Positions 1 through 64,000 of a stretch of 64,000 nt of DNA are shown here, piece after piece; the first letter of the stretch is position 1, and every line of letters begins with the position of its first letter. A program made the translations under genes and the position numbers. Below the pieces are notes generated by a model that saw nothing but the letters and a program-made list of their open reading frames with translations, was not told where the DNA came from and ran no database searches. The stretch spans positions 1 to 64,000 of the forward strand of contig NZ_ABCP01000002.1 of assembly GCF_000170835.1 (NCBI RefSeq), written 5' to 3'. This stretch comes from Marinobacter algicola DG893. GTDB lineage: Bacteria > Pseudomonadota > Gammaproteobacteria > Pseudomonadales > Oleiphilaceae.

Positions 1-317
1 ATATTGTCCGTGAAGTGGCCCGTCAGTCAGGGTTGGACATAGAGTTTCGGGCAGGCACCTGGCCAGAAGTGTTCGGTGCATTCGAGCGAGGCGAAATGGA
101 CATCATTGAAGGTATTTCCTACAACGATGACCGCGCCAGGGCCGTTCAGTTCACCAAACCTTACCACATTTGCCAGATGCACTTGATGCATGACCCGGTC
201 AACCCGCTCAAAAACATCGATTCCCTCGAATCCCTCAATGACTACCGTATTGGCGTTGTCCGTGATGTCTATTTCCGCGACGCCCTTCAAACCCCGGGAT
301 GGTGGAGCCCAACCTGA
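1..317 (+). pseudogene. Truncated SBP_bac_3-type solute-binding domain (left-edge partial)
   Basis: The reading frame is open from base 3 and enters from outside the window. The visible ~105 residues look like lobe 1 of a family-3 periplasmic amino-acid-type binding domain: a segment like 'EVFGAFERGEMDIIEGISY', then 'RAVQFTKPYH', then 'YRIGVVRDVYF', which normally opens lobe 2. The frame then ends at a stop at 315-317 and the other two forward frames do not continue lobe 2. A whole binding domain needs roughly 100 more residues, so the gene appears truncated or frameshifted. It could have been a free binding protein or the sensor part of a signalling protein; the N-terminal part is outside the window. 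It points towards the 3' end of the DUF934 gene on the other strand. Confidence 0.55.
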
Positions 318-392
318 ACAGGAAGTCCTGAGGCGTGTTTTGGTCATCAGCTCCCTCTTTGTTCGTCTGGGGAGTAAAAAGAATACTGAGAG

Positions 393-896
393 TCAGGAAG
401 CCCGACGGCGGAACAGCGGCTCGTCCGTATCCGTCGCCGCCTGATACCCCTGGGTAAAGAAGTTCAGGCAACGAGCTGCCTTGTTGATATCCTTGTCGGC
501 GCGCAGTACGTACGTATCAAAACCGCACCGCTTCATAAACTGCAACTGGTCCAGAAGCACATCCCCAACCGCACGAAGCTCATTTTGGTAATTCAGGCGC
601 TCGCGAAGCAGCCGCGCGATACTGTAACCGCGGCCATCGCTGAACTTCGGGAAGTTCACTGCAATCACCGGCAGCTCATTCACCACGCCAGCCAGAGTCT
701 CCGGCTCATCATGGCTGTCGAGCCACACACCGATATCATCACGGTCCTCAAAGTGCTCCTTGCCCGCCAACCATAGGTCGGCCGGAATCAGGGCAGGTTG
801 CTCGGGAATATCCAGAGACTCCCCATCTGCTGGCCTTGGCACAACAACCCAATCGTCCTGACGAATACTTCCGTCACTGGTGATTACATCAGGCAT
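393..896 (-). CDS. DUF934 protein, sulfite-reductase operon partner
   Basis: The protein has about 167 residues and matches the DUF934 family, which commonly sits beside Pseudomonas-type cysI and is taken to assist assimilatory sulfite reduction. Its biochemical role is not established. Visible features are a C-terminal core with 'VNFPKFSDGRGYSIARLLRER', 'GDVLLDQLQFMKRCGFD' and an ending rich in basic residues. The ATG at 896 was chosen because it overlaps the cysI stop by eight bases (ATGCCTGA), a classic coupling arrangement; a longer in-frame start lies inside cysI and is unlikely. It is the last gene of a two-gene operon. Confidence 0.85.
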   Translation of the reverse strand: MPDVITSDGSIRQDDWVVVPRPADGESLDIPEQPALIPADLWLAGKEHFEDRDDIGVWLDSHDEPETLAGVVNELPVIAVNFPKFSDGRGYSIARLLRERLNYQNELRAVGDVLLDQLQFMKRCGFDTYVLRADKDINKAARCLNFFTQGYQAATDTDEPLFRRRAS

Positions 897-2541
897 AAAC
901 CCGCTCCTTGAATGGCTCAATGCCAATACGGCGATACGTATCCAGGAAAGGCTCTTCCTCAGTCCGGTTATCGACGTACACATTAATGATTTTCTGCATC
1001 ACTTCCGGCATGTCTTCCCGGGCAAAAGAGGGCCCGAGAATCTTGCCAATCGCGGCATCGTGGTGAGAGGAGCCGCCCAGGCTGATCTGGTAGAACTCCT
1101 GACCCTTCTTATCAACACCAAGAACGCCGATGTTGCCCACGTGGTGGTGCCCACAGGCGTTCATGCAGCCGGAAATGTTCAGATCTATGTTGCCGATGTC
1201 GTACAGATAGTCCATATCATCGAACTGGCGCTGAATGGACTCCGCCACAGGAATAGACTTCGCATTCGCCAGGGCGCAGTAATCGCCACCGGGGCAGCAG
1301 ATAACGTCGGTCAGGGTATTCAGGTTCGCGGTGGCAAAGTCCATCGGCGTAATGGCTTGCCAAAGCTCGAACAGTTGATCTTTCCGGACATCCGCCAGAA
1401 CCACGTTCTGCTGATGCGTAACCCGCACCTCGCCAAAGCTGTACTGATCCGCCAGGTCGGCAATCTGCTCGAGCTGACGATCACTGACATCGCCCGGCGG
1501 CGTGCCGGTTTTCTTCATGGTCAGTGTCACAATGGCGTAACCCGGATTCTTGTGGGTATCCACGTTGTGGCCAATCCACTGATCAAACTCACGGTTTTCG
1601 AAGCGTTGGGTTGCCAATACGTCCTTCACGTCCGGAACCTGCTCGTAGTCCGGCTCGGTGAAATACCCTTTGAACTGCTCAATGGCTTCCTGGGTCAGGC
1701 GCGTAGGGGAGTCCTTGATGTGGGACCATTCCTCTTCCACCTTCGCTGCAAAGCCTTCGGGTGTCAGTGCCTTCACCAGAATCTTGATGCGGGCCTTGAA
1801 CTTGTTGTCACGGCGCCCGTAACGGTTGTAAACACGGAGCACGGCTTCAAGATACGTGAGCAAGTCCAGCTCCGGCAGGAAGTCACGGATAACCGGGCCG
1901 ACCATCGGCGTACGTCCAAGGCCACCGCCCACGTGAACGCGGAAACCAAGTTCGCCTTTGTCATTGCGCATCATCTGCAGGCCGATATCGTGCACCTGAA
2001 TAGCGGCGCGGTCGGTATGCTCTGAGGCATTGACGGCTACCTTGAACTTGCGCGGCAGAAAGGCGAATTCCGGGTGGAAGGTGGACCACTGACGGATGAT
2101 TTCGCAATAAGGGCGCGGGTCGGTAATTTCGTCCGCCTGCACACCGGAAAACTGATCTGTGGTGGTGTTGCGGATGCAGTTGCCGCTGGTCTGGTTGGCG
2201 TGCATTTCCACTTCCGCCAACTCGGCCAGGATATCCGGGACATCTTCGATTTCCGGCCAGTTGAGCTGAACGTTCTGGCGGGTTGTAAAGTGCGCATAAC
2301 CTTTGTCATAGTCACGGGTTATGCGTGCCAGACGGCGAAGCTGGGCAGAGCGGAGCATCCCGTACGGCACCGCGATGCGCAACATCGGGGCAAGACGCTG
2401 TACATACAATCCGTTCTGAAGTCGCAGTGGAAGAAACTCGTCTTCGCTCAGCTCGCCAGCCAGAGCCCTCTCGGTCTGGTCACGGAATTGTGCAACGCGC
2501 TCGGCAGCCATTTGCCGGTCGTGTTCGTCATAAACATACAT
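889..2541 (-). CDS. cysI: Nitrite/sulfite reductase, siroheme hemoprotein (CysI type)
   Basis: A 550-residue assimilatory sulfite reductase of the ferredoxin-like half-domain family, reducing sulfite to sulfide for cysteine synthesis in the cytoplasm. The siroheme and [4Fe-4S] ligand pattern is complete: 'CPGGDYC' (C-x5-C) followed by 'CMNAC' (C-x3-C) near residues 430-480. The N-terminal half carries the arginine-rich siroheme region including 'SGNCIRNTTTDQ'. The length fits the single-polypeptide Pseudomonas-type enzyme rather than E. coli CysI, which pairs with CysJ; no cysJ is in the window. Downstream it overlaps DUF934. The 224 bases upstream (2542-2765) hold the promoter and are AT-rich between 2610 and 2660; no CysB site could be assigned with confidence. 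Confidence 0.93.
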   Translation of the reverse strand: MYVYDEHDRQMAAERVAQFRDQTERALAGELSEDEFLPLRLQNGLYVQRLAPMLRIAVPYGMLRSAQLRRLARITRDYDKGYAHFTTRQNVQLNWPEIEDVPDILAELAEVEMHANQTSGNCIRNTTTDQFSGVQADEITDPRPYCEIIRQWSTFHPEFAFLPRKFKVAVNASEHTDRAAIQVHDIGLQMMRNDKGELGFRVHVGGGLGRTPMVGPVIRDFLPELDLLTYLEAVLRVYNRYGRRDNKFKARIKILVKALTPEGFAAKVEEEWSHIKDSPTRLTQEAIEQFKGYFTEPDYEQVPDVKDVLATQRFENREFDQWIGHNVDTHKNPGYAIVTLTMKKTGTPPGDVSDRQLEQIADLADQYSFGEVRVTHQQNVVLADVRKDQLFELWQAITPMDFATANLNTLTDVICCPGGDYCALANAKSIPVAESIQRQFDDMDYLYDIGNIDLNISGCMNACGHHHVGNIGVLGVDKKGQEFYQISLGGSSHHDAAIGKILGPSFAREDMPEVMQKIINVYVDNRTEEEPFLDTYRRIGIEPFKERVYA

Positions 2542-2765
2542 AGTGGAACGTCCTGCTGAAACGCTGGAAATAGGGCTTTAGTGCCTTTTCTTGCGAGGCA
2601 GAATATCACCGTGCCATTATTCTTAAAATGATTATTTCCAAATATGTTTATCGACTAAGGTGATATAGAAAACCAGATATTGCTGGACTGATCACGATTT
2701 CACGCCTAAGTTTAAAGGGGCGTGCGCGAAAAAAACCGACAATAACGACATAGCGAGGAAAGAGT

Positions 2766-2870
2766 ATGAAGAAGACCGCGAGAACCGACAGTCAGGCCGA
2801 CGCCGTTGCCGCCGTTTTGCTGGTGATGCTGGTCGTTGCCTTCGCCGTTGTCTGGGTATCCGGGCAGTAA
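2766..2870 (+). CDS. Small single-span membrane protein (34 aa)
   Basis: A short reading frame starts at ATG 2766, preceded by 'GCGAGGAAAG', a good Shine-Dalgarno match about seven bases upstream. The 34 residues begin with a basic, polar tip (MKKTARTDSQADA) and continue as one hydrophobic helix rich in V, L and A, ending 'WVSGQ'. This is the profile of a genuine small membrane protein. It lies between the divergent cysI promoter region and the 3' end of the DUF2970 gene, with only three bases between the two stop codons. No function is recognised. Confidence 0.55.
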   Translation: MKKTARTDSQADAVAAVLLVMLVVAFAVVWVSGQ

Positions 2871-2873
2871 TTG

Positions 2874-3113
2874 CTACTGGCCGGCAAGCACCAGCTTGAC
2901 GACCACCACCAGGGTAACCACGAAGCCGACCGTGAACAGAATGCCGGCGATGATGTATGGCCAGGGACTGTGGCTTGAGAAATCCTCCTCACGGCGCTTG
3001 TCGGACTGAACGCCAAGCGCGCCGGCAAGGATGCTCTGCATCACTTTGAAAACTCCCGGTCCTTTTCTGGCAGGCTTTGCGGGTGCTTGCTCGTTGTCTT
3101 TCTGATCCGTCAT
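2874..3113 (-). CDS. DUF2970 family small membrane protein
   Basis: A 79-residue protein with a charged, Lys-rich N-terminus, a 'VMQSILAGALGVQSDKRREEDF' segment and one C-terminal hydrophobic span ('PYIIAGILFTVGFVVTLVVVV'). This arrangement is typical of DUF2970, an uncharacterised inner-membrane family. The ATG at 3113 is preceded by GGGAG at a suitable distance. It follows metH on the same strand, but metH starts 3.7 kb upstream and ends 40 bases before this gene, so co-transcription is possible. Function unknown. Confidence 0.8.
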   Translation of the reverse strand: MTDQKDNEQAPAKPARKGPGVFKVMQSILAGALGVQSDKRREEDFSSHSPWPYIIAGILFTVGFVVTLVVVVKLVLAGQ

Positions 3114-3153
3114 GCTGCGCTCCCGCTAATGTGTAAAGGCGGCCTCCAGGTTG

Positions 3154-6861
<3,708 letters not shown>

Positions 6862-7046
6862 ATAAATTACTTCCGGAAGTCGTTTTTGTCTCAATGGCGC
6901 GCGATCATAGCAAAAATGGCGGTTGTCGTCCCACGGCCTGATGATGTTGATCAATGGAGCACTTAAAGTCTGACTATTTTACTTGGTCTTTCATGTTGCA
7001 GCGATCTCACTTAAAATAAGGGAACACTTTCAAACGGGTTGCAACT

Positions 7047-7634
7047 ATGGCATTGGTTACGGTGACAGATCCCGCTCGGGATTACCTTGCACAACTTATT
7101 GAAAAACAGGATGTGGAGGGCATGGGTGTCCGTATTTTTGTAACCCAGCCCGGCACAAAGAACGCCGAGACCTGTCTTGCCTACTGCCCGCCGAACGAAA
7201 TCGTGCCGACGGACGAGCAGGTTGATCTGGGCAAGTTCACGCTGTTTCTCGATCATAATTCGGTGCCGTTCCTGGAAGAAGCCTTTGTGGACTACTCCAA
7301 GGATCAGATGGGCGGGCAGCTGACCATCAAAGCACCTAACGCCAAGGTGCCTAACGTTGATGAGAACGCGCCCTTACCGGATCGTATCCAGTATATCCTG
7401 GCGTCGGAAATCAATCCCAACCTCGCGGCTCACGGTGGTGAAGTCTCTCTGGTGGAAGTGGCCGAGGAATCCATTGCCGTTCTGCGATTTGGTGGGGGTT
7501 GCCAGGGTTGCAGCGCAGTGAGCCTTACGTTGAAGCAGGGTGTTGAATCGACGTTGAAGGAGCGTGTTCCTGAGATAACGGCCGTTCGCGACGTTACCGA
7601 TCATACCTATACAGAAAACGCTTATTATCAGTAA
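7047..7634 (+). CDS. nfuA: Fe-S cluster carrier NfuA
   Basis: A 195-residue NfuA that holds and delivers [4Fe-4S] clusters to apoproteins, chiefly under oxidative stress or iron limitation. The N-terminal half is a degenerate A-type carrier domain, as usual in NfuA. The C-terminal Nfu domain has the cluster-binding CxxC at residues 152-155 ('[19 protein letters not shown]'). The length matches E. coli NfuA. It is a single transcription unit diverging from metH and closed by a strong terminator 30 bases downstream. Confidence 0.95.
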
Positions 7635-7663
7635 GATAAGGCAGATTCTGAAAGTATGACATG

Positions 7664-7688
7664 AAGCCGGCTAATGCCGGCTTTTTTT
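7664..7688 (+). terminator. Rho-independent terminator of nfuA
   Basis: A perfect seven-base-pair stem AGCCGGC / GCCGGCT with a TAAT loop is followed by seven T residues. It lies 30 bases after the nfuA stop codon. Confidence 0.9.
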
Positions 7689-7857
7689 GTTTTCGGTGCG
7701 GGTATTTGTCAGTGCTATGGGTGCCGCGCTATCGTCGTTGCTGTGGCGGAACGGCCAATGTCGGATAATTCGATTTACTTCATTATCAGTCACATAATCT
7801 GAATCGAACGATGGGTAAAATGCCCGTCATACAAAACTACGGCGCGTCCTCACCACC

Positions 7858-9087
7858 GTGCCCGCCAATCATTCACTGGGGTTTGTCTTGGTTGATGTAG
7901 CACTTTTCTCTGTGCCACTCATGGCAGCTATTGTCGGCTGGTTTACCAATTGGCTGGCGATCCAGATGTCCTTCAATCCCATTCAGTTCGTGGGTGTTGG
8001 CGTTATCGGCTGGCAGGGAGTGATCCCCCGCAAGGCTGAGAAAATGGCCCATATCTGTATTGACCGCACCCTGCAGCAGTTTGGTGATCTGAACGCGGTC
8101 TATCAGCAGTTGGAGCCACAACGAATCGTTGAGCAGGTGATTTCCCAGGTGAATCCGCGCATGGACGAATACATTGACGAAGTGATGTATGACATCCAGC
8201 CGGTGCTCTGGGACAACCTCCCGTTGTTCATGAAGAACCGCATCTATCGGTGGGGTCGGGAACAGCTGCCGTCGAGGATAGAGTCCCTGGTGGAAGATTT
8301 CGGGGATGACCTCAATGACCTCGTTGACTTGAAGGCATTGTTGAGCCGGGAACTGAAAACCCATCCGGACCTGATGAACCGGATTTTCAGGGAAGCTGGC
8401 TCGGTGGAGTTGCGGTCGGTTATCAACCGAGGGGCGATCATTGGCGGCCTGCTGGGGGCTTTGTTAGCCCCCGCCTGGGTACGCTACCCCGAACCATGGC
8501 TATTGCCGGTCGGTGGCTTTGTGGTGGGATTTCTCACCAACTGGATTGCCATCAACCTGATTTTCCGCCCGCTCAAACCCCGGCGTTTCCTGTTCTGGCG
8601 TTTGCAGGGTCTGTTCCTGCAACGCCAGCCTGAGATCAGCGACGTATGGGCAAGGTTGGTGGCGGAGGAGCTGATTACCGTTGAGAAAGTCGCTGATGCC
8701 ATGATCAACGGCAACCGTGGTGACCGTACGCGGGCGATTATACAGAAGCATCTGAGGCCCCTGCTGGATAACTCGATGGTGATGAAGCTCGGCGCCCAGG
8801 TTACGGTTGGGATGACGGGGTACACCGAGCTTAAAAAAGCCATGAACCATAAAGCGGTGCTGGCCACTCGTGATGTCTTCGGGGACCCTGCGTTCAACCG
8901 CGAACGGGCACCGGTGGTGGCCGGAGTGCTGGCCGGGCAGATGAAGTCGCTGGCGCCGGCGGAGTTTCAGGATATCCTGCGGCCGGCTTTTCGAGAGGAA
9001 GAGATTCAACTCATGCTGGTTGGGGGAGTATTGGGTTCCCTGGCGGGCGCGATTCAGTTTTTGATCGTGAGCAACGTATTGAACTAG
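7858..9087 (+). CDS. DUF445 family inner-membrane protein
   Basis: About 400 residues. Hydrophobic segments occur at the N-terminus ('LFSVPLMAAIVGWFTNWLAIQM'), in the middle (two spans around residues 195-235, with a second 'FLTNWIAINLIFRPLKP') and at the extreme C-terminus. The duplicated 'TNW(L/I)AI' motif is characteristic of DUF445 (YheB/YjiN-like) proteins of unknown function. The start is uncertain: GTG 7858 has no clear ribosome site, whereas TTG 7888 lies seven bases after GGGG and would begin at 'VDVALFSVPL'. It is followed 48 bases later by another small membrane protein gene and may be co-transcribed with it. Confidence 0.85.
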   Translation: MPANHSLGFVLVDVALFSVPLMAAIVGWFTNWLAIQMSFNPIQFVGVGVIGWQGVIPRKAEKMAHICIDRTLQQFGDLNAVYQQLEPQRIVEQVISQVNPRMDEYIDEVMYDIQPVLWDNLPLFMKNRIYRWGREQLPSRIESLVEDFGDDLNDLVDLKALLSRELKTHPDLMNRIFREAGSVELRSVINRGAIIGGLLGALLAPAWVRYPEPWLLPVGGFVVGFLTNWIAINLIFRPLKPRRFLFWRLQGLFLQRQPEISDVWARLVAEELITVEKVADAMINGNRGDRTRAIIQKHLRPLLDNSMVMKLGAQVTVGMTGYTELKKAMNHKAVLATRDVFGDPAFNRERAPVVAGVLAGQMKSLAPAEFQDILRPAFREEEIQLMLVGGVLGSLAGAIQFLIVSNVLN

Positions 9088-9135
9088 GCGCTTGGAGCAA
9101 AGTTACTCGCGCAATGAGCTGACCGGGAGGGCAGT

Positions 9136-9465
9136 ATGGATTTTGTATGGGCAGTCGCGATACAGACCCTGGCAACAGGATGCGTCGTTCTTTTTGTGCT
9201 GGCAGGCTTCTGGCTCGGCATTGTACGGCCACATCTTGATCGCAAGGTGGCGGAGCTTATCGATGCGTCACGGGAAATAGAGCCCAGGGTCAGGCAGGGT
9301 GTACGGGAGGGCGTGGAAGAAACCCTTCGGGAGCTGCCGGAAAGCACGGTGAAAGAGTCTACCCGCCAGTTCCTCCGGTTCGGTTCGGGGTTGTTCGAGA
9401 ACGGCCTCAGCAGCTTTCTGGGTGAGGTGTCTGACCCCGGTCGAAAACCCCGCAACGATTCATAG
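9136..9465 (+). CDS. Hypothetical membrane-anchored small protein
   Basis: A 109-residue protein with a GGGAGG ribosome site 5-10 bases before ATG 9136. An N-terminal hydrophobic helix (about residues 5-30) is followed by a charged amphipathic region ('RKVAELIDASREIEPRVRQGVREGV') likely to be helical, then a Gly/Ser-rich tail. It resembles a single-span inner-membrane protein with a cytoplasmic coiled segment. The family is not recognised. Its 3' end overlaps the convergent tusE by six bases. Its position behind the DUF445 gene suggests an operon. Confidence 0.65.
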   Translation: MDFVWAVAIQTLATGCVVLFVLAGFWLGIVRPHLDRKVAELIDASREIEPRVRQGVREGVEETLRELPESTVKESTRQFLRFGSGLFENGLSSFLGEVSDPGRKPRNDS

Positions 9466-9777
9466 ACAGTTCGTAGGCCTTGGAAGACCCGCTATGCGGC
9501 AGGCGGTTTTGGCCGGTGTACCGGGAAAGAGCTGCATCAGGTAGATGCTGTTGCCTTTCTCTTCATCAAACGCCTCCCTGACTGCTTTTACAAACAGCCT
9601 GTTTGAAGGTGGTGATATTTCATGTTGTTTGTAAAATTTCCTCAGGAATTCGATGATTTCCCAGTGATTATCGGTTAATTCAATGTTGTCGTCCGCTGCA
9701 ATTTCACGGGCCACGTCAGGTGACCAGGCCCAGGCGTCCTCCAGGAATCCTTCGTTGTTTCTCGTCGGAATTGTCAT
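9460..9777 (-). CDS. tusE: TusE/DsrC-family sulfur relay protein
   Basis: A 105-residue DsrC/TusE protein that accepts persulfide sulfur from TusBCD and passes it to MnmA for 2-thiouridine in tRNA. The C-terminal arm has the penultimate cysteine (C104, 'PTNCL') and also a second cysteine ten residues earlier (C93, 'TACRIAGLPR'), the two-cysteine pattern of DsrC proteins. The ATG at 9777 shares a base with the tusB stop (TAATG), supporting this start over the one three codons upstream. It is the last gene of tusDCBE. Confidence 0.9.
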   Translation of the reverse strand: MTIPTRNNEGFLEDAWAWSPDVAREIAADDNIELTDNHWEIIEFLRKFYKQHEISPPSNRLFVKAVREAFDEEKGNSIYLMQLFPGTPAKTACRIAGLPRPTNCL

Positions 9778-10061
9778 TACCAGCAAATCACTCTGGTTGC
9801 CTCGGTGGTCAGGGCCACCATGGTGTCAAAATCAATCGTTTGTACGTCAAGCCCATCGACGGTGATGGCTCTGGCCTGCAGGTCGGGGGCCAACGCATAA
9901 ATGGTACCTTTCAGTACTGCTTCACGGTCCGCGAGGGCGAGCACACCTGATTCTGTCAGCAACAGGCCATCCTGGTCTGTGATGCTTGACAGGCACGCTC
10001 CAAACGCCGGGTGATCCGGCCGCTTGTTGACAATGTGCAGGGTATGGATGGTTGTCATCAA
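9777..10061 (-). CDS. tusB: Sulfurtransferase complex subunit TusB
   Basis: A 94-residue DsrH/TusB-like subunit of the TusBCD heterohexamer that relays sulfur from IscS-TusA to TusE. It shows the family pattern 'HTLHIVNKRPDHPAFGACLSSITDQDGLLLTESGVLAL' and a short acidic C-terminal half. The position between tusC and tusE supports the call more than sequence alone, because this subunit is the least conserved. The stop overlaps the tusE start. Confidence 0.85.
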   Translation of the reverse strand: MMTTIHTLHIVNKRPDHPAFGACLSSITDQDGLLLTESGVLALADREAVLKGTIYALAPDLQARAITVDGLDVQTIDFDTMVALTTEATRVICW

Positions 10062-10089
10062 TGCGCTCTCCGGATGTATATTTGCCTGT

Positions 10090-10440
10090 TCAACTCAGGT
10101 TGACCACGTGGGCATAGCGCTCAATCAGATCGGCGCTCAGGGCGGTCACGGTAACGCCCGGCATCATATTCTCTTTGTTGAGGCCATACCGCTCACAGGC
10201 CTTATGATCGGCCATCAGGGCGGAAACGCCGAAAATTGGCGCGGCTGACAGATTCTTCTCCACCGATTTCTGCTGCACGGCGTCCGCCTGCTGGGCCTTG
10301 CGAAGCCAGTTAACGCCCTCGCCGGTGAACAGCAACGTCACCGGCTGGTCAAATGCGGCCAGTGAAAAGGCCATGTCCAGCGACTCACGGCCGGTCCAGT
10401 CGCAATACGGCGCGTGGCTAATGATAACCAACGTCTCCAT
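10090..10440 (-). CDS. tusC: Sulfurtransferase complex subunit TusC
   Basis: A 116-residue DsrF/TusC subunit of TusBCD. It begins 'METLVIISHAPYCDWTGRESLDMAFSLAAFDQPV', matching the DsrE-fold pattern in which an early 'P-Y-G/C' loop precedes the nucleotide-binding-like helix. The ATG at 10440 was chosen because longer in-frame starts run into tusD; it lies seven bases after the tusD stop. Confidence 0.9.
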   Translation of the reverse strand: METLVIISHAPYCDWTGRESLDMAFSLAAFDQPVTLLFTGEGVNWLRKAQQADAVQQKSVEKNLSAAPIFGVSALMADHKACERYGLNKENMMPGVTVTALSADLIERYAHVVNLS

Positions 10441-10447
10441 GTTTGGC

Positions 10448-10864
10448 TCAACCCCCGTTGTGAAAATAGATAACGCGATCAGAATGCGCCACGCTGTCCA
10501 CCCACTCGCCCAAGCCGGCGATGGTGAACGGCGTGGCAAGGTTGTTGGCGGGCAGCTCATAGCGTTGTTGTTCGCTCTGATCCACAATACCTCGCCGAAG
10601 TGCCGACGCAATACAGGCAAAGCCGGCAATATCGTGGCTTCCGAGGAAATCCTGCCAGGCTTGCGACCAGTTCACCTCATCCGAAGGCGGGCTGGTCAGT
10701 GCCGACGCCAGATGAACGCCATCACCGTAGAGGAATACCCGATCAATTCGATGGCCATTTGCCAGTGCTGCCCTGGCGAAGGCGAGCGCTGTTTGTGGTG
10801 CCTGGGATGAGTAGGGCGCCCCGGTAATGACCAGGGTGAAGGAGCAGAGTGTTTGCGGGCTCAT
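10448..10864 (-). CDS. tusD: Sulfurtransferase complex subunit TusD
   Basis: A 138-residue DsrE/TusD subunit that carries the persulfide-bearing cysteine of the TusBCD complex, expected here at C84 in 'GFACIASALRRGI'. The N-terminal 'VITGAPYSSQAPQTALAFARAAL' is typical of the family. It is the first gene of tusDCBE on the minus strand; its promoter must lie in the ~50 bases between its start and the yccA terminator. Confidence 0.92.
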   Translation of the reverse strand: MSPQTLCSFTLVITGAPYSSQAPQTALAFARAALANGHRIDRVFLYGDGVHLASALTSPPSDEVNWSQAWQDFLGSHDIAGFACIASALRRGIVDQSEQQRYELPANNLATPFTIAGLGEWVDSVAHSDRVIYFHNGG

Positions 10865-10915
10865 ATGCGCATGTTTGCCTGTTGGAGTTCCGAGAACAGT
10901 TTACCTCATGAATGA

Positions 10916-10944
10916 AAAAACCCCGACCGGGGCCGGGGTTTTCT
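10916..10944 (-). terminator. Rho-independent terminator of the YccA-family gene
   Basis: A GC-rich hairpin with CCCC/GGGG arms is flanked by A residues on one side and TTTT on the other. Read on the minus strand it ends in a run of six T. It lies just after the 3' end of the YccA-family gene and before the tusD promoter, and separates the two units. The A/T flanks could allow weak function in both directions. Confidence 0.8.
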
Positions 10945-10968
10945 GGCAGTTGCCTGTCACCAGAGTGA

Positions 10969-11664
10969 TCAGTCGTCGCCGCTGAACGCCATCATCAGGT
11001 GAAGCAGGCTGACGAACAGGTTGTAGATGGCCACATACAGGCCAACAGTGGCGATGATGTAGTTGCGTTCCCCGCCGTTGATGATCCGGCTGGTTTCAAA
11101 CAGGATCATGATGGAAGCGAAGATGGTGAAGCCAGCAGACACCGCCAGGTGCAGGATGGAGCTCTGCATAAAGAACGCCAGCAGCATCGCGCCAATCAGC
11201 ACGAAGGCGCCCGCTGTCAGAAAGCTGGACAGGAAGCTGAAGTCTTTCTTGGTGATAATGGCCGTTGCAGACAGACCTACAAACGCGGTTGCTGTCAGGG
11301 CCAGGGCGTTCGCGACGATCTGGGAAGCGCCTGCGGCCACCATCTGACCAATGATCGGGCCAAGAGTGAAGCCCATGAAGCCGGTGAGGGCGAAGGTCGT
11401 TACGATACCCCAAGGGCTGTTTTTGAGCTTATAGGTCGCGAACAGCAGGCCGATATAGCCTACGATCGTGATCAGGAAGCCGGGGTGTGTGCCGTTCATG
11501 TTCAGGAACGCAGTCAGTGCGGAGAATGCCAGAGTCATTCCCAGCAGCATGTAGGTATTGCGCAGCACATTCATGGCATCTGCACTGATACCCGTCGCCC
11601 GACCTTTTTCTGTGGTCGAATAGGCTCCCTGGTTTTGCTGGACGCCAAATCGTCTGTCTTCCAT
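10969..11664 (-). CDS. Bax inhibitor-1/YccA family membrane protein
   Basis: About 231 residues with seven hydrophobic segments after a polar N-terminus containing 'EKGRATGISADAMNVLRNTYMLLG', which is diagnostic of bacterial BI-1 (YbhL/YccA) proteins. Members act in the inner membrane; YccA modulates FtsH proteolysis, while YbhL-like members are poorly defined. The ATG at 11664 ('MEDRRFG') fits the family; a longer in-frame start lies 14 codons upstream. The C-terminus ends with acidic 'SGDD'. It is a single gene with its own terminator. Confidence 0.9.
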   Translation of the reverse strand: MEDRRFGVQQNQGAYSTTEKGRATGISADAMNVLRNTYMLLGMTLAFSALTAFLNMNGTHPGFLITIVGYIGLLFATYKLKNSPWGIVTTFALTGFMGFTLGPIIGQMVAAGASQIVANALALTATAFVGLSATAIITKKDFSFLSSFLTAGAFVLIGAMLLAFFMQSSILHLAVSAGFTIFASIMILFETSRIINGGERNYIIATVGLYVAIYNLFVSLLHLMMAFSGDD

Positions 11665-11883
11665 TATCTTCTCCGTCTGTGTGTCACAACCGTTTGAATC
11701 TAACACTCATCATAATGCCAGATATACAACTTTCAATCATTTACGACAGAAAACGGCTCCTCAGATTCCATTAAATAGCGTTAATGTTTAAGCGGAGGGA
11801 AGACGATGTGGCCAGGGCGTTGACAGGAAAAGGAATTCCGGTATCATGCTCCCCGCTGTCGCAATGACGGCTGTGGAGAAAAC

Positions 11884-11974
11884 GGTGGGCTGGCAGAGTG
11901 GCTGAATGCAGCGGTCTTGAAAACCGCCGAAGGTTAGTAGCCTTCCCGGGGTTCGAATCCCTGGCCCACCGCCA
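11884..11974 (+). tRNA. tRNA-Ser (anticodon UGA)
   Basis: A 91-base type II tRNA. The acceptor stem GGTGGGC pairs with GCCCACC, the discriminator is G and CCA is encoded (11972-11974). The anticodon loop CTTGAAA gives UGA, and an extended variable arm precedes the TTCGAAT T-loop. It reads UCA and other UCN codons. Confidence 0.97.
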
Positions 11975-12046
11975 CTTTCTCTTCCTTCCCTGTCTTTTAC
12001 CTCCCTGAAGAGCGCCCGTATTTTTCAAATGGTTTCTTGAGTGCGT

Positions 12047-12781
12047 CTAGTCCGCGGTCAACGCTTTCCGAATCGCGCGAATACCGCTCAGTGCTGCCTC
12101 ATTGTCGCCGTGGACGCACAGGCTGTCGGCTGGCAGTGTCAGCCAGTTACCGGATGAACTGTAAACTCCGCCTTTCTTAGCGAAGGACACCGCCTGATCA
12201 ACGATCTTGTCTGCAGACTGATGTACGGCCCCTGGAAGGCGGCGGGATACCAACTGGCCCTCGTCGTCATAGGCGCGGTCGGCAAAGGCTTCCAGCAGGA
12301 TGGGAAGGCCGACATAGTCTGCGAGTTTCCGGTGTTGTTTGTGTTTGACCGTCACCGGGAGCATCAGCGGGAGATCCTGCCGGTAGCTTCTAACCGCGGC
12401 CATAACGGCTTCCAGAGTACTCATGTCCCGCATCATGTCGTTGTTCAGCGCACCATGGGGCTTTACATACGACAGCGTCAGGCCCTGGGCCCGGCATAGT
12501 CCTTCCAGTGCGCCAAGCTGATAGAGGATCAGGGCTTGAATTTCCTCAGGGCTGTGGCTGATGGAGCGGCGGCCAAACCCGGCGAGGTCGTGATAGGAGG
12601 GGTGGGCGCCGATTTCCACCCCGTGCTTCGCTGCCAGAGCCACGGTTTTCTGCATAACTGACGGGTCCCCGGCGTGAAAGCCGCAGGCGACGTTGGCCAT
12701 ATCGATAAGGGGCATCACCTGATCATCCTGGCCCATACGCCAGGCACCGTAGCTTTCCCCCAAATCACAGTTCAGTTTCAT
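12047..12781 (-). CDS. pxpA: 5-oxoprolinase subunit A (LamB/YcsF family)
   Basis: A 244-residue LamB/YcsF protein. In the PxpABC complex it takes part in ATP-dependent opening of 5-oxoproline to glutamate. The diagnostic start 'MKLNCDLGESYGAW' is followed by 'ANVACGFHAGDPSVM', 'GAHPSYHDLAGFGRR' and 'VKPHGALNN', the metal- and substrate-site motifs. The ATG at 12781 is one base after the hemH stop. PxpB and PxpC are not in the window, so either they are encoded elsewhere or the protein works alone. Confidence 0.9.
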   Translation of the reverse strand: MKLNCDLGESYGAWRMGQDDQVMPLIDMANVACGFHAGDPSVMQKTVALAAKHGVEIGAHPSYHDLAGFGRRSISHSPEEIQALILYQLGALEGLCRAQGLTLSYVKPHGALNNDMMRDMSTLEAVMAAVRSYRQDLPLMLPVTVKHKQHRKLADYVGLPILLEAFADRAYDDEGQLVSRRLPGAVHQSADKIVDQAVSFAKKGGVYSSSGNWLTLPADSLCVHGDNEAALSGIRAIRKALTAD

Positions 12782-12782
12782 C

Positions 12783-13892
12783 TCACAGCTCCCGGCCCGG
12801 GTACTGGGCCTGTTTCTGTTCCTCCGCGAGCCTGACCCTTTCTGCCAGTTCTTCGGGCTCGTTGCGCGGCACCTGCCAGCCATGCAGATTTTCCTCAATC
12901 AGCTGAGTCAGAGCGTCGATATGTCCCGGCGTGGCATTGAGCGCTGAAATGTAGCAGAAGCTCTCGCCGCCGGCCGCCAGAAAGTACTCACGGTTTTCCT
13001 CGTCAATCTCTTCGATGGTTTCGAGGCAATCCGCCGAAAAACCGGGGCAGAACACATCTATGGATGTTACGCCTTTTTGGGGCAGCGCTTTAAGGGTTTC
13101 GTCGGTATAGGGCTGCAGCCACTCTTCCCGGCCAAAACGTGACTGAAAGGTGGTCAGGTATTCATCCTTCCCGAGGCCAAGCCGCTCGGCCAGCAGGCGG
13201 GAAGTCTTGTGGCACTCACAGTGGTACGGGTCGCCTCGCTGAAGGTACTTCAGGGGAACCCCGTGGTAGGAGAGGATCAGTTTCTGGTTGCGCCCATGCT
13301 TGTCCCAGTGCGCCTGGATATGGTTTGCCATGGCCTCAATGTAAGGTGGATAGTCCGGGTAGTGGGACACGAATCGCAGATCGGGAAGCCAGCGCCGACG
13401 GGTAAAATTATGGGCAATAGCGTCGAACGTCGAGGCGGAGGTTGAGGCGGAATACTGCGGGTACAGGGGCAGTACCAACAACCGCCGGACCCCCTGCGCC
13501 TGCATTTCATCAAGCACCTTGGAAATTCCCGGGTTGCCATATCTCATGGCAAATCCCACCAGAAGGTTGTTGCCGTGTTTTGCTTGCAGTTGCTTGCGAA
13601 TCGCTTCGGCTTGTCTGGCGGTATGAATCAGCAACGGCGACCCTTCCGGTTGCCACACGCCGGCATAGGCCTTGGCTGACCGGCTGGGACGCAGCCGCAG
13701 GATCACGCCGTGGAGTATCAGCCACCAGATCGGGCGCGGCACTTCAACCACCCTGGGATCCCAGAGGAATTCCCCCAGATAGCGACGCAGGGCAGAGGTG
13801 GTTGGGGCATCTGGTGTTCCCAGATTGGTGATCAGTACACCGGTTTTTTCGGGATGGTCATGGCGAAAATCGGCGGTACCCTTGTACGGCAT
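12783..13892 (-). CDS. hemH: Ferrochelatase
   Basis: A 369-residue ferrochelatase inserting Fe2+ into protoporphyrin IX. The N-terminus 'GVLITNLGTPDAPTTSALRRYL' and the catalytic histidine in 'ILSYHGVPLKYLQRGDPYHCEC' are typical, as is 'CPGFSADCLETIEEIDEENREYF' near the C-terminus. The C-terminal extension is charged and ends 'AQYPGREL'. It lies 44 bases downstream of the DUF442-type gene and abuts pxpA, so the three probably form one operon. Confidence 0.96.
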   Translation of the reverse strand: MPYKGTADFRHDHPEKTGVLITNLGTPDAPTTSALRRYLGEFLWDPRVVEVPRPIWWLILHGVILRLRPSRSAKAYAGVWQPEGSPLLIHTARQAEAIRKQLQAKHGNNLLVGFAMRYGNPGISKVLDEMQAQGVRRLLVLPLYPQYSASTSASTFDAIAHNFTRRRWLPDLRFVSHYPDYPPYIEAMANHIQAHWDKHGRNQKLILSYHGVPLKYLQRGDPYHCECHKTSRLLAERLGLGKDEYLTTFQSRFGREEWLQPYTDETLKALPQKGVTSIDVFCPGFSADCLETIEEIDEENREYFLAAGGESFCYISALNATPGHIDALTQLIEENLHGWQVPRNEPEELAERVRLAEEQKQAQYPGREL

Positions 13893-13936
13893 GGTTCTGG
13901 ATCCTGGAAATGATGGGTGTCCGGTCAGAGAGTGGC

Positions 13937-14368
13937 TCAGGAACGTTTTCCTGCCTGCTGGGCCATCCGGGGCGCCAGCCCGCCAACATCATAACCTGCT
14001 TTACGGGCCTTGTTGACGATGTCCTGGGCCGGTTCGGTGCGAGCCGAGCTCAATGCCCAGAGTACGGTGCAGCGGGTTCCGGAGCGGCAAAAAGCAAGTA
14101 CGGGCTTTTGCGCCTGACGGATCATCGCATCAAAGCGCTCAATGTCATTGTCAAAGATATTCCCCGACTCGACGGGTAGATACACCCACTCCATCCCGTT
14201 TGCGTGGGCTGCAGCCTCAATGTCGGCCATGCCCGGTTGTCCGGGCTCTTCGGCATCGGGGCGATTGGCGACGAGTGTCTTGAAGCCGAGTTTTGCGGCT
14301 TCGCTAACGTCTTCCACTGTAAGTTGGGGCGAGACTGAAATCGTCTCGTCGATGCGTCTGATGTCCAT
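13937..14368 (-). CDS. TIGR01244-type sulfurtransferase/phosphatase-like protein (DUF442)
   Basis: A 143-residue single-domain protein starting 'MDIRRIDETISVSPQLTVEDV', the pattern of the TIGR01244/DUF442 'beta-lactamase hydrolase-like' family. The active loop 'CRSGTR' is C-x4-R, closer to rhodanese geometry than to the C-x5-R of tyrosine phosphatases, so a sulfur-transfer or sulfide-related role is more likely than dephosphorylation. It is first in the probable operon with hemH and pxpA. Confidence 0.82.
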   Translation of the reverse strand: MDIRRIDETISVSPQLTVEDVSEAAKLGFKTLVANRPDAEEPGQPGMADIEAAAHANGMEWVYLPVESGNIFDNDIERFDAMIRQAQKPVLAFCRSGTRCTVLWALSSARTEPAQDIVNKARKAGYDVGGLAPRMAQQAGKRS

Positions 14369-14785
14369 AAGCGATCCTTTTACCGGTCACGTAAATGCCT
14401 CAGCATAATGCCACAGGACATAGCCGCTGTCAGAGACCGGGCCATGGGAAGTTTTAATTCAGGATATAAAAAAAGCCCGGCACTGGTGGCCGGGCAGAGG
14501 CGTGCGAGTAGTATCCATGAAAGACTTCCAGACAAACCGGCATCAGCAGGGACACCGGTACAGTGAAGTATTGACCATATTTTGAACACTTCAAGCCAGC
14601 GAGCGATTCGTTTGATCACATTTTTTCATATTGAAAGTGTGCTTATACTAAACCCGCTCACTGTGGGCCTTTCAGGCGATCGAGATTACGTTATGAGGCA
14701 GAGATATTCGCTTGCTGACTGAAATTCAGTGCCCGCTGTAATACAATAATGGGCCATTGAGAGTCCAACGCCTCCGAGGTTTTGC
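14369..14785. other. 417-base gap between divergent units; possible small RNA
   Basis: No convincing protein gene is present. The region must hold the promoters of the DUF442-type gene (minus) and the phasin (plus; GAGG ribosome site at 14776-14779). It also contains a minus-strand terminator at 14468-14495 with no gene upstream of it, and an imperfect inverted repeat around 14560-14595 (GAAGTATT / AACACTTC). Together these suggest a minus-strand small transcript of roughly 100-200 bases. Confidence 0.4.
14468..14495 (-). terminator. Orphan rho-independent terminator (minus strand)
   Basis: A perfect seven-base-pair stem GCCCGGC / GCCGGGC with a seven-base loop is followed on the minus strand by seven T residues. 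No annotated minus-strand gene lies between it and the plus-strand phasin, so it probably ends an unannotated small transcript. Confidence 0.8.
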
Positions 14786-15205
14786 ATGTCTGACGAAAAC
14801 GAAAACACGCCGGAAAACGACGAGCAGCTGGCGGGTAAAATAAAAGGGTCTGCACGGCAGATCTGGCTGGCCGGGCTCGGTGCCTACACCAAGGCCGAGG
14901 AGGACGCTGGTCGCTTCTTTGAGCGTCTGGTTCAGGAAGGCGAGCAGTTGGAGAGCAAGACCAGGGGTGTTGTCGAAAAGCACGTACGTTCCGTGGAAGA
15001 CCGTGTGGACGATGTACGGGAAAAGGCGACTGGCACCTGGGACCGCCTTGAGAACATGTTTGATGAGCGCGTGTCCGGCGCGTTGCGTCGATTAGGTATT
15101 CATCGTCGGGACGAAATCGAAGCCATGGAACGCCGGATTCAGGCCCTGGAAGCGGAACTGCAACGCCTCAGGGAGCAGACCGAAGACCGCTCCGAAGAAG
15201 AATAA
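14786..15205 (+). CDS. Phasin-family (PhaI/PhaF-like) granule protein
   Basis: A 139-residue highly charged, helical protein. 'GSARQIWLAGLGAYTKAEEDAGRFFERLVQEGE' is the hallmark of the PhaI/PhaF-type poly(hydroxyalkanoate) granule-associated family, followed by a long heptad-like C-terminal helix ('EIEAMERRIQALEAELQRLREQ') that should oligomerise. Phasins coat PHA granules at their surface. No PhaF-type Ala/Lys-rich DNA-binding tail is present, so it is PhaI-like. It is convergent with the PhaD-like regulator, the usual functional pairing. No PHA synthase is in the window. Confidence 0.85.
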   Translation: MSDENENTPENDEQLAGKIKGSARQIWLAGLGAYTKAEEDAGRFFERLVQEGEQLESKTRGVVEKHVRSVEDRVDDVREKATGTWDRLENMFDERVSGALRRLGIHRRDEIEAMERRIQALEAELQRLREQTEDRSEEE

Positions 15206-15227
15206 TGCTCGCTACCGGCCGTTGATG

Positions 15228-15857
15228 TCAGAGGTAGTCCCGGCTCATCAGGTAAATCTGTTCCTTTTCATCCGGGCCCAGGTAGGGCAATAGCAAGTGC
15301 ATCATCTGGTAAACGCCGCGACCCGGATCCATGGAGTCGCGGTCATCCAGATGCGACAGGCTGTCGAAGCTGCTCCAGTAGCAGGCGGTGAGTGTCAGCT
15401 GGTCGCAGAGTGCATCCAGTTCCCCATCGGTAATCTCCATGACGCCCTGGCGTCGAAAGCTCTCGCAGATGACCCTGAAGCCATTGGTTTTCTTTTTCAG
15501 AATGCGCCGGAAACGCGTTTGAAGCTGGTCGTATCGGGACAGGACGTTCACCAGGTCCTGATACAGGAATCGGTAGCGGGCGACGGTCTCGAACAGCAAA
15601 TGCAGGAAAAAACTCTGCTGGTCCAGGCTGATGTCTGCGTCCTCCGGTACCGCCAGCAGGTCGTGCATTTCGTGCTCATAGCTGGCAAACAGTTCCCCGA
15701 CGATATCGCCCTTGCTTTTGAAGTGGTAATAGAGGTTGCCGGGGCTGATCTCCAGTTCGTCCGAAATCAGCAGGGTGGTTACATTGGGCTCGCCGATGCT
15801 GTTGAACAGCATCAGGCTGGCCTCAAGTATACGGTCGCGGGTTTTCATTTTTTTCAT
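15228..15857 (-). CDS. TetR-family regulator, PhaD-like
   Basis: About 209 residues. The N-terminal helix-turn-helix 'MKTRDRILEASLMLFNSIGEPNVTTLLISDELEISPGNLYYHFKSKGDIV' closely follows the PhaD pattern of Pseudomonas, where the protein activates PHA and phasin genes in response to a fatty-acid-derived ligand. The C-terminal domain is all-helical with aromatic residues that could line a ligand pocket. Two ATGs are possible (15857 and 15848); the second gives the PhaD-like N-terminus. It lies 22 bases after the xthA stop and convergent to the phasin. Confidence 0.82.
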   Translation of the reverse strand: MKKMKTRDRILEASLMLFNSIGEPNVTTLLISDELEISPGNLYYHFKSKGDIVGELFASYEHEMHDLLAVPEDADISLDQQSFFLHLLFETVARYRFLYQDLVNVLSRYDQLQTRFRRILKKKTNGFRVICESFRRQGVMEITDGELDALCDQLTLTACYWSSFDSLSHLDDRDSMDPGRGVYQMMHLLLPYLGPDEKEQIYLMSRDYL

Positions 15858-15879
15858 GTCGCGGCCCGGCGAGATGGGT

Positions 15880-16692
15880 TCAAAGCGCGAAACGGGCCCA
15901 CACCGGACAATGGTCCGAAGGCCGTTCCATGGCGCGAATATCGTAGCTGACGCCGGCTTCTTCCGCCTTGGGCAGAAGCGGGTCACTGGCCATGATCAGG
16001 TCGATCCTCAGTCCGCGGCGCGGGTCCCTGTCAAAGCCCTTGCTGCGGTAATCAAACCAGCTGAAGGTGTCCGACTCCTCGGGGTGAAGGTGTCGAAACA
16101 CGTCGGTGAAACCACGGCTTTCGACCTGTCCCAACCATTCACGCTCTTCCGGCAAAAAGCTGCACTTACCGGTTCTCAGCCAGCGCTTGGCGTTGTCGGC
16201 TCCGATGCCGATGTCCTGGTCGGTGGGGGAGATATTCATATCGCCCATCACCACAATCTCACCGTTGGCGGCTTTCAACTCATCCAGATAGCGCATCAGG
16301 TCCGCGTAGAATTTTTCCTTGGCGGGAAACTTCACCGGGTGGTCCCGGCTTTCGCCCTGGGGGAAATAACCGTTGATCACCGTGAGCTTGCGGCCGTTGA
16401 CCGTAAAATGACCGGTAATCAGGCGGCGCTGGGAGCCCTCTCCGTCCCACGGGTAGCCTTTCTGAACGCTGTCCGGCGCCTGGCGGGAAAGAAGTGCAAC
16501 CCCGTAATGAGTCTTCTGGCCATGGAAGTGAACGTGGTAGCCGAGTTCGCGAATGGCGTCTTCCGGGAACTCCTCGTCGGTCACCTTGGTTTCCTGCAGG
16601 CCGATAAAGTCCGGGTTCAGGCTATCAATCACGGCCTCAAGCTGGTGCAGCCGTGTGCGGATACTGTTGACGTTGAATGAGACAAACATCAT
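15880..16692 (-). CDS. xthA: Exodeoxyribonuclease III
   Basis: A 270-residue AP endonuclease/3'-exonuclease of base-excision repair. Motifs occur in order: '[13 protein letters not shown]', '[15 protein letters not shown]', 'YGVALLSR', '[15 protein letters not shown]' and C-terminal '[12 protein letters not shown]' with the catalytic Asp-His. Length matches the family. The PhaD-like gene follows closely on the same strand, so read-through is possible. Confidence 0.95.
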
Positions 16693-16799
16693 CGGCGGAA
16701 ACCTTCTGTTTTGCAGTTTTGGCGGTTGTCAGGGTGTGTCAGGAAACCGCAAGTCTACCACAACAGGTCGGTGTGTCCGCCTTGGCTGCAAGGACGGAT

Positions 16800-17531
16800 T
16801 CAGCGGGTCAGTTCACAATCCGGAGCGGTTTCCACGGCATAGCGGATATGGGCGGTGTAGTTCGAGTCCTTGTCCTTGCGGATATTGGTCAACCCGAGGT
16901 AGTTCGTCAGCGCCCCGTTTTCGTTGTAGCCCAGGAGGATTGGGTCGACCAGAAAACTCAGGAGGGTGCTGGAGGGCTCAATCAGCACCGTGTGTGCGGC
17001 GTCGATACGATCGTCCTCCGTTGGTTCCAGTACAAAGCCATAGGCTTTGCCCCGGGTAGGCGCCAGAAAGTCGAATTCAATACGGTCGCCGGAGGTGACC
17101 TCGGGCCAGTGGTTGCGCACCAGATTGTCAAAGCCCGCATCCGCCACCAGTTCTTGGGTAACCTCCACCGTCGAGTTTTCCGTGTCGCCTTCCGGAGTCT
17201 GCCACTCGATTTCCAGCTTCGCGTCATCCCGATTGCGGATTTCCATGACTTCATTGAAACCCGGCTGTCGGAACGTCATCGTTGGACGCAACGGCGATTG
17301 TTCGTAAGACAGTGTCTTTTCGCCAAATGTCTCACCGTTACTGCGAACGTACGTCACGTTGTGGGAGGCGGGTCGGAAAAGACCCTCGGTGCATTTGCCC
17401 GTTACCACGTGCCGCTCTTCATAGAGCACGTTGTTGCCGTTCAACGGCGTCGCCTGGCCGGTGAAACGCATCTCGGCGGCCCCGGCCGACAGGGGCAGGG
17501 TACAGGCGAGCAAAAAGGTGCCGGTCTTCAT
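16800..17531 (-). CDS. Predicted periplasmic protein of the lipid operon
   Basis: About 243 residues beginning with a signal peptide ('MKTGTFLLACTLPLSAGAAEM', cleavage expected after AGA or AAE). The mature part is rich in beta-strand-like segments and acidic residues and has no motif I recognise. It is the last gene of the eight-gene lipid operon: its ATG at 17531 overlaps the DUF2878 stop by four bases. A role in handling the lipid product at the membrane or in the periplasm is inferred from context only. Confidence 0.75.
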   Translation of the reverse strand: MKTGTFLLACTLPLSAGAAEMRFTGQATPLNGNNVLYEERHVVTGKCTEGLFRPASHNVTYVRSNGETFGEKTLSYEQSPLRPTMTFRQPGFNEVMEIRNRDDAKLEIEWQTPEGDTENSTVEVTQELVADAGFDNLVRNHWPEVTSGDRIEFDFLAPTRGKAYGFVLEPTEDDRIDAAHTVLIEPSSTLLSFLVDPILLGYNENGALTNYLGLTNIRKDKDSNYTAHIRYAVETAPDCELTR

Positions 17532-18049
17532 CGTATCAGCTCCGGATAAAGGGCCTTGCGAAGGTAGAGAAGGCCCGGGAACACAATCAGCCAGCCTAGT
17601 GCCAGCGCAGCCAGGGAGAGCGTGAGATTCGGAAGTTGCACGGCGCCCAGCGCGCTGGCGGACCAGTAGGCAAAAGGCCCGGCGATGGGGGCACACACAA
17701 AGGGCAGCCAGGGTTTGCTGACAATCCATGACAGGGAATGGCTAAGGGTGGTCATGAATATGGCCCAGATGCCGACCAGCCAGACTGGTGTGATCTGGAC
17801 GTTACCGGTGCCATCGTCAAGGATACCGGTCTGGAACCAGATGCCATCCAGCACGCCACCCAGAACCGTGCCTGCGCCGATAAACTGCAGTTCGGTGAAA
17901 CGGTGCTGGCTGACAAACAGCATATGGAAAACCAACAGCAAGACCACGAAACCGGCAGCCGGCAGGCCCGGATAGAGCACGCATACGAACCAGCCAGCCT
18001 GGAACAGGGCAAAGTTCAGGACATTGCGCAGGGTGTCGTTGCGGATCAT
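17528..18049 (-). CDS. DUF2878 family membrane protein
   Basis: A 173-residue, five-to-six-span membrane protein ('LNFALFQAGWFVCVLYPG', 'HRFTELQFIGAGTVLGGVLDGIWFQTGIL'). DUF2878 genes recurrently sit behind DUF1365-cfa gene pairs in gammaproteobacteria, as here. The biochemical role is unknown. Four-base overlaps on both sides (with cfa and the periplasmic protein gene) indicate translational coupling. Confidence 0.85.
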   Translation of the reverse strand: MIRNDTLRNVLNFALFQAGWFVCVLYPGLPAAGFVVLLLVFHMLFVSQHRFTELQFIGAGTVLGGVLDGIWFQTGILDDGTGNVQITPVWLVGIWAIFMTTLSHSLSWIVSKPWLPFVCAPIAGPFAYWSASALGAVQLPNLTLSLAALALGWLIVFPGLLYLRKALYPELIR

Positions 18050-19314
18050 ACGCTCAGGATGTTCTCACGTTTGTTGCCAGGCTTGGCGAACAGGATCTGG
18101 GAAACCCCAATGGCGCGTTCACTGAATCCCGCTTCGCAATAAGCGAAATAAAAATGCCAGAGACGGCGGAAGGCCTTGTCATAGCCCAGGTTGTCCAGCG
18201 TATCCCGGTTTGCCATGAAGCGATCGCACCAGTCCCGTAGGGTTCGGGCATAGTGGAAGCCGATATCTTCAGAGTGGGTCATTACCAGATCAGAGCCGAT
18301 GCGAACAGAGTCCAGAATCGCGCCCAAAGACGGAATGAAGCTACCCGGGAAGATAAACCGCTGGATGAAATCGACGTTCTTCAGGGCGCGTTTATAGCGC
18401 TGCTCGGGCATATTGATGGCCTGCACCAGAGCCAGGCCGTTCGGCTTCAGCAGTTGACTGATCTGTGAGAAGTAGCTGTCCAGGAATTGCGGGCCAACGG
18501 CTTCAATCATTTCGATAGAGACCAGCTTGTCGAATTGCCCTTCCAGATCACGATAATCGTCAAACAGCAGGGTAATGCGATCCTCAAGGTGTTCCTCACG
18601 GACCTTTTCTCTTGCCAGTTCCAGTTGCTCGGCGGAAATGGTGGTGGTCGTCACATGACAGCCATAGTGCTTGGCCGCATGCACCGCGAATCCGCCCCAG
18701 CCGGTCCCGATTTCCACCACCCGGTCGCCTGGTTGCAGGTCCAGTTTGCGGCAGATGGTATCAAGTTTATGAACCGCCGCCTGCTCCAGTGTGGCCTCGG
18801 GGCTTGGGTAGATAGCGGAGGAGTACATCATCGTAGGGTCAAGGAAGGTTTCGAAAAGGTCGTTACCCAGGTCGTAGTGGGCGCTGATGTTCTTGCGGGA
18901 ACCTTCCTTGGTATTGCGATTCAGCCAGTGCAGGCCCTTCAAAGCCGGTTTGGTGACCCAGCTGAATCGGTCCTCGAATGCGTTCATGCGGTCAACGTTT
19001 CGGGTAAAGAACCGCAACAGGGCCACCAGGTCTGGCGTTGACCAGTCACCAGCAACATAGGCTTCGGCCGCTCCTACGCTGCCTCCGGTTAACAGATCCT
19101 TCCAGGTGCTGTGATCATGGATGACCAGCTCCGCCGGCACGAAACGGCTGTCGCTGTCCCCGAAGGTCAGGGTTGCCGACCCGGCTTCACGGATCGTCAG
19201 TGTGCCCGCTTCAAGAAGCGAAAGCTGCTGGCAGACAAGGGCTTTCGCCCACCGGCTGGTGAACGGCGCCTGGCCAGCGCCAGTGGATTCAAGCGAGGTG
19301 TTCAGGTTCTCCAT
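18046..19314 (-). CDS. cfa: Cyclopropane-fatty-acyl-phospholipid synthase-family methyltransferase
   Basis: A 422-residue SAM-dependent enzyme of the Cfa family. An N-terminal ~110-residue lipid-binding domain precedes the catalytic domain with SAM motif I 'VVEIGTGWGGFAVHAAKHYG' and the following 'TTISAEQLELA'. 'SAHYDLGNDLFETFLDPTMMYS' and 'FIQRFIFPGSFIPSL' are family signatures. Members methylate double bonds of membrane phospholipid acyl chains to give cyclopropane or branched methyl/methylene products. Its neighbours (FAD amine-oxidase-like, SDR, desaturase) suggest the product is modified further. It overlaps DUF1365 upstream by 13 bases and DUF2878 downstream by four. Confidence 0.9.
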   Translation of the reverse strand: MENLNTSLESTGAGQAPFTSRWAKALVCQQLSLLEAGTLTIREAGSATLTFGDSDSRFVPAELVIHDHSTWKDLLTGGSVGAAEAYVAGDWSTPDLVALLRFFTRNVDRMNAFEDRFSWVTKPALKGLHWLNRNTKEGSRKNISAHYDLGNDLFETFLDPTMMYSSAIYPSPEATLEQAAVHKLDTICRKLDLQPGDRVVEIGTGWGGFAVHAAKHYGCHVTTTTISAEQLELAREKVREEHLEDRITLLFDDYRDLEGQFDKLVSIEMIEAVGPQFLDSYFSQISQLLKPNGLALVQAINMPEQRYKRALKNVDFIQRFIFPGSFIPSLGAILDSVRIGSDLVMTHSEDIGFHYARTLRDWCDRFMANRDTLDNLGYDKAFRRLWHFYFAYCEAGFSERAIGVSQILFAKPGNKRENILSV

Positions 19315-20225
19315 GAGCTTACCTTTCCGGTTGTCTTGTTCTGGGTTGTGGGTTCGGTGACATCCTGGCCTGAGTCTTCAGCGCCGCGCCGGTGCGCCGG
19401 GTCGTTTTCAGGCAGCTTGTTTGGATGGGTAAAGAACGGCACACCTTTTAACTTGAGCTTCAGGGCATGCCAGTAAATACCGCCCACCACCTTCAGCGCT
19501 TCCAGTGGAAACTGCCTGAGGCTCCTATGTAGTTCTTTACGATCCAGGGGGGTGCGTCGGACCACCAATGTGGCATCAAAATGCTTGCGATCGTCCTGCC
19601 TCACACCCATATGGATTCGAAGCTCAGGGCCGCGAAAACTGAATGCCCACTGGTAATGCTGGTCCATTGGATTAAACGGCGATACGTGAAAGCGTTTGCT
19701 GAACTCGAAACGCTCAGTGCGCCACCCGGCGTTGGTTGGTTCCGCGCCCGTGGTTTCGAGGCAATACACATGGCGATCTTTCCAGGGGGTATTGGTGATC
19801 TGAGCCAGGATAACCCGGGGCACGGCTCCATGATCCGGCCGGTCGCCGGCGTTGTAGCAGAAGTAGAAGCTGACCGGATTGAACACATAGCCAAAATAAC
19901 GGGGGTGAGTAATAAGTTGCACCGGGCCGTCCGGGCGCCACCTCGTCGCCTGTTGGACCTGGTCGCTCACGGCCTGCAGGAGGTTGTCGGTCTCGGGCCG
20001 GAAGTAGTCGCGGCGATACAGAGACAGCCAGTTGAAGCGTTCCAGGGAGAACAGGCGGCTGATATGGGTAATGGACGGCCATTCCCGCAGGTCCAGGGCC
20101 AACATGCCGGTACTGTAGCTGAACTCGTGGCGTACCGGTGTCTTTCGACGATGCCGAATCGTGCCCTCCAACCACTGGCTGTGGAGTTGATTGGAGACGA
20201 TGTTTTCCGGTAAGGCAGCGGTCAT
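19302..20225 (-). CDS. DUF1365 family protein
   Basis: A 307-residue DUF1365 protein. The N-terminus 'HSQWLEGTIRHRRKTPVRHEFSYS' and 'PRYFGYVFNPVSFYFCYNAGDRPDH' are typical. DUF1365 genes are almost always found next to an FAD amine-oxidase-like gene and a cfa-like gene, and the set has been linked to unusual fatty-acid modification; its own activity is not established. It lies two bases after the FAD gene stop and overlaps cfa. Confidence 0.88.
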   Translation of the reverse strand: MTAALPENIVSNQLHSQWLEGTIRHRRKTPVRHEFSYSTGMLALDLREWPSITHISRLFSLERFNWLSLYRRDYFRPETDNLLQAVSDQVQQATRWRPDGPVQLITHPRYFGYVFNPVSFYFCYNAGDRPDHGAVPRVILAQITNTPWKDRHVYCLETTGAEPTNAGWRTERFEFSKRFHVSPFNPMDQHYQWAFSFRGPELRIHMGVRQDDRKHFDATLVVRRTPLDRKELHRSLRQFPLEALKVVGGIYWHALKLKLKGVPFFTHPNKLPENDPAHRRGAEDSGQDVTEPTTQNKTTGKVSSWRT

Positions 20226-20227
20226 GG

Positions 20228-21493
20228 TTACAGCTCCACTCCCAGAGCCTCGGTGACGCGGAGCGCACTGCTCACACCATCCTCATGGAAACCATTGAAC
20301 CAGTAGGCGCCACAGAAGTGACTGCGGTTCTGGCCGCCGATTTCGTCATAGCGTTTCTGGGCGGCTACGGCCTCCAGGGTGAACACAGGGTGCGCGTAGT
20401 CGAAACGTTTGATAATACGCTCCGGGTCGATGTCCCGGCTGCGGTTGAGAGTGACACAGAAGGTTTCCGGTGCCTCGTCGAAATTCTGCAAGATGTTCAT
20501 GTTGTAGGTAACAGACACAGGTTCGGTGCTGTGTTGCGGTATGAAATAGTTCCACGCGGCCCACGCCCTCCGATTCGACGGCAGCACCGAATGGTCGGTG
20601 TGCAGCACCACGTCATTGCGTTGATAGGTAATGGCGCCAAGAATTTCCAGTTCCTTGGCCGAAGGATCGGCGATCATGCCGAGGGCCTGGTCGCTGTGGC
20701 AGGCAAACACGACCTGGTCGAAGTGGTGGTGCTCGTGGTTGACGGTGACCACCACATGATCCGGCTCCCGGACAACGGAGCTGACGGGGCTGTTCAAATG
20801 CGTGCGATCGCCCAGACGCTCCATCATTGCATCGACATAGCGCGCGGAACCGCCGGAAATGACCCGCCAGGTCGGACGGTCATCCACCGATAACATGCCG
20901 TGATTGTTGAAAAACTGGAGAAAGAAGCGAATCGGGAACTGTTCAAGGACAATTTCGGGCGCTGACCAGATCGCTGCCCCCATGGGTACGATGTAGTATT
21001 GGCGAAAGTAACGCGAGTAGCCGTTGCGGTTCAGGTATTCGCCCAGGGTTTCTGTGTCTGCGATATTGCCGGCAGCCAAGTCTGCCCGGGATTCTTTATT
21101 GAAACGCAGGATCTCCTGGATCATGCGCAGAAACGGCAGATTCAACAGGTTGCTGCGTTGGGCGAACAGGGTGTTCAGGCTGGTACCGTTGTACTGCAGC
21201 CCGGAGGAATGACAGTCAACGCTGAAACTCATGTCGCTGACCTCCGATGCAACACCCAAGCGGTCCATCAGCTTCATGAAATTGGGGTATGTCCAGTCAT
21301 TGAAGACAATAAAACCGGTGTTGACCGGCCACTCGCGGCCACCGGCGGTGACCATCTCGGTGTTGGTATGGCCCCCGGCATAGTCGCCGGCTTCGAACAG
21401 CTCCACATCGTACTTCTCTGATAAAAGCCAGGCCGTGGTCAGGCCCGAGACGCCTGCGCCAATGACTGCAATACGTTGACGTTCGTTACTCAT
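20228..21493 (-). CDS. FAD-dependent amine-oxidase-like oxidoreductase
   Basis: A 421-residue flavoprotein with an N-terminal dinucleotide-binding motif ('IAVIGAGVSGLTTAWLLSE', 'VELFEAGDYAGGHTNTE') and a C-terminal FAD segment around 'GGQNRSHFCGAYWFNGFHEDG'. This branch (COG2907) lies beside DUF1365 and cfa in many proteobacteria. In alphaproteobacteria a flavoprotein of this general type desaturates a methylated fatty acid in the furan fatty acid pathway, so a similar dehydrogenation of the Cfa product is a reasonable inference. Its start overlaps the SDR stop by four bases. Confidence 0.88.
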   Translation of the reverse strand: MSNERQRIAVIGAGVSGLTTAWLLSEKYDVELFEAGDYAGGHTNTEMVTAGGREWPVNTGFIVFNDWTYPNFMKLMDRLGVASEVSDMSFSVDCHSSGLQYNGTSLNTLFAQRSNLLNLPFLRMIQEILRFNKESRADLAAGNIADTETLGEYLNRNGYSRYFRQYYIVPMGAAIWSAPEIVLEQFPIRFFLQFFNNHGMLSVDDRPTWRVISGGSARYVDAMMERLGDRTHLNSPVSSVVREPDHVVVTVNHEHHHFDQVVFACHSDQALGMIADPSAKELEILGAITYQRNDVVLHTDHSVLPSNRRAWAAWNYFIPQHSTEPVSVTYNMNILQNFDEAPETFCVTLNRSRDIDPERIIKRFDYAHPVFTLEAVAAQKRYDEIGGQNRSHFCGAYWFNGFHEDGVSSALRVTEALGVEL

Positions 21494-22290
21494 CCATTGG
21501 TTTCCTGTTCATTCCTGCTTTTCCGGCTCATGCTGGCGGCCATGCGATCAATCAATCCCTGGGGCAGGGCGGACAAGGCCTTCAGTGTCCAGGTAAATCG
21601 CTTCGGAAAAGCGATTTCGTTCCGGCCTTTGAGCAGCCCTGTGACGATACGGCTCGCGGCGTCTTCCGCTGAGACCAGGAACGGCATCGGAAAATCGTTT
21701 CTATCGGTCAGCGGCGTCTTAACGAACCCCGGCGAAACCACCACTACATCGATGCCTTCGGGCGCCAGGTCGGCTCTCAGTGCGTGGGCAAAGTAGGTGA
21801 GTGCGGCCTTGGAGGCTCCATACCCCTCGGCACGGCCGAAAGGAAACCACCACGCCGATGAGCTGACAATCACCAGCGTTGCCGGTTGGCCCTTCGCCAC
21901 CGTGCGCCGCAGAGCCGGCAAGGCAATGTCCAGGCAGCGGGCGGTGCCCACCACGTTGGTGTTGATGTTGTTTTCGATCACGGTGCTGTCGTAGTCGGCG
22001 ATTTCCAGGTACTCACAGGTGCCGGCGTTGAGGATGGCCATGTTGAGATCGCCATGGGCTTCCAGGGCGGAGGAAATGCCCAGCAGGTCGTCCCGGCTCG
22101 TAGTGTCGGCTTGCGCCGCTACGACCCGCTCTGGGGCTAGTGCGCTCAATCCGTCCAACGCGTCCTGTCGTCGACCGGTAATCACCAAACGATGCCCTTG
22201 GTCCACCAGAGCGCGGGTGACGGCTTCTCCAATCCCTGAGCTGGCCCCGGTAATCCAGATGTTTGATGCTGTTCCAAGCCGTTCACTCAT
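21490..22290 (-). CDS. Short-chain dehydrogenase/reductase
   Basis: A 266-residue classical SDR: cofactor motif 'ITGASSGIGEAVTRAL', 'ILNAGTCEYL' (NAG motif), catalytic Ser in 'VIVSSSAWW' and 'YGASKAALTYF' (YxxxK). The C-terminal 'FPKRFTWTLKALSALPQGLIDRM' is hydrophobic and may bind the membrane or lipid. It probably oxidises or reduces a hydroxyl or keto group on the operon's lipid product. Four-base overlaps with both neighbours. Confidence 0.88.
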   Translation of the reverse strand: MSERLGTASNIWITGASSGIGEAVTRALVDQGHRLVITGRRQDALDGLSALAPERVVAAQADTTSRDDLLGISSALEAHGDLNMAILNAGTCEYLEIADYDSTVIENNINTNVVGTARCLDIALPALRRTVAKGQPATLVIVSSSAWWFPFGRAEGYGASKAALTYFAHALRADLAPEGIDVVVVSPGFVKTPLTDRNDFPMPFLVSAEDAASRIVTGLLKGRNEIAFPKRFTWTLKALSALPQGLIDRMAASMSRKSRNEQETNG

Positions 22291-22754
22291 CCTGCCTGAT
22301 TCCTTATCCAGCGAATCAGTCGCCCCATCACGGGCAGGTTCTCATAGAGCAACTGGCCGATGTCAAAGTAGTCGCGGTGGGAGAGAACGCGGCCTTTGCG
22401 GATCACCAACTGGCTGATGCCTTCCACCTCAACCGAGCTGCCCTTGCGAATACGCTTGTGCTTAAGGTGCATTACCCAGGGGATGCATACGTCTTCGCCA
22501 TTAACCACCGGCTCGCCGAAGTCGAAGCCGCAGGAGATGACATTGGCGTAGGCTCCGGAAAAATACTCGGTCAGATCATCAATGCCCCGCACACTTGTGA
22601 ACGGATCGGTGAACGTTACGTTTTCACTGTATACCGTTGTTAGTTCCGCCATGTTTCCAGCACAGAGGTTATTGAACAGCTGAGTGAAGTGCCCAAGAGT
22701 CTCATGGACGGACGTATTCTTGTTGCCCATTTCAATGATAGAGGCGGTGCTCAT
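22287..22754 (-). CDS. Nuclear transport factor 2-like (SnoaL-fold) protein
   Basis: About 155 residues of the NTF2/SnoaL fold: 'LGHFTQLFNNLCAGNMAELTTVYSENVTFTDPFTSVRGIDDLTEYF' is the typical helix-strand opening, ending with 'RDYFDIGQLLYENLPVMGRLIRWI'. Such proteins act as small isomerases, dehydratases or ligand-binding partners. The ATG at 22754 overlaps the desaturase stop by four bases and was preferred over a longer frame inside the desaturase gene. Its exact step in the lipid operon is unknown. Confidence 0.82.
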   Translation of the reverse strand: MSTASIIEMGNKNTSVHETLGHFTQLFNNLCAGNMAELTTVYSENVTFTDPFTSVRGIDDLTEYFSGAYANVISCGFDFGEPVVNGEDVCIPWVMHLKHKRIRKGSSVEVEGISQLVIRKGRVLSHRDYFDIGQLLYENLPVMGRLIRWIRNQAG

Positions 22755-23707
22755 GATTGTTTCCTCCTCATGGCATCCAGTTGGCGGGTTTCCTCTTGAA
22801 TATGCTCTGGAATCGGGTTCATGTCCCAGATGATTCCAAGGCGCGCAAGTAGCCAAAGTCCGTACCAGGTCATATCCACCTCATACCACCGAAATCCCTG
22901 ACGCACGGATTGCGGCCAGCGATGGTGGTTGTTGTGCCAGCCTTCACCCATGGTGATGAGCGCAAGCCAGGCGTTGTTTCTGCTGTCGTCATTGGTTTCG
23001 AAGCGGCGTTTACCCCAAACGTGCGACAGCGAGTTGATCGATACTGTGGCGTGGAACAGAACAACCGTCGATAGGAAGAAGCCCCAGGTCAGCAATTGCA
23101 AACCGTTGGTGCCCAGGCCGGGAGCCCAGGCCGCCAGAGCTTCACCTAACGCATAAATGCCAATCGCGGCGGCCGCGGGTACCAGTGAGTCAAAGCGGTT
23201 AAGAAAGCGGAGTTCGGGAAATTTCATCCAGTCCTTCACCCGGCGCTCATCCATGGCGAAGCCTGCGTCACAGGTAAACCAGCCGACGTGCGACCACCAG
23301 AATCCGCCTTGGTGTGGCGAGTGCAAATCCTTCTCATCGTCCGAATGCTGATGGTGGTGCCGATGATGGGCGGCCCACCACAACGGCCCACGTTGGGCTG
23401 CGCTGGCGCCCAGAACGCCGAAGAGAAACTGTGCAACGCGGCTGGTCTTGAAGGTTTTATGGGCAAAGTAGCGGTGGTAAAAGCCGGTGATGGCGAACAT
23501 GCGTACGGCGAAAAAGCCGATTGCAAAGACAACCGCAAAGGTACTGGCACCAGTGACGACGACCAGCAGACAGGCCAAATGAAGTGCGATAAAGGGAATC
23601 ACCCGAAGAAAGTTGAAAGCCCGCGAGCTTGTGTCGAGGTGATCCGAACCCGCAGCGGAGTCGAACCATCTCAGAATGTTTGTCAGCCAGTGTTGCACTC
23701 GGGTCAT
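22751..23707 (-). CDS. Acyl-CoA/acyl-lipid fatty acid desaturase
   Basis: A 318-residue membrane di-iron desaturase. Histidine boxes are clear: 'HRYFAH' (residues 78-83), 'HRHHHQH' (115-121) and 'EGWHNNHH' (about 264). Four hydrophobic spans surround them. Delta-9-type enzymes make monounsaturated acyl chains, the substrate needed by Cfa-family methyltransferases. It is first in the eight-gene lipid operon and diverges from the renalase-like gene, leaving 98 bases for promoters. Confidence 0.92.
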   Translation of the reverse strand: MTRVQHWLTNILRWFDSAAGSDHLDTSSRAFNFLRVIPFIALHLACLLVVVTGASTFAVVFAIGFFAVRMFAITGFYHRYFAHKTFKTSRVAQFLFGVLGASAAQRGPLWWAAHHRHHHQHSDDEKDLHSPHQGGFWWSHVGWFTCDAGFAMDERRVKDWMKFPELRFLNRFDSLVPAAAAIGIYALGEALAAWAPGLGTNGLQLLTWGFFLSTVVLFHATVSINSLSHVWGKRRFETNDDSRNNAWLALITMGEGWHNNHHRWPQSVRQGFRWYEVDMTWYGLWLLARLGIIWDMNPIPEHIQEETRQLDAMRRKQS

Positions 23708-23805
23708 ACCCTGATTGCCCTTTCGTTCGTGGTTTAACCTGTTAAGCCTGGAGTTTAGTAAACTCCACCAGACGCTTGACGGGTTCTACGTTCCAATAAC
23801 CGAAT

Positions 23806-24837
23806 TTGGATGCATGTTATACGATGTTTAACCAAACCGATCAGATGCCTGTTATACGCCGGATTGCCATTGTTGGTTCAGGAATGGCCGGCCTGACCGC
23901 CGCACTTCTGCTCCGGGAACAGCACCATGAAGTGACGATCTTCGAGAAAAGTCGCGGCCCGGGTGGGCGCATGGCCGCAAAACGCGTTAAGGGTGGCTCT
24001 GTCGACATCGGGGCGCAGTACTTTACGATCAGGAATCCGGCGTTCTCCGCCTTCCTGTCCCGTCATGCCGGAGACAGTTTCGGGCCGTGGTCCGGGCGCT
24101 TTGGTTACCAGATCTCCTCCGGGCAATGGGAGCCGTTCCCGCAGGAGGCTCGCTACGTCGGCGTTCCCCGGATGACAGCCATCACCCGTGGGCTTTCCAC
24201 CGCTGCAGACGTCCAGGCGCAAACGCGCATTGATAGCCTGGTTCGCCATGATCGGCAGTGGCTGATGAAAGATACAGAAGGCGAGTCTTATGGTCCTTTT
24301 GACGCGGTTATCGTCACGGCACCCCCGGCGCAGGCCCGGGACCTGTTCAGCAATAGCACACTCACAGCGCTGTCGGACGATATACAGGACCACGTCAGCC
24401 ATATCCAACCGTGCTGGGCAACCGCTGTCTATTTTCAGCAGGCGTTGGAGCAACCCTATGACGCCATGCGGTGCCAGAACCCGGTACTGGAGTGGATTGC
24501 CAATAACACCAGCAAGCCGGGCAGGGACGATTCCGGTCAGTGGTGGGTTCTCCATGCAACGCCGCAATGGTCCCGTGAACACGAGAACACTTCGGCGGAC
24601 AAGGTGTCGGCTGCGATGGTTGAGGCGTTTCAGAAGGTCACCGGTGTGTCTGCCTGTCCCGACGAATGGATTTCGCACCGGTGGCTTTATGCGAAATCCT
24701 CGTCCGCGGAGCAACCCGGTTTTCGCTGGTATGACGAGCATTGCATCGGCCTGGCCGGGGACTGGCTGAGCGGCGGCCGTGTGGAGGGCGCGTTCGACAG
24801 TGCCAGTGGTCTGGTAGCGCATATGCTGGCGGATTAA
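23806..24837 (+). CDS. Renalase-like FAD-dependent oxidoreductase (COG3380)
   Basis: About 330-343 residues with an N-terminal FAD motif ('RIAIVGSGMAGLTAALLLREQ', 'IFEKSRGPGGRMAAKRV') and C-terminal 'GLAGDWLSGGRVEGAFDSASGL'. This is the renalase-like group of NAD(P)/FAD oxidoreductases, often next to photolyase or lipid-modification genes. The start is uncertain: ATGs at 23806, 23824 and 23845 are in frame; the last directly precedes the Rossmann motif. A nine-base word TGTTATACG occurs twice near the start (about 23816 and 23850). Diverges from the lipid operon, possibly co-regulated. Confidence 0.85.
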   Translation: MDACYTMFNQTDQMPVIRRIAIVGSGMAGLTAALLLREQHHEVTIFEKSRGPGGRMAAKRVKGGSVDIGAQYFTIRNPAFSAFLSRHAGDSFGPWSGRFGYQISSGQWEPFPQEARYVGVPRMTAITRGLSTAADVQAQTRIDSLVRHDRQWLMKDTEGESYGPFDAVIVTAPPAQARDLFSNSTLTALSDDIQDHVSHIQPCWATAVYFQQALEQPYDAMRCQNPVLEWIANNTSKPGRDDSGQWWVLHATPQWSREHENTSADKVSAAMVEAFQKVTGVSACPDEWISHRWLYAKSSSAEQPGFRWYDEHCIGLAGDWLSGGRVEGAFDSASGLVAHMLAD

Positions 24838-24843
24838 ATCCAC

Positions 24844-26310
24844 TTACGTGCCAGTCAGTACCGTTGGCCGAACATAGAAGTGCGTAATAGTGCCGTCGCT
24901 GAACTTGCTGAAGAAGGCGCTGATATCGGTAATCTTGCGCAGGGAACGGGCACGGTTGATCGGGTCCCGCACCAGTACCTTGATACCGTTGAAATTGTCC
25001 TGGATGTTGGAGAACCGCGCCCGCATGGAACAGGTCACCACCTCGCCCGGATCCAGATCAAGCTCCTGAGCCAGCCAGCGGCAGTGATCCTCGATGCCGG
25101 CGATGGTCAGATCCTCACGGGTGTCGAGGTGGTTCAGTTTCGCCCGATCCACGATGCAGCGCGAATAACTGCCGGGCTTTTTCCTCGCTACTTTGCGGAA
25201 AGCCTCCCAGAAAAAGCTGTCCGTGAGTTCCGCGAAGTACCGCATATCACTCAGGCAGGTATCCACCCACTCGAAAATTTCCGGGTCCTCGAGCACTTCG
25301 TTGATCGCTTCCCGCAACAGCCAGTCGAAACCCAGGGCCGTCTTGTGGGCGTAGACCTTACGGTACATCTGGTGACGGCTGTAGACGAAGTCCTCCAAGG
25401 CGCCAAGGCCTTTCTGGGTGATGGCCAGGCCCAGCCAGGGCTCACGCACGTCCCAGCCGAAACGCAGGTTGCTCAGCAGGTGGTCGAGGTTGAACCCACC
25501 GATGGTGACTGAGGAGTGAAAACCGTCCCGAAGCATGTAGTCGGCCCGGTCGGCGTCGATTTCACCGGAGACTATGGACGACATCAGGTCCATCACCAAC
25601 CGGGGCACGTCGGCCTCGCTCAGAACACCAGAATCCGCGTCGTTACCGGCGATGAAATTCCAGAAAGTGCGCGCATGGCGGCAGAAGGCCTCGCTGGGCC
25701 GCACAGTCGTGGTTTCCATAATGCCGATCACGTCTCTCGGATCGAGGCCGGCGGTTTCAAGGTCAATGGACGACAGCACTTCGTGGGCAACCCTCACGGA
25801 ATAGTGCTCGTGCTCCAGTTCTTCCGGGCGTTCACTGTGATACACGGAATAGTCGACACCACTCCAAAGGTCATCAAAGCGGTCAGGCCGCGACATCAGG
25901 TCATGAATACGCCGCGCCTGGGTGAACTGGTGGGAGAAACTCGAATGCCCACTGTCATGCAGCAGGCAGCCCAGGCGAATGGTCTTGGCCAGGTAGTCAA
26001 TGGCATCAAGCTGGCTCAGGCTCAGGTCTGTCTGGTCGCTGAGCTGGCGTTCCCGCAGGTAGGCGTCGATCATCGAGCGAAACATCCGTGTGCCCACGTG
26101 CATCACGCCAATACTATGGAGGAAGCGTGAGTGGGTTGCCCCCGGGAAAACCAGGCTGAGGATGTCGTTCTGGCAGATGTTGCGCAGGCGTTGGAACAGG
26201 GGATGGTCGATAACCTTGATTTCATGCCGGTAAAGCGGGATTCCGCCATGGACCGGGTCCATGATCAGTTTGTCATAAGCCCCGAGCAGGTCATTGACGG
26301 CACTTCTCAT
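24844..26310 (-). CDS. HD-domain phosphohydrolase (SAMHD1/dGTPase-like)
   Basis: A 488-residue protein. 'DPVHGGIPLYRHEIKVIDHPLFQRLRNICQ' and 'GATHSRFLHSIGVMHVG' followed by 'LLHDSGHSSFSH' (H118-D119) and 'EIDADRADYMLRDGFHSS' give the full H...HD...D metal site of the SAMHD1-like HD family. Members hydrolyse dNTPs or other phosphate esters. The substrate here cannot be read from sequence. It is divergent from hsbR and ends six bases from the convergent renalase-like gene. Confidence 0.85.
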   Translation of the reverse strand: MRSAVNDLLGAYDKLIMDPVHGGIPLYRHEIKVIDHPLFQRLRNICQNDILSLVFPGATHSRFLHSIGVMHVGTRMFRSMIDAYLRERQLSDQTDLSLSQLDAIDYLAKTIRLGCLLHDSGHSSFSHQFTQARRIHDLMSRPDRFDDLWSGVDYSVYHSERPEELEHEHYSVRVAHEVLSSIDLETAGLDPRDVIGIMETTTVRPSEAFCRHARTFWNFIAGNDADSGVLSEADVPRLVMDLMSSIVSGEIDADRADYMLRDGFHSSVTIGGFNLDHLLSNLRFGWDVREPWLGLAITQKGLGALEDFVYSRHQMYRKVYAHKTALGFDWLLREAINEVLEDPEIFEWVDTCLSDMRYFAELTDSFFWEAFRKVARKKPGSYSRCIVDRAKLNHLDTREDLTIAGIEDHCRWLAQELDLDPGEVVTCSMRARFSNIQDNFNGIKVLVRDPINRARSLRKITDISAFFSKFSDGTITHFYVRPTVLTGT

Positions 26311-26424
26311 AGATTACAACCTCCCAAAAACATCAAACATGTCTTGTTATATCACAGGGGCGTGCCAGAATAGGTATCAGAAACCCAATTTCCTGTTTAC
26401 CGATGGTAGTTTAGGGCAATCACC

Positions 26425-27633
26425 ATGACATCGCGCACCGAGCGCATTCTTATTATCGATTCGAATGAACGTGCCCGCTCGGAACTGGGTCGGTACCTTG
26501 AGGCCAGGGGATTCTATGTAACCGGTTATCCGGACCTGGCTTCCGCCCGTTCTCTGTTCGACGATAATATCCCGGACATCATTTTTGCTGACCTGTCACC
26601 GGAGGCCATTGGTGAACTCGCCGGTAGACTGGAAGACGCGGAAACCTTCACCCCCATCGTTGCCTGCTATTCCACCGCCGATGCCTGCGAAATCGTCAAC
26701 GCACTGAGAGCTGGTGCGGCTGATATCGTCCTTAAGCCCTGTTCCGATGATCGCGGCGCCCTCGACGACGTTATTGGCAAGCTGTTTGATCGGGTGCGCG
26801 TGAACCGGCTTAACCAACTTTATCGCCAGGAATTGGAAGAAGCGAACCGGGACTTGCGCGATGGTATTGCGGAATTACGCGCGGACCAGCGCGCCGGCCG
26901 TAAGGTCCAGCTCAGGATGTTGCCAGACCGGGAACAGGCACTTTCCGGGTTTTCCATCAATCACCTCATCAAGCCCTCGCTGTTTCTCAGCGGTGATTTT
27001 CTGGATTATTTTCGAATATCCGAAGACAAGATTTTGGTTTACATAGCCGATGTCTCTGGCCATGGTGCCAGCTCAGCCTTCGTAACGGTGCTGCTGAAAA
27101 ACCTGACCAACCGCCTCCAGCGCAACCTCAGGCGTGGCTCCAGTGATGACATCCTGTATCCCGATCGTTTCCTTGAACGCATTAATTCCGAATTGCTCGA
27201 TACCGGGTTGGGCAAGCATGTAACGGTTTTCGTGGGCATCATATCGACGTCTGACAGAAGCCTGCGTTATTCGGTGGGCGCCCATTTCCCGATGCCGATC
27301 CTTTCCCTGGAGGGTGGCAGGACAGAGTTCCTTGAGGGCAGTGGTTTGCCGGTGGGGCTGTTCGAGACGCCGGAGTGGGAGGTTTACGAAGTTCCACTGG
27401 ACAAGCCGTTCCACCTGATTCTTTTCTCAGACGGTATACTGGAAGTCATCAAGGCCAAAAGCCTGGATGAAAAGGAAAAGACACTACTTGAACTCGTCTC
27501 GGGAGGTAGTCACACTATTGCTTCCCTGGGCGACGCTCTGAATCTCGACGAGATCACAGAGTTACCTGACGATATTGCTATCGTATCAGTAACGGATACC
27601 GATCCTGATACCAATGGCCCGACGTCGACATAG
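26425..27633 (+). CDS. hsbR: HsbR-like response regulator with PP2C (SpoIIE) phosphatase domain
   Basis: A 402-residue fusion: receiver domain (residues about 6-125), a helical linker (residues 130-165, likely coiled coil) and a SpoIIE-type PP2C domain (170-395) with 'GDFLDY', 'DVSGHGASSAFV' and 'LFSDGILEV'. The receiver has the phospho-acceptor Asp at 56 ('IIFADLSP') and a Lys in 'LKPCSDD', but the acidic pair is reduced to 'IDSNE'. In Pseudomonas aeruginosa HsbR dephosphorylates the STAS protein HsbA to control swarming versus biofilm. The STAS partner overlaps its stop here. Confidence 0.88.
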   Translation: MTSRTERILIIDSNERARSELGRYLEARGFYVTGYPDLASARSLFDDNIPDIIFADLSPEAIGELAGRLEDAETFTPIVACYSTADACEIVNALRAGAADIVLKPCSDDRGALDDVIGKLFDRVRVNRLNQLYRQELEEANRDLRDGIAELRADQRAGRKVQLRMLPDREQALSGFSINHLIKPSLFLSGDFLDYFRISEDKILVYIADVSGHGASSAFVTVLLKNLTNRLQRNLRRGSSDDILYPDRFLERINSELLDTGLGKHVTVFVGIISTSDRSLRYSVGAHFPMPILSLEGGRTEFLEGSGLPVGLFETPEWEVYEVPLDKPFHLILFSDGILEVIKAKSLDEKEKTLLELVSGGSHTIASLGDALNLDEITELPDDIAIVSVTDTDPDTNGPTST

Positions 27634-28139
27634 TGGCAGTGGATTCAATGGCTGGTTACAAGATCCTGCAAGCTGAAAAACAGGGCATCTATGTCCTGAA
27701 GTTTATTGGAGAAATCCGGCTGAACCTGTGTTCGACGCTGGATAATCTGGTTGAGTCCATCACCCAGGATCCCGACTTCAAGACAGTGGTTATTGATCTT
27801 ACCGAAACCGAGATCATCGACAGCACCACACTGGGGCTGCTTGCCAAGATTGCCATGGCCGCCCAGAAACGCAGCAATTTCCTGCCCACGATGATATCCA
27901 CCAACCCCGATATAACCCGAATCATCACCTCCATGGGTTTCGACAAGATTTTTATCATTGTTCGCGAGCCAGCGTCCCGCATCGAAGAATTGGAAGAAAT
28001 CCCCGTGTTGCGAGCGAGCGAGCAGCAGGTCAGGGATAAGGTGTTGGAAGCCCATCGCGTGCTGATGGGCCTGAACAGCCGTAACCGGGAAGAATTCAAG
28101 AACCTGGTGCGTGCCCTGGAATGCGAAGAGTCCGGCTGA
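27633..28139 (+). CDS. hsbA: HsbA-like STAS-domain anti-sigma factor antagonist
   Basis: A 168-residue STAS protein with the phosphorylatable serine in 'IIDSTTLGLLAKI' (S64). The C-terminal ~60 residues extend beyond the STAS fold and are charged, as in Pseudomonas HsbA. Its phosphorylation state would be set by HsbR and would decide its partner (FlgM anti-sigma factor or a diguanylate cyclase in P. aeruginosa). The GTG start shares a base with the hsbR TAG stop; ATG 27648 is an alternative. No flgM, hptB or hsbD homologue is in the window. Confidence 0.87.
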   Translation: MAVDSMAGYKILQAEKQGIYVLKFIGEIRLNLCSTLDNLVESITQDPDFKTVVIDLTETEIIDSTTLGLLAKIAMAAQKRSNFLPTMISTNPDITRIITSMGFDKIFIIVREPASRIEELEEIPVLRASEQQVRDKVLEAHRVLMGLNSRNREEFKNLVRALECEESG

Positions 28140-28216
28140 ACCCGGAGCCATCACTGCGTTCTCCATTCCTGCCGGCCGTCTACCGGGCCTGAACCATAAA
28201 ACATAACGGAACGACT

Positions 28217-29284
28217 ATGCCTGAGAAAAATGACCGTGGGCCAACCGACGTTTCCCAGACCGGCCATGATGTCGCGGTTCTCGGCGGTGGCAGCTTCGGT
28301 TCTGCCATGGCCAAAGTGCTGGGAGAAAATGGCCATACCGTCCACTTCTGGATGAGGGACGAGGCCCAGGCGGATGAAATCCGTAACACCGGTATCAATA
28401 GCCGCTATATGCCGGATATCACCCTCACGGGTGACATACAGCCTACCACCAGCCTGCCGGAAGCCGTCGGTAAGGCGGAAATTGTCTTTGTGGCTATTCC
28501 CAGCAAGGCCTTTCGCTCCGTCATTCGTGAAAACAGCTCTGAGTTCCGTGAAGGGCAAATCGTTGTCAGCCTGACCAAGGGCATCGAAGAGCATGGCTTC
28601 AAGCTGATGAGCGAAATCCTTCAGGAGGAAATCCCGCGTTCCCGCATTGGGGTGCTCAGTGGCCCCAATCTGGCTGGGGAAATCGTCAGCCAGGATCTCA
28701 CGGCAACCGTTATCGCGGCCAAGGATCCTGACGTGCGCCGCACGGTGCAGGAGTTGCTGGGTTGCGAGTATCTGCGGGTCTACGCCAATGTAGATGTGTA
28801 TGGCGTAGAACTCGCCGGCGCACTGAAGAATATCTACGCCATCGTTGCCGGGCTGGCATCAGCGCGAAACCTTGGAGAGAACGCCAAGGCGATGCTGATT
28901 ACCCGAGGGCTGGCGGAAATGAGCCGGTTTGCGGTTAGCCTGGGCGCCAATCCCATGACGTTTATGGGCCTGGCGGGAGTAGGGGATCTGATTGTTACCT
29001 GTACGTCTCCGAAGAGCAGGAACTACCGCGTTGGTTACGCTGTGGGTAACGGCCAGGCGCTGGATGACGCGGTCGCGGAGTTGGGCCAGGTGGCCGAGGG
29101 CATCTACACCCTGAAACTGGTCAAGGAGAAATCCGAGGCGATTGGTATCTATATGCCGTTGGTTCGAGGTCTCTATGAGATTCTTTACGATGGCGCCTCC
29201 ATCAGTGCAGTGATCAACAGCCTGATGATGTCGGTCCAGAATTCAGATGTGGAATTCATTCTGCCACGAACCATCAGCCAATAA
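28217..29284 (+). CDS. gpsA: Glycerol-3-phosphate dehydrogenase [NAD(P)+]
   Basis: A 355-residue GpsA reducing dihydroxyacetone phosphate to sn-glycerol-3-phosphate for phospholipid synthesis. Cofactor motif 'VAVLGGGSFGSAMAKVL'; 'FVAIPSKAFRSV'; 'LSGPNLAGEI'; catalytic Lys in 'GVELAGALKNIYAIVAGLA'; and 'GLAGVGDLIVTCTSPKSRNYRVG'. The N-terminus is ~18 residues longer than E. coli's. Likely transcribed with sixA 27 bases downstream. Confidence 0.95.
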   Translation: MPEKNDRGPTDVSQTGHDVAVLGGGSFGSAMAKVLGENGHTVHFWMRDEAQADEIRNTGINSRYMPDITLTGDIQPTTSLPEAVGKAEIVFVAIPSKAFRSVIRENSSEFREGQIVVSLTKGIEEHGFKLMSEILQEEIPRSRIGVLSGPNLAGEIVSQDLTATVIAAKDPDVRRTVQELLGCEYLRVYANVDVYGVELAGALKNIYAIVAGLASARNLGENAKAMLITRGLAEMSRFAVSLGANPMTFMGLAGVGDLIVTCTSPKSRNYRVGYAVGNGQALDDAVAELGQVAEGIYTLKLVKEKSEAIGIYMPLVRGLYEILYDGASISAVINSLMMSVQNSDVEFILPRTISQ

Positions 29285-29311
29285 GGTTTGGGTTAGCTGG
29301 AGGGAAGACCA

Positions 29312-29761
29312 GTGCATTTGATCGTGATGCGCCACGGCGAGGCCGGTTGGCACACCCTGGATCGGGAGCGCGAGCTGACGGAGTATGGCCGCCATGGGGT
29401 GGCGGATGTAGCGGCCCAGATCGCGGAGTCGCCCTGGCGCCCTGAGTTTATTTGGTGTAGCCCATTGGTCAGGGCCCGGCAAACTGCTGCAATCGCCTCT
29501 GAGATTCTCAATTGCCCGGTGACGGAGAAGGATTATATTACGCCGGATGATGATCCCGGCCGCTGCCTGGATGAGTTGATCGAATCCGCCCCCTCTCCGT
29601 TATTGCTGATTTCCCATATGCCCTTTGTTGGCAGCCTTTCGACACTTCTGGTGGATGGCCATCGTAAGGGCATTCCCTTTATGACCGCACAGGCTGTGGT
29701 TCTCGAAATGCCCGTGGCAGGTCCCGGCTGCGCCGATCTGCGGGCACAGTTCCTACCCTGA
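29312..29761 (+). CDS. sixA: Phosphohistidine phosphatase SixA
   Basis: A 149-residue histidine phosphatase: catalytic 'MRHGEAGW', 'SPLVRARQTAAIA' and the second histidine in 'LISHMPFVGSL'. SixA removes phosphate from histidines of HPt domains and of the nitrogen phosphotransferase system protein NPr. The GTG at 29312 was chosen because GGAGG lies seven bases upstream and because homologues begin 'M(H/Q)LIVMRHGEA'. Confidence 0.9.
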   Translation: MHLIVMRHGEAGWHTLDRERELTEYGRHGVADVAAQIAESPWRPEFIWCSPLVRARQTAAIASEILNCPVTEKDYITPDDDPGRCLDELIESAPSPLLLISHMPFVGSLSTLLVDGHRKGIPFMTAQAVVLEMPVAGPGCADLRAQFLP

Positions 29762-29835
29762 AATCTCTCATAAGGCCTTTAAAATCGGTGTGCCAGCGCC
29801 CATAGTTTCTGTGAATCCACACTGGAATAACCTTT

Positions 29836-30405
29836 ATGAGCCAGAAGCCCGAGACAATTGCGCAACAAGTGGAAAGTGCACAGGCTCCCGGAAAAGGCCT
29901 GCCACCGCTTGAGACATGGAATCCGGACCTGTCCGGCGACATTGATATCGTGATTGCCCGTGACGGGCAGTGGCTGTACCAGGGCAAGCCCATTGGCCGG
30001 GACGCCATTGTTAAGCTGTTCTCGACGATTCTGCGGCGGGAAAGTGACGGGCACCATTATCTGGTCACACCGGTTGAAAAGTGGCGGATAACCGTCGAAG
30101 ACACTGCCATTCTCGCTCATTCTCTGGAAGTCTCTGGCAGTGGAAAGGAACAGGTCCTGTCAGTGACAACCAATACAGGCGAGACACTGCTAATCGGGGA
30201 GGAGCACCCTTTGCACATTGGGGCTTATGAAGGGTCCAACGAGCCGCGCCCCGTCATCGGTTTGCGTCATGGTGTCGAGGCGAGGCTGGTAACCGCCGCC
30301 TATTACGACCTGGCCGACCGGGTGACGGAAGAAAGTTCCGGCGAGAATACGGTGATAGGTGTCTGGAGTAGCGGAAATTTCTATAAAATTGCCGATAACG
30401 GTTGA
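29836..30405 (+). CDS. DUF1285 family protein
   Basis: A 189-residue protein matching DUF1285: 'LPPLETWNPDLSGDIDIVIARDGQWLYQGKPIGRDAIVKLFSTILRRE' and 'YYLVTPVEKW'-like 'HHYLVTPVEKWRITVEDTA'. A structured cytoplasmic protein of unknown role, conserved in gamma- and alphaproteobacteria. It stands alone between sixA and slyD. A GC-rich hairpin without a T run follows at 30484-30513. Confidence 0.87.
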   Translation: MSQKPETIAQQVESAQAPGKGLPPLETWNPDLSGDIDIVIARDGQWLYQGKPIGRDAIVKLFSTILRRESDGHHYLVTPVEKWRITVEDTAILAHSLEVSGSGKEQVLSVTTNTGETLLIGEEHPLHIGAYEGSNEPRPVIGLRHGVEARLVTAAYYDLADRVTEESSGENTVIGVWSSGNFYKIADNG

Positions 30406-30608
30406 ATTACCAGCCACCGTCCCAACTATCTCACGGTAGAAAACGCAGTCTGACACTTGTTAAACTGTATTTTCGAACTTGTTACCGAGCCTGGCTCTCT
30501 AACGAGGCCCGGTGGTCGTAAGTCCCTCTGTGCAGTCTGGCTGTTCAAGATCACTTTCGATTGCCCAAATTTACATTAAACAGTCATTGCGACACGCAAG
30601 GAGATCAC

Positions 30609-31070
30609 ATGGCCCAACCTCGTGTTGTCACCATCCACTACACGCTCACCAACGACCAGGGAGAAGAGCTGGACTCCTCCCGTGTAGAAGGTCGTGAGCC
30701 TCTGTCCTATCTGGAAGGTGCTCAGAACATTATCGGCGGACTGGAAAATGCGCTGAACGAAAAGAACGCTGGCGATCAGGTGAAAGTATCTGTTGAGCCG
30801 GGTGAAGGTTACGGCGAAGTCAACGAAGAGCTGGTCCAGCCGGTCCCGCGTTCTGCGTTTGAAGGTGTCGACACCATCGAGCCGGGCATGCAGTTCCAGG
30901 CACAGACTCCGGGTGGCCCCCAAGTCGTTCGTGTCGTGGAAGTAGGCGACGAAACCGTCACCATCGATGCCAACCACCCGCTGGCAGGTCAGACCCTGCA
31001 CTTCGACGTTGAAGTGGTTGAAGCGCGCGAAGCAACTGACGAAGAGCAAGAGCACGGTCACGCTCACTGA
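30609..31070 (+). CDS. slyD: FKBP-type peptidyl-prolyl isomerase, SlyD
   Basis: A 153-residue SlyD-like FKBP: 'VVTIHYTLTNDQGEELDSSR', 'PLSYLEGAQNIIGGLENAL' and 'VEPGEGYGEVNEELVQPVPRSAF', with the insert-in-flap domain after residue 70. The C-terminal tail is short ('EQEHGHAH') compared with the long His-rich metal-binding tail of E. coli SlyD. It is a cytoplasmic folding catalyst and chaperone, possibly nickel-handling. ATG 30609 follows AAGGAGATC, an excellent ribosome site; the upstream in-frame start is not needed. Confidence 0.93.
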   Translation: MAQPRVVTIHYTLTNDQGEELDSSRVEGREPLSYLEGAQNIIGGLENALNEKNAGDQVKVSVEPGEGYGEVNEELVQPVPRSAFEGVDTIEPGMQFQAQTPGGPQVVRVVEVGDETVTIDANHPLAGQTLHFDVEVVEAREATDEEQEHGHAH

Positions 31071-31089
31071 TTTCGTTATAGTTGTTCAT

Positions 31090-31122
31090 AAAAAAACGGC
31101 CCCTGTTGGGGCCGTTTTTTTT
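31090..31122. terminator. Bidirectional terminator between slyD and the ETF dehydrogenase gene
   Basis: The stem ACGGCCCC / GGGGCCGT is flanked by A6 on the left and T7-8 on the right, so it ends with a T run on either strand. It lies 20 bases after slyD and 16 bases after the 3' end of the convergent gene. Confidence 0.9.
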
Positions 31123-31138
31123 GGCTATCCAAAACCTT

Positions 31139-32791
31139 TTACATGTTCGGATAGTTTGGACCACCGCCACCTTCCGGCGTCACCCAGGTAATGTTCTGGG
31201 ATGGGTCCTTGATGTCACAGGTTTTACAGTGAACGCAGTTCTGAGCGTTGATCTGGAACTTCTTGCCACTGCCATCATCTGCTTCAACCACTTCGTACAC
31301 ACCGGCCGGGCAGTAGCGTTGCGCTGGCTCGTTGTACTTGGGCAGATTCTCCTGGATGGGGATGTCCGGATTGGACAGCTTCAGGTGAACCGGCTGATCT
31401 TCCTCGTGGTTGGTGTTGGAAATGAACACCGAGGACAGCTTGTCGAAGGTCAGCTTGTTATCCGGCTTGGGATAGGCGATCTTCTTAGCCTGATCCGCAG
31501 GCTTTAGCGTGGCATAGTCCGGCGTGGTGTCGTGGAACGTAAACGGCAGACTGCTCCGAAGAATGTTCTGCTCGAAGTAGGCAATCGCGCCGCCGACGAA
31601 GTTACCGAACTTGTGCATGCCCGGGCTGAAGTTACGCTCGGCATACAGCTCTTTATAGAGCCAGCTGTCCTTGAAACGCTCTTCAAAACTGGTGATTTCC
31701 TCACCGCTCTTACCGTCTTTCAACGCCTCAAACACCGCTTCTGCGCCCAGCAGGCCGGACTTCATGGCGGTGTGGGAGCCCTTGATCTTGGAACTGTTCA
31801 GGGTGCCGGCGTCACAACCCAGCAGCAGGCCACCCGGGAAACTCATCTTCGGCAGTGAGTTGAAACCACCCTTGGTAATGGCGCGGGCGCCATAGGCCAC
31901 TCGCTTGCCGCCTTCCAGGTGTTTCTTGATCTCAGGATGCAGCTTCAGACGCTGGAACTCGTCGAACGGGCTCATGTGCGGATTGCTGTAGGACAGATCG
32001 CTGATCAGGCCAACGTAGACCTGGCCATTCTCCAGGTGGTAAAGGAAGGAGCCACCCGTTGAGCCGGATTCGTTCAGCGGCCAGCCCGTCGTGTGGATGA
32101 CCAGGCCCGGCTCATGCTTGGCCGGATCGATGTCCCACAGTTCCTTGATGCCAATGCCGTAGTGCTGGGGGTCTTTGCCTTCGTCCAATTTGAAATCGTT
32201 GATCAGGCGCTTGCCGAGGTGACCACGGCAGCCTTCAGTGAACAGGGTGTACTTGGCGCGTAGCTCCATGCCCGGCATGTAGCCATCTTTTTCGGAACCG
32301 TCACGGGCCACACCCATATCGCCGGTGATAATGCCTTTTACCTGACCATCTTCAACGATGGTTTCGGCAGCGGCGAAACCGGGGTACACCTCAACACCGA
32401 GACCTTCGGCCTGTTCGGCCAGCCAGCGGCACAGGTTGCCCAGGCTGATGATGTAGTTGCCATGGTTGTGCATGTTCTTGGGCACAAAGGCATTGGGGAT
32501 CTTGGTGGCTCCTTCCTGGTTCTTCAGCAGGAAAATATCATCACGGGTGACCGGCGTGTTCAGCGGTGCGCCTTTCTCTTTCCAGTCCGGGAACAGCTCG
32601 TTGAGGGCCGTGGGCTCAAATACTGTGCCGGCCATGATGTGGGCGCCGATTTCGGACCCTTTCTCAACGACGCAGACGGTCAGTTCCTGTTCGGCTTCCT
32701 GGGCCATCTGCATGACACGACAGGCTGCCGAGAGGCCAGCCGGCCCACCGCCGACGATCAGAACATCAAATTCCATCGATTCGCGTTCCAC
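31139..32791 (-). CDS. etfD: Electron transfer flavoprotein-ubiquinone oxidoreductase
   Basis: A 550-residue membrane-associated ETF dehydrogenase passing electrons from EtfAB to ubiquinone. FAD motif 'FDVLIVGGGPAGLSAACRVMQ', 'VVEKGSEIGAHIMAGTVFEP', a quinone-site region around 'SFPGGLLLGCDAGTLN', and a C-terminal [4Fe-4S] domain with 'NCVHCKTCDIKDP' plus an upstream Cys in 'YCPAGVYEV'. GTG 32791 was kept because GAGGAG lies about six bases upstream; ATG 32776 is internal. Divergent from etfBA across a region with a PsrA-like palindrome. Confidence 0.95.
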   Translation of the reverse strand: MERESMEFDVLIVGGGPAGLSAACRVMQMAQEAEQELTVCVVEKGSEIGAHIMAGTVFEPTALNELFPDWKEKGAPLNTPVTRDDIFLLKNQEGATKIPNAFVPKNMHNHGNYIISLGNLCRWLAEQAEGLGVEVYPGFAAAETIVEDGQVKGIITGDMGVARDGSEKDGYMPGMELRAKYTLFTEGCRGHLGKRLINDFKLDEGKDPQHYGIGIKELWDIDPAKHEPGLVIHTTGWPLNESGSTGGSFLYHLENGQVYVGLISDLSYSNPHMSPFDEFQRLKLHPEIKKHLEGGKRVAYGARAITKGGFNSLPKMSFPGGLLLGCDAGTLNSSKIKGSHTAMKSGLLGAEAVFEALKDGKSGEEITSFEERFKDSWLYKELYAERNFSPGMHKFGNFVGGAIAYFEQNILRSSLPFTFHDTTPDYATLKPADQAKKIAYPKPDNKLTFDKLSSVFISNTNHEEDQPVHLKLSNPDIPIQENLPKYNEPAQRYCPAGVYEVVEADDGSGKKFQINAQNCVHCKTCDIKDPSQNITWVTPEGGGGPNYPNM

Positions 32792-33209
32792 GTTGGTCTC
32801 CTCATCTGTTTTATAGTGATGCCAACAGGCACATTCTTAGGGGCGACATCATACCGGTAAAAGCTCGTATAGACGACTCCCTCAAAAGCGAAAGCACCTG
32901 CCTTATAAAGTGAAAGGATACCGCAATTGAATAATCAAACAAACGTTTGTTTGAAATTTGGGTCTACCTTTGGCATTGTTCATTGGCACTGGGCCAAAAC
33001 GTGTTTTTTGAATCGTTTTTTAGTATCGTCTCACGCTCAGGTGGAGTCAACCGGTGTTCATTGGCCATTGACGCGGCCATGCAACGTCTTTAGGGACTAT
33101 TGACCCCGGTAGCCTTTGCCTGCAGTATTATGACGCCCTGACAGACAGCAGGTCCTGCAAGTATGTGCTGTTCTCAATTGTAAACTCATCGTAGAAGAAC
33201 GAGGAATCT
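32792..33209. promoter_or_regulatory. 418-base divergent regulatory region of the etf genes
   Basis: No protein gene is visible. It carries the promoters for the ETF dehydrogenase gene (minus) and etfBA (plus) and a perfect 20-bp palindrome at 32935-32954. The section from 32880 to 33010 is AT-rich. GAGGAAT before ATG 33210 is the etfB ribosome site. Confidence 0.6.
32935..32954. promoter_or_regulatory. Perfect 20-bp palindrome, PsrA-like operator
   Basis: The two halves TCAAACAAAC and GTTTGTTTGA are exact reverse complements. The core CAAAC-N4-GTTTG fits the published PsrA motif (G/C)AAAC-N2-4-GTTT(G/C). PsrA is a TetR-family sensor of long-chain acyl ligands that represses beta-oxidation genes in gammaproteobacteria. 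It lies 144 bases upstream of the ETF dehydrogenase start and 255 upstream of etfB. Confidence 0.7.
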
Positions 33210-33959
33210 ATGAAGGTTCTGGTCGCTGTAAAACGAGTAATCGACTACAACGTGAAGGTGCGCGTCAAGCCGGACAACACCGGCGTTGATCTCGCCAACG
33301 TCAAGATGGCAATGAACCCATTCTGCGAAATCGCTGTTGAAGAAGCGGTTCGTTTGAAGGAGAAGGGCGTTGCCAGTGAAATCGTGGTGGTATCCATCGG
33401 CCCGAAGGCCTGCCAGGAGCAAATCCGTACCGCTCTGGCACTGGGTGCTGACCGTGGTATCCACATCGAAACTGACGAAGAGGTTCAGTCTCTCGAAGCG
33501 GCCAAGCTGCTCAAGAGCGTGGTAGAGAAAGAAGAGCCCAAGCTCGTCATTCTCGGCAAACAGTCCATCGATTCCGACAACAACCAGACAGGCCAGATGC
33601 TGGCCGCGCTGACCGGTATGGGCCAGGGCACGTTCGCGTCTGAAGTGGTTGTCGAAGGCGAAAAGGTTAACGTGACCCGCGAAGTCGACGGCGGCCTGAT
33701 GACCGTGGCTCTGAACCTGCCAGCGGTTGTGACCACCGACCTTCGCCTGAACGAGCCGCGCTACGCATCCCTTCCGAACATCATGAAGGCCAAGAAGAAG
33801 CCGCTGGATGCCATGACCCCGGCTGATCTGGGTGTTGAGCTTGCTCCGCGTCTGTCCACCCTGAAGGTTGAGGCTCCGGCTTCCCGTCAGGCAGGTGTGA
33901 AGGTCGCTGATGTAGCTGAGCTGGTCGACAAACTGAAGAACGAAGCGAAGGTGATCTAA
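33210..33959 (+). CDS. etfB: Electron transfer flavoprotein beta subunit
   Basis: A 249-residue EtfB: '[22 protein letters not shown]', '[19 protein letters not shown]' and the AMP-binding region '[33 protein letters not shown]'. It forms a soluble heterodimer with EtfA, taking electrons from acyl-CoA and other dehydrogenases. Its stop directly abuts the etfA ATG. Confidence 0.96.
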
Positions 33960-34901
33960 ATGAGCATCCTTGTAATTGCTGAACATGACAACAGCGAGCT
34001 GAAGCAGGCCACCCTGAACGTTGTGGCTGCTGCCAAGGCCATCGGTGGCGATATTGACGTACTGGTTGCCGGTGAGAACTGCGGCGCTGTAGGCGAAGCG
34101 GCTGCGAAGGCCGAAGGCGTTAACAAGGTACTGGTTGCCGACAACGCTGCGTACGGTCATTTCCTGGGTGAAAACCTGGGTGAGCTGGTTGCCGAAGTAG
34201 GCAAGGGCTACAGCCATATCCTGGCCGCTGCTGGCACCACGGGTAAAGACTTCATGCCGCGCGTTGCGGCGCTGCTGGACGTTGCCCAGGTATCCGACAT
34301 CATGCGTGTGGAGTCCGAGGACACCTTCGTTCGCCCGATCTACGCTGGTAACGCCATTGCCACGGTGAAATCCGCTGACAGTATCAAGGTCATCACCGTA
34401 CGCCCGACTGCCTTTGATCCGGTGGCTGGTGAAGGCGGTTCTGCTTCGGTTGAGCAGCTCGACGTGGTCAAAGACGCTGGCTTGTCCACTTTTGTGGGCG
34501 AAGAGCTGGCCAAGTCTGACCGTCCGGACCTGGGGAGCGCGGGTATCGTGGTTTCCGGTGGCCGTGGCATGCAGAACGGCGACAACTTCAAGATGCTGGA
34601 GCAGGTTGCCGATCTGATGGGCGCCGCTGTTGGTGCTTCCCGTGCGGCCGTTGACGCAGGCTTCGTGCCCAACGACATGCAGGTCGGCCAGACCGGTAAG
34701 ATCGTTGCGCCGCAGCTGTACATCGCGGTTGGTATCTCCGGTGCCATCCAGCACCTGGCCGGCATGTCTGACTCCAAGGTGATCGTTGCGATCAACAAGG
34801 ACGAAGAAGCGCCGATCTTCCAGGTGGCGGATTACGGCCTGGTCGCGGATCTGTTCGAAGCGGTTCCGCAGCTTGAAGAAGAGTTGAAGAAAGTCCTGTA
34901 A
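33960..34901 (+). CDS. etfA: Electron transfer flavoprotein alpha subunit
   Basis: A 313-residue EtfA with the N-terminal nucleotide-fold domain and the C-terminal FAD domain: 'VVSGGRGM', 'GASRAAVDAGFVPNDMQVGQTGK', 'YIAVGISGAIQHLAGM' and 'IVAINKDEEAPIFQVADYGLVADL'. It starts immediately after the etfB stop (33957-33959), giving tight coupling. The unit ends at a strong terminator 18 bases downstream. Confidence 0.96.
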   Translation: MSILVIAEHDNSELKQATLNVVAAAKAIGGDIDVLVAGENCGAVGEAAAKAEGVNKVLVADNAAYGHFLGENLGELVAEVGKGYSHILAAAGTTGKDFMPRVAALLDVAQVSDIMRVESEDTFVRPIYAGNAIATVKSADSIKVITVRPTAFDPVAGEGGSASVEQLDVVKDAGLSTFVGEELAKSDRPDLGSAGIVVSGGRGMQNGDNFKMLEQVADLMGAAVGASRAAVDAGFVPNDMQVGQTGKIVAPQLYIAVGISGAIQHLAGMSDSKVIVAINKDEEAPIFQVADYGLVADLFEAVPQLEEELKKVL

Positions 34902-34919
34902 CTTTCTGACTCGAAAGAA

Positions 34920-34945
34920 AAAGGCACCTTAGGGTGCCTTTTTTA
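34920..34945 (+). terminator. Rho-independent terminator of etfBA
   Basis: The stem AAGGCACC / GGTGCCTT with a TTAG loop is followed by a T run to 34944. It overlaps the 3' end of the convergent small gene by two bases and, with its A-rich left flank, may serve both strands. Confidence 0.9.
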
Positions 34946-35407
34946 TTGCTCGTCTTTCGGCTTTTTCCGTGCCGCCAGCTGTTTTTCTTTCTTACCGAAA
35001 AACAGCGTGTCCGCCAGTATATGCAACGCCTTGTTGGTGGTGTGCACCGAGCGATAAATCTGGTCGCTGGTCTGGTCGTGGGTCTCCCGCGCCCGACGGG
35101 CGTTTTCGCGGAATTCCTCATTGGTTGAAAAGCGGTCGATCAGGCTGAACGTTGTAGTGGTAATGGCTTTGTGAACCTTCTCTACCGCGCTGGTGCCGTT
35201 CTTGACGGTTTCCTCCAGCAGGCGGGCCCGATTGCGGGTTTCCATCAGGTCCATACGGGTTTTCTGGATGTGGCTGTTTGCTGAAATCCGTTGCGAGTGC
35301 AGGAGGCGAAGGGTACGGGTATTGCGGCTGTGTTGCCGCAGCGAAACCGTTATAAACCCCGTGGATGCGACGGTAGCGGTTGCGCTGAGCAGTGATACGA
35401 TGTCCAT
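34943..35407 (-). CDS. Hypothetical protein with N-terminal membrane segment
   Basis: A 154-residue protein. An N-terminal weakly hydrophobic helix ('IVSLLSATATVASTGFITVSL') is followed by a long charged, mostly helical region ('LLHSQRISANSHIQKTRMDLMETRNRARLLEETV') and a Lys-rich tail. It may be membrane-anchored with a coiled-coil cytoplasmic part. The family is not recognised. It lies eight bases downstream of a second small membrane-anchored gene and probably shares its operon. Confidence 0.65.
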   Translation of the reverse strand: MDIVSLLSATATVASTGFITVSLRQHSRNTRTLRLLHSQRISANSHIQKTRMDLMETRNRARLLEETVKNGTSAVEKVHKAITTTTFSLIDRFSTNEEFRENARRARETHDQTSDQIYRSVHTTNKALHILADTLFFGKKEKQLAARKKPKDEQ

Positions 35408-35415
35408 GGTGCCTC

Positions 35416-35745
35416 CTACCGGTACTCGAGCTTCATTTCCACATCGATTTCACGTTCGGCCAGCTCCAGTTCGAGCTCTTTCATCACCTCCTGGTACACC
35501 AGCCGTTTCACCATCACCGGAAGGCGGTCCGCCAACATGCGGGCTGACTTCGACTCGCGTTTCGCCAGGGCAATCGGATCTTTGACTCGCAACGTAAGTA
35601 TCAGCTCCGGTTCCCGTGTATTATCAGGGCCATAGCTCTCAGCCATCGCCTTGCCAATGGACCTTTGCTGGAGACGTACCTGCCAGAACAGCCAGGCGCT
35701 GAGAATGGCGAGTATGAGGCTCAGTACCAGAAGCAGGGTGTTCAA
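35416..35745 (-). CDS. Hypothetical single-span membrane protein
   Basis: A 109-residue protein with an N-terminal hydrophobic helix ('LLLVLSLILAILSAWLFWQV') and a charged remainder ending in alternating acidic strands ('LELELAEREIDVEMKLEYR'). Not assigned to a known family. It is first in a two-gene unit with the helical protein downstream; both look like cytoplasm-facing anchored proteins. Confidence 0.65.
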   Translation of the reverse strand: MNTLLLVLSLILAILSAWLFWQVRLQQRSIGKAMAESYGPDNTREPELILTLRVKDPIALAKRESKSARMLADRLPVMVKRLVYQEVMKELELELAEREIDVEMKLEYR

Positions 35746-35869
35746 TGGGTTAACCTCCGGGATTCGGGTTCATGAGTCTGACAGAGTGTGCAGTATCGGT
35801 ACCATGATTCGATTGGCCGATGCGACGTTTTGTTGCAACCTCCAGGGAAATAATCGAAAGGATAGTGAC

Positions 35870-36295
35870 ATGATCTGGTTAAAAGCATTTGTCAGTGGTC
35901 TTCTTGCCACCCTGATTTTTCACCAGGGGCTGTTTGCCGTGTTTTACTTCGTGGGGATGGTGCCATCCGCACCCTTTAACATGGCTGCGGTTCCTCCGTT
36001 GGGTATTCCCGCTGTTTTCTCGCTGGCTTTCTTTGGCGGGCTTTGGGGAATCGCGCTATGGGCAGTCCTTGGCCGCTTTGGCGGCTTTAAGTTCTGGTTG
36101 GGTAATGTAATAGTAGGCGCCATTGGGCCGACAGCCGTTGCCATGCTGGTGGTCTTCCCGCTCAAGGGCATCGCTGTTACCGCCCAGACCTGGGTTGGCG
36201 GGTTGATACTGAACGGCTTCTGGGGCCTGGGCGTGGCGCTTTTTCTGGTATTGATGGGGGCAAAAGCGTCGCGGTCGACCGCCTCCATTTCATAA
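35870..36295 (+). CDS. Hypothetical four-span membrane protein
   Basis: A 141-residue, very hydrophobic protein with about four spans ('WLKAFVSGLLATLIFHQGLFAVFYFVGMV', 'FSLAFFGGLWGIALWAVLG', 'NVIVGAIGPTAVAMLVVFP', 'GFWGLGVALFLVLMGAK'). ATG 35870 follows AAAGGATAG at a suitable spacing; the longer upstream frame has no hydrophobic or family pattern and overlaps the neighbour on the other strand. Function unknown. Lies 27 bases before the saccharopine-dehydrogenase-like gene, so co-transcription is likely. Confidence 0.75.
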   Translation: MIWLKAFVSGLLATLIFHQGLFAVFYFVGMVPSAPFNMAAVPPLGIPAVFSLAFFGGLWGIALWAVLGRFGGFKFWLGNVIVGAIGPTAVAMLVVFPLKGIAVTAQTWVGGLILNGFWGLGVALFLVLMGAKASRSTASIS

Positions 36296-36322
36296 TTGAT
36301 CCGGACGGATTAAGGACAACGA

Positions 36323-37564
36323 ATGAGCACAAAGACTGACACCACCTACGACATCGTGGTATTCGGCGCCACCAGCTTCGTGGGGCAGATCCTTACCGGT
36401 TACCTGCTGAAATCCTATGGCATCGGCAAAGACGTTCGCTGGGCCATCGCCGGGCGCTCAGAAAGCAAGCTGGGCACACTCAAACAAGGCCTGGGCCCGT
36501 TGGCGTCTGAGCTGCCCGTCATCGTGGCAGACGCTGCCGACGAAAGCGCCCTGAAAACCATGTGTGACCAGACACGGGTGGTGATCTCAACAGTTGGCCC
36601 CTATGCATTGTATGGCGAGCCGCTGGTGAAAATCTGCGCGGAAACCGGTACGGACTATTGCGACCTAACCGGTGAAGTACAGTGGATTCGCAAGATGGTG
36701 GACACCTACGAGGAAAAAGCCAAGGCTTCCGGCGCCCGCATCGTCCATTGTTGTGGCTTTGATTCCATCCCGTCGGACATGGGTGTCTGGTTCCTGCAGG
36801 AAAAAGCTGCGGAAACCTTCGGCGCTCCGTGCCAGGACGTGCGTATGCGGGTCAAAGTCGCCAAGGGCGAGTTCTCCGGCGGCACCGTGGCCAGCATGAT
36901 GAACATCGCCAAGGAAGCGGCCGCCGATCCGAAACTGCGCAAGGAACTGGCCAACCCGTTCTCGATTTGCCCGCCGGAACATCGTTCCGAAACCCGTCAA
37001 CCGAGCCTGAAAGGCGCCGAGTTCGATAACGATTTTGGTGTCTGGCTGGCGCCGTTCGTCATGGGGGCCATCAACACCCGAATAGTCCATCGCTCCAATG
37101 CGTTGCAGAACGCCCGTTACGGCAAGGAATTCACCTACGATGAGGCGATGATGACCGGTCGTGGTATGAAAGGTCGTCTGGCGGCTTACGGAATTACCGG
37201 CGCGCTTGGGGGCTTCTTCACCGCGTCTGCGTTCAAGCCAACTCGCTGGGTGGTGGAAAAGTTCGTACCCAAGCCGGGCGAGGGCCCGAGCCCGGAAGCC
37301 CAGAAGAATGGCTTTTATGATCTGCGCTTTGTGGGCAAGACAACGGACGGCAAGATCATCAAGACCAAAGTCACGGGTGACCGCGATCCCGGTTACGGAT
37401 CAACCGGCAAGATGCTGGGCGAGGCAGGCATGAGCCTGGCGTTTGATGTTCCGGCTGAAAAACAGGGCGGTTTCTGGACACCATCGTCGCTTCTTGATGG
37501 CAAGCTCTATGAGCGCCTGACCAGCAAGGCTGGCTTGACCTTCGAGGTACTGGAAACCAGCTGA
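36323..37564 (+). CDS. Saccharopine dehydrogenase-like / trans-acting enoyl reductase family protein
   Basis: A 413-residue protein with an N-terminal Rossmann motif ('YDIVVFGATSFVGQILTGYLL') and 'VVISTVGPYALYGEPLVKICAETGTDYCDLTGE', the pattern of the saccharopine-dehydrogenase-like oxidoreductase (SCCPDH/YSO) family. Mycobacterial relatives act as trans enoyl reductases in lipid synthesis; bacterial roles outside that group are mostly unknown. A hydrophobic segment around residues 285-310 ('GITGALGGFFTASAF') suggests membrane or lipid contact. Confidence 0.85.
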   Translation: MSTKTDTTYDIVVFGATSFVGQILTGYLLKSYGIGKDVRWAIAGRSESKLGTLKQGLGPLASELPVIVADAADESALKTMCDQTRVVISTVGPYALYGEPLVKICAETGTDYCDLTGEVQWIRKMVDTYEEKAKASGARIVHCCGFDSIPSDMGVWFLQEKAAETFGAPCQDVRMRVKVAKGEFSGGTVASMMNIAKEAAADPKLRKELANPFSICPPEHRSETRQPSLKGAEFDNDFGVWLAPFVMGAINTRIVHRSNALQNARYGKEFTYDEAMMTGRGMKGRLAAYGITGALGGFFTASAFKPTRWVVEKFVPKPGEGPSPEAQKNGFYDLRFVGKTTDGKIIKTKVTGDRDPGYGSTGKMLGEAGMSLAFDVPAEKQGGFWTPSSLLDGKLYERLTSKAGLTFEVLETS

Positions 37565-37569
37565 GTCCG

Positions 37570-39189
37570 CTAGGCCAGCCGGATGGTACGGTCGGAGGCG
37601 GGTAGGGCCTCCGGCGCGTGCCCCAGTGACACTACCGTTTTTCCTGCCAACCACTGCATCATACCCGTCGCAATGGTGTTCCGGGTTTCGGCGTCCACTC
37701 CCGTGAATGGCTCGTCCAGAATCAATAACGGTGCCTTGTTCAACAGCACCCGTGCCAGCGCAATACGCCGGGCTTCACCGCCAGACAACTGGCTACCCAT
37801 GGAGCCCAGCCAGGTGTTCAGTTGTGCCGGTTCGTGGACAAATCGGCCTGCCATGGCGACCAGCTCCAAAACTCGCCAGAGGTCGGCATCCGTAGCGTCC
37901 GGCCGGCCGATCAGCAGGTTGGCTTTCAGGGTGTCATCGAACAGTACGGTTTTCTGTGTCAGATACGCCAACGGTAACGCGTAAACACGCCCAACGGCCG
38001 GCTTCTCCAGACCTGCGATGACATCCGCCAGCGAGGATTTTCCCGCGCCGGAGTGGCCAACGATACCCACCCATTCTCCCTTCGCGACTGCCATATCGTA
38101 ATGACTGAGCACCGAAGCGTGGTCGCCAAAACGAATCGTCACACGTTCGAGTTCCAGGGCACAGTCATTGCCATGTGGCTGTTGTTCGCGCGCACCTTGG
38201 GAGGGTTCTGGAGCGCAGTCCCGGTTGAGCGCCGCAGCAGATGCGAGCGTGCCCCCCAGGCGCGCGAATGCATCCGGAAGCATCGAGTAGATTTCCTGTA
38301 AACCGAGGAGGGCGATTGGCAGCAGCACAACCATCGGGCCGGTAACCGTCCCTGCCTGAAACAGCTCCAGACCCATCCACAGCGCGAGCACCACCGACAG
38401 GTTCACCATGACCTGGGACAGCCCCAGGTTCCAGCCGGTGCGTGTGTCAGTGCGGGCTTCGTTGCGGGTGATCTGTCCCGCCTGGCGCAGGCACAGGGCG
38501 GCATGTTTGCCAATGCGTCCTGCGGCGGTGAGCTCCCCAAAGCCCTCGATGTGCTCGATGACATCTGTTCTTACCCGTTCGCGGGCCGCCGTCTGCTGGT
38601 AAACCAGATGCCGGGTACGTAGGTAAACCAACAGCGTTGCCACCAAAAATGCAGGTACCAGCACCAGAGCAAGGCCGACGGCCAGTTCCCCGCGATACAT
38701 CAACCACGCGGCGATCAGCAGTACCGCCGTTACCAAAGCTGCGAGTGCCGTAGGTGCGATCAGGCGCAGATACAGCGTGTCCAGGGCATCCACGTCATTG
38801 GTCAGGCGGGATAGCCATTGCGGGCCACGTAAACGGGTCCTCCTGTCCCGATCAGCGGTGGATAAACGCTGGAACAACGCCACACGGATATCTGTTAGCA
38901 GGCGCAGCACGGTGTCGTGGTTGTACACCCTCTCGGCATACCGTGCCACCGTTCGGGCCACGGCGAAGAAGCGAATGCCACCACCAGGTACGTACAGGTT
39001 TATGGATGCCTGCACACCAGCTGCCAGCAGGATGCCGGTGAGCGCCGTGGCGGTAATAAACCAGCCCGATAGTGCCAGTAGCCCCATACCTGCAAGCAGG
39101 GTGGCCAGTATAAGAAGGCCGCCGGTCACCAGACGACCGGGGCGGTGGAAAATCAATGCCAACCAGGGGGCAAGCTCACGCATCCGCAA
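37570..39189 (-). CDS. cydC: Heterodimeric ABC transporter subunit CydC
   Basis: A 539-residue ABC half-transporter: six-span membrane domain in the first ~310 residues, then an ATPase with 'GHSGAGKSSLADVIAGL' (Walker A), 'QLSGGEARRIALARV' (signature) and 'LLILDEPFTGVDAE' (Walker B). With CydD it controls reducing power in the periplasm (glutathione/cysteine and heme have been proposed as substrates) and is required to mature cytochrome bd. Its start overlaps the cydD stop by 14 bases. Last gene of cydABDC. Confidence 0.93.
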   Translation of the reverse strand: MRMRELAPWLALIFHRPGRLVTGGLLILATLLAGMGLLALSGWFITATALTGILLAAGVQASINLYVPGGGIRFFAVARTVARYAERVYNHDTVLRLLTDIRVALFQRLSTADRDRRTRLRGPQWLSRLTNDVDALDTLYLRLIAPTALAALVTAVLLIAAWLMYRGELAVGLALVLVPAFLVATLLVYLRTRHLVYQQTAARERVRTDVIEHIEGFGELTAAGRIGKHAALCLRQAGQITRNEARTDTRTGWNLGLSQVMVNLSVVLALWMGLELFQAGTVTGPMVVLLPIALLGLQEIYSMLPDAFARLGGTLASAAALNRDCAPEPSQGAREQQPHGNDCALELERVTIRFGDHASVLSHYDMAVAKGEWVGIVGHSGAGKSSLADVIAGLEKPAVGRVYALPLAYLTQKTVLFDDTLKANLLIGRPDATDADLWRVLELVAMAGRFVHEPAQLNTWLGSMGSQLSGGEARRIALARVLLNKAPLLILDEPFTGVDAETRNTIATGMMQWLAGKTVVSLGHAPEALPASDRTIRLA

Positions 39190-40846
39190 CGCCTCCTTCA
39201 GTTACCAGCAGGGTACGGTTGGCCAGGGTCAGCAGCGCCTGGTGGTGGGTGGCGAAAACCAGCGTCTTGCCGGCTTGCGCCAATTTATGGAGCGCTTCCA
39301 ACACATATATTTCGCTATCACTGTCCAAGCCCGCTGTTGGCTCGTCCAGCAATATCAGGTCGTAACTGGCCACAAACACCCGCGCCAGGCTCAAGCGGCG
39401 TGCTTGCCCGCCAGAGAGCCCTTGGCCGTCTTCGGTAATGGCGCTGTAGATTCCCCGTTCCCGGCCTTTAATCAGGCTTTCCAGACCAACGTGATGAAGG
39501 GCGGTTTCTATGGCGATGTCTGTCGCTCCGGGTGTAGTAAGGCGCAGGTTGTCGGCCCAGGTACCATGCACCAGGAAAGGGGATTGCCCCAGCCAACCAA
39601 ACGCTTCGTCGCCGGCACGTTCTCCAAACACTGAAATGTGGCCCCGGCCCGGCTGCATGAAACCGGCCAACAGGTGCAACAGGGAGGTTTTGCCGCCACC
39701 GGAAGGCCCGGTGAGGGCGATGACATCGCCTTTGTTAATCACCAGAGACACACCGTCCAGAACTGGCCTGGCGGCATCGTAGGCTAGAGCAACATCGCGA
39801 ACGGCCACAATATCGGGGGATTCCGGATGGTGAGGTGGCTCTGCCGGAGGTTGTGGCCGATCTACACCTTGAAGCCGATCCACTATCTCTGAACTGGCCC
39901 CCATCGCCGCAGCGCGATCATGATAATGCTGGGACAACAACCGCAGAGGCTGGAAGAATTCCGGGGCCAGCAACAGGATCAACAACCCGGAAAACAGTGT
40001 CAGGTCGCTGGACGGTCCAAAGGTGATGTATCCAAGCAACCCAAAGCCGATGTAGATGGCCACGACTGCAATGGCAACGGACGAAAAAAACTCCAATACG
40101 GCCGAGGACAAAAATGCAATTTTTAGCGTTTTCATGGTGATTCGGCGGTATTCATCCGAGCGCTGGCGCAAGGTCTCCGCGGCGGGTGCCGTCTGGCCGA
40201 ACAACTGCAGAGTGGTCAATCCCCGAACCTTATCCAGAAACTGGCCTGACAAACGGCCGATGGTCTCAAAGTGCTGCTGGTTCAGCTTTTCCGCGCCCAT
40301 TCCGACCAACGCCATGAACACCGGTATGAGTGGGGCGGACAGCAGAAGGAAGATCCCCGCGAGCCAGTCCAGTGAAAACACCACCACCAGGATCATCAGC
40401 GGCACCACCACTGCAAGCATCATCTGGGGCAGAAAGCGGGCGAAATACCCATGCAGGGCGTCGGTGTGGTCAAGCCATTCCCGCGCCAGGGTGCCGGCGG
40501 AGGTCTGGCTCATCGAAACCGGCCCGCTGGCCTGCCAGCACCGGTTGATACGATGGCGAACCTCGCTACGCACCTCGCGGCTGCAGCGCGCTGCATAGCG
40601 AGCCTGTAGCCCCTGAGCCACACCGCGGATCAATATGGCGACAATGGCACCGGTGAACAGCATTGACAGTTCGGCCACTGGTACCTCATCCACAATACCC
40701 TGGTGAACAATACCCGCCAGAAACGCCATTTGCGCGATGGTGGCAAGGGCCACCACAACGCCGGCCGATACCGTCGCCAGGATCAGCCGCCGGCTGTGGG
40801 CGGCAAGTGCCCCCAGCCAACGTTTCGACTCGGCTTGTTCAGCCAC
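39176..40846 (-). CDS. cydD: Heterodimeric ABC transporter subunit CydD
   Basis: A 556-residue ABC half-transporter, partner of CydC. The membrane domain shows the CydD-type 'ARFLPQMMLAVVVPLMILVVVFSLDWLAGIFLLLSAPLIPVFMALVG'. ATPase motifs are 'GPSGGGKTSLLHLLAGF', 'GLSGGQARRLSLARVFV' and 'LILLDEPTAGLDSDSE'. It starts directly after the cydB stop with no gap, showing that oxidase and assembly transporter are made together. Confidence 0.94.
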   Translation of the reverse strand: MAEQAESKRWLGALAAHSRRLILATVSAGVVVALATIAQMAFLAGIVHQGIVDEVPVAELSMLFTGAIVAILIRGVAQGLQARYAARCSREVRSEVRHRINRCWQASGPVSMSQTSAGTLAREWLDHTDALHGYFARFLPQMMLAVVVPLMILVVVFSLDWLAGIFLLLSAPLIPVFMALVGMGAEKLNQQHFETIGRLSGQFLDKVRGLTTLQLFGQTAPAAETLRQRSDEYRRITMKTLKIAFLSSAVLEFFSSVAIAVVAIYIGFGLLGYITFGPSSDLTLFSGLLILLLAPEFFQPLRLLSQHYHDRAAAMGASSEIVDRLQGVDRPQPPAEPPHHPESPDIVAVRDVALAYDAARPVLDGVSLVINKGDVIALTGPSGGGKTSLLHLLAGFMQPGRGHISVFGERAGDEAFGWLGQSPFLVHGTWADNLRLTTPGATDIAIETALHHVGLESLIKGRERGIYSAITEDGQGLSGGQARRLSLARVFVASYDLILLDEPTAGLDSDSEIYVLEALHKLAQAGKTLVFATHHQALLTLANRTLLVTEGGVADA

Positions 40847-41848
40847 CTAGTGGTATCCCTCGCCAGCCCGTACCTTGCCCCGGAACACCCAGTAGGTCCA
40901 CGCGGTGTAGACCAGCACAATGGGGATCACGAACAGCAGCCCCAACAGCAGGAACAACTGGGAGCCATACGCTGAAGAAGCGTCCCACAAGGTGATCTCC
41001 GGTGGCACCACATAGGGCCATCGGCTGACGATCAAGCCCAGATAGGTGAAGATAAACAGCCCCACCGTGGCGACAAATGGCATGCCTTCGAACCGGTTCC
41101 GAACCGACCGGAAGATCTGGAAGGCACAGAGCAGGGCGAGTACGGGCAAGATCCAGATAATGCTCAGATTCGAGAACCAGCGGTCTTTCACCATCTCATC
41201 CACAAACGGCGTCCAGACGCTGATCATCGCGAATACCACCAGCACACCCAGCAGCAGCGGAATGGTGATCCGATACGCCCAGTCCTGCAGGCGGCCCTCG
41301 GTTTTCATAATCAGCCAAGTGGAGCCCAGCAACGCATAGCCGGCCATCAGCCCAAAACCAGTCAACACTGTGAAAGGGGTCAGCCAATCCAGCGCACCGC
41401 CGGTATAGACCCGGTTGGTAATCTCAAAGCCCTGGATATAGGCACCCACCACGGCGCCTTGGGCAAACGAAGCCACCGTGGAGCCACCAGCGAAGGCCCA
41501 GTTCCAGAGATAGCGGGAGGTTCTGGCCTTGAAGCGGAACTCGAACGCCACCCCGCGAAAGATCAGGCCGGCAAGCAGCAGGAACACACCAATGTACAGA
41601 GCCGGCAAAATGGTGGAGTAGACCAGAGGAAACGCCGCCAACAGGCCAGCCCCGCCAAGCACCAGCCAGGTTTCGTTGCCGTCCCAGACCGGTGCCACTG
41701 TGTTCATCATGGTGTCCCGGTCTTCTTCTTTCGGCGCGAAGGGGAAGAGAATGCCGATGCCGAGGTCGAACCCGTCCATCAACACGTACATAATGATGCC
41801 GAAACCGATAATAAACGCCCAGATCAGGGCCAGATCGAACAGTTCCAT
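40847..41848 (-). CDS. cydB: Cytochrome bd-type quinol oxidase subunit II
   Basis: A 333-residue CydB with eight to nine spans, including the N-terminal 'MYVLMDGFDLGIGILFPF' and 'VWDGNETWLVLGGAGLLAAFPLVYS' signatures. It is shorter than E. coli CydB (379), as in the cyanide-insensitive (CIO) branch. Subunit II holds no heme but is needed for assembly. It follows cydA with a two-base gap. No small cydX/DUF2474 gene is seen after it, because cydD abuts directly. Confidence 0.94.
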   Translation of the reverse strand: MELFDLALIWAFIIGFGIIMYVLMDGFDLGIGILFPFAPKEEDRDTMMNTVAPVWDGNETWLVLGGAGLLAAFPLVYSTILPALYIGVFLLLAGLIFRGVAFEFRFKARTSRYLWNWAFAGGSTVASFAQGAVVGAYIQGFEITNRVYTGGALDWLTPFTVLTGFGLMAGYALLGSTWLIMKTEGRLQDWAYRITIPLLLGVLVVFAMISVWTPFVDEMVKDRWFSNLSIIWILPVLALLCAFQIFRSVRNRFEGMPFVATVGLFIFTYLGLIVSRWPYVVPPEITLWDASSAYGSQLFLLLGLLFVIPIVLVYTAWTYWVFRGKVRAGEGYH

Positions 41849-41850
41849 AA

Positions 41851-43281
41851 TCAGTTGCCTCCCTGGTTCAGTGGCTTGTGACGATCCTGATCATCAATCT
41901 CGAACGGCACATGGGTGGCTGAGAAGGGGCGTTTCGGTCGTTCGGCTTCGTAGCCTTCCTCCACATCGTCGTCTTCCATACCCACGTACAGCACCCGCAT
42001 CAGGTAATAGACACCAGCACTGAACACCAAAGCATAGACCACGATGTAACCAATCAGGGAAAACAGAGCCATACCGCCGGTCAACGACGGCGTAACCGCT
42101 TCGCTCTGGTTCATCAGCCCATACACCAGCCAGGGCGCGCGGCCAATCTCCGTCACAAACCAGCCGGCCAGTACCGCCACAAAGGGCGTCAGGCTCATAA
42201 AACGCAGCCCATGCAGGAACCAGGGGGTGCGCCAATAGCGGCCACCGGCCCGCAATACCAGGCCGGCCAGGCCAAAGAGGATCATCAGCATGCCCAGGCC
42301 AACCATCACCCGGAACGACCAGAACACAATTGCCACCGGCGGCTGCTCGTCCACCGCCACTTCGTTCAGCCCGGGCACTTCGCCATCCCATTCGTGGGTC
42401 AGGATCAGGCTGGCCAGACTGGGAATGGCTACCTCGAAGTGATTGGTCTGGTTTTCCTGGTCCGGAATCGCGAACAACAGCAGCGGCACATTGCGCGAGG
42501 TCTCCCAGTTGCCTTCCATGGCCGCCACTTTCATGGGTTGGTGTTCCAGCGTGTTCAGGCCATGGAAATCACCGATAACCGCCTGGGTGGGCGCGAGAAC
42601 CAGAATCAGCCACAGGCTCATGGACAGCGCGCGCCGGTTGGCCTCCACCTCACGTTTGCGGAGCAGATACCAGGCACTGACACCCGCCACCACGAACGAA
42701 CCGGTCAGGAACGACGCCACCACCATGTGGGAAAAGCGATAAGGGAAGGACGGGTTGAAAATCGCCTCGCTCCAGGAAGTCACAAAAAACACACCGTCCC
42801 GGAATTCCGTCCCGGCGGGGGTGTGCATCCAGCTATTGGCGGAGAGTATCCAGAAGGAAGAAATAAAGGTGCCGGTGGCCACCATCACGGCCGCAAACAG
42901 GTGAACCCCGGCAGGCACCTTGTCGCGCCCGAACAGCAGCACACCCAGGAACGCCGCTTCGAGGAAAAAAGCGGTGACCACTTCATAACTCAGCATCGGC
43001 CCCAGGAAGTTGGCGGACGCCTGGGCAAAGTTGCTCCAGTTGGTGCCGAACTGGAAGGACATTACAATGCCCGACACCACGCCCATGCCAAACACCACCG
43101 CGAACACCTTGGTCCAGAAGGCAGAAAGTTTTACCCAGGAAGGGTTCTTGGTTTTGAACGCCAGGCCCTCAAGCACCGCAATGTAGGACGCAAGCCCGAT
43201 GGTAAACACCGGAAAAATGGCGTGGAAGGACACCACGAACGCAAACTGGATTCGCGACAGAAGGACGGGATCAAGTTCCAT
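41851..43281 (-). CDS. cydA: Cytochrome bd-type quinol oxidase subunit I (short Q-loop, CioA-like)
   Basis: A 476-residue heme-bearing subunit. 'QFAFVVSFHAIFPVFTIGLA' carries the N-terminal heme-ligand histidine (H20), and the protein is short in the quinol loop, typical of CIO-type oxidases rather than E. coli CydA. The conserved loop motif reads 'GRAPW' instead of the usual GRQPW. The enzyme oxidises quinol and reduces O2 to water without proton pumping. ATG 43281 was chosen because GGAGG lies about seven bases upstream and homologues start 'MELDPVLLSRIQFAF'; the longer frame is not supported. Confidence 0.93.
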   Translation of the reverse strand: MELDPVLLSRIQFAFVVSFHAIFPVFTIGLASYIAVLEGLAFKTKNPSWVKLSAFWTKVFAVVFGMGVVSGIVMSFQFGTNWSNFAQASANFLGPMLSYEVVTAFFLEAAFLGVLLFGRDKVPAGVHLFAAVMVATGTFISSFWILSANSWMHTPAGTEFRDGVFFVTSWSEAIFNPSFPYRFSHMVVASFLTGSFVVAGVSAWYLLRKREVEANRRALSMSLWLILVLAPTQAVIGDFHGLNTLEHQPMKVAAMEGNWETSRNVPLLLFAIPDQENQTNHFEVAIPSLASLILTHEWDGEVPGLNEVAVDEQPPVAIVFWSFRVMVGLGMLMILFGLAGLVLRAGGRYWRTPWFLHGLRFMSLTPFVAVLAGWFVTEIGRAPWLVYGLMNQSEAVTPSLTGGMALFSLIGYIVVYALVFSAGVYYLMRVLYVGMEDDDVEEGYEAERPKRPFSATHVPFEIDDQDRHKPLNQGGN

Positions 43282-43433
43282 GCGGAACCTCCGGACACTA
43301 CAGTGAACAGAATAAACGAGCTTGGCGCCCGCTTGGCCGCTGCCTTGGCTGGGTTGTAGTGTTGTTTTACCGGCAGATAGTAGCCATGCTACCCGTAGCA
43401 CAGGGAAAACCAAGGGACAGAATGTCGCACCCC

Positions 43434-43447
43434 TTGATTTAAAACAA
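43434..43447. promoter_or_regulatory. FNR/Anr-like box in the cydA-methyltransferase intergenic region
   Basis: TTGAT-TTAA-AACAA matches the FNR/Anr consensus TTGAT-N4-ATCAA at nine of ten positions. It is centred about 160 bases upstream of the cydA start and 22 upstream of the methyltransferase start. Oxygen control of a high-affinity oxidase by an FNR-type regulator would be expected, but the distance to cydA is long and the site has not been tested. Confidence 0.4.
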
Positions 43448-43462
43448 GTATAGGAAGGCTCC

Positions 43463-44086
43463 ATGGGTTTCTACGACGAGCGAATACTGCCGCACCTGAT
43501 TGACTACTCCTGCTCCGTCGGCCAGGTGATGAAACTGCGCAGCCAGGTGGTGCCGCAGGCCCAAGGCATCGTGCTGGAAGTCGGCATGGGCTCCGGTATT
43601 AACCTGGAGTTCTACAACCCGGATACCGTTAGCCTCGTCTACGGCCTGGAACCGTCCGAAGGCATGCGCCGCAAGGCAAGAGGCAACCTGGCCAAATCCC
43701 CCGTAACCGTCGAATGGCTGGACCTGCCCGGCGAACAGATCCCACTCCCGGACAACAGCGTCGATACGGTGCTGCTTACTTTCACCCTATGCACCATCCC
43801 CGACTGGCGAGCCGCGCTGGACCAAATGAAGCGGGTACTCAAACCTGATGGCGAACTGCTGTTTCTGGAACACGGAGAATCGCCGGACCAGGGCGTGTGC
43901 AAATGGCAACACCGCATCACCCCAGGCTGGAAGAAAATCGCCGGCGGCTGCCACCTCAACCGACCCATCGCGGAACTGATCCGGGAGGCGGGATTCGAGA
44001 TCACCGAACTGGAAAACCTCTACATGCCAAAGGCCCCGAAATTTGCCGGCTATATCTACAAGGGCAGGGCGCGGAAGCCCGCGTAA
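43463..44086 (+). CDS. Class I SAM-dependent methyltransferase (UbiE/PmtA-like)
   Basis: A 207-residue methyltransferase: motif I 'VLEVGMGSGINLEFYN', 'VYGLEPSEGMRRKARGNL', 'SVDTVLLTFTLCTIPDWRAAL' and 'LKPDGELLFLEHGESPD'. The 'HRITPGWKKIAGGCHLNRPI' segment is found in a group of small methyltransferases related to UbiE and to phosphatidylethanolamine N-methyltransferases; the substrate is not known. AGGAAGG precedes ATG 43463. Divergent from cydABDC. Confidence 0.85.
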   Translation: MGFYDERILPHLIDYSCSVGQVMKLRSQVVPQAQGIVLEVGMGSGINLEFYNPDTVSLVYGLEPSEGMRRKARGNLAKSPVTVEWLDLPGEQIPLPDNSVDTVLLTFTLCTIPDWRAALDQMKRVLKPDGELLFLEHGESPDQGVCKWQHRITPGWKKIAGGCHLNRPIAELIREAGFEITELENLYMPKAPKFAGYIYKGRARKPA

Positions 44087-44184
44087 CACGCCTTAGAACA
44101 CCGCAAGCGCAATCCCAATTGCGTTACCGGGCGCGGCCTTATACAATCCTGCCCCTCAAAAGCTCCTCACAACCCCCTTCGAAT

Positions 44185-44271
44185 GCCCGGATGGTGGAAT
44201 AGGTAGACACAAGAGACTTAAAATCTCTCGGCCGTAAGGCTGTGCCGGTTCGATTCCGGCTCCGGGCACCA
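44185..44271 (+). tRNA. tRNA-Leu (anticodon UAA)
   Basis: An 87-base type II tRNA. The acceptor stem GCCCGGA pairs with TCCGGGC, the discriminator is A and CCA is encoded (44269-44271). The anticodon loop CTTAAAA gives UAA; the variable arm is extended and the T-loop is TTCGATT. The AT-rich islet begins directly after it, a common arrangement because integrases use tRNA 3' ends as attachment sites. Confidence 0.97.
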
Positions 44272-44327
44272 TTAAAATCAAAGTGTTACCAATTTTCTGA
44301 AATTGCCGATGCTATCATTTTTGCTCG

Positions 44328-44345
44328 TGTAGACGCTATGTAGAC
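44328..44345. repeat. Direct repeat TGTAGAC with 11-bp period
   Basis: TGTAGAC occurs at 44328-44334 and again at 44339-44345, 57 bases after the tRNA-Leu CCA end. Short direct repeats beside a tRNA resemble integrase or excisionase arm sites, so this may be a scar of past integration. Too short for more certainty. Confidence 0.35.
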
Positions 44346-44391
44346 AAAAGCCGTTTGATATATTTGACATCTGAGTCCTTTAAAATCAGAT

Positions 44392-44408
44392 TACTACGGT
44401 TTGTAGTA
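44392..44408. promoter_or_regulatory. Inverted repeat upstream of the islet operon
   Basis: TACTAC-GGTTT-GTAGTA is a perfect six-base inverted repeat with a five-base loop, 19 bases before the helicase ATG. A TTGACA word at 44364-44369 could be a -35 element, although no good -10 is seen at 16-18 bases. The repeat could be an operator or an RNA hairpin in the leader. AGGGAG at 44416-44421 is the ribosome site. Confidence 0.4.
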
Positions 44409-44427
44409 TTAATCATAGGGAGAATGG

Positions 44428-45831
44428 ATGCGCTGTCTTACTAGAGTTCAACCAACTGCAGAACAACTAAAAATTGTCTCTCGAATCAAACCGGGTGTCG
44501 AAGTAGTCCGCGGAGCTGCAGGAAGCGGAAAGACAACGACAGCGATTCTCAGACTGAAAAGCCTCATTGGTATGTATAAGAACCTTAGGAGAAGGGCTGG
44601 CTCTGATGAGCCTGTTCGTGTTCTGGTTCTGACTTACAACAGAACTTTAAGGGGCTATATCTCTCAGCTGGTTGGAGAACAAACGAAAGATGCGGCTGAC
44701 GTAACTGTTGAAATCAGCACTTTCGGGAAATGGGCGAGAGCCATTTGTGGGCCGGTTGACATTGCTAGCTCGGACGAAATCTTCACAGCAATTGCCCGAT
44801 CCTCAAATGGAGTGGACTTACCCAATGATTACCTCGTGAGTGAAATTGAGTACCTATTGGGGCGGTTTAAGCCTGAAAATTTGGATGAGTATCTGACTGC
44901 ACGCAGGGAAGGTCGAGGTATTGCCCCTCGTGTAGAAAGACAGACGCGCGAGCAAATCTTGACGACTGTTATTCCTGAATATAGAAGGTGGCTGTCGGAT
45001 CACGATAAAATCGACTGGAACGATCTCGCTGTTAGTGTTGCGAATACAGATCAGAATCTTTTTTACGACGTTCTAATCGTGGATGAGGCCCAGGATTTCT
45101 CGGCCAATCAAATCCGTGCTCTCTTGTCGTACGCGCATGACAGAAGCTCGACCACGTTCGTGTTGGACACTGTCCAGCGGATATACTCGCGTGGTTATTC
45201 TTGGCGAGAGGTAGGGGTTACGGTCCGACCGGAAAATAGCATTACGTTGGAAAATAATTATCGCAATACCCGCCAGATCGCAGCGCTCGCTGCGGGTCTG
45301 CTTGACAATGTTCCAACCGATGATGACAGCGCAATGCCCGATTTTGACGCTTCTGAGAAAGAGGGGGACATGCCAGTTTTGCTGGTTGGTAAATATAGTT
45401 CCCAACTAGAAAACGCCCTAGAGTTTATAAGGAATAGAGTAGACCTCCGATCTCAATCGGTAGCATTCCTTCATCCCAAAGGCGGTGGATGGTTTCAGTA
45501 CTTAAGAGGGAGGCTTAACGCTCAAGATTTCGAGTATACAGAAATTACCAGGATGTCAGAGTGGCCCTCTGGCAATGAAAACATTGCTCTTTGTACTCTC
45601 CACTCTGCGAAAGGTCTCGAGTTTGATCACGTTTTCGTACTAGGCATCAACGACGAGGTTATGCCATCCTGGGAAGATGAGAATGATGATCGAATGATAT
45701 TGTCTCGCAAGTTGCTGGCAATGGCGGTAGGCAGAGCAAAAATATCTGTGACACTCGGCTATAAAAAAGATGACGCTTCTCAGATTATCGAATATATAAA
45801 GCCGAATACTGTATCTGTGAGAGAAGTATGA
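44428..45831 (+). CDS. Compact SF1 (UvrD/Rep-like) DNA helicase
   Basis: A 467-residue superfamily 1 helicase with every core motif: Walker A 'GAAGSGKTTT' (29-38), 'VLVLTYNRTL' (Ia), 'IVDEAQDF' (217-224, motif II), 'VLDTVQRIY' (III), 'LENNYRNTRQI' (IV), 'CTLHSAKGLEFDHVFVLG' (V) and 'AVGRAKISVTLGY' (VI). At about two thirds the size of UvrD it has lost most of the 1B/2B inserts. No nuclease domain is visible. It should translocate on single-stranded DNA using ATP. Its stop overlaps the DarT-like ATG by four bases (ATGA), so the two products are probably made in fixed ratio. Codon use is AT-biased, unlike the flanks. Confidence 0.9.
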   Translation: MRCLTRVQPTAEQLKIVSRIKPGVEVVRGAAGSGKTTTAILRLKSLIGMYKNLRRRAGSDEPVRVLVLTYNRTLRGYISQLVGEQTKDAADVTVEISTFGKWARAICGPVDIASSDEIFTAIARSSNGVDLPNDYLVSEIEYLLGRFKPENLDEYLTARREGRGIAPRVERQTREQILTTVIPEYRRWLSDHDKIDWNDLAVSVANTDQNLFYDVLIVDEAQDFSANQIRALLSYAHDRSSTTFVLDTVQRIYSRGYSWREVGVTVRPENSITLENNYRNTRQIAALAAGLLDNVPTDDDSAMPDFDASEKEGDMPVLLVGKYSSQLENALEFIRNRVDLRSQSVAFLHPKGGGWFQYLRGRLNAQDFEYTEITRMSEWPSGNENIALCTLHSAKGLEFDHVFVLGINDEVMPSWEDENDDRMILSRKLLAMAVGRAKISVTLGYKKDDASQIIEYIKPNTVSVREV

Positions 45832-46472
45832 GCCAGATAAACGAAATAATAAGTAATAGAAAAATCACTGGGCTTTATCACTTCACCACTAATAACGGTA
45901 TTCTCGGTATTTTGGCATCCCACGGTATTTATTCTCGTAAAAGCCTGCCGAAAGAAAAATATTTAGAGTACATCGTAAAGTATAATGCTACAGAGCGAAA
46001 ATATGACTCTGCATGGCTTGATTACGTAAATCTTTCAATAAGCCGTGTCAATAGTGAGTTTTTCTCGCAGTGCAACGGTTGGCATCCCGACGTTTGGTGG
46101 TGTGTGTTAGAAATTGAGCCGGAAATTATGGCACATGATAATGTTTACTTTTCTACAACCAATAATATTTATCCTGCAACAAGACGAGCTAAAGGCCCAG
46201 CGGGCTTGGAAGCACTGTTTTCAGAGCTTGTTTTGGGGCGTTATAGCGCTAAGCACTACCGCACGGACGGCTTTCCACAGAATTATACGACCGATGTACA
46301 GGCCGAAGTTCTCTACCCAAAAAAAGTTCCGTTGGAGCGCCTTAAGAGAATTCTAGTTTTAGAGGACGAGCATCAAGATGTGCTTATGGGACAGCAAGAA
46401 GCCTTGGATTTAGAACCAAGAATTCCTGTCGTAGTTGATCCTGATGTACTACCAAGAATCGCTAGAGCGTAA
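45828..46472 (+). CDS. DarT-like (DUF4433) ADP-ribosyltransferase
   Basis: A 214-residue single-domain protein resembling DarT, which ADP-ribosylates thymidine in single-stranded DNA. The N-terminal 'GLYHFTTNNGILGILASHGIYSR' has the His-x-Thr of the NAD pocket (H18, T20). 'AWLDYVNLSISRVNSEFF' parallels the DarT 'DYV' segment, and 'QAEVLYPKKVPLERLKRILV' near the C-terminus supplies the likely catalytic glutamate (E160). Recognition is at family level; substrate (DNA, RNA or protein) cannot be read from sequence. Translation is coupled to the helicase upstream, and the ARH gene starts three bases after its stop. No macrodomain antitoxin is adjacent. Confidence 0.75.
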   Translation: MSQINEIISNRKITGLYHFTTNNGILGILASHGIYSRKSLPKEKYLEYIVKYNATERKYDSAWLDYVNLSISRVNSEFFSQCNGWHPDVWWCVLEIEPEIMAHDNVYFSTTNNIYPATRRAKGPAGLEALFSELVLGRYSAKHYRTDGFPQNYTTDVQAEVLYPKKVPLERLKRILVLEDEHQDVLMGQQEALDLEPRIPVVVDPDVLPRIARA

Positions 46473-46475
46473 GTT

Positions 46476-48179
46476 ATGCAAAGTAAAAGACTGAATCAAG
46501 TGGTTAACTCATCGCTTTGGGCGGCATACGGCGATGCTCTGGGCTTTATTTCAGAACTAGCTGACAAAAAAATCCTAAAATCTAGACTCGGTGAAGATAA
46601 AAGAGTTGAGTCTTTGCGTCCTTGGAGAAGATTGATTGGCGGCACCCACGGAGCTTTGATAGAGCTCCCCAAGGGAGTCTACTCGGATGATACCCAATTG
46701 CGTCTGTCTACAAGCAGATCAATCGCTTCAGACGGAACGTTCGACGTAGAGATTTTTGCAAAAGTAGAGCTTCCAGTTTTTCAGAGTTATTCGTTGGGCG
46801 CGGGGCGAGGCACTAAATTAGCGGCAGCAAATTTGGCGAAGAATAATGTAACTTATTTTTCTAATTTCTATTCGGATCGAGGAGGTTCCTATTTCACTTC
46901 CGGTGGAAATGGCGCCTCGATGCGAATTCACCCACACGTTTGGAGTCGTTCTAATAACTCTGACGTTCATCGCCTACTATTTGACGTTTTTCTAAATACC
47001 ATTTCCACCCATGGCAACATGGTTGCAATTGTGGGGGCTGCTTTTCATGCGCTATGTACACGCTATTCCTTAGATTTGGGTGCCGTTCCAAATAAGGAAA
47101 TGTGTTTTCGGATTATTGAAGAGATAAAGTCACTTGATAATATTATCCGTCTTGATTCGGAGGTTGACTCTATTTGGCTTCCGAGCTGGGAGCAAAACTC
47201 AAATAAAACGTTTAAAGAAGAGTTATTTGAAACTCTGAATAGTACTAAGGAGTTAGTAGAAAACGTATTTGGGTTTTTTGAGAACTTCGAGAATTCGACG
47301 GTTGAAAATCTATTTTTCGAGTTCAACGCTTTTGATCCTAAGGTAAGAGGGTCGAGCACATTGACGTCAGTACTTGCTGTAGGGATTGCACATTACACAA
47401 ATTCATCGATCGATGCAGAAGAAAGACTGCGCTTCATTGTCAATTGTCTCGGCGTCGATACAGATACGATTGCTACTAAGTTTGGAGCGCTGGTAGGCGC
47501 TGTTTTATCGGATAGGCCAAGCGAACCGGTTTTGGATAACGAGTATATCGAGAGCGAAGCAAGAAGAATGTTTTTGATTTCTCAAAATCAATGTGACTCG
47601 GAATTTAAGTACCCCGATTTGCTTTCATGGAATGCGCCAAAATATCAGAACAGTGCGCTAGTCAATTCAGGGTCTGATGTTTTTCTGGAGGGGCTTGGAT
47701 TAGTACGTCTTTTATCAGATACAACCTACGTCGGACGGAACGAAAGTGGAATTTGGCAGTGGGTAAAAACGGGCTTTGGGCAGACGTTGCTTGTTAAAAG
47801 AAGGCAGGTGCTCGGTAAAGCCGTTCGAGTTTCGAGCGAAATCGGCTACAAATCTCGCAATCTTCAAGGTAATAATTTTAGTTCCGCTACGAGGGACTCG
47901 GAACAAGTGTCTAAAAGCGCCTATGAGATTAAACAAAATAGTCTTGATTTTGAGAATGATGATTCCGCTGCTATGCAATCGAGGGGGTTACGCAGCAAGA
48001 GGGAAATTTTGTCGATAGATCAGCTGACTGATGAAGCCATACGCTCAGGCTTTGATCCGGAAACAATTGGAAGGCATTTGTTGATGCTTGCCGACAACAA
48101 TGCCGGTGTGGAGCGATCTATCGCTTATACTGCTATCGTATCCAAAGCCAGAGTTACTCGGAATAGAAAAAAGCGATAG
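46476..48179 (+). CDS. ADP-ribosylglycohydrolase (ARH/DraG fold) with C-terminal extension
   Basis: A 567-residue protein. Residues about 8-365 form an ARH domain: 'AAYGDALGFISE' (17-28), metal-binding 'YSDDTQLRLS' (69-78), 'GNGASMRIHPHV' (144-155), 'STHGNMVAIVGAAFHA' and the second metal cluster 'GVDTDTIATKFGALVGAVL' (D328, D330). ARH enzymes remove ADP-ribose from arginine, serine or nucleic acids. Residues about 370-567 are an extra, charged domain I do not recognise. Following a DarT-like transferase by three bases, it is best read as the reversing enzyme or antitoxin. The ribosome site is weak, so coupling to the upstream gene is likely. Confidence 0.82.
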   Translation: MQSKRLNQVVNSSLWAAYGDALGFISELADKKILKSRLGEDKRVESLRPWRRLIGGTHGALIELPKGVYSDDTQLRLSTSRSIASDGTFDVEIFAKVELPVFQSYSLGAGRGTKLAAANLAKNNVTYFSNFYSDRGGSYFTSGGNGASMRIHPHVWSRSNNSDVHRLLFDVFLNTISTHGNMVAIVGAAFHALCTRYSLDLGAVPNKEMCFRIIEEIKSLDNIIRLDSEVDSIWLPSWEQNSNKTFKEELFETLNSTKELVENVFGFFENFENSTVENLFFEFNAFDPKVRGSSTLTSVLAVGIAHYTNSSIDAEERLRFIVNCLGVDTDTIATKFGALVGAVLSDRPSEPVLDNEYIESEARRMFLISQNQCDSEFKYPDLLSWNAPKYQNSALVNSGSDVFLEGLGLVRLLSDTTYVGRNESGIWQWVKTGFGQTLLVKRRQVLGKAVRVSSEIGYKSRNLQGNNFSSATRDSEQVSKSAYEIKQNSLDFENDDSAAMQSRGLRSKREILSIDQLTDEAIRSGFDPETIGRHLLMLADNNAGVERSIAYTAIVSKARVTRNRKKR

Positions 48180-48436
48180 GGAGCCAGGCTAGCATAAAGC
48201 CCAGAGCTGAGGGTGTTTTGGAGCTAGGATTAGGTCCAAAAATGGTTCAGGCTGGCGAAGCCTACAAACGGAAAGAAAAATAAGCTTCTACTTGGCGGTA
48301 AGCAAAAATTCCCGAACGTGAAGCCCCTGTACGGTCATAATATGATTCCAGCCCGTGGGCCTCGAAAACTCAGATCTGGCTGCTGTCGAAGTACAGTTAT
48401 TTACAGAACTCCAAGAAGGCGCATTCACGCCTCTTA

Positions 48437-50620
48437 CTATAAACCTCCTTTAGCCGCCCGTGCCGCGTGCAACTTCTTATAACTATCAACCAACCGCTGA
48501 TGCTTCTCCAGGCCTTCCAGTTTCATACTGGTGGGTGTCAGGCCGTGGAAGCGTACTTCACCGGTCACTGAGCCAACGACGGCCGCCATGGTGTCTTCGC
48601 CAAACATGCGCTGCAGGTTGGGCAGGTAGTCGGGCAGTTCCAGTTCGTCGTCCAGGGTGATTTCCAGAACGGTGTTAACGGCGCGGTAGAACAGGTTGCG
48701 TTCCACGGTGTTGTCGTTGAACTGCAGGAACATGTCGACGAATTCCTGGGCTTCTTCGTGCCATTGCAGGGCCAGGCAGATCAGCAGTTTCAGTTCCAGA
48801 ATGGTGAGCTGGCCCCAGACCGTGTTCTCGTCGAACTCGATGCCAATCAGGCTGATGATGGTCATGTAGTTGTCGAGCTGGCTGGCTTCCAGGCGCTCGG
48901 CCAGATCGGCCAGTTGATCGTCGCTGAGGGCGTGGAGGTTGAGGATGTCCTCGCGGTAGTCCAGCGCCATGTTGGTGTTGTCCCATACCAGATCTTCCAC
49001 CGGGTAGACCTCGGAATAGCCGGGCACCAGGATGCGGCATACCGGCGCGCCCAGGTCTTCATGGGTCGCTACGTACACTTCCTTTCCAAGGTCTTCCAGA
49101 ATGCCGAACAGGGTGCGGGCTTCTTCTTCGTTGGTGCCGGAGAAGTTCCACTCGCAGAACTCCAGATCGGATTTGGCGCTGAAGAACCGCCAGGACACCA
49201 CGCCCGTGGAATCGATAAAGTGCTCGACAAAGTTGTTGGGCTCCGTCACCGCCTGGGTGCTAAAGGTGGGCGCCGGTACGTCGTTGAGATTTTCAAAGCT
49301 GCGGCCTTGCAGCAGTTCGGTCAGGCTGCGTTCCAGCGCCACCTCGAAACTCGGATGTGCGCCGAATGAGGCGAACACGCCGCCGTTTCGCGGGTTCATC
49401 AGCGTGACGCACATCACCGGGAATCGACCACCCAGGGAGGCGTCTTTCACCAGGATCGGGAAACCCTGTTCCTCCAGGGTATTAATGCCTTCCACAATGT
49501 GCGGGTATTTATCCAGCACACTCTGGGGCACGTCCGGCAGCGCCATTTCCTCTTCGATGATCTGCTTCTTGACCGCGCGCTCGAAGATTTCAGACAGGCA
49601 CTGTACCTGCGCTTCTGGCAGGGTGTTGCCTGCGCTCATGCCGTTGCTGAGGAACAGGTTTTCGATCAGGTTGGAGGGAAAATACACCGTTTCGCCGTCG
49701 GACTGGCGCACGAATGGTAGCGACACGATGCCCCGGTCGGTCCTGCCGGAGTTGGTGTCGATCAGATTGGACCCGCAGAGCTCGCCTTCGGGGTTATAGA
49801 TCGCCAGGCAGTGGTCGTCGAGGATGCCGTCGGGCAGCTCGTCGTCCGGTCCCGGCTTGAACCATTTTTCGTTGGGGTAGTGCACGAACTCGCTGTTGGC
49901 GATGTCTTCGCCGAAGAACTGGTCGTTGTAGAAGAAGTTGCAGCTCAGGCGTTCGATGAACTCTCCCAGGGCCGAGCACAGTGCGCTCTCCTTGGTGGCG
50001 CCCTTGCCGTTGGTGAAGCACATGGGGGAGGCTGCATCGCGGATGTGCAGTGACCATACGTGGGGCACGATGTTCCGCCAGGAGGCGATTTCGATTTTCA
50101 TGCCAAGGTCCGCCAGTATGCCGCTCATGTTGGCGATGGTCTGTTCCAGCGGCAGGTCCTTGCCCTCAATATAGGTGCTGGTGTCACCTTCCGGGGCCAT
50201 TAGCAGGGCCTGGGCGTCTTCGTCGAGGTTTTCGACGGTTTCAATCTGGAACTCGGGGCCGGTCTGTACCACTTTTTTCACGGTGCAGCGGTCGATTGAG
50301 CGCAGGATGCCCTGGCGGTCCTTGTCGGAGATGTTTTCCGGCAGCTCCACCTCAATTCTGAAGATCTGGTTGTAGCGGTTCTCCGGGTCGACGATGTTGT
50401 TCTGCGACAGGCGGATGTTTTCCGTGGGAATGTCCCGCGCCTTGCAGTACACCCGCACAAAGTACGCCGCGCAGAGCGCCGATGACGCCAGGAAATAGTC
50501 GAAAGGGCTGGGAGCCGAGCCGTCGCCTTTGTAGCGTATGGGCTGGTCCGTGACCACGGTGAAATCGTCAAACTTGGCTTCAAGCCTGAGGTTTTCGAGA
50601 AAATTAACTTTGATTTCCAT
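48437..50620 (-). CDS. OsmC-YcaO fusion protein
   Basis: A 727-residue fusion. Residues 1-135 are an OsmC/Ohr-like domain with the redox cysteine pair at C50 ('SSALCAAYF') and C112 ('IDRCTVKK'). Residues ~150-590 are a YcaO domain with ATP-binding glutamates in 'SALGEFIERLSC' and 'QVQCLSEIFERAVKKQIIEEE'. The rest is a helical C-terminal region as in E. coli YcaO. YcaO enzymes phosphorylate amide backbones; the E. coli protein is linked to ribosomal protein S12 methylthiolation. The fusion suggests a thiol or peroxide-linked role, by inference. Stands alone, convergent to the islet operon. Confidence 0.9.
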   Translation of the reverse strand: MEIKVNFLENLRLEAKFDDFTVVTDQPIRYKGDGSAPSPFDYFLASSALCAAYFVRVYCKARDIPTENIRLSQNNIVDPENRYNQIFRIEVELPENISDKDRQGILRSIDRCTVKKVVQTGPEFQIETVENLDEDAQALLMAPEGDTSTYIEGKDLPLEQTIANMSGILADLGMKIEIASWRNIVPHVWSLHIRDAASPMCFTNGKGATKESALCSALGEFIERLSCNFFYNDQFFGEDIANSEFVHYPNEKWFKPGPDDELPDGILDDHCLAIYNPEGELCGSNLIDTNSGRTDRGIVSLPFVRQSDGETVYFPSNLIENLFLSNGMSAGNTLPEAQVQCLSEIFERAVKKQIIEEEMALPDVPQSVLDKYPHIVEGINTLEEQGFPILVKDASLGGRFPVMCVTLMNPRNGGVFASFGAHPSFEVALERSLTELLQGRSFENLNDVPAPTFSTQAVTEPNNFVEHFIDSTGVVSWRFFSAKSDLEFCEWNFSGTNEEEARTLFGILEDLGKEVYVATHEDLGAPVCRILVPGYSEVYPVEDLVWDNTNMALDYREDILNLHALSDDQLADLAERLEASQLDNYMTIISLIGIEFDENTVWGQLTILELKLLICLALQWHEEAQEFVDMFLQFNDNTVERNLFYRAVNTVLEITLDDELELPDYLPNLQRMFGEDTMAAVVGSVTGEVRFHGLTPTSMKLEGLEKHQRLVDSYKKLHAARAAKGGL

Positions 50621-50749
50621 GAACAGCGTACCGGGTTTGCAGAATTGAGCGGGCTTTCAAAAGCCGGACGGCCATTATCCAGTTTTTGCCGCCCTGCGTC
50701 TTGGGTGGCTTACAAATCGGCGGGGAATGTCCGTACATCAACGGATGTG

Positions 50750-51622
50750 TCAGACCGTCCGGGTTTGTCGATAGCGTTTTACCTCTATCCAGCCATGGGC
50801 CACCAATGCGGAGAAGACAATGGCACCGCCGATCAGGCTCAGGGTGGTGGGCACCTCGCCAAGAAACAGCCACACCAGAAAAGAGCCCAGTATGGTCTCC
50901 AGTAACAGCATCAGGCTGACTTCTGCGGCCGGTATGTAGCGTGGGCTGATCTGGATCAGCACGCAGGCCACCGGCAGGAAGAACAGGCAGAGCAGGGCGA
51001 TAAACAGGGCGTCCCGGAGAGAGAGCATCACTGCGCCACCCATAAGCGCTGCGGTGCCGGCAACGAGCAGCGCGCCGAACATCAGTACAACGCTCATATC
51101 GCTGCCCGGCTTTGAGCGCGCCACGTTGAGATTCAATGCCAGAGCGGTTGCTGCTACGCCCGCCATGATCAGCCCCAACGGATCACCACGGCCCCATTCT
51201 CCCAGGGCCATCAGGGTGGCGCCGGCCACGCACACGAGGATGACCATCCAGGTTCGCCACGGCAGGGCTTCTTTCCAGACCAGCCAGGCGATGAGTGCGG
51301 CAATGACCGGCGAAGTATTAAGGATGACCAGCACGTTGCCAGCAGCGGTGTTTTTCATGCCCATCACAAAACCCAGTTGGCTTAACCCGAAGGCGACGGC
51401 GCAGAATACCCCTTTCCAGCCGCATCGACGGATCTCAGCCCCCAGGCGGGCTCGGTAACGGACCGAACTGATCACCAGAAAGCTGAATGCCAGCAACAGG
51501 CCGCGCCAGAACAGAAACACCACCGGCTCCACAGACGTAATCTTGACCAGCAGCGCGTCCGGCACGATGAACAGCACCCCCAGTGCGGCAATGGTCAGGC
51601 CCTTGATGCGTGTAGACTGCAA
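50750..51622 (-). CDS. EamA/DMT-family transporter
   Basis: About 290 residues with ten predicted spans in two EamA repeats ('AALGVLFIVPDALLVKI', 'GLSQLGFVMGMKNTAAGNVLVILNTSPVIAALIAWLVWKE', 'SLMLLLETILGSFLVWLFLGEVPTTLSLIGGAIVF'). A drug/metabolite exporter of unknown substrate. TTG 51622 is proposed as start because GGAG lies seven bases upstream and it avoids a 50-base overlap with the patatin gene that the longer frame (to 51676) would need. It probably forms an operon with that gene. Confidence 0.85.
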   Translation of the reverse strand: MQSTRIKGLTIAALGVLFIVPDALLVKITSVEPVVFLFWRGLLLAFSFLVISSVRYRARLGAEIRRCGWKGVFCAVAFGLSQLGFVMGMKNTAAGNVLVILNTSPVIAALIAWLVWKEALPWRTWMVILVCVAGATLMALGEWGRGDPLGLIMAGVAATALALNLNVARSKPGSDMSVVLMFGALLVAGTAALMGGAVMLSLRDALFIALLCLFFLPVACVLIQISPRYIPAAEVSLMLLLETILGSFLVWLFLGEVPTTLSLIGGAIVFSALVAHGWIEVKRYRQTRTV

Positions 51623-51626
51623 GCCG

Positions 51627-53093
51627 CTACTCCGCCGCGTTGTCGTTGGCGGCACAGGCTTTCTCAAGCCGGGCAATACAGTCGCTGAACGTACGGCTGA
51701 TGCGTGTCTGGTCGCGAATCATGGCCATTCGTGGCCAGGTGGCCTGCTCCCCAAGCCGGATGAACATTTCCAGGTCTTCCTTGTTGGGATTGGACAATAT
51801 CTTGCGATACAGCAGCGGCTTGAACGGGAACTGAACGTTGATGTCCCCCAGGTAGGTCTGCGTGGCCATGGCATGAGCCTGTTCCAGCAAAGGCCGTAAT
51901 ACCGTTGACGACCAACTGTTGCGGGTGAGCTTCAGTGTTGTCGCTACCTGTGCGTGCATTAGCGATGCTGCCGCCTGTTTGGCGGACGCGCCGGGCCCGC
52001 GCTGGTGATGATGGCTGATAAAGGGCAACACGTGGGGATTCGCCTGGCTGACAATGGTGCGATTGACGTTGTGCAGGCGGGCCATGCGCATCAGTGGCAG
52101 GTCGCCATGAACGCTGCCGTCGATCCATCGTTCTGTTGGCATATAAGGCTTACCCCCTTTCTCGCCCCTATCCTTGTCCCTGGCCTGGAGCGTAACCGGT
52201 GGGTAGATGCCAGGGACCGCACAGGACGCCAGGATGGCGGAATCCACCAGTACCTCCGGTGAGGCCAGGTTGTTCAACAGGCGGGGTTTCTGGCGGGTAC
52301 GGGTCGGAGACACCGAGATGTTCAGGGTGCGGCCGCTTCGTTCCGCTGCTTCCTGAAAACTGGTGCGGCCGATGTTGGTGCGAATGTGGTGGAGCAACTG
52401 GAATTGGTCCATGGCGTGGCGCTTTTGCCAGATGCGTTTGGGTTCAAGCCAGCGGAAGGCGTCGAGGTGGATCTCACCGGGTTCGTTGAAAAAGCGTTCG
52501 AGCTCGTGATTGTTCCGGGTACAGATGGCGCCGGCCACAATCGACCCCATGCTGGAGCCGGCTATCACGTCCGGAAGCAGGCCTTCCTGCCAGAGTGCGC
52601 GGGTAACACCAATATGATAGATCCCAAAAGCGGCCCCACCACTCAGCATCAGGGCCGGGCGGCCGTACACTCGCTCGGCATCCCGGAACAGGCGCAGTTT
52701 TTGCTGGTCGGATACGCCCGGCATGGGGTTGTCGCAGATGAAGTTCATGGAACGTTCCACTTCATCCAGGAAATCACTGACAAGGACTTTGGTGCCGCTC
52801 CAGGCGATGGCGTATAGGTCAGGGTTGCCAATCTCACCCAAGTGGCGATAAAGGCTTTCCTGTAGCACCCGCGTCAGCGCACGGGTATCGCCCTTGTCGC
52901 GACAGCGTTTCATGGCCGTGATGTGGTCGCGAATCAGAGCTTCGTGGAGCAGTTCGCAGCCGTCCTCTTCCCGCCACGCCAGCGTTCCCTCCAGTTCATC
53001 CAGGTTTGTGGCGGTGGCGAGCCAGTGCTTGTAGGAAGAGGCTTCGGAGAGTTGCTTTTCCAGTTCCCGGCGTTGTTTCTTTGTATCTCTCAT
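51627..53093 (-). CDS. Patatin-like phospholipase with N-terminal DUF3336
   Basis: A 488-residue protein. The N-terminal ~140 residues match DUF3336 ('EASSYKHWLATATNLDELEGTLAWREED'). The patatin domain follows, with oxyanion loop 'LSGGAAFGIYHIG', nucleophile 'AGSSMGSIVAGAIC' (GxSxG) and 'DGSVHGDLP' (the dyad aspartate). Relatives in yeast are triacylglycerol lipases (Tgl family), so neutral-lipid or phospholipid turnover is likely; storage lipid is plausible in a Marinobacter-like cell. Divergent from the enoyl-CoA hydratase gene with a 38-base gap. Confidence 0.9.
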   Translation of the reverse strand: MRDTKKQRRELEKQLSEASSYKHWLATATNLDELEGTLAWREEDGCELLHEALIRDHITAMKRCRDKGDTRALTRVLQESLYRHLGEIGNPDLYAIAWSGTKVLVSDFLDEVERSMNFICDNPMPGVSDQQKLRLFRDAERVYGRPALMLSGGAAFGIYHIGVTRALWQEGLLPDVIAGSSMGSIVAGAICTRNNHELERFFNEPGEIHLDAFRWLEPKRIWQKRHAMDQFQLLHHIRTNIGRTSFQEAAERSGRTLNISVSPTRTRQKPRLLNNLASPEVLVDSAILASCAVPGIYPPVTLQARDKDRGEKGGKPYMPTERWIDGSVHGDLPLMRMARLHNVNRTIVSQANPHVLPFISHHHQRGPGASAKQAAASLMHAQVATTLKLTRNSWSSTVLRPLLEQAHAMATQTYLGDINVQFPFKPLLYRKILSNPNKEDLEMFIRLGEQATWPRMAMIRDQTRISRTFSDCIARLEKACAANDNAAE

Positions 53094-53131
53094 GGGATAA
53101 AGGATACATCAGGAAAACGAAGTGGGGGGGC

Positions 53132-53926
53132 ATGATGACCGAGCAAACCGAGGTGTTGATAAAGAAATACTCCGAAAACGGAATTACCACACTGACACTG
53201 AATCAGCCGGAGCGCCGCAACAGCCTGTCCATGGCCATGCTGGAAGCGCTTTCCGCCGAACTGGAATCTGTTTCAGATGATGCGGACACGCGGGTGGTGG
53301 TGATCGCGGCCGCGGGGCAGGTGTTCTGCGCCGGGCATGACCTGCGGGAAATCCGCGACCAGCTCGATAGCCATGAATTCCAACTGAAACTGTTCAACCA
53401 GTGCAGCAAGGTGATGCAGCAGATTGTGAACCTGCCGAAACCGGTAATTGCACGTGTGGCTGGTGTGGCGACCGCTGCCGGTTGCCAGTTGGTGGCCAGT
53501 TGCGATCTGGCGGTAGCAGCCGATACCGCGCGCTTTGCCACGCCTGGCGTTAACATCGGCCTGTTTTGCTCCACCCCCATGGTGGCATTGTCACGCAACG
53601 TGTCGCGCAAGCAGGCGATGGAAATGCTGTTAACCGGCGAGATGGTCGGCGCTCTGAAGGCAGAGCAGATCGGGCTGGTGAACCGAGTGGTGGATGAACA
53701 GGTGCTCGATGAAACCGTTTACCGCCTGGCCGCTACCATCGCCGGTAAATCCGGCCATACCCTGAAAATTGGCAAGGAGGCGTTCTATCAACAACTGGAG
53801 ATGGGACTGGCCGAGGCCTACGACTTTACGTCGGAAGTGATGGCAAAGAACCTGCAGGCGGCCGATGCCCACGAAGGCATTTGCGCATTTCTGGACAAGC
53901 GCAAACCGGAATGGAAGGACGAGTAG
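53132..53926 (+). CDS. Enoyl-CoA hydratase/isomerase family protein
   Basis: About 264 residues of the crotonase fold: 'GITTLTLNQPERRNSLSMAMLEAL', oxyanion-hole 'FCAGHDLREI' and 'GVATAAGCQLVASCDLAVAA', and 'FATPGVNIGLFCSTPMVALSRNV'. This pattern is closest to the ECHDC3-like branch, whose substrate is not settled. The ATG pair at 53132/53135 follows AGTGGGGGGG; the longer in-frame start lies inside the divergent patatin gene. Confidence 0.9.
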   Translation: MMTEQTEVLIKKYSENGITTLTLNQPERRNSLSMAMLEALSAELESVSDDADTRVVVIAAAGQVFCAGHDLREIRDQLDSHEFQLKLFNQCSKVMQQIVNLPKPVIARVAGVATAAGCQLVASCDLAVAADTARFATPGVNIGLFCSTPMVALSRNVSRKQAMEMLLTGEMVGALKAEQIGLVNRVVDEQVLDETVYRLAATIAGKSGHTLKIGKEAFYQQLEMGLAEAYDFTSEVMAKNLQAADAHEGICAFLDKRKPEWKDE

Positions 53927-53931
53927 GGCGG

Positions 53932-54408
53932 CTAACGGCAGTCTGATGCATTCAGGGAGAGCCGATCTCCCACGCCAATGCCCTGGCTTTCGAAATAGCC
54001 CTGGTTCATTTCCAGGGCACGATAAAACGGGACGCCGGCTTCATAGGTGGGGCAGTCCCGTCCCTGGCCCGACGGGCAGGGCACCATGTGGCGAATGGCG
54101 CCGATGACGCCGTCGCGGTCCAGGTAGGCAATATCCAGTGGAATTAGCGTGCGGTACATCCAGAAGCCGTGGTCGGCACGGCGCTGGTAGTTGTAGACGA
54201 ACAGCATGCCGGCGTTTGGCGCCAGCCTCTCCCTGCCCATCAACCCGCGGCTGCGTTCGGCTGACGTGCGCGCCACTTCCACCGTGATAGGCACCGCCTG
54301 CCCGGCGGACATCAGGCAAGCCTGTTCCACCGGCAAGGCGTCGTTATCCGGGACTGCTGCCAGGCAACCGGAGAATAACAGCGCAAGGCAAACCAGCAGG
54401 GCTTTCAC
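53932..54408 (-). CDS. DUF192 lipoprotein
   Basis: About 158 residues. The start GTG overlaps the ABC permease stop by four bases (GTGA at 54405-54408). A signal peptide with a lipobox ('LLFSGCLAA') predicts a lipid-anchored protein. The DUF192 domain shows '[22 protein letters not shown]', '[19 protein letters not shown]' and '[18 protein letters not shown]'. Function is unknown, but secretion of a DUF192 protein is usual. It is the last gene of a unit with the ABC exporter. Confidence 0.85.
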
Positions 54409-55166
54409 GACCGCAGCCGGTAGCCAGTCTTGAAGATCCACCACACCGCGACCATGCACGCCGTCAGAAACAGCAGTGTCATACCCACGCTGATACCCAC
54501 ATGCACGTCAGACACACCGTAGAATGCCCAGCGGAAGCCGCTGATCAGGTACACCACCGGATTGAACAGGCTGATGGTCTGCCAGATCTCCGGCAACATT
54601 TCGATGGAGTAGAAGGTGCCCCCGAGAAACACCAGCGGTGTCACGATCATCAGCGGAACAATCTGCAGTTTTTCAAACCCGTCCGCCCAGATGCCGATGA
54701 TGAAACCGAACAGGCTGAAAGTGATCGAAGTAAGCACCAGGAAGGCGAACATCCAGAAAGGGTGCAGCACGTCGTAGTCCACAAACAGTTTGGCGGTAAT
54801 CAATATGATGACGCCGAGTATGACCGACTTGGTGGCGGCGGCACCGACGTAGCCGAGAACGACCTCCAGATAGGAGACTGGTGCCGACAGGAGCTCGTAG
54901 ATCGTGCCGGAGAACTTCGGCATGTAGATGCCAAACGAGGCATTGGAAATGCTCTGCATCAGCAGCGACAGCATCACCAGGCCGGGAATGATGTAGGCAC
55001 CGTAGCTGATGTTGTCGATGTCGCCCATGCGGCTGCCAATGGCGGAGCCAAACACCACGAAGTACAGTGAGGTGGAAATCACCGGCGAGGCGACACTCTG
55101 CATAAGGGTGCGGCGCATGCGGGCCATTTCAAAGTTGTAGATTGCTCGGACACCGTAAAGGTTCAT
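54405..55166 (-). CDS. ABC-2 type transporter permease (YadH-like)
   Basis: A 253-residue ABC-2 permease with six spans: '[21 protein letters not shown]', '[46 protein letters not shown]' and '[15 protein letters not shown]'. It resembles E. coli YadH. Substrate unknown. It follows the ATPase gene by 27 bases and overlaps the DUF192 gene. Confidence 0.9.
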
Positions 55167-55193
55167 TGCGTTACTCCCGCATACCGGTTGGTT

Positions 55194-56159
55194 TTATTCA
55201 TGCACCAGGCCAACAAAAATCTCTTCCAGGGAGCTTTCCCTGGTCTGAAGATCCCGGTATTCGATGCCCAGGTCGCCCAGGGTTCGCAGCAGCCGCGCTA
55301 CACCTGCCTGCTCCTGTTGGGAGTCGAAGGTGTAGATCAGCTCGTAGCCATCATCGGAAAGGTCCACCGGCTCCAGCGTGAGTTCACCAGGGATATTCTC
55401 CAGCGGGTTCTGAAGGTGCAGGCGAAGCTCTTTCTTGCCCAGTTTGCTCATCAGCCGGGATTTATCTTCAACCAGAATGATCTCGCCTTGGCGGATAACG
55501 CCGATGCGGTCGGCCATTTCTTCGGCTTCTTCGATGTAATGGGTGGTGAGGATGATGGTGACGCCGTTTTCCCGCAGCTTGCGCACCATTTCCCACATGT
55601 CCCGGCGCAGTTCCACATCGACACCGGCGGTGGGCTCGTCGAGGAAGAGAATGCGGGGTTCGTGGGACAACGCCTTGGCAATCATCACGCGACGTTTCAT
55701 ACCACCAGACAGGGACATGATGCGGTTGTTGCGTTTGTCCCACAGCGAAAGGTCTTTCAGGACTTTCTCGATGTGGTCCGGTGCAGGCGCCTTGCCGAAC
55801 AGGCCCCGGCTGAAGGAAACGGCGTCCCAGACGGTTTCGAAGGCGTCGGTGTTGAGCTCCTGGGGCACCAGGCCAATGCTCTCCCGGGCTTTGCGATAAT
55901 CCTTCACGATGTCATAGCCGGCGGCGTTCACTTCACCGTCGGAGAGGTTCACAATGCCACAGATAATGCTGATCAGCGTGGTCTTGCCGGCGCCGTTCGG
56001 CCCGAGCAGGGCGAAGATCTCTCCCCGCTTGATGTCGAGGTTGATGTCGTTGAGGGCCCTGAAACCATCCGCATAGACTTTGTTTAGGTGCTTGACGGAG
56101 ATGTCCGGTTGCACTGGCTTGTCCTGTTGGTGGTGAATCAAAGCGCGGTATTTTCTCAT
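55194..56159 (-). CDS. ABC transporter ATP-binding protein (YadG-like)
   Basis: About 321 residues: '[18 protein letters not shown]' (Walker A), '[17 protein letters not shown]' (signature) and '[23 protein letters not shown]' (Walker B), with a ~90-residue C-terminal domain typical of ABC-2 exporters. ATG 56159 ('[10 protein letters not shown]') was preferred to a start 16 codons upstream on grounds of length. Partner of the permease downstream. Confidence 0.9.
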
Positions 56160-56236
56160 GACCGGTGATGATTTAGAAAGCTTTGCCTTATTAGCGATTA
56201 TCCCCATAATGCCCGCTTAATCGTGGAGGAGTGAAT

Positions 56237-56719
56237 GTGTTGAGAGCGCTTGTTGCTGTGCTTGCCATTGCCGGCGTTGTCGCGTTGGGCATTTTTGGCC
56301 CGCATTGGTTGATGTCTGAAGATGTCGCCGAGGCTGATCAGGGCACGGTTGAGTGCGATCTCCTCAATACTACGTGCCACTGGGCACAAAAAGGCAAAAA
56401 CTGGCATGCGCGGTTGCAAAAAAGCGGTGTTCAGGCCCAGGGCACGGAATATCACTTAACGGTAAAGACCGACGGGAATCAGCCCCGGATGCTGGCTGTG
56501 CTGCGGGGCGAGTCCATGTATCTGGGGGAGTATCCCGTTCCGATGACCAAGGCGGGGATGTCGCCGGATGGTGAAGGTCAGCTCTGGGAAGCCCGGTTTA
56601 CCGCACCTTTCTGCACCACGGACCCAGACATGATCTGGCGGATCGACCTTCAGGCCGGGATGGATCAGGCCTTCGCGATGCCGGTAAAACTGACGTTTGT
56701 TGCCAAGGGCCGCGCCTGA
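56237..56719 (+). CDS. Hypothetical membrane-anchored or secreted protein
   Basis: About 160 residues with an N-terminal hydrophobic segment ('LVAVLAIAGVVALGIFGPHWL') and a soluble remainder containing three cysteines ('ECDLLNTTCHW', 'PFCTTDPDM'), likely periplasmic. GTG 56237 has GGAGG seven bases upstream; the GTG at 56231 is too close to that site. Not assigned to a known family. Divergent from the ABC ATPase gene. Confidence 0.7.
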   Translation: MLRALVAVLAIAGVVALGIFGPHWLMSEDVAEADQGTVECDLLNTTCHWAQKGKNWHARLQKSGVQAQGTEYHLTVKTDGNQPRMLAVLRGESMYLGEYPVPMTKAGMSPDGEGQLWEARFTAPFCTTDPDMIWRIDLQAGMDQAFAMPVKLTFVAKGRA

Positions 56720-56796
56720 CGATGGGATGACAGTATGTCAGGATTGTGTAAAATCAGCGAACCACCAACCACCACACAATGTCCAGGGAAGCGCAT

Positions 56797-57114
56797 ATGG
56801 ATTACGGCGATAGCGTACAGAAAGTTCTGCTAAGAAAGATCCAGAAAGCGGAACAGGATCTGCTTCAGCTCAAACTGGATTATTGCCGTTTCATCTTTGG
56901 GCTCAGCCACCGCACCAGGGTCACCAGCAAGGGCACTAGCTACGTGGTACGTTCCGTGGATGTGGAGTCGATGGAGCGCCTTGACGATGGGAGCTTTTCC
57001 AGGCCAGAGGTGACAGGGAGCCCTGCTGGCACCCCGGATACCGCAGATGCCGTGAACCTTGGCGTTGACTGGTCGCTGGAGGAGCCCGGCACCCACTCAA
57101 AAGCCCGAAGTTGA
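56797..57114 (+). CDS. Hypothetical small protein with N-terminal coiled segment
   Basis: About 105 residues. ATG 56797 follows AGGGAAG. The N-terminus 'VQKVLLRKIQKAEQDLLQLKLDYCRFIFGLSHRTRV' is a likely helix, followed by a short strand-rich part and an acidic, Pro/Gly-rich tail. No family recognised. It lies 77 bases after the membrane-anchored gene on the same strand. Confidence 0.6.
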   Translation: MDYGDSVQKVLLRKIQKAEQDLLQLKLDYCRFIFGLSHRTRVTSKGTSYVVRSVDVESMERLDDGSFSRPEVTGSPAGTPDTADAVNLGVDWSLEEPGTHSKARS

Positions 57115-57134
57115 GCAGTTGCTCCGGTTAAGCG

Positions 57135-57740
57135 CTAGATAAAGGCGTTTGAAGTAACCGCTGAGTAGAGGCTGTGTTCCTGGGGAACATAACGATGCCC
57201 GCTCCAGTGCTCTGCGCCGCTTACACCACTTCTGAAAAAGGCCAGCAAGGTCGAACTACCGGTCATCGTCGATAGCGCCTGGATGGCTTCTGGTTGCCGT
57301 ATACCGATTTTTCGGCTGGCCAGCTTGCTCACCAGGGTAAGCAGCGCATCTGAATGCCGCTGCGGTTTTTCACACAGGGCACAGGCAGCGCCGTACAACC
57401 AGACAACAGCGTATTCCTGAACCGCCTGGGGTGCACTTTCCAGACTCAGCCCGTGTTCCCGGCAATCCCGGTCCTGAAGACTAATCAGGATATGCAGTTG
57501 GGTGATCAACCCACACGTGTTTGAAGGGGGTGTTCGGGTTGGTTGCGGAGCGGAAACGGAGCGTTTCTGTTGAACCTCTGGTAGTGAAGGCTGGGCCGAA
57601 TGTTGGGGGCCGGCCACCATTGTTACCACGGAGGCGGGCACGAACGGATCGTTTCGGACCAACGTCAGCATGCGAAAAACCAGTAAAAGCAGCAGTGCAA
57701 TCAGCCCGACTTCGAACAGCATAATAAAGCTGCTAATCAT
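57135..57740 (-). CDS. Hypothetical single-span membrane protein
   Basis: A 201-residue protein beginning with a strong hydrophobic helix ('FIMLFEVGLIALLLLLVFRML'), then a Pro/Gln/Ser-rich linker (residues 40-75) and a helical domain containing several cysteines ('LYGAACALCEKPQRHSDALL'). The topology suggests a membrane anchor with a cytoplasmic or periplasmic helical domain. No family recognised. Confidence 0.65.
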   Translation of the reverse strand: MISSFIMLFEVGLIALLLLLVFRMLTLVRNDPFVPASVVTMVAGPQHSAQPSLPEVQQKRSVSAPQPTRTPPSNTCGLITQLHILISLQDRDCREHGLSLESAPQAVQEYAVVWLYGAACALCEKPQRHSDALLTLVSKLASRKIGIRQPEAIQALSTMTGSSTLLAFFRSGVSGAEHWSGHRYVPQEHSLYSAVTSNAFI

Positions 57741-57903
57741 AGGTGTTCCCTCTTGCTCAAACCCTGTTCAAATCCCGGCCGAGCGGTGTTCTGGTGGAGA
57801 TTGTTACATCCGTTATCTGAAGTGTAACCAAATGTATTCTGAGCACGAAGGGAAGCCGGGCCAAAAGCGGTGGTAATCCGTGGAACTGTGACGCGGTAGG
57901 CAG

Positions 57904-59370
57904 CTAGCAGGTGGGCATGGTCTGCAGGGCAAGCTTCCTGCGGATAAAGCGGCCCAGCACATCGACACCAATATTCAGCGATGCGGTGATCAGGATCAGC
58001 ATCATCGCACGATCAAACTGGATGTTCTGGATGGCGCTGTCGACGTAGAAACCCAGGGTGTAGATGCCCAGTATGCCGAGGATGGCAGTCTCCCGCATGA
58101 TGATCTCCCAGCGGTAGAACAGGAACGCCAGGAATGAACGGTAGACCCTGGGCACCAGTTCGTAGGTATATCGACTGAGGCCACTCGGTGCATCCGAGCG
58201 TAACCGGATGGAGCTGGACTGCCGGCCAATCAGGTGGCCGATGATGCCCCCGTTATGCAATGCCAGCGCGACGACAGCAGGCAACATGGACGGACCCCAT
58301 AGCTGCAATAGGATATACGCCAGGATGTATTCCGGCGTGGACCGCATAATCACCAGGAAGACATGCCCCGAGGTACGGCGAACCGGCCCACCGAAGTGAG
58401 TGGATATCAACGGGAAAGCCAGCAGTGCAATGATCCCGGTTGCAACCAAGGCCACTTGGGTCAGGATCACCGTATTCCAGATGCCCGGCATGGCCTGATT
58501 GACAAACATGTCCCCCAGCCACGCACCCATGCCGGCCCAGCCTTCTTCACCGCGCAGTGGTGACGGCACGATGTCCTGGGTGAAAAACCGGCCGACGTTG
58601 CTCCAGACAATCGGGAGACCTTCGCCAAGGAAAAACGGGGCGCCGAGGATATACACGGGCAACAGCTTCGGCTTGACCCAGAGCGGCATGGTGGCTATCA
58701 GCACGTAGAACAGGATCAGCATGGCGCCGGCGTCGGAATAGTGGCCTTGTGAAAACGCCGATTCGAGGTAGAAACCCAGGGTTGGCAAGCCAACAAAGCC
58801 GAGAATGGCGCTGGAGCGCAGGCCGCATTCCAGCCGGTAGGCGGTGTAAGTTCGCAGCTGCACCCAGCAATCCGGTATTTTAGTGTACAGAAAGGCAGAA
58901 ATGACGCCCGTACGGGGCGGCAATAGGCGACCAGGCTCGGGGTCGGCCTCTTCCAGGATTTCCGAATAGACCTTGGCGAAGATACCGGCGTAGGGGATAG
59001 CGATGGCTAAAACGCCTGTCAGCGGATGGAAGCCGAAAAACTGCAGGAAAATAAGCGCCCAGAACAGCTCGTGTATCGCCCGCACAAACGCGCACAGGAT
59101 CCTAACCGGCAGCCAGCGATAAACAAGCGCCAGAAGAAATCCACTGATACTGCCGAGAGCAACACCCACAAAGGCAAACGATACGGTTCTCAGCAGGGCC
59201 GTCATCAGGCCTTCGTTGCTGAAGAAGTTGGGCGTTACGACACCGAAAAAGAAATTACCGAGATCCCGCCAGGGATTGGAGGCAGTGATCGCAATGTCGG
59301 CAAACAGCAGTCCAACCAGCGCAATGGCCAGGAAAATAAAGCTCGTTCGGACGGTTGGCGACTGGAACAT
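57904..59370 (-). CDS. PhnE-like ABC transporter permease, tandem fusion
   Basis: A 488-residue permease that holds two PhnE-type domains in tandem: the first with 'LRTVSFAFVGVALGSISGFLLALVYRW' and 'YRLECGLRSSAILGFVGLPTLGFYLESAF', the second with 'TVILTQVALVATGIIALLAFPL' and 'EIIMRETAILGILGIYTLGFYVDSAI'. Single PhnE proteins are about 260-290 residues. With the PhnC/PhnD-like genes upstream it forms an importer. The presence of senB- and selD-type genes next door favours a selenium oxyanion over phosphonate as substrate, by inference. It lies 17 bases after the ATPase gene. Confidence 0.88.
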   Translation of the reverse strand: MFQSPTVRTSFIFLAIALVGLLFADIAITASNPWRDLGNFFFGVVTPNFFSNEGLMTALLRTVSFAFVGVALGSISGFLLALVYRWLPVRILCAFVRAIHELFWALIFLQFFGFHPLTGVLAIAIPYAGIFAKVYSEILEEADPEPGRLLPPRTGVISAFLYTKIPDCWVQLRTYTAYRLECGLRSSAILGFVGLPTLGFYLESAFSQGHYSDAGAMLILFYVLIATMPLWVKPKLLPVYILGAPFFLGEGLPIVWSNVGRFFTQDIVPSPLRGEEGWAGMGAWLGDMFVNQAMPGIWNTVILTQVALVATGIIALLAFPLISTHFGGPVRRTSGHVFLVIMRSTPEYILAYILLQLWGPSMLPAVVALALHNGGIIGHLIGRQSSSIRLRSDAPSGLSRYTYELVPRVYRSFLAFLFYRWEIIMRETAILGILGIYTLGFYVDSAIQNIQFDRAMMLILITASLNIGVDVLGRFIRRKLALQTMPTC

Positions 59371-59387
59371 GGAACGGATCGGCTTCG

Positions 59388-60041
59388 CTAGTAGAGAGAC
59401 ATGATGTCCGACGCGACCAGACGTTCTGCCGGTTCGTCGAGTGCTATCTGGCCGTCCTGAATGCCAACGATGCGATTGCAGTAGGCGAGCGCCATCTCAA
59501 CATCATGAAGTGCAAACACGCTGGCTGAAAAGCGATCTTTCAGCAACTGCATCACTTGATGCGCCATCGGTCCATCAAGGGCGGAAATTGGTTCGTCAGC
59601 CAGCAGCAGGGGGGCACTTCGATAAAGCGCACGGGCAATCGCCACTCGCTGGCGCTGACCACCGGACAGTGACGCTGTGGGTATCCACAGTTTTTCCGCC
59701 ATGCCCAGCGCTTTCAGCAACTCCCTTACCTTGTCCTTGTCTCGCGAGAATGGCCTCATCAGGGTAACGGTGTTGTACCAGTTGCCATGCTGATCGAGCC
59801 GCCCCATGAATACGTTGTGGAACACCGGTAACGCATTCACCAGGCCCAGTTCCTGAGGCACGAGGGACGAATTGCGATTGACATGCTGATGGATCAAACG
59901 CATCAGGGTGGATTTTCCCGCCCCGCTTTTGCCCACCAGGGCAACCTGTTCACCCTCCTTGACTTTGAGGGAGAGCGGGCCGATTACCCGCTCCCCTCCA
60001 AACGAGGCTGTGAGGCCTGATAAGTCGAATCCCGCCATCAA
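59388..60041 (-). CDS. PhnC-like ABC transporter ATP-binding protein
   Basis: A 217-residue ATPase, shorter than typical PhnC (about 260). 'ALVGKSGAGKSTLMRLI' (Walker A), 'VPQELGLVNALPVFHNVFMGRL' (Q-loop region typical of PhnC), 'ASLSGGQRQRVAIARAL' (signature) and 'LLLADEPISALDGPM' (Walker B) are all present. The gap between Walker A and the Q-loop is unusually short. Its start overlaps the binding-protein gene stop by four bases. Confidence 0.9.
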   Translation of the reverse strand: MMAGFDLSGLTASFGGERVIGPLSLKVKEGEQVALVGKSGAGKSTLMRLIHQHVNRNSSLVPQELGLVNALPVFHNVFMGRLDQHGNWYNTVTLMRPFSRDKDKVRELLKALGMAEKLWIPTASLSGGQRQRVAIARALYRSAPLLLADEPISALDGPMAHQVMQLLKDRFSASVFALHDVEMALAYCNRIVGIQDGQIALDEPAERLVASDIMSLY

Positions 60042-60913
60042 TCGAGGATTCCGATCTCTTCCGCGGTCTTGCTGATAGGCTCGTAATCATCGTTGGAGGC
60101 CGGGATGAAGCCGGAACGAGGGAAGCTTTCGAGAAGCGCCTGGTCATCAAGGTTGAGTAGAGCTTCCGTTACACGCTGCTTGAAGCCTTCACCGAAGCGT
60201 TCGTTCACATCGCCGCGAATGGTCCACTGGTAGTCCGGGTAGGCCGGAGTCTTCCAGATCACCTGCACGGCGTCGGTGTCGATATTGCCGTCTGCGAGCT
60301 CTTTCTCCCAAACCTGGAAGTTCAGGGCGCCGACCTCATAGGTGCCTGCTTCAACCAGGCGCAGTGTACGGGTGTGGTTGCCGCTAAAGCCCACACGTGA
60401 GAAAAACTCGTCCGGCTGCTCGCCGAAGGTTTCGCGGATATAGAATTCCGGCATCAGGCGGCCCGATGTGGAGCCTTTGGAGCCGAAGGTAAAGGTTTTA
60501 CCCTGCAGGCTTTCCTCCAGGGAGGCGAGCTCATCCGCTGGCTCAATTCCGGTGCTGGTGTTGGCGATGAAATAGGTCTCGAAGGCCTGATCCTCAACAC
60601 CCTGGGCAATGGCCTCGGAGCCCGGAACCAGACGGCGGGCCTGAACCCCGGACAGCCCGCCAAACCACGCCAGTTGAACCTGGTTGTTACGGAATGCGGA
60701 GACGGCAGCGGCATAGGACTTCACAGGAATGTAGCGCACGTCTACGTTCAATTCACTTGAAAGGTAATCGGCAACACCGCGAAAACGCTCAACCAGCTTC
60801 GTCTCGTCTTCGTCGGGAATTGCTGTGAAAACGAATGTCTCGGCCGAAGCAGACGCTGCGCCGAAACAGAACAGGCTGGAAACCATCAATTTCCGCATGA
60901 GATTCAAGGCCAT
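60038..60913 (-). CDS. PhnD-like substrate-binding protein, putative selenium-oxyanion importer
   Basis: A 291-residue periplasmic binding protein with a signal peptide ('MRKLMVSSLFCFGAASASA'). 'FTAIPDEDETKLVERFRGVADYLSSELNVDVRYIPVKSYAAAVSAFRNNQVQLAWFGG' is the PhnD/PtxB family opening, and 'FTFGSKGSTSGRLMPEFY' is the second-lobe ligand motif. A branch of this family, found beside selD and the TIGR04348 glycosyltransferase, is annotated as a putative selenate-binding protein; the gene context here fits that branch. The substrate is unproven. First gene of the unit, diverging from senB. Confidence 0.88.
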   Translation of the reverse strand: MALNLMRKLMVSSLFCFGAASASAETFVFTAIPDEDETKLVERFRGVADYLSSELNVDVRYIPVKSYAAAVSAFRNNQVQLAWFGGLSGVQARRLVPGSEAIAQGVEDQAFETYFIANTSTGIEPADELASLEESLQGKTFTFGSKGSTSGRLMPEFYIRETFGEQPDEFFSRVGFSGNHTRTLRLVEAGTYEVGALNFQVWEKELADGNIDTDAVQVIWKTPAYPDYQWTIRGDVNERFGEGFKQRVTEALLNLDDQALLESFPRSGFIPASNDDYEPISKTAEEIGILD

Positions 60914-61086
60914 TTGAATTTCCTTGTAGTTGGGATTGGATTTAGCAGGAGCAGATCACGAACAAACGCTCAAGGTCCATCAGAATACCGTGATTTACGC
61001 TAACTCTGAACATCTATACGATTCTGTTATCCAAACAGGTTATGAATACCGACTCAAAACTGAATACTTTACGGAAATCCGCCGCC

Positions 61087-62070
61087 ATGAAAATAGCGAT
61101 CATCACGCCTGCACCGGTTGGCTCCAGGGCCGGTAACCGGGCCACGGCGGAGCGGTGGAGCCATTTGCTCGAGCAGGCCGGGCATCAGGTTCTCATCCTC
61201 ACCGAGTACAGTAGCCAGCCTGCCGACCTGTTTATTGCATTGCATGCCTGGAGAAGCAGCGACGCGGTAGTGCGTATTCGCGACGACCATCCAGATACAC
61301 CATTGATGGTAGTGCTGACAGGTACCGACATCTACGACCACCAATACCGATACCCCGAACAAACCTTCAACTCCATGGCGCTGGCCGATTGCCTGATTGG
61401 GCTCCATCACCGGGTTGTTCGCGATATTCCCGAGCGATTTGCCACCAAACTGGTCACTGTGCTGCAGTCGGCCGAACAGCCAGAAGACCGGGCCATTGTT
61501 GATAACCGTAAATTTGGCATTTGCGTTATTGGCCATCTGCGGGATGAGAAAGACCCCCTCAGAGCGGCGTTGGCCGCAAGACGCTTGCCAGAGACATCAG
61601 CGATTCACATCATCAACGCCGGCAGGGCGCATTCACCAGAATGGGAGAATAGCGCGCTGGCCGAGCAGGCAGCCAACCCTCGTTTTCAATGGCTGGGTGA
61701 AGTCGATAAGCCAACCATCCAACAATTGATGCAGCGATCCCGGGCCATGGTGATCAGCTCGATCATGGAAGGCGGCGCCAATGTGGTATCGGAAGCATGC
61801 CGTGCTGGCCTCCCGGTTATTGCGTCGGATATCTCTGGCAATGTCGGCCTTCTGGGTGATGACTATCCGGGCTACTTCAGTGTGGGTGACGATACCGACC
61901 TCGCCAGGGTTTTACAGTGGGCGGAACAATTTCCCGAATTCCTCGAGGAATTGGCCGATCGTGTTGCTAAGCTCGCCAGCAATTTTACCCCAGAGGCCGA
62001 ACAGGCTGCCTTATTGGCAGCCATGGATCGGGCCGTGGCCGAGCGCGCAAGGCTCAGTCGCGAAGCGTGA
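61087..62070 (+). CDS. senB: SenB-like selenosugar synthase (TIGR04348 glycosyltransferase)
   Basis: A 327-residue GT-B glycosyltransferase starting 'MKIAIITPAPVGSRAGNRATAERWSHLLEQAGH', the signature of the TIGR04348 family, with 'VVLTGTDIYDH' and C-terminal donor-site 'VISSIMEGGANVVSEACRAGLPVIASDISGNVGLLG'. In selenoneine-producing bacteria SenB couples selenophosphate with a UDP-sugar to make a selenosugar. ATG 61087 was chosen by homology; an in-frame ATG lies 15 codons upstream. Its 3' end overlaps the convergent selD by 17 bases. No SenA (EgtB-like) gene is in the window. Confidence 0.85.
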   Translation: MKIAIITPAPVGSRAGNRATAERWSHLLEQAGHQVLILTEYSSQPADLFIALHAWRSSDAVVRIRDDHPDTPLMVVLTGTDIYDHQYRYPEQTFNSMALADCLIGLHHRVVRDIPERFATKLVTVLQSAEQPEDRAIVDNRKFGICVIGHLRDEKDPLRAALAARRLPETSAIHIINAGRAHSPEWENSALAEQAANPRFQWLGEVDKPTIQQLMQRSRAMVISSIMEGGANVVSEACRAGLPVIASDISGNVGLLGDDYPGYFSVGDDTDLARVLQWAEQFPEFLEELADRVAKLASNFTPEAEQAALLAAMDRAVAERARLSREA

Positions 62071-64000
62071 TTGGCTCAATAGGCCCGCTTTCGTCCTGGG
62101 GCAAGACCCGTCCGATAATGGCGGTGTGCGGGTAGCCCAGAGCTTTTAGCTCACTGATACAGGCGTCGGCCTGGTCTGCGGGTATGCTGGCGAGAAGGCC
62201 ACCGGCCGTCTGCGGATCGAAGATCAACGGGTAACGGGGGTGGTTGACCCACCTTTCCTGGTCACGAATGCCACGCCGCAGACGAATATTGGCAGGCTGC
62301 AACGAACTGAGGATGCCTGCTGCCGCAGTTTCCTCTGCGCCAGGCAAAATCGGTATTGCCATGAGATCCAGTTCCGCATCAACGCCGGAGGGGCGTGTCA
62401 TTTCAACCAGATGGCCAAGCAAACCGAAACCGGTTACGTCGGTGCAGGCTCGTGACCCATATCGGCGCAGGCACTGTGCAGCGTCCTTATTGGACTGCAT
62501 CATGGAGGCCAGGGCGGAATCAACCCAGCGGCCTTTCGCCGCCAGCTTGGCGTGGGCAGCGAACAGCGTCCCGGTGCCGATCGGCTTGGTCAGTAGCAGA
62601 ACGTCTCCGGCCCGCAGGCCTCCCTTACTCATGACGTCATCAGGATCAATCAACCCGTTGACCGCAAAGCCCAGTGCCAGCTCACGGCCTTCGCCCGTGT
62701 GGCCGCCCACCAACGCGCAGCCAGCTTCATTCAACACTTCCACGGCGCCAGACATCATCTGGTAAACCACGTCTTCCACCTTGGACTCTATGCCGTAGGG
62801 CACGGTCGCAACGGCGGTGGCACTCTGAGCTTCGGCGCCCATGGCAAACACGTCGCCCAGCGCGTGATTGGCGGCAACCCGGCCAAACACATAGGGGTCG
62901 TCAATAAAGGCCCGGAAGAAATCGACGGTGTGAACCACCGCCTTTCCGGGAGGCACGGTCAGTACGGCGGCGTCGTCCGGTGCGTGTAAACCAATCAGTA
63001 TGTCGTCACGCTCTATGGGTCGTAGCTCTCCCAGCGCCCGCGACAGCACGGTACTGCCGACTTTGGCGCCGCAGCCACCGCAACGCATGGCCACTGCGGA
63101 GATGGCCTGGGACGCTTCCTCAGGGTTTTGTGCGGCGCCAGTGTCGGGCAGGGCGGCATTCTCTTCCATGGCGGGAAGATCATTGAATTTCGCCATGAAA
63201 CGTCGATCGATGCTGTTTTTCCAGCGCCAGACCCAAGAACCAGCCAAAGACAGGTCACCCCGGGAGGCTACTGCGAATTTGTCGCCGGTACTGATCAGCG
63301 CCAGCCATTTTTTCTGCGGCCGGAACGGCTTCGCCGGCTTTCCGAGAGCATGGCGACGGAGGTTGTCCGCCAGTGGGCGGCCCTGACGAACGGCAAATAC
63401 GCCCGCTTTTTCCCGGGGATGATTCACAACGTTGGCAATGTCACCCGCCGCAAAGATATCGCCGTCGGTTTCTGTCTGCAGAGTGTCCGTTACCCGGATA
63501 AAGCCACCGTCGTCCAGGGCCAGGCCAGTGTCCCGCAGCCATTCGGGACCGCCGGCACGGGTGACCCAGAGCACTTCGTTGACCGACAGGGTGTCGCCGG
63601 ATTCCGTGGTCAAGCGATTGGCGGCAACCTCTGAAACTGCGGATCCCAGGTGAATCTTCACTCCACGGCTTGCGAGCGTTTCGGCGAATACTGCACGCAC
63701 CTTGGCGTTGTGGGTGGGGAGGATCTGCTGGTCAGCGTCAAACAGATGGAAATGCAATTGGTCCGGGTCGTGGCCGCGTTTTTCGAGCTCATTTCTTAGC
63801 CGGAACTGCATGGCCAGGGTGAGCTCAACGCCACCCGCACCGGCACCGACCACAGCAACGGTCATCGGGCCGTCATGGTTCTCCAGCCGCGATAGCAATG
63901 ACAACCAGCGATTATTGAATCCGTTGATAGGCTTGACGGGCACTGCATGCTCAGCAGCTCCGCTGACGTCACCTACCTTGGGAGCAGAGCCGATATTCAC
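62054..64000 (-). CDS. selD: Flavoprotein-SelD fusion (selenide, water dikinase), 5' end outside window
   Basis: The visible 648 residues contain a C-terminal part of an NADH-dehydrogenase-like flavoprotein ('VAVVGAGAGGVELTLAMQFRL' and 'DGDIFAAGDIANVVNHP', residues 1-270) and a complete SelD domain from about residue 300. The SelD active site is 'CGGCGAKVGS' with C310 and K313, so it uses cysteine rather than selenocysteine. Further motifs are 'DDAAVLTVPPGKAVVHTVDFFRAF' and 'GGHTGEGRELALGFAVNGL'. It makes selenophosphate from selenide and ATP. The fused flavoprotein may supply reducing power, by inference. The gene continues beyond base 64000. Confidence 0.93.
   Translation of the reverse strand: MNIGSAPKVGDVSGAAEHAVPVKPINGFNNRWLSLLSRLENHDGPMTVAVVGAGAGGVELTLAMQFRLRNELEKRGHDPDQLHFHLFDADQQILPTHNAKVRAVFAETLASRGVKIHLGSAVSEVAANRLTTESGDTLSVNEVLWVTRAGGPEWLRDTGLALDDGGFIRVTDTLQTETDGDIFAAGDIANVVNHPREKAGVFAVRQGRPLADNLRRHALGKPAKPFRPQKKWLALISTGDKFAVASRGDLSLAGSWVWRWKNSIDRRFMAKFNDLPAMEENAALPDTGAAQNPEEASQAISAVAMRCGGCGAKVGSTVLSRALGELRPIERDDILIGLHAPDDAAVLTVPPGKAVVHTVDFFRAFIDDPYVFGRVAANHALGDVFAMGAEAQSATAVATVPYGIESKVEDVVYQMMSGAVEVLNEAGCALVGGHTGEGRELALGFAVNGLIDPDDVMSKGGLRAGDVLLLTKPIGTGTLFAAHAKLAAKGRWVDSALASMMQSNKDAAQCLRRYGSRACTDVTGFGLLGHLVEMTRPSGVDAELDLMAIPILPGAEETAAAGILSSLQPANIRLRRGIRDQERWVNHPRYPLIFDPQTAGGLLASIPADQADACISELKALGYPHTAIIGRVLPQDESGPIEPITLRD

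Follow-up and report, generated by a model that had tools for sequence, protein, structure and literature searches.

The window analysed here is a stretch of 64,000 nucleotides that forms the first 64 kb of the 390-kb contig C103 of Marinobacter algicola DG893, whose genome measures 4.4 Mb and is 99.95% complete. Its last part holds the following genes and features, which are listed with their strands and the evidence for each assignment.

57904-59370, minus strand: importer permease of 488 aa made of two fused PhnE-like halves (TIGR01097 PhnE matched in two stretches)
59388-60041, minus strand: PhnC-like importer ATPase of 217 aa (TIGR02315; Walker A and LSGGQ motifs present)
60038-60913, minus strand: periplasmic substrate-binding protein (TIGR04553; pocket comparison)
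60980-61020, no strand: 41-bp block between the binding-protein gene and senB, kept in relatives of the genus
61042-62070, plus strand: SenB, predicted selenosugar synthase (TIGR04348; solved SenB 8fbx; catalytic residues)
62054-64330 in contig coordinates (the window ends at 64000), minus strand: oxidoreductase-SelD fusion of 758 aa (TIGR03169 and TIGR00476)

Open reading frames and family searches bear out the layout proposed in the original prediction, in which the three importer genes (minus strand) diverge from senB (plus strand) and senB converges on the gene for the SelD fusion (minus strand). The fusion terminates at 62054 and hence overlaps the end of senB tail-to-tail by 17 bp. The likely start of the ATPase is the ATG at 60038, which overlaps the stop codon of the binding protein in the sequence TGATG, by which the ATPase is translationally coupled to the binding protein. 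For SenB, the first ATG (61042) is not conserved and an ATG at 61087 is conserved among relatives, so the latter is the likelier start. The order of importer, senB and SelD is repeated at the loci of relatives across the genus, which argues against a chance arrangement, and the order of the importer genes themselves is the same in relatives.

The 41-bp block in the spacer between the binding protein gene and senB is conserved among relatives in the genus, and its left part is retained upstream of the importer in some relatives that lack senB. It probably represents divergent promoters that overlap, or else an operator that acts on both the importer and senB. A simple sigma-70 scan gave no match in the block, and in the surrounding sequence neither sigma-70 nor terminator scans yielded more than shuffled sequence does. 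When sought near ovsA and selU (discussed below), the block was not found, and nothing thus indicates that these genes form one regulon.

The two enzymes of the locus are assigned with scores well above the thresholds of their families. With the full-length fusion protein as query, the N-terminal part matches TIGR03169 (513.9 bits, cut-off 310) and the C-terminal part matches the SelD family TIGR00476 (301 bits, cut-off 125), the latter with the C-x-x-K active-site motif (RCGGCGAK). The oxidoreductase part corresponds to an NADH oxidoreductase that has long been known as a partner of SelD (PMC2432076). SenB scores 436 bits against TIGR04348 (cut-off 300) and matches the solved SenB 8fbx with E = 2e-41, and 112 of 306 aligned residues (approximately 37%) are identical to those of the solved Variovorax enzyme. 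Mutagenesis of SenB has identified K158, N20, T23, E231 and the selenophosphate pocket as the positions that matter most (PMC10891094). In the numbering of that study, the alignment shows that the catalytic K158 is kept as K170, the donor residues N20, T23 and E231 as N32, T35 and E243, and the pocket residues H58, R61, T83, T85 and R155 as H68, R71, T93, T95 and R167, and that H235 of the EGGAHV motif is replaced by N. At the family level and with its catalytic residues conserved, SenB would thus combine selenophosphate with a UDP-sugar to give a selenosugar. The earlier view that these genes belong to selenium metabolism, with SelD and SenB acting in consecutive steps, is supported by these family assignments and by the gene neighbourhoods in many families.

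As for other uses of selenium, the original prediction had advised looking for selA and selU elsewhere in the genome; a family search detected selU and did not detect selA, which is also absent from most of the genus. Selenocysteine was accordingly rejected as a use of selenium here, and the only SelD of the genome has to supply SelU as well as SenB.

SenA was said in the original prediction to be out of sight, which holds for the window and for the 17 kb beyond it; an OvsA gene is found elsewhere in the genome. The only strong match to the SenA model genome-wide (C86:22826-24157) reaches 430 bits and so passes the NCBIfam cut-off of 420, which would favor selenoneine as the end product if this protein were SenA. 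However, the same protein scores 657 bits against PDB 8u41 ("Selenoxide synthase OvsA", 64.4% identity) and just 177 bits against solved SenA, with 181 bits against EgtB and 86 bits against OvoA, whereas the true SenA genes of two relatives (G057 and G073, the latter with egtD beside senA) score 512-513 bits on the SenA model. EgtD, the hercynine methyltransferase, supplies hercynine and is hence needed for selenoneine, and no match to its model TIGR03438 was found in the M. algicola DG893 genome. Selenoneine, which we regard as extremely improbable, was rejected as the product on account of the missing EgtD and the identity of the SenA-model match as OvsA.

The gene that follows ovsA overlaps it and encodes a protein of the 4-mercaptohistidine N1-methyltransferase type (TIGR04345, 296 bits, cut-off 170). 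Since OvsA and an adjoining methyltransferase are encoded and EgtD is absent, the expected product is likely ovoselenol rather than selenoneine. Ovoselenol is reportedly made by OvsA acting on histidine (Kayrouz et al. 2024, cited in PMC13188914), and the OvsA of this genome would likewise form the C-Se bond on histidine. The proposal that the pathway may end in a selenosugar does not stand in view of these two enzymes encoded elsewhere and the absence of EgtD. Compared to the OvsA/ovoselenol system of 8u41, the enzyme is 64% identical and the methyltransferase gene overlaps; here, however, the selenium supply genes lie at a separate locus together with an importer. The Variovorax paradoxus sen cluster (SenA, SenB and SenC/SelD), which makes selenoneine, likewise has SenB and SelD side by side, but in M. 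algicola there is no SenA or EgtD and OvsA is found instead on another contig, SelD is fused to an oxidoreductase, and an importer is attached. Because the methyltransferase adjoins ovsA in just 5 of the 15 loci examined, the final methylation is not general in the genus, and in other species the pathway may end with selenohistidine that lacks the methyl group.

It could also be argued that the selenosugar made by SenB is itself the end product or a storage form and that OvsA uses sulfur here, as senB and ovsA are located on different contigs. Such a reading is very unlikely, considering that the closest solved OvsA homologue is named a selenoxide synthase and that senB and ovsA are present or absent together throughout the 73 genomes that represent the genus (64 with both and nine with neither). 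Among the 67 more complete genomes the counts are 60/0/0/7 (both, senB only, ovsA only, neither; Fisher p = 1e-9), although the genomes of these genus counts are phylogenetically non-independent and one ovsA (G055) is split. Between senB and egtD no association was observed in the genus (p = 1). Ovoselenol thus continues to be the preferred end product.

The enzymes are of known kinds; what is new is the assignment of the importer, which is foreshadowed by an NCBIfam name. The binding protein scores 432 bits against TIGR04553, "putative selenate ABC transporter substrate-binding protein" (cut-off 250), and 147 bits against the phosphonate-binding PhnD model TIGR03431, under its cut-off of 261. 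In profile searches, the permease (TIGR01097 PhnE, 196 bits, cut-off 216.7) and the ATPase (TIGR02315, 164 bits, cut-off 266) also fall under the thresholds of the corresponding Phn families. No measurement of selenium binding or uptake for any TIGR04553 member, and no experiment behind the family name, could be found in the open literature.

The distribution of this family ties it to selenium. The importer is present in 80 of 117 relatives, SelD is present in all 80 carriers, and the importer occurs in none of the 23 relatives without SelD (p = 4e-15, with genomes that are phylogenetically non-independent). When one genome was taken from each other family of the order, the counts of importer and SelD were 9/0/13/22 (both, importer only, SelD only, neither; p = 0.0014), and in a phylum sample of 299 genomes SelD was detected in 22 of 24 importer carriers, compared to 84 of 299 overall (p = 1e-11). 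One of the two exceptions in the phylum is a genome that is 78% complete (G370), and the other (G252) has a lone binding protein with no transporter genes and no capping tyrosine. It had been proposed earlier that occurrence of the importer trio in genomes without senB and selD would speak against a role in selenium metabolism; no importer-bearing relative, out of 80, lacks SelD, an outcome that favors the selenium role. On the other hand, 14 of 94 SelD-bearing relatives have no importer, so selenium can enter in other ways and the importer is not indispensable.

Gene neighbourhoods lead to a similar picture. In a variety of genomes selU and/or selD lie beside the importer (G081, G088, G092, G094, G098, G101, G167, G314 and G378). 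One genome (G309) has a senA-selD-importer-egtD cluster with senB, whereas senB-senA-egtD-selD are found by the importer in G073 and egtD, senA and selD in G134. In other genomes, such as G107, G108, G171 and G347, no selenium gene is present near the importer in the stretch examined. Members of the genus that lack senB retain the importer, in three of them directly beside SelD (G012, G020 and G050). An importer specific to selenometabolites was therefore rejected, given its retention in these relatives and its position beside selU in other families. The co-occurrence with SelD and the presence of selU, selD, senA, egtD and senB as neighbours in many families suggest that the importer serves selenium use generally. 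The link between importer and selenium, already proposed for this locus, is thereby supported, and the best reading of the transporter is one of general selenium uptake, with selenite as the most likely substrate.

The prediction of selenite is based on the binding pocket. The closest solved proteins are the PhnD1 proteins of Synechococcus and Prochlorococcus (7s6g and 5lq5), and the identity of 42% to 5lq5 settles the fold. In the alignment, all 11 ligand-pocket residues are identical to those of Prochlorococcus Pm_PhnD, and the pocket is near-invariant in approximately 150 family sequences, the exceptions being D205, where D or N occurs, and N176, which is sometimes replaced by D or S. Selenite is a pyramid of three oxygens with the fourth position free, and its monoanion resembles monoanionic phosphite, whereas selenate resembles phosphate. 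In Pm_PhnD, three oxygens are held and a tyrosine closes over the fourth position, so that XO3 is preferred over XO4: the dissociation constants are 51 nM for phosphite, 182 uM for phosphate and 109 uM for methylphosphonate, and phosphite is bound approximately 3500 times more tightly than phosphate (PMC5700983). For the PhnD1 proteins of Synechococcus, the values for phosphite are 0.67-4.3 uM (PMC10284923), which gives the nearest solved relatives a range of 0.05-4 uM for phosphite together with weak binding of phosphate (PMC5700983, PMC10284923). The pocket identity indicates that the binding protein can probably bind an XO3 anion, without telling which one; as phosphite and selenite are both three-oxygen anions, it is predicted to take selenite rather than selenate.

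The same comparison would fit an importer of phosphite or phosphate whose position beside selenium genes is incidental, given the tight binding of phosphite by Pm_PhnD with the identical pocket and by the Synechococcus proteins, which is the chief evidence against the selenium reading. Against this, the genome has its own ptx operon on a separate contig (C104), with a phosphite dehydrogenase that scores 464 bits to solved PtxD and a PtxB-like protein whose pocket differs at 4 of the 11 positions. The PtxABCD phosphite system shares the fold and the general pocket plan with the binding protein of the window but belongs to a separate branch. Furthermore, no phosphite dehydrogenase or other phosphorus gene was recognised among the neighbours of the importer, compared to selenium neighbours in many families, the importer is almost perfectly confined to SelD-bearing genomes, and the picocyanobacterial carriers of this family are mostly unable to use phosphite (PMC10284923). 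An ordinary phosphite importer associated with genes of phosphorus metabolism was rejected in view of the separate ptx operon, and a phosphite or phosphate importer in general is unlikely. The original prediction had considered that binding of phosphite or phosphonate but not of selenium oxyanions would count against selenium; phosphite binding does not discriminate, because the solved phosphite binders are members of the same selenium-linked family; with tight phosphite binders inside TIGR04553, such binding neither proves nor refutes a role in selenium uptake.

Within the selenium reading, the form that is carried deserves separate consideration. Selenate is a common oxidised form of selenium in water, and the NCBIfam name of TIGR04553 refers to selenate; the family shares the selenium gene neighbourhood with the importer of the window, but the pocket comparison points to selenite. 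Uptake of selenate or of an organic selenium compound instead of selenite is rather unlikely, since the capping tyrosine of Pm_PhnD favors XO3 over XO4 (PMC5700983) and the residues are also present here.

The picocyanobacterial PhnD1CE importers belong to the same group. Both 5lq5 and 7s6g exceed the TIGR04553 cut-off (294 and 334 bits), and they share pocket and gene order with the importer of the window; so far, however, PhnD1CE has been read as a phosphite/phosphate importer, and selU is nearby only in some Cyanobium. Shah et al. found PhnD1CE in each of the 97 picocyanobacteria that they examined, the majority of which can use neither phosphite nor phosphonate, and its function there has been a puzzle (PMC10284923, PMC5700983). 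Against a selenium role, phosphorus deficiency was reported to induce the importer in Synechococcus WH8102, and a ligand screen of the Synechococcus proteins gave shifts with phosphorus cocktails only, the main text being silent on selenium anions (PMC10284923). In a quick FastTree phylogeny rooted with a single PtxB-type outgroup, the cyanobacterial clade is nested between two proteobacterial groups, each with selenium-linked members. Among 40 genomes of picocyanobacteria that encode the binding protein, many of which are partial, a SelD-type fusion is present in 33 and selU above the cut-off in 32, and in six Cyanobium-type loci selU lies a few kilobases downstream of the importer. The fusion is labelled "not SelD" by NCBIfam (842 bits for the one copy scored), but the C-x-x-K motif is retained in nearly every copy and selU is found in most of the hosts. 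As the "orphan" importer of Prochlorococcus belongs to TIGR04553 as well, it may also import selenium. No paper linking TIGR04553 or PhnD to selenium was found in the open literature, a scope outside which most subscription journals lie. That the TIGR04553 PhnDCE systems, including picocyanobacterial PhnD1CE, are dedicated high-affinity selenite importers, the first in prokaryotes, with phosphite affinity as a side effect, is a proposal that we consider about evenly balanced.

With regard to the locus itself, it is quite probable that it supplies the selenium for an ovoselenol pathway and also feeds tRNA selenouridine, and that its importer takes up a selenium oxyanion, likely selenite. In the proposed scheme, the periplasmic protein would capture an oxyanion of selenium with three oxygens, most probably (hydrogen)selenite, which the ABC importer would bring into the cell, where it would be reduced to selenide, possibly with the assistance of the oxidoreductase half of the fusion. 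SelD, whose assignment is at the family level with a conserved active-site motif, would produce selenophosphate, part of which would be spent by SelU, encoded elsewhere in the genome, on tRNA selenouridine. SenB would join selenophosphate and a UDP-sugar to a 1-selenosugar, from which OvsA, judging from its identity to the solved enzyme and from the published pathway, would move selenium to histidine. The OvsM-like enzyme encoded by the overlapping gene would then N-methylate the product to ovoselenol.

According to a 2026 review, a selenium transporter that is both specific and of high affinity has yet to be identified in any prokaryote (PMC13188914), and in a mutant study of Methanococcus none of five candidate selenium transporters was required (PMC11097638). 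The locus described here offers a concrete candidate for a selenium importer with a predicted ligand and pocket. It also assigns synthesis of the ovoselenol type to the majority of genomes in a large genus, with the genes at two unlinked loci, of which the ovsA locus would be missed by a search around senB alone. If the selenite assignment is true of the whole family, it would account for the retention in every picocyanobacterium of a "phosphite" importer that is of no use to most of them in obtaining phosphorus (PMC10284923, PMC5700983).

The features of Marinobacter algicola DG893 considered here are as follows:

window 60980-61020: conserved 41-bp block between the PhnDCE-like importer and senB
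contig C104, L043:7188-11612: complete ptx operon
contig C86, 22796-24268 (L041:8797-10269): ovsA

The 41-bp block probably coincides in part with divergent promoters or with the operator of a regulator. The ptx operon comprises genes for an ATPase, a PtxB-like binding protein, a permease, phosphite dehydrogenase and a LysR regulator.

PhnD1 of picocyanobacteria, hitherto regarded as an orphan phosphite/phosphate importer, is a member of the selenium-linked family TIGR04553 (loci L085-L164), and selU lies downstream of the importer in six Cyanobium-type loci (L153, L154, L156, L160, L163 and L164). Most picocyanobacterial proteins named "oxidoreductase/SelD-related fusion, not SelD" by NCBIfam retain the C-x-x-K motif, and most of their hosts possess selU (L185-L214); the "not SelD" label looks doubtful. 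Genome G378 encodes two tandem binding proteins, one with a substitution of the capping tyrosine that closes the pocket (L179, L180); in the related G252, which lacks SelD, the sole copy is of the substituted type.

The relative G057 encodes a true SenA and EgtD as well as OvsA with the methyltransferase (L044-L047); it may produce both selenoneine and ovoselenol. Just 5 of the 15 ovsA loci inspected (L035, L041, L046, L218 and L219) carry the methyltransferase gene as an immediate neighbour, whereas L036, L217 and L220-L227 do not, and therefore unmethylated selenohistidine may be the product in many species of the genus. OvsA proteins of the genus pass the NCBIfam SenA model (about 419-448 bits versus a cut-off of 420), and thus automatic annotation with this model will label ovoselenol producers as selenoneine producers.
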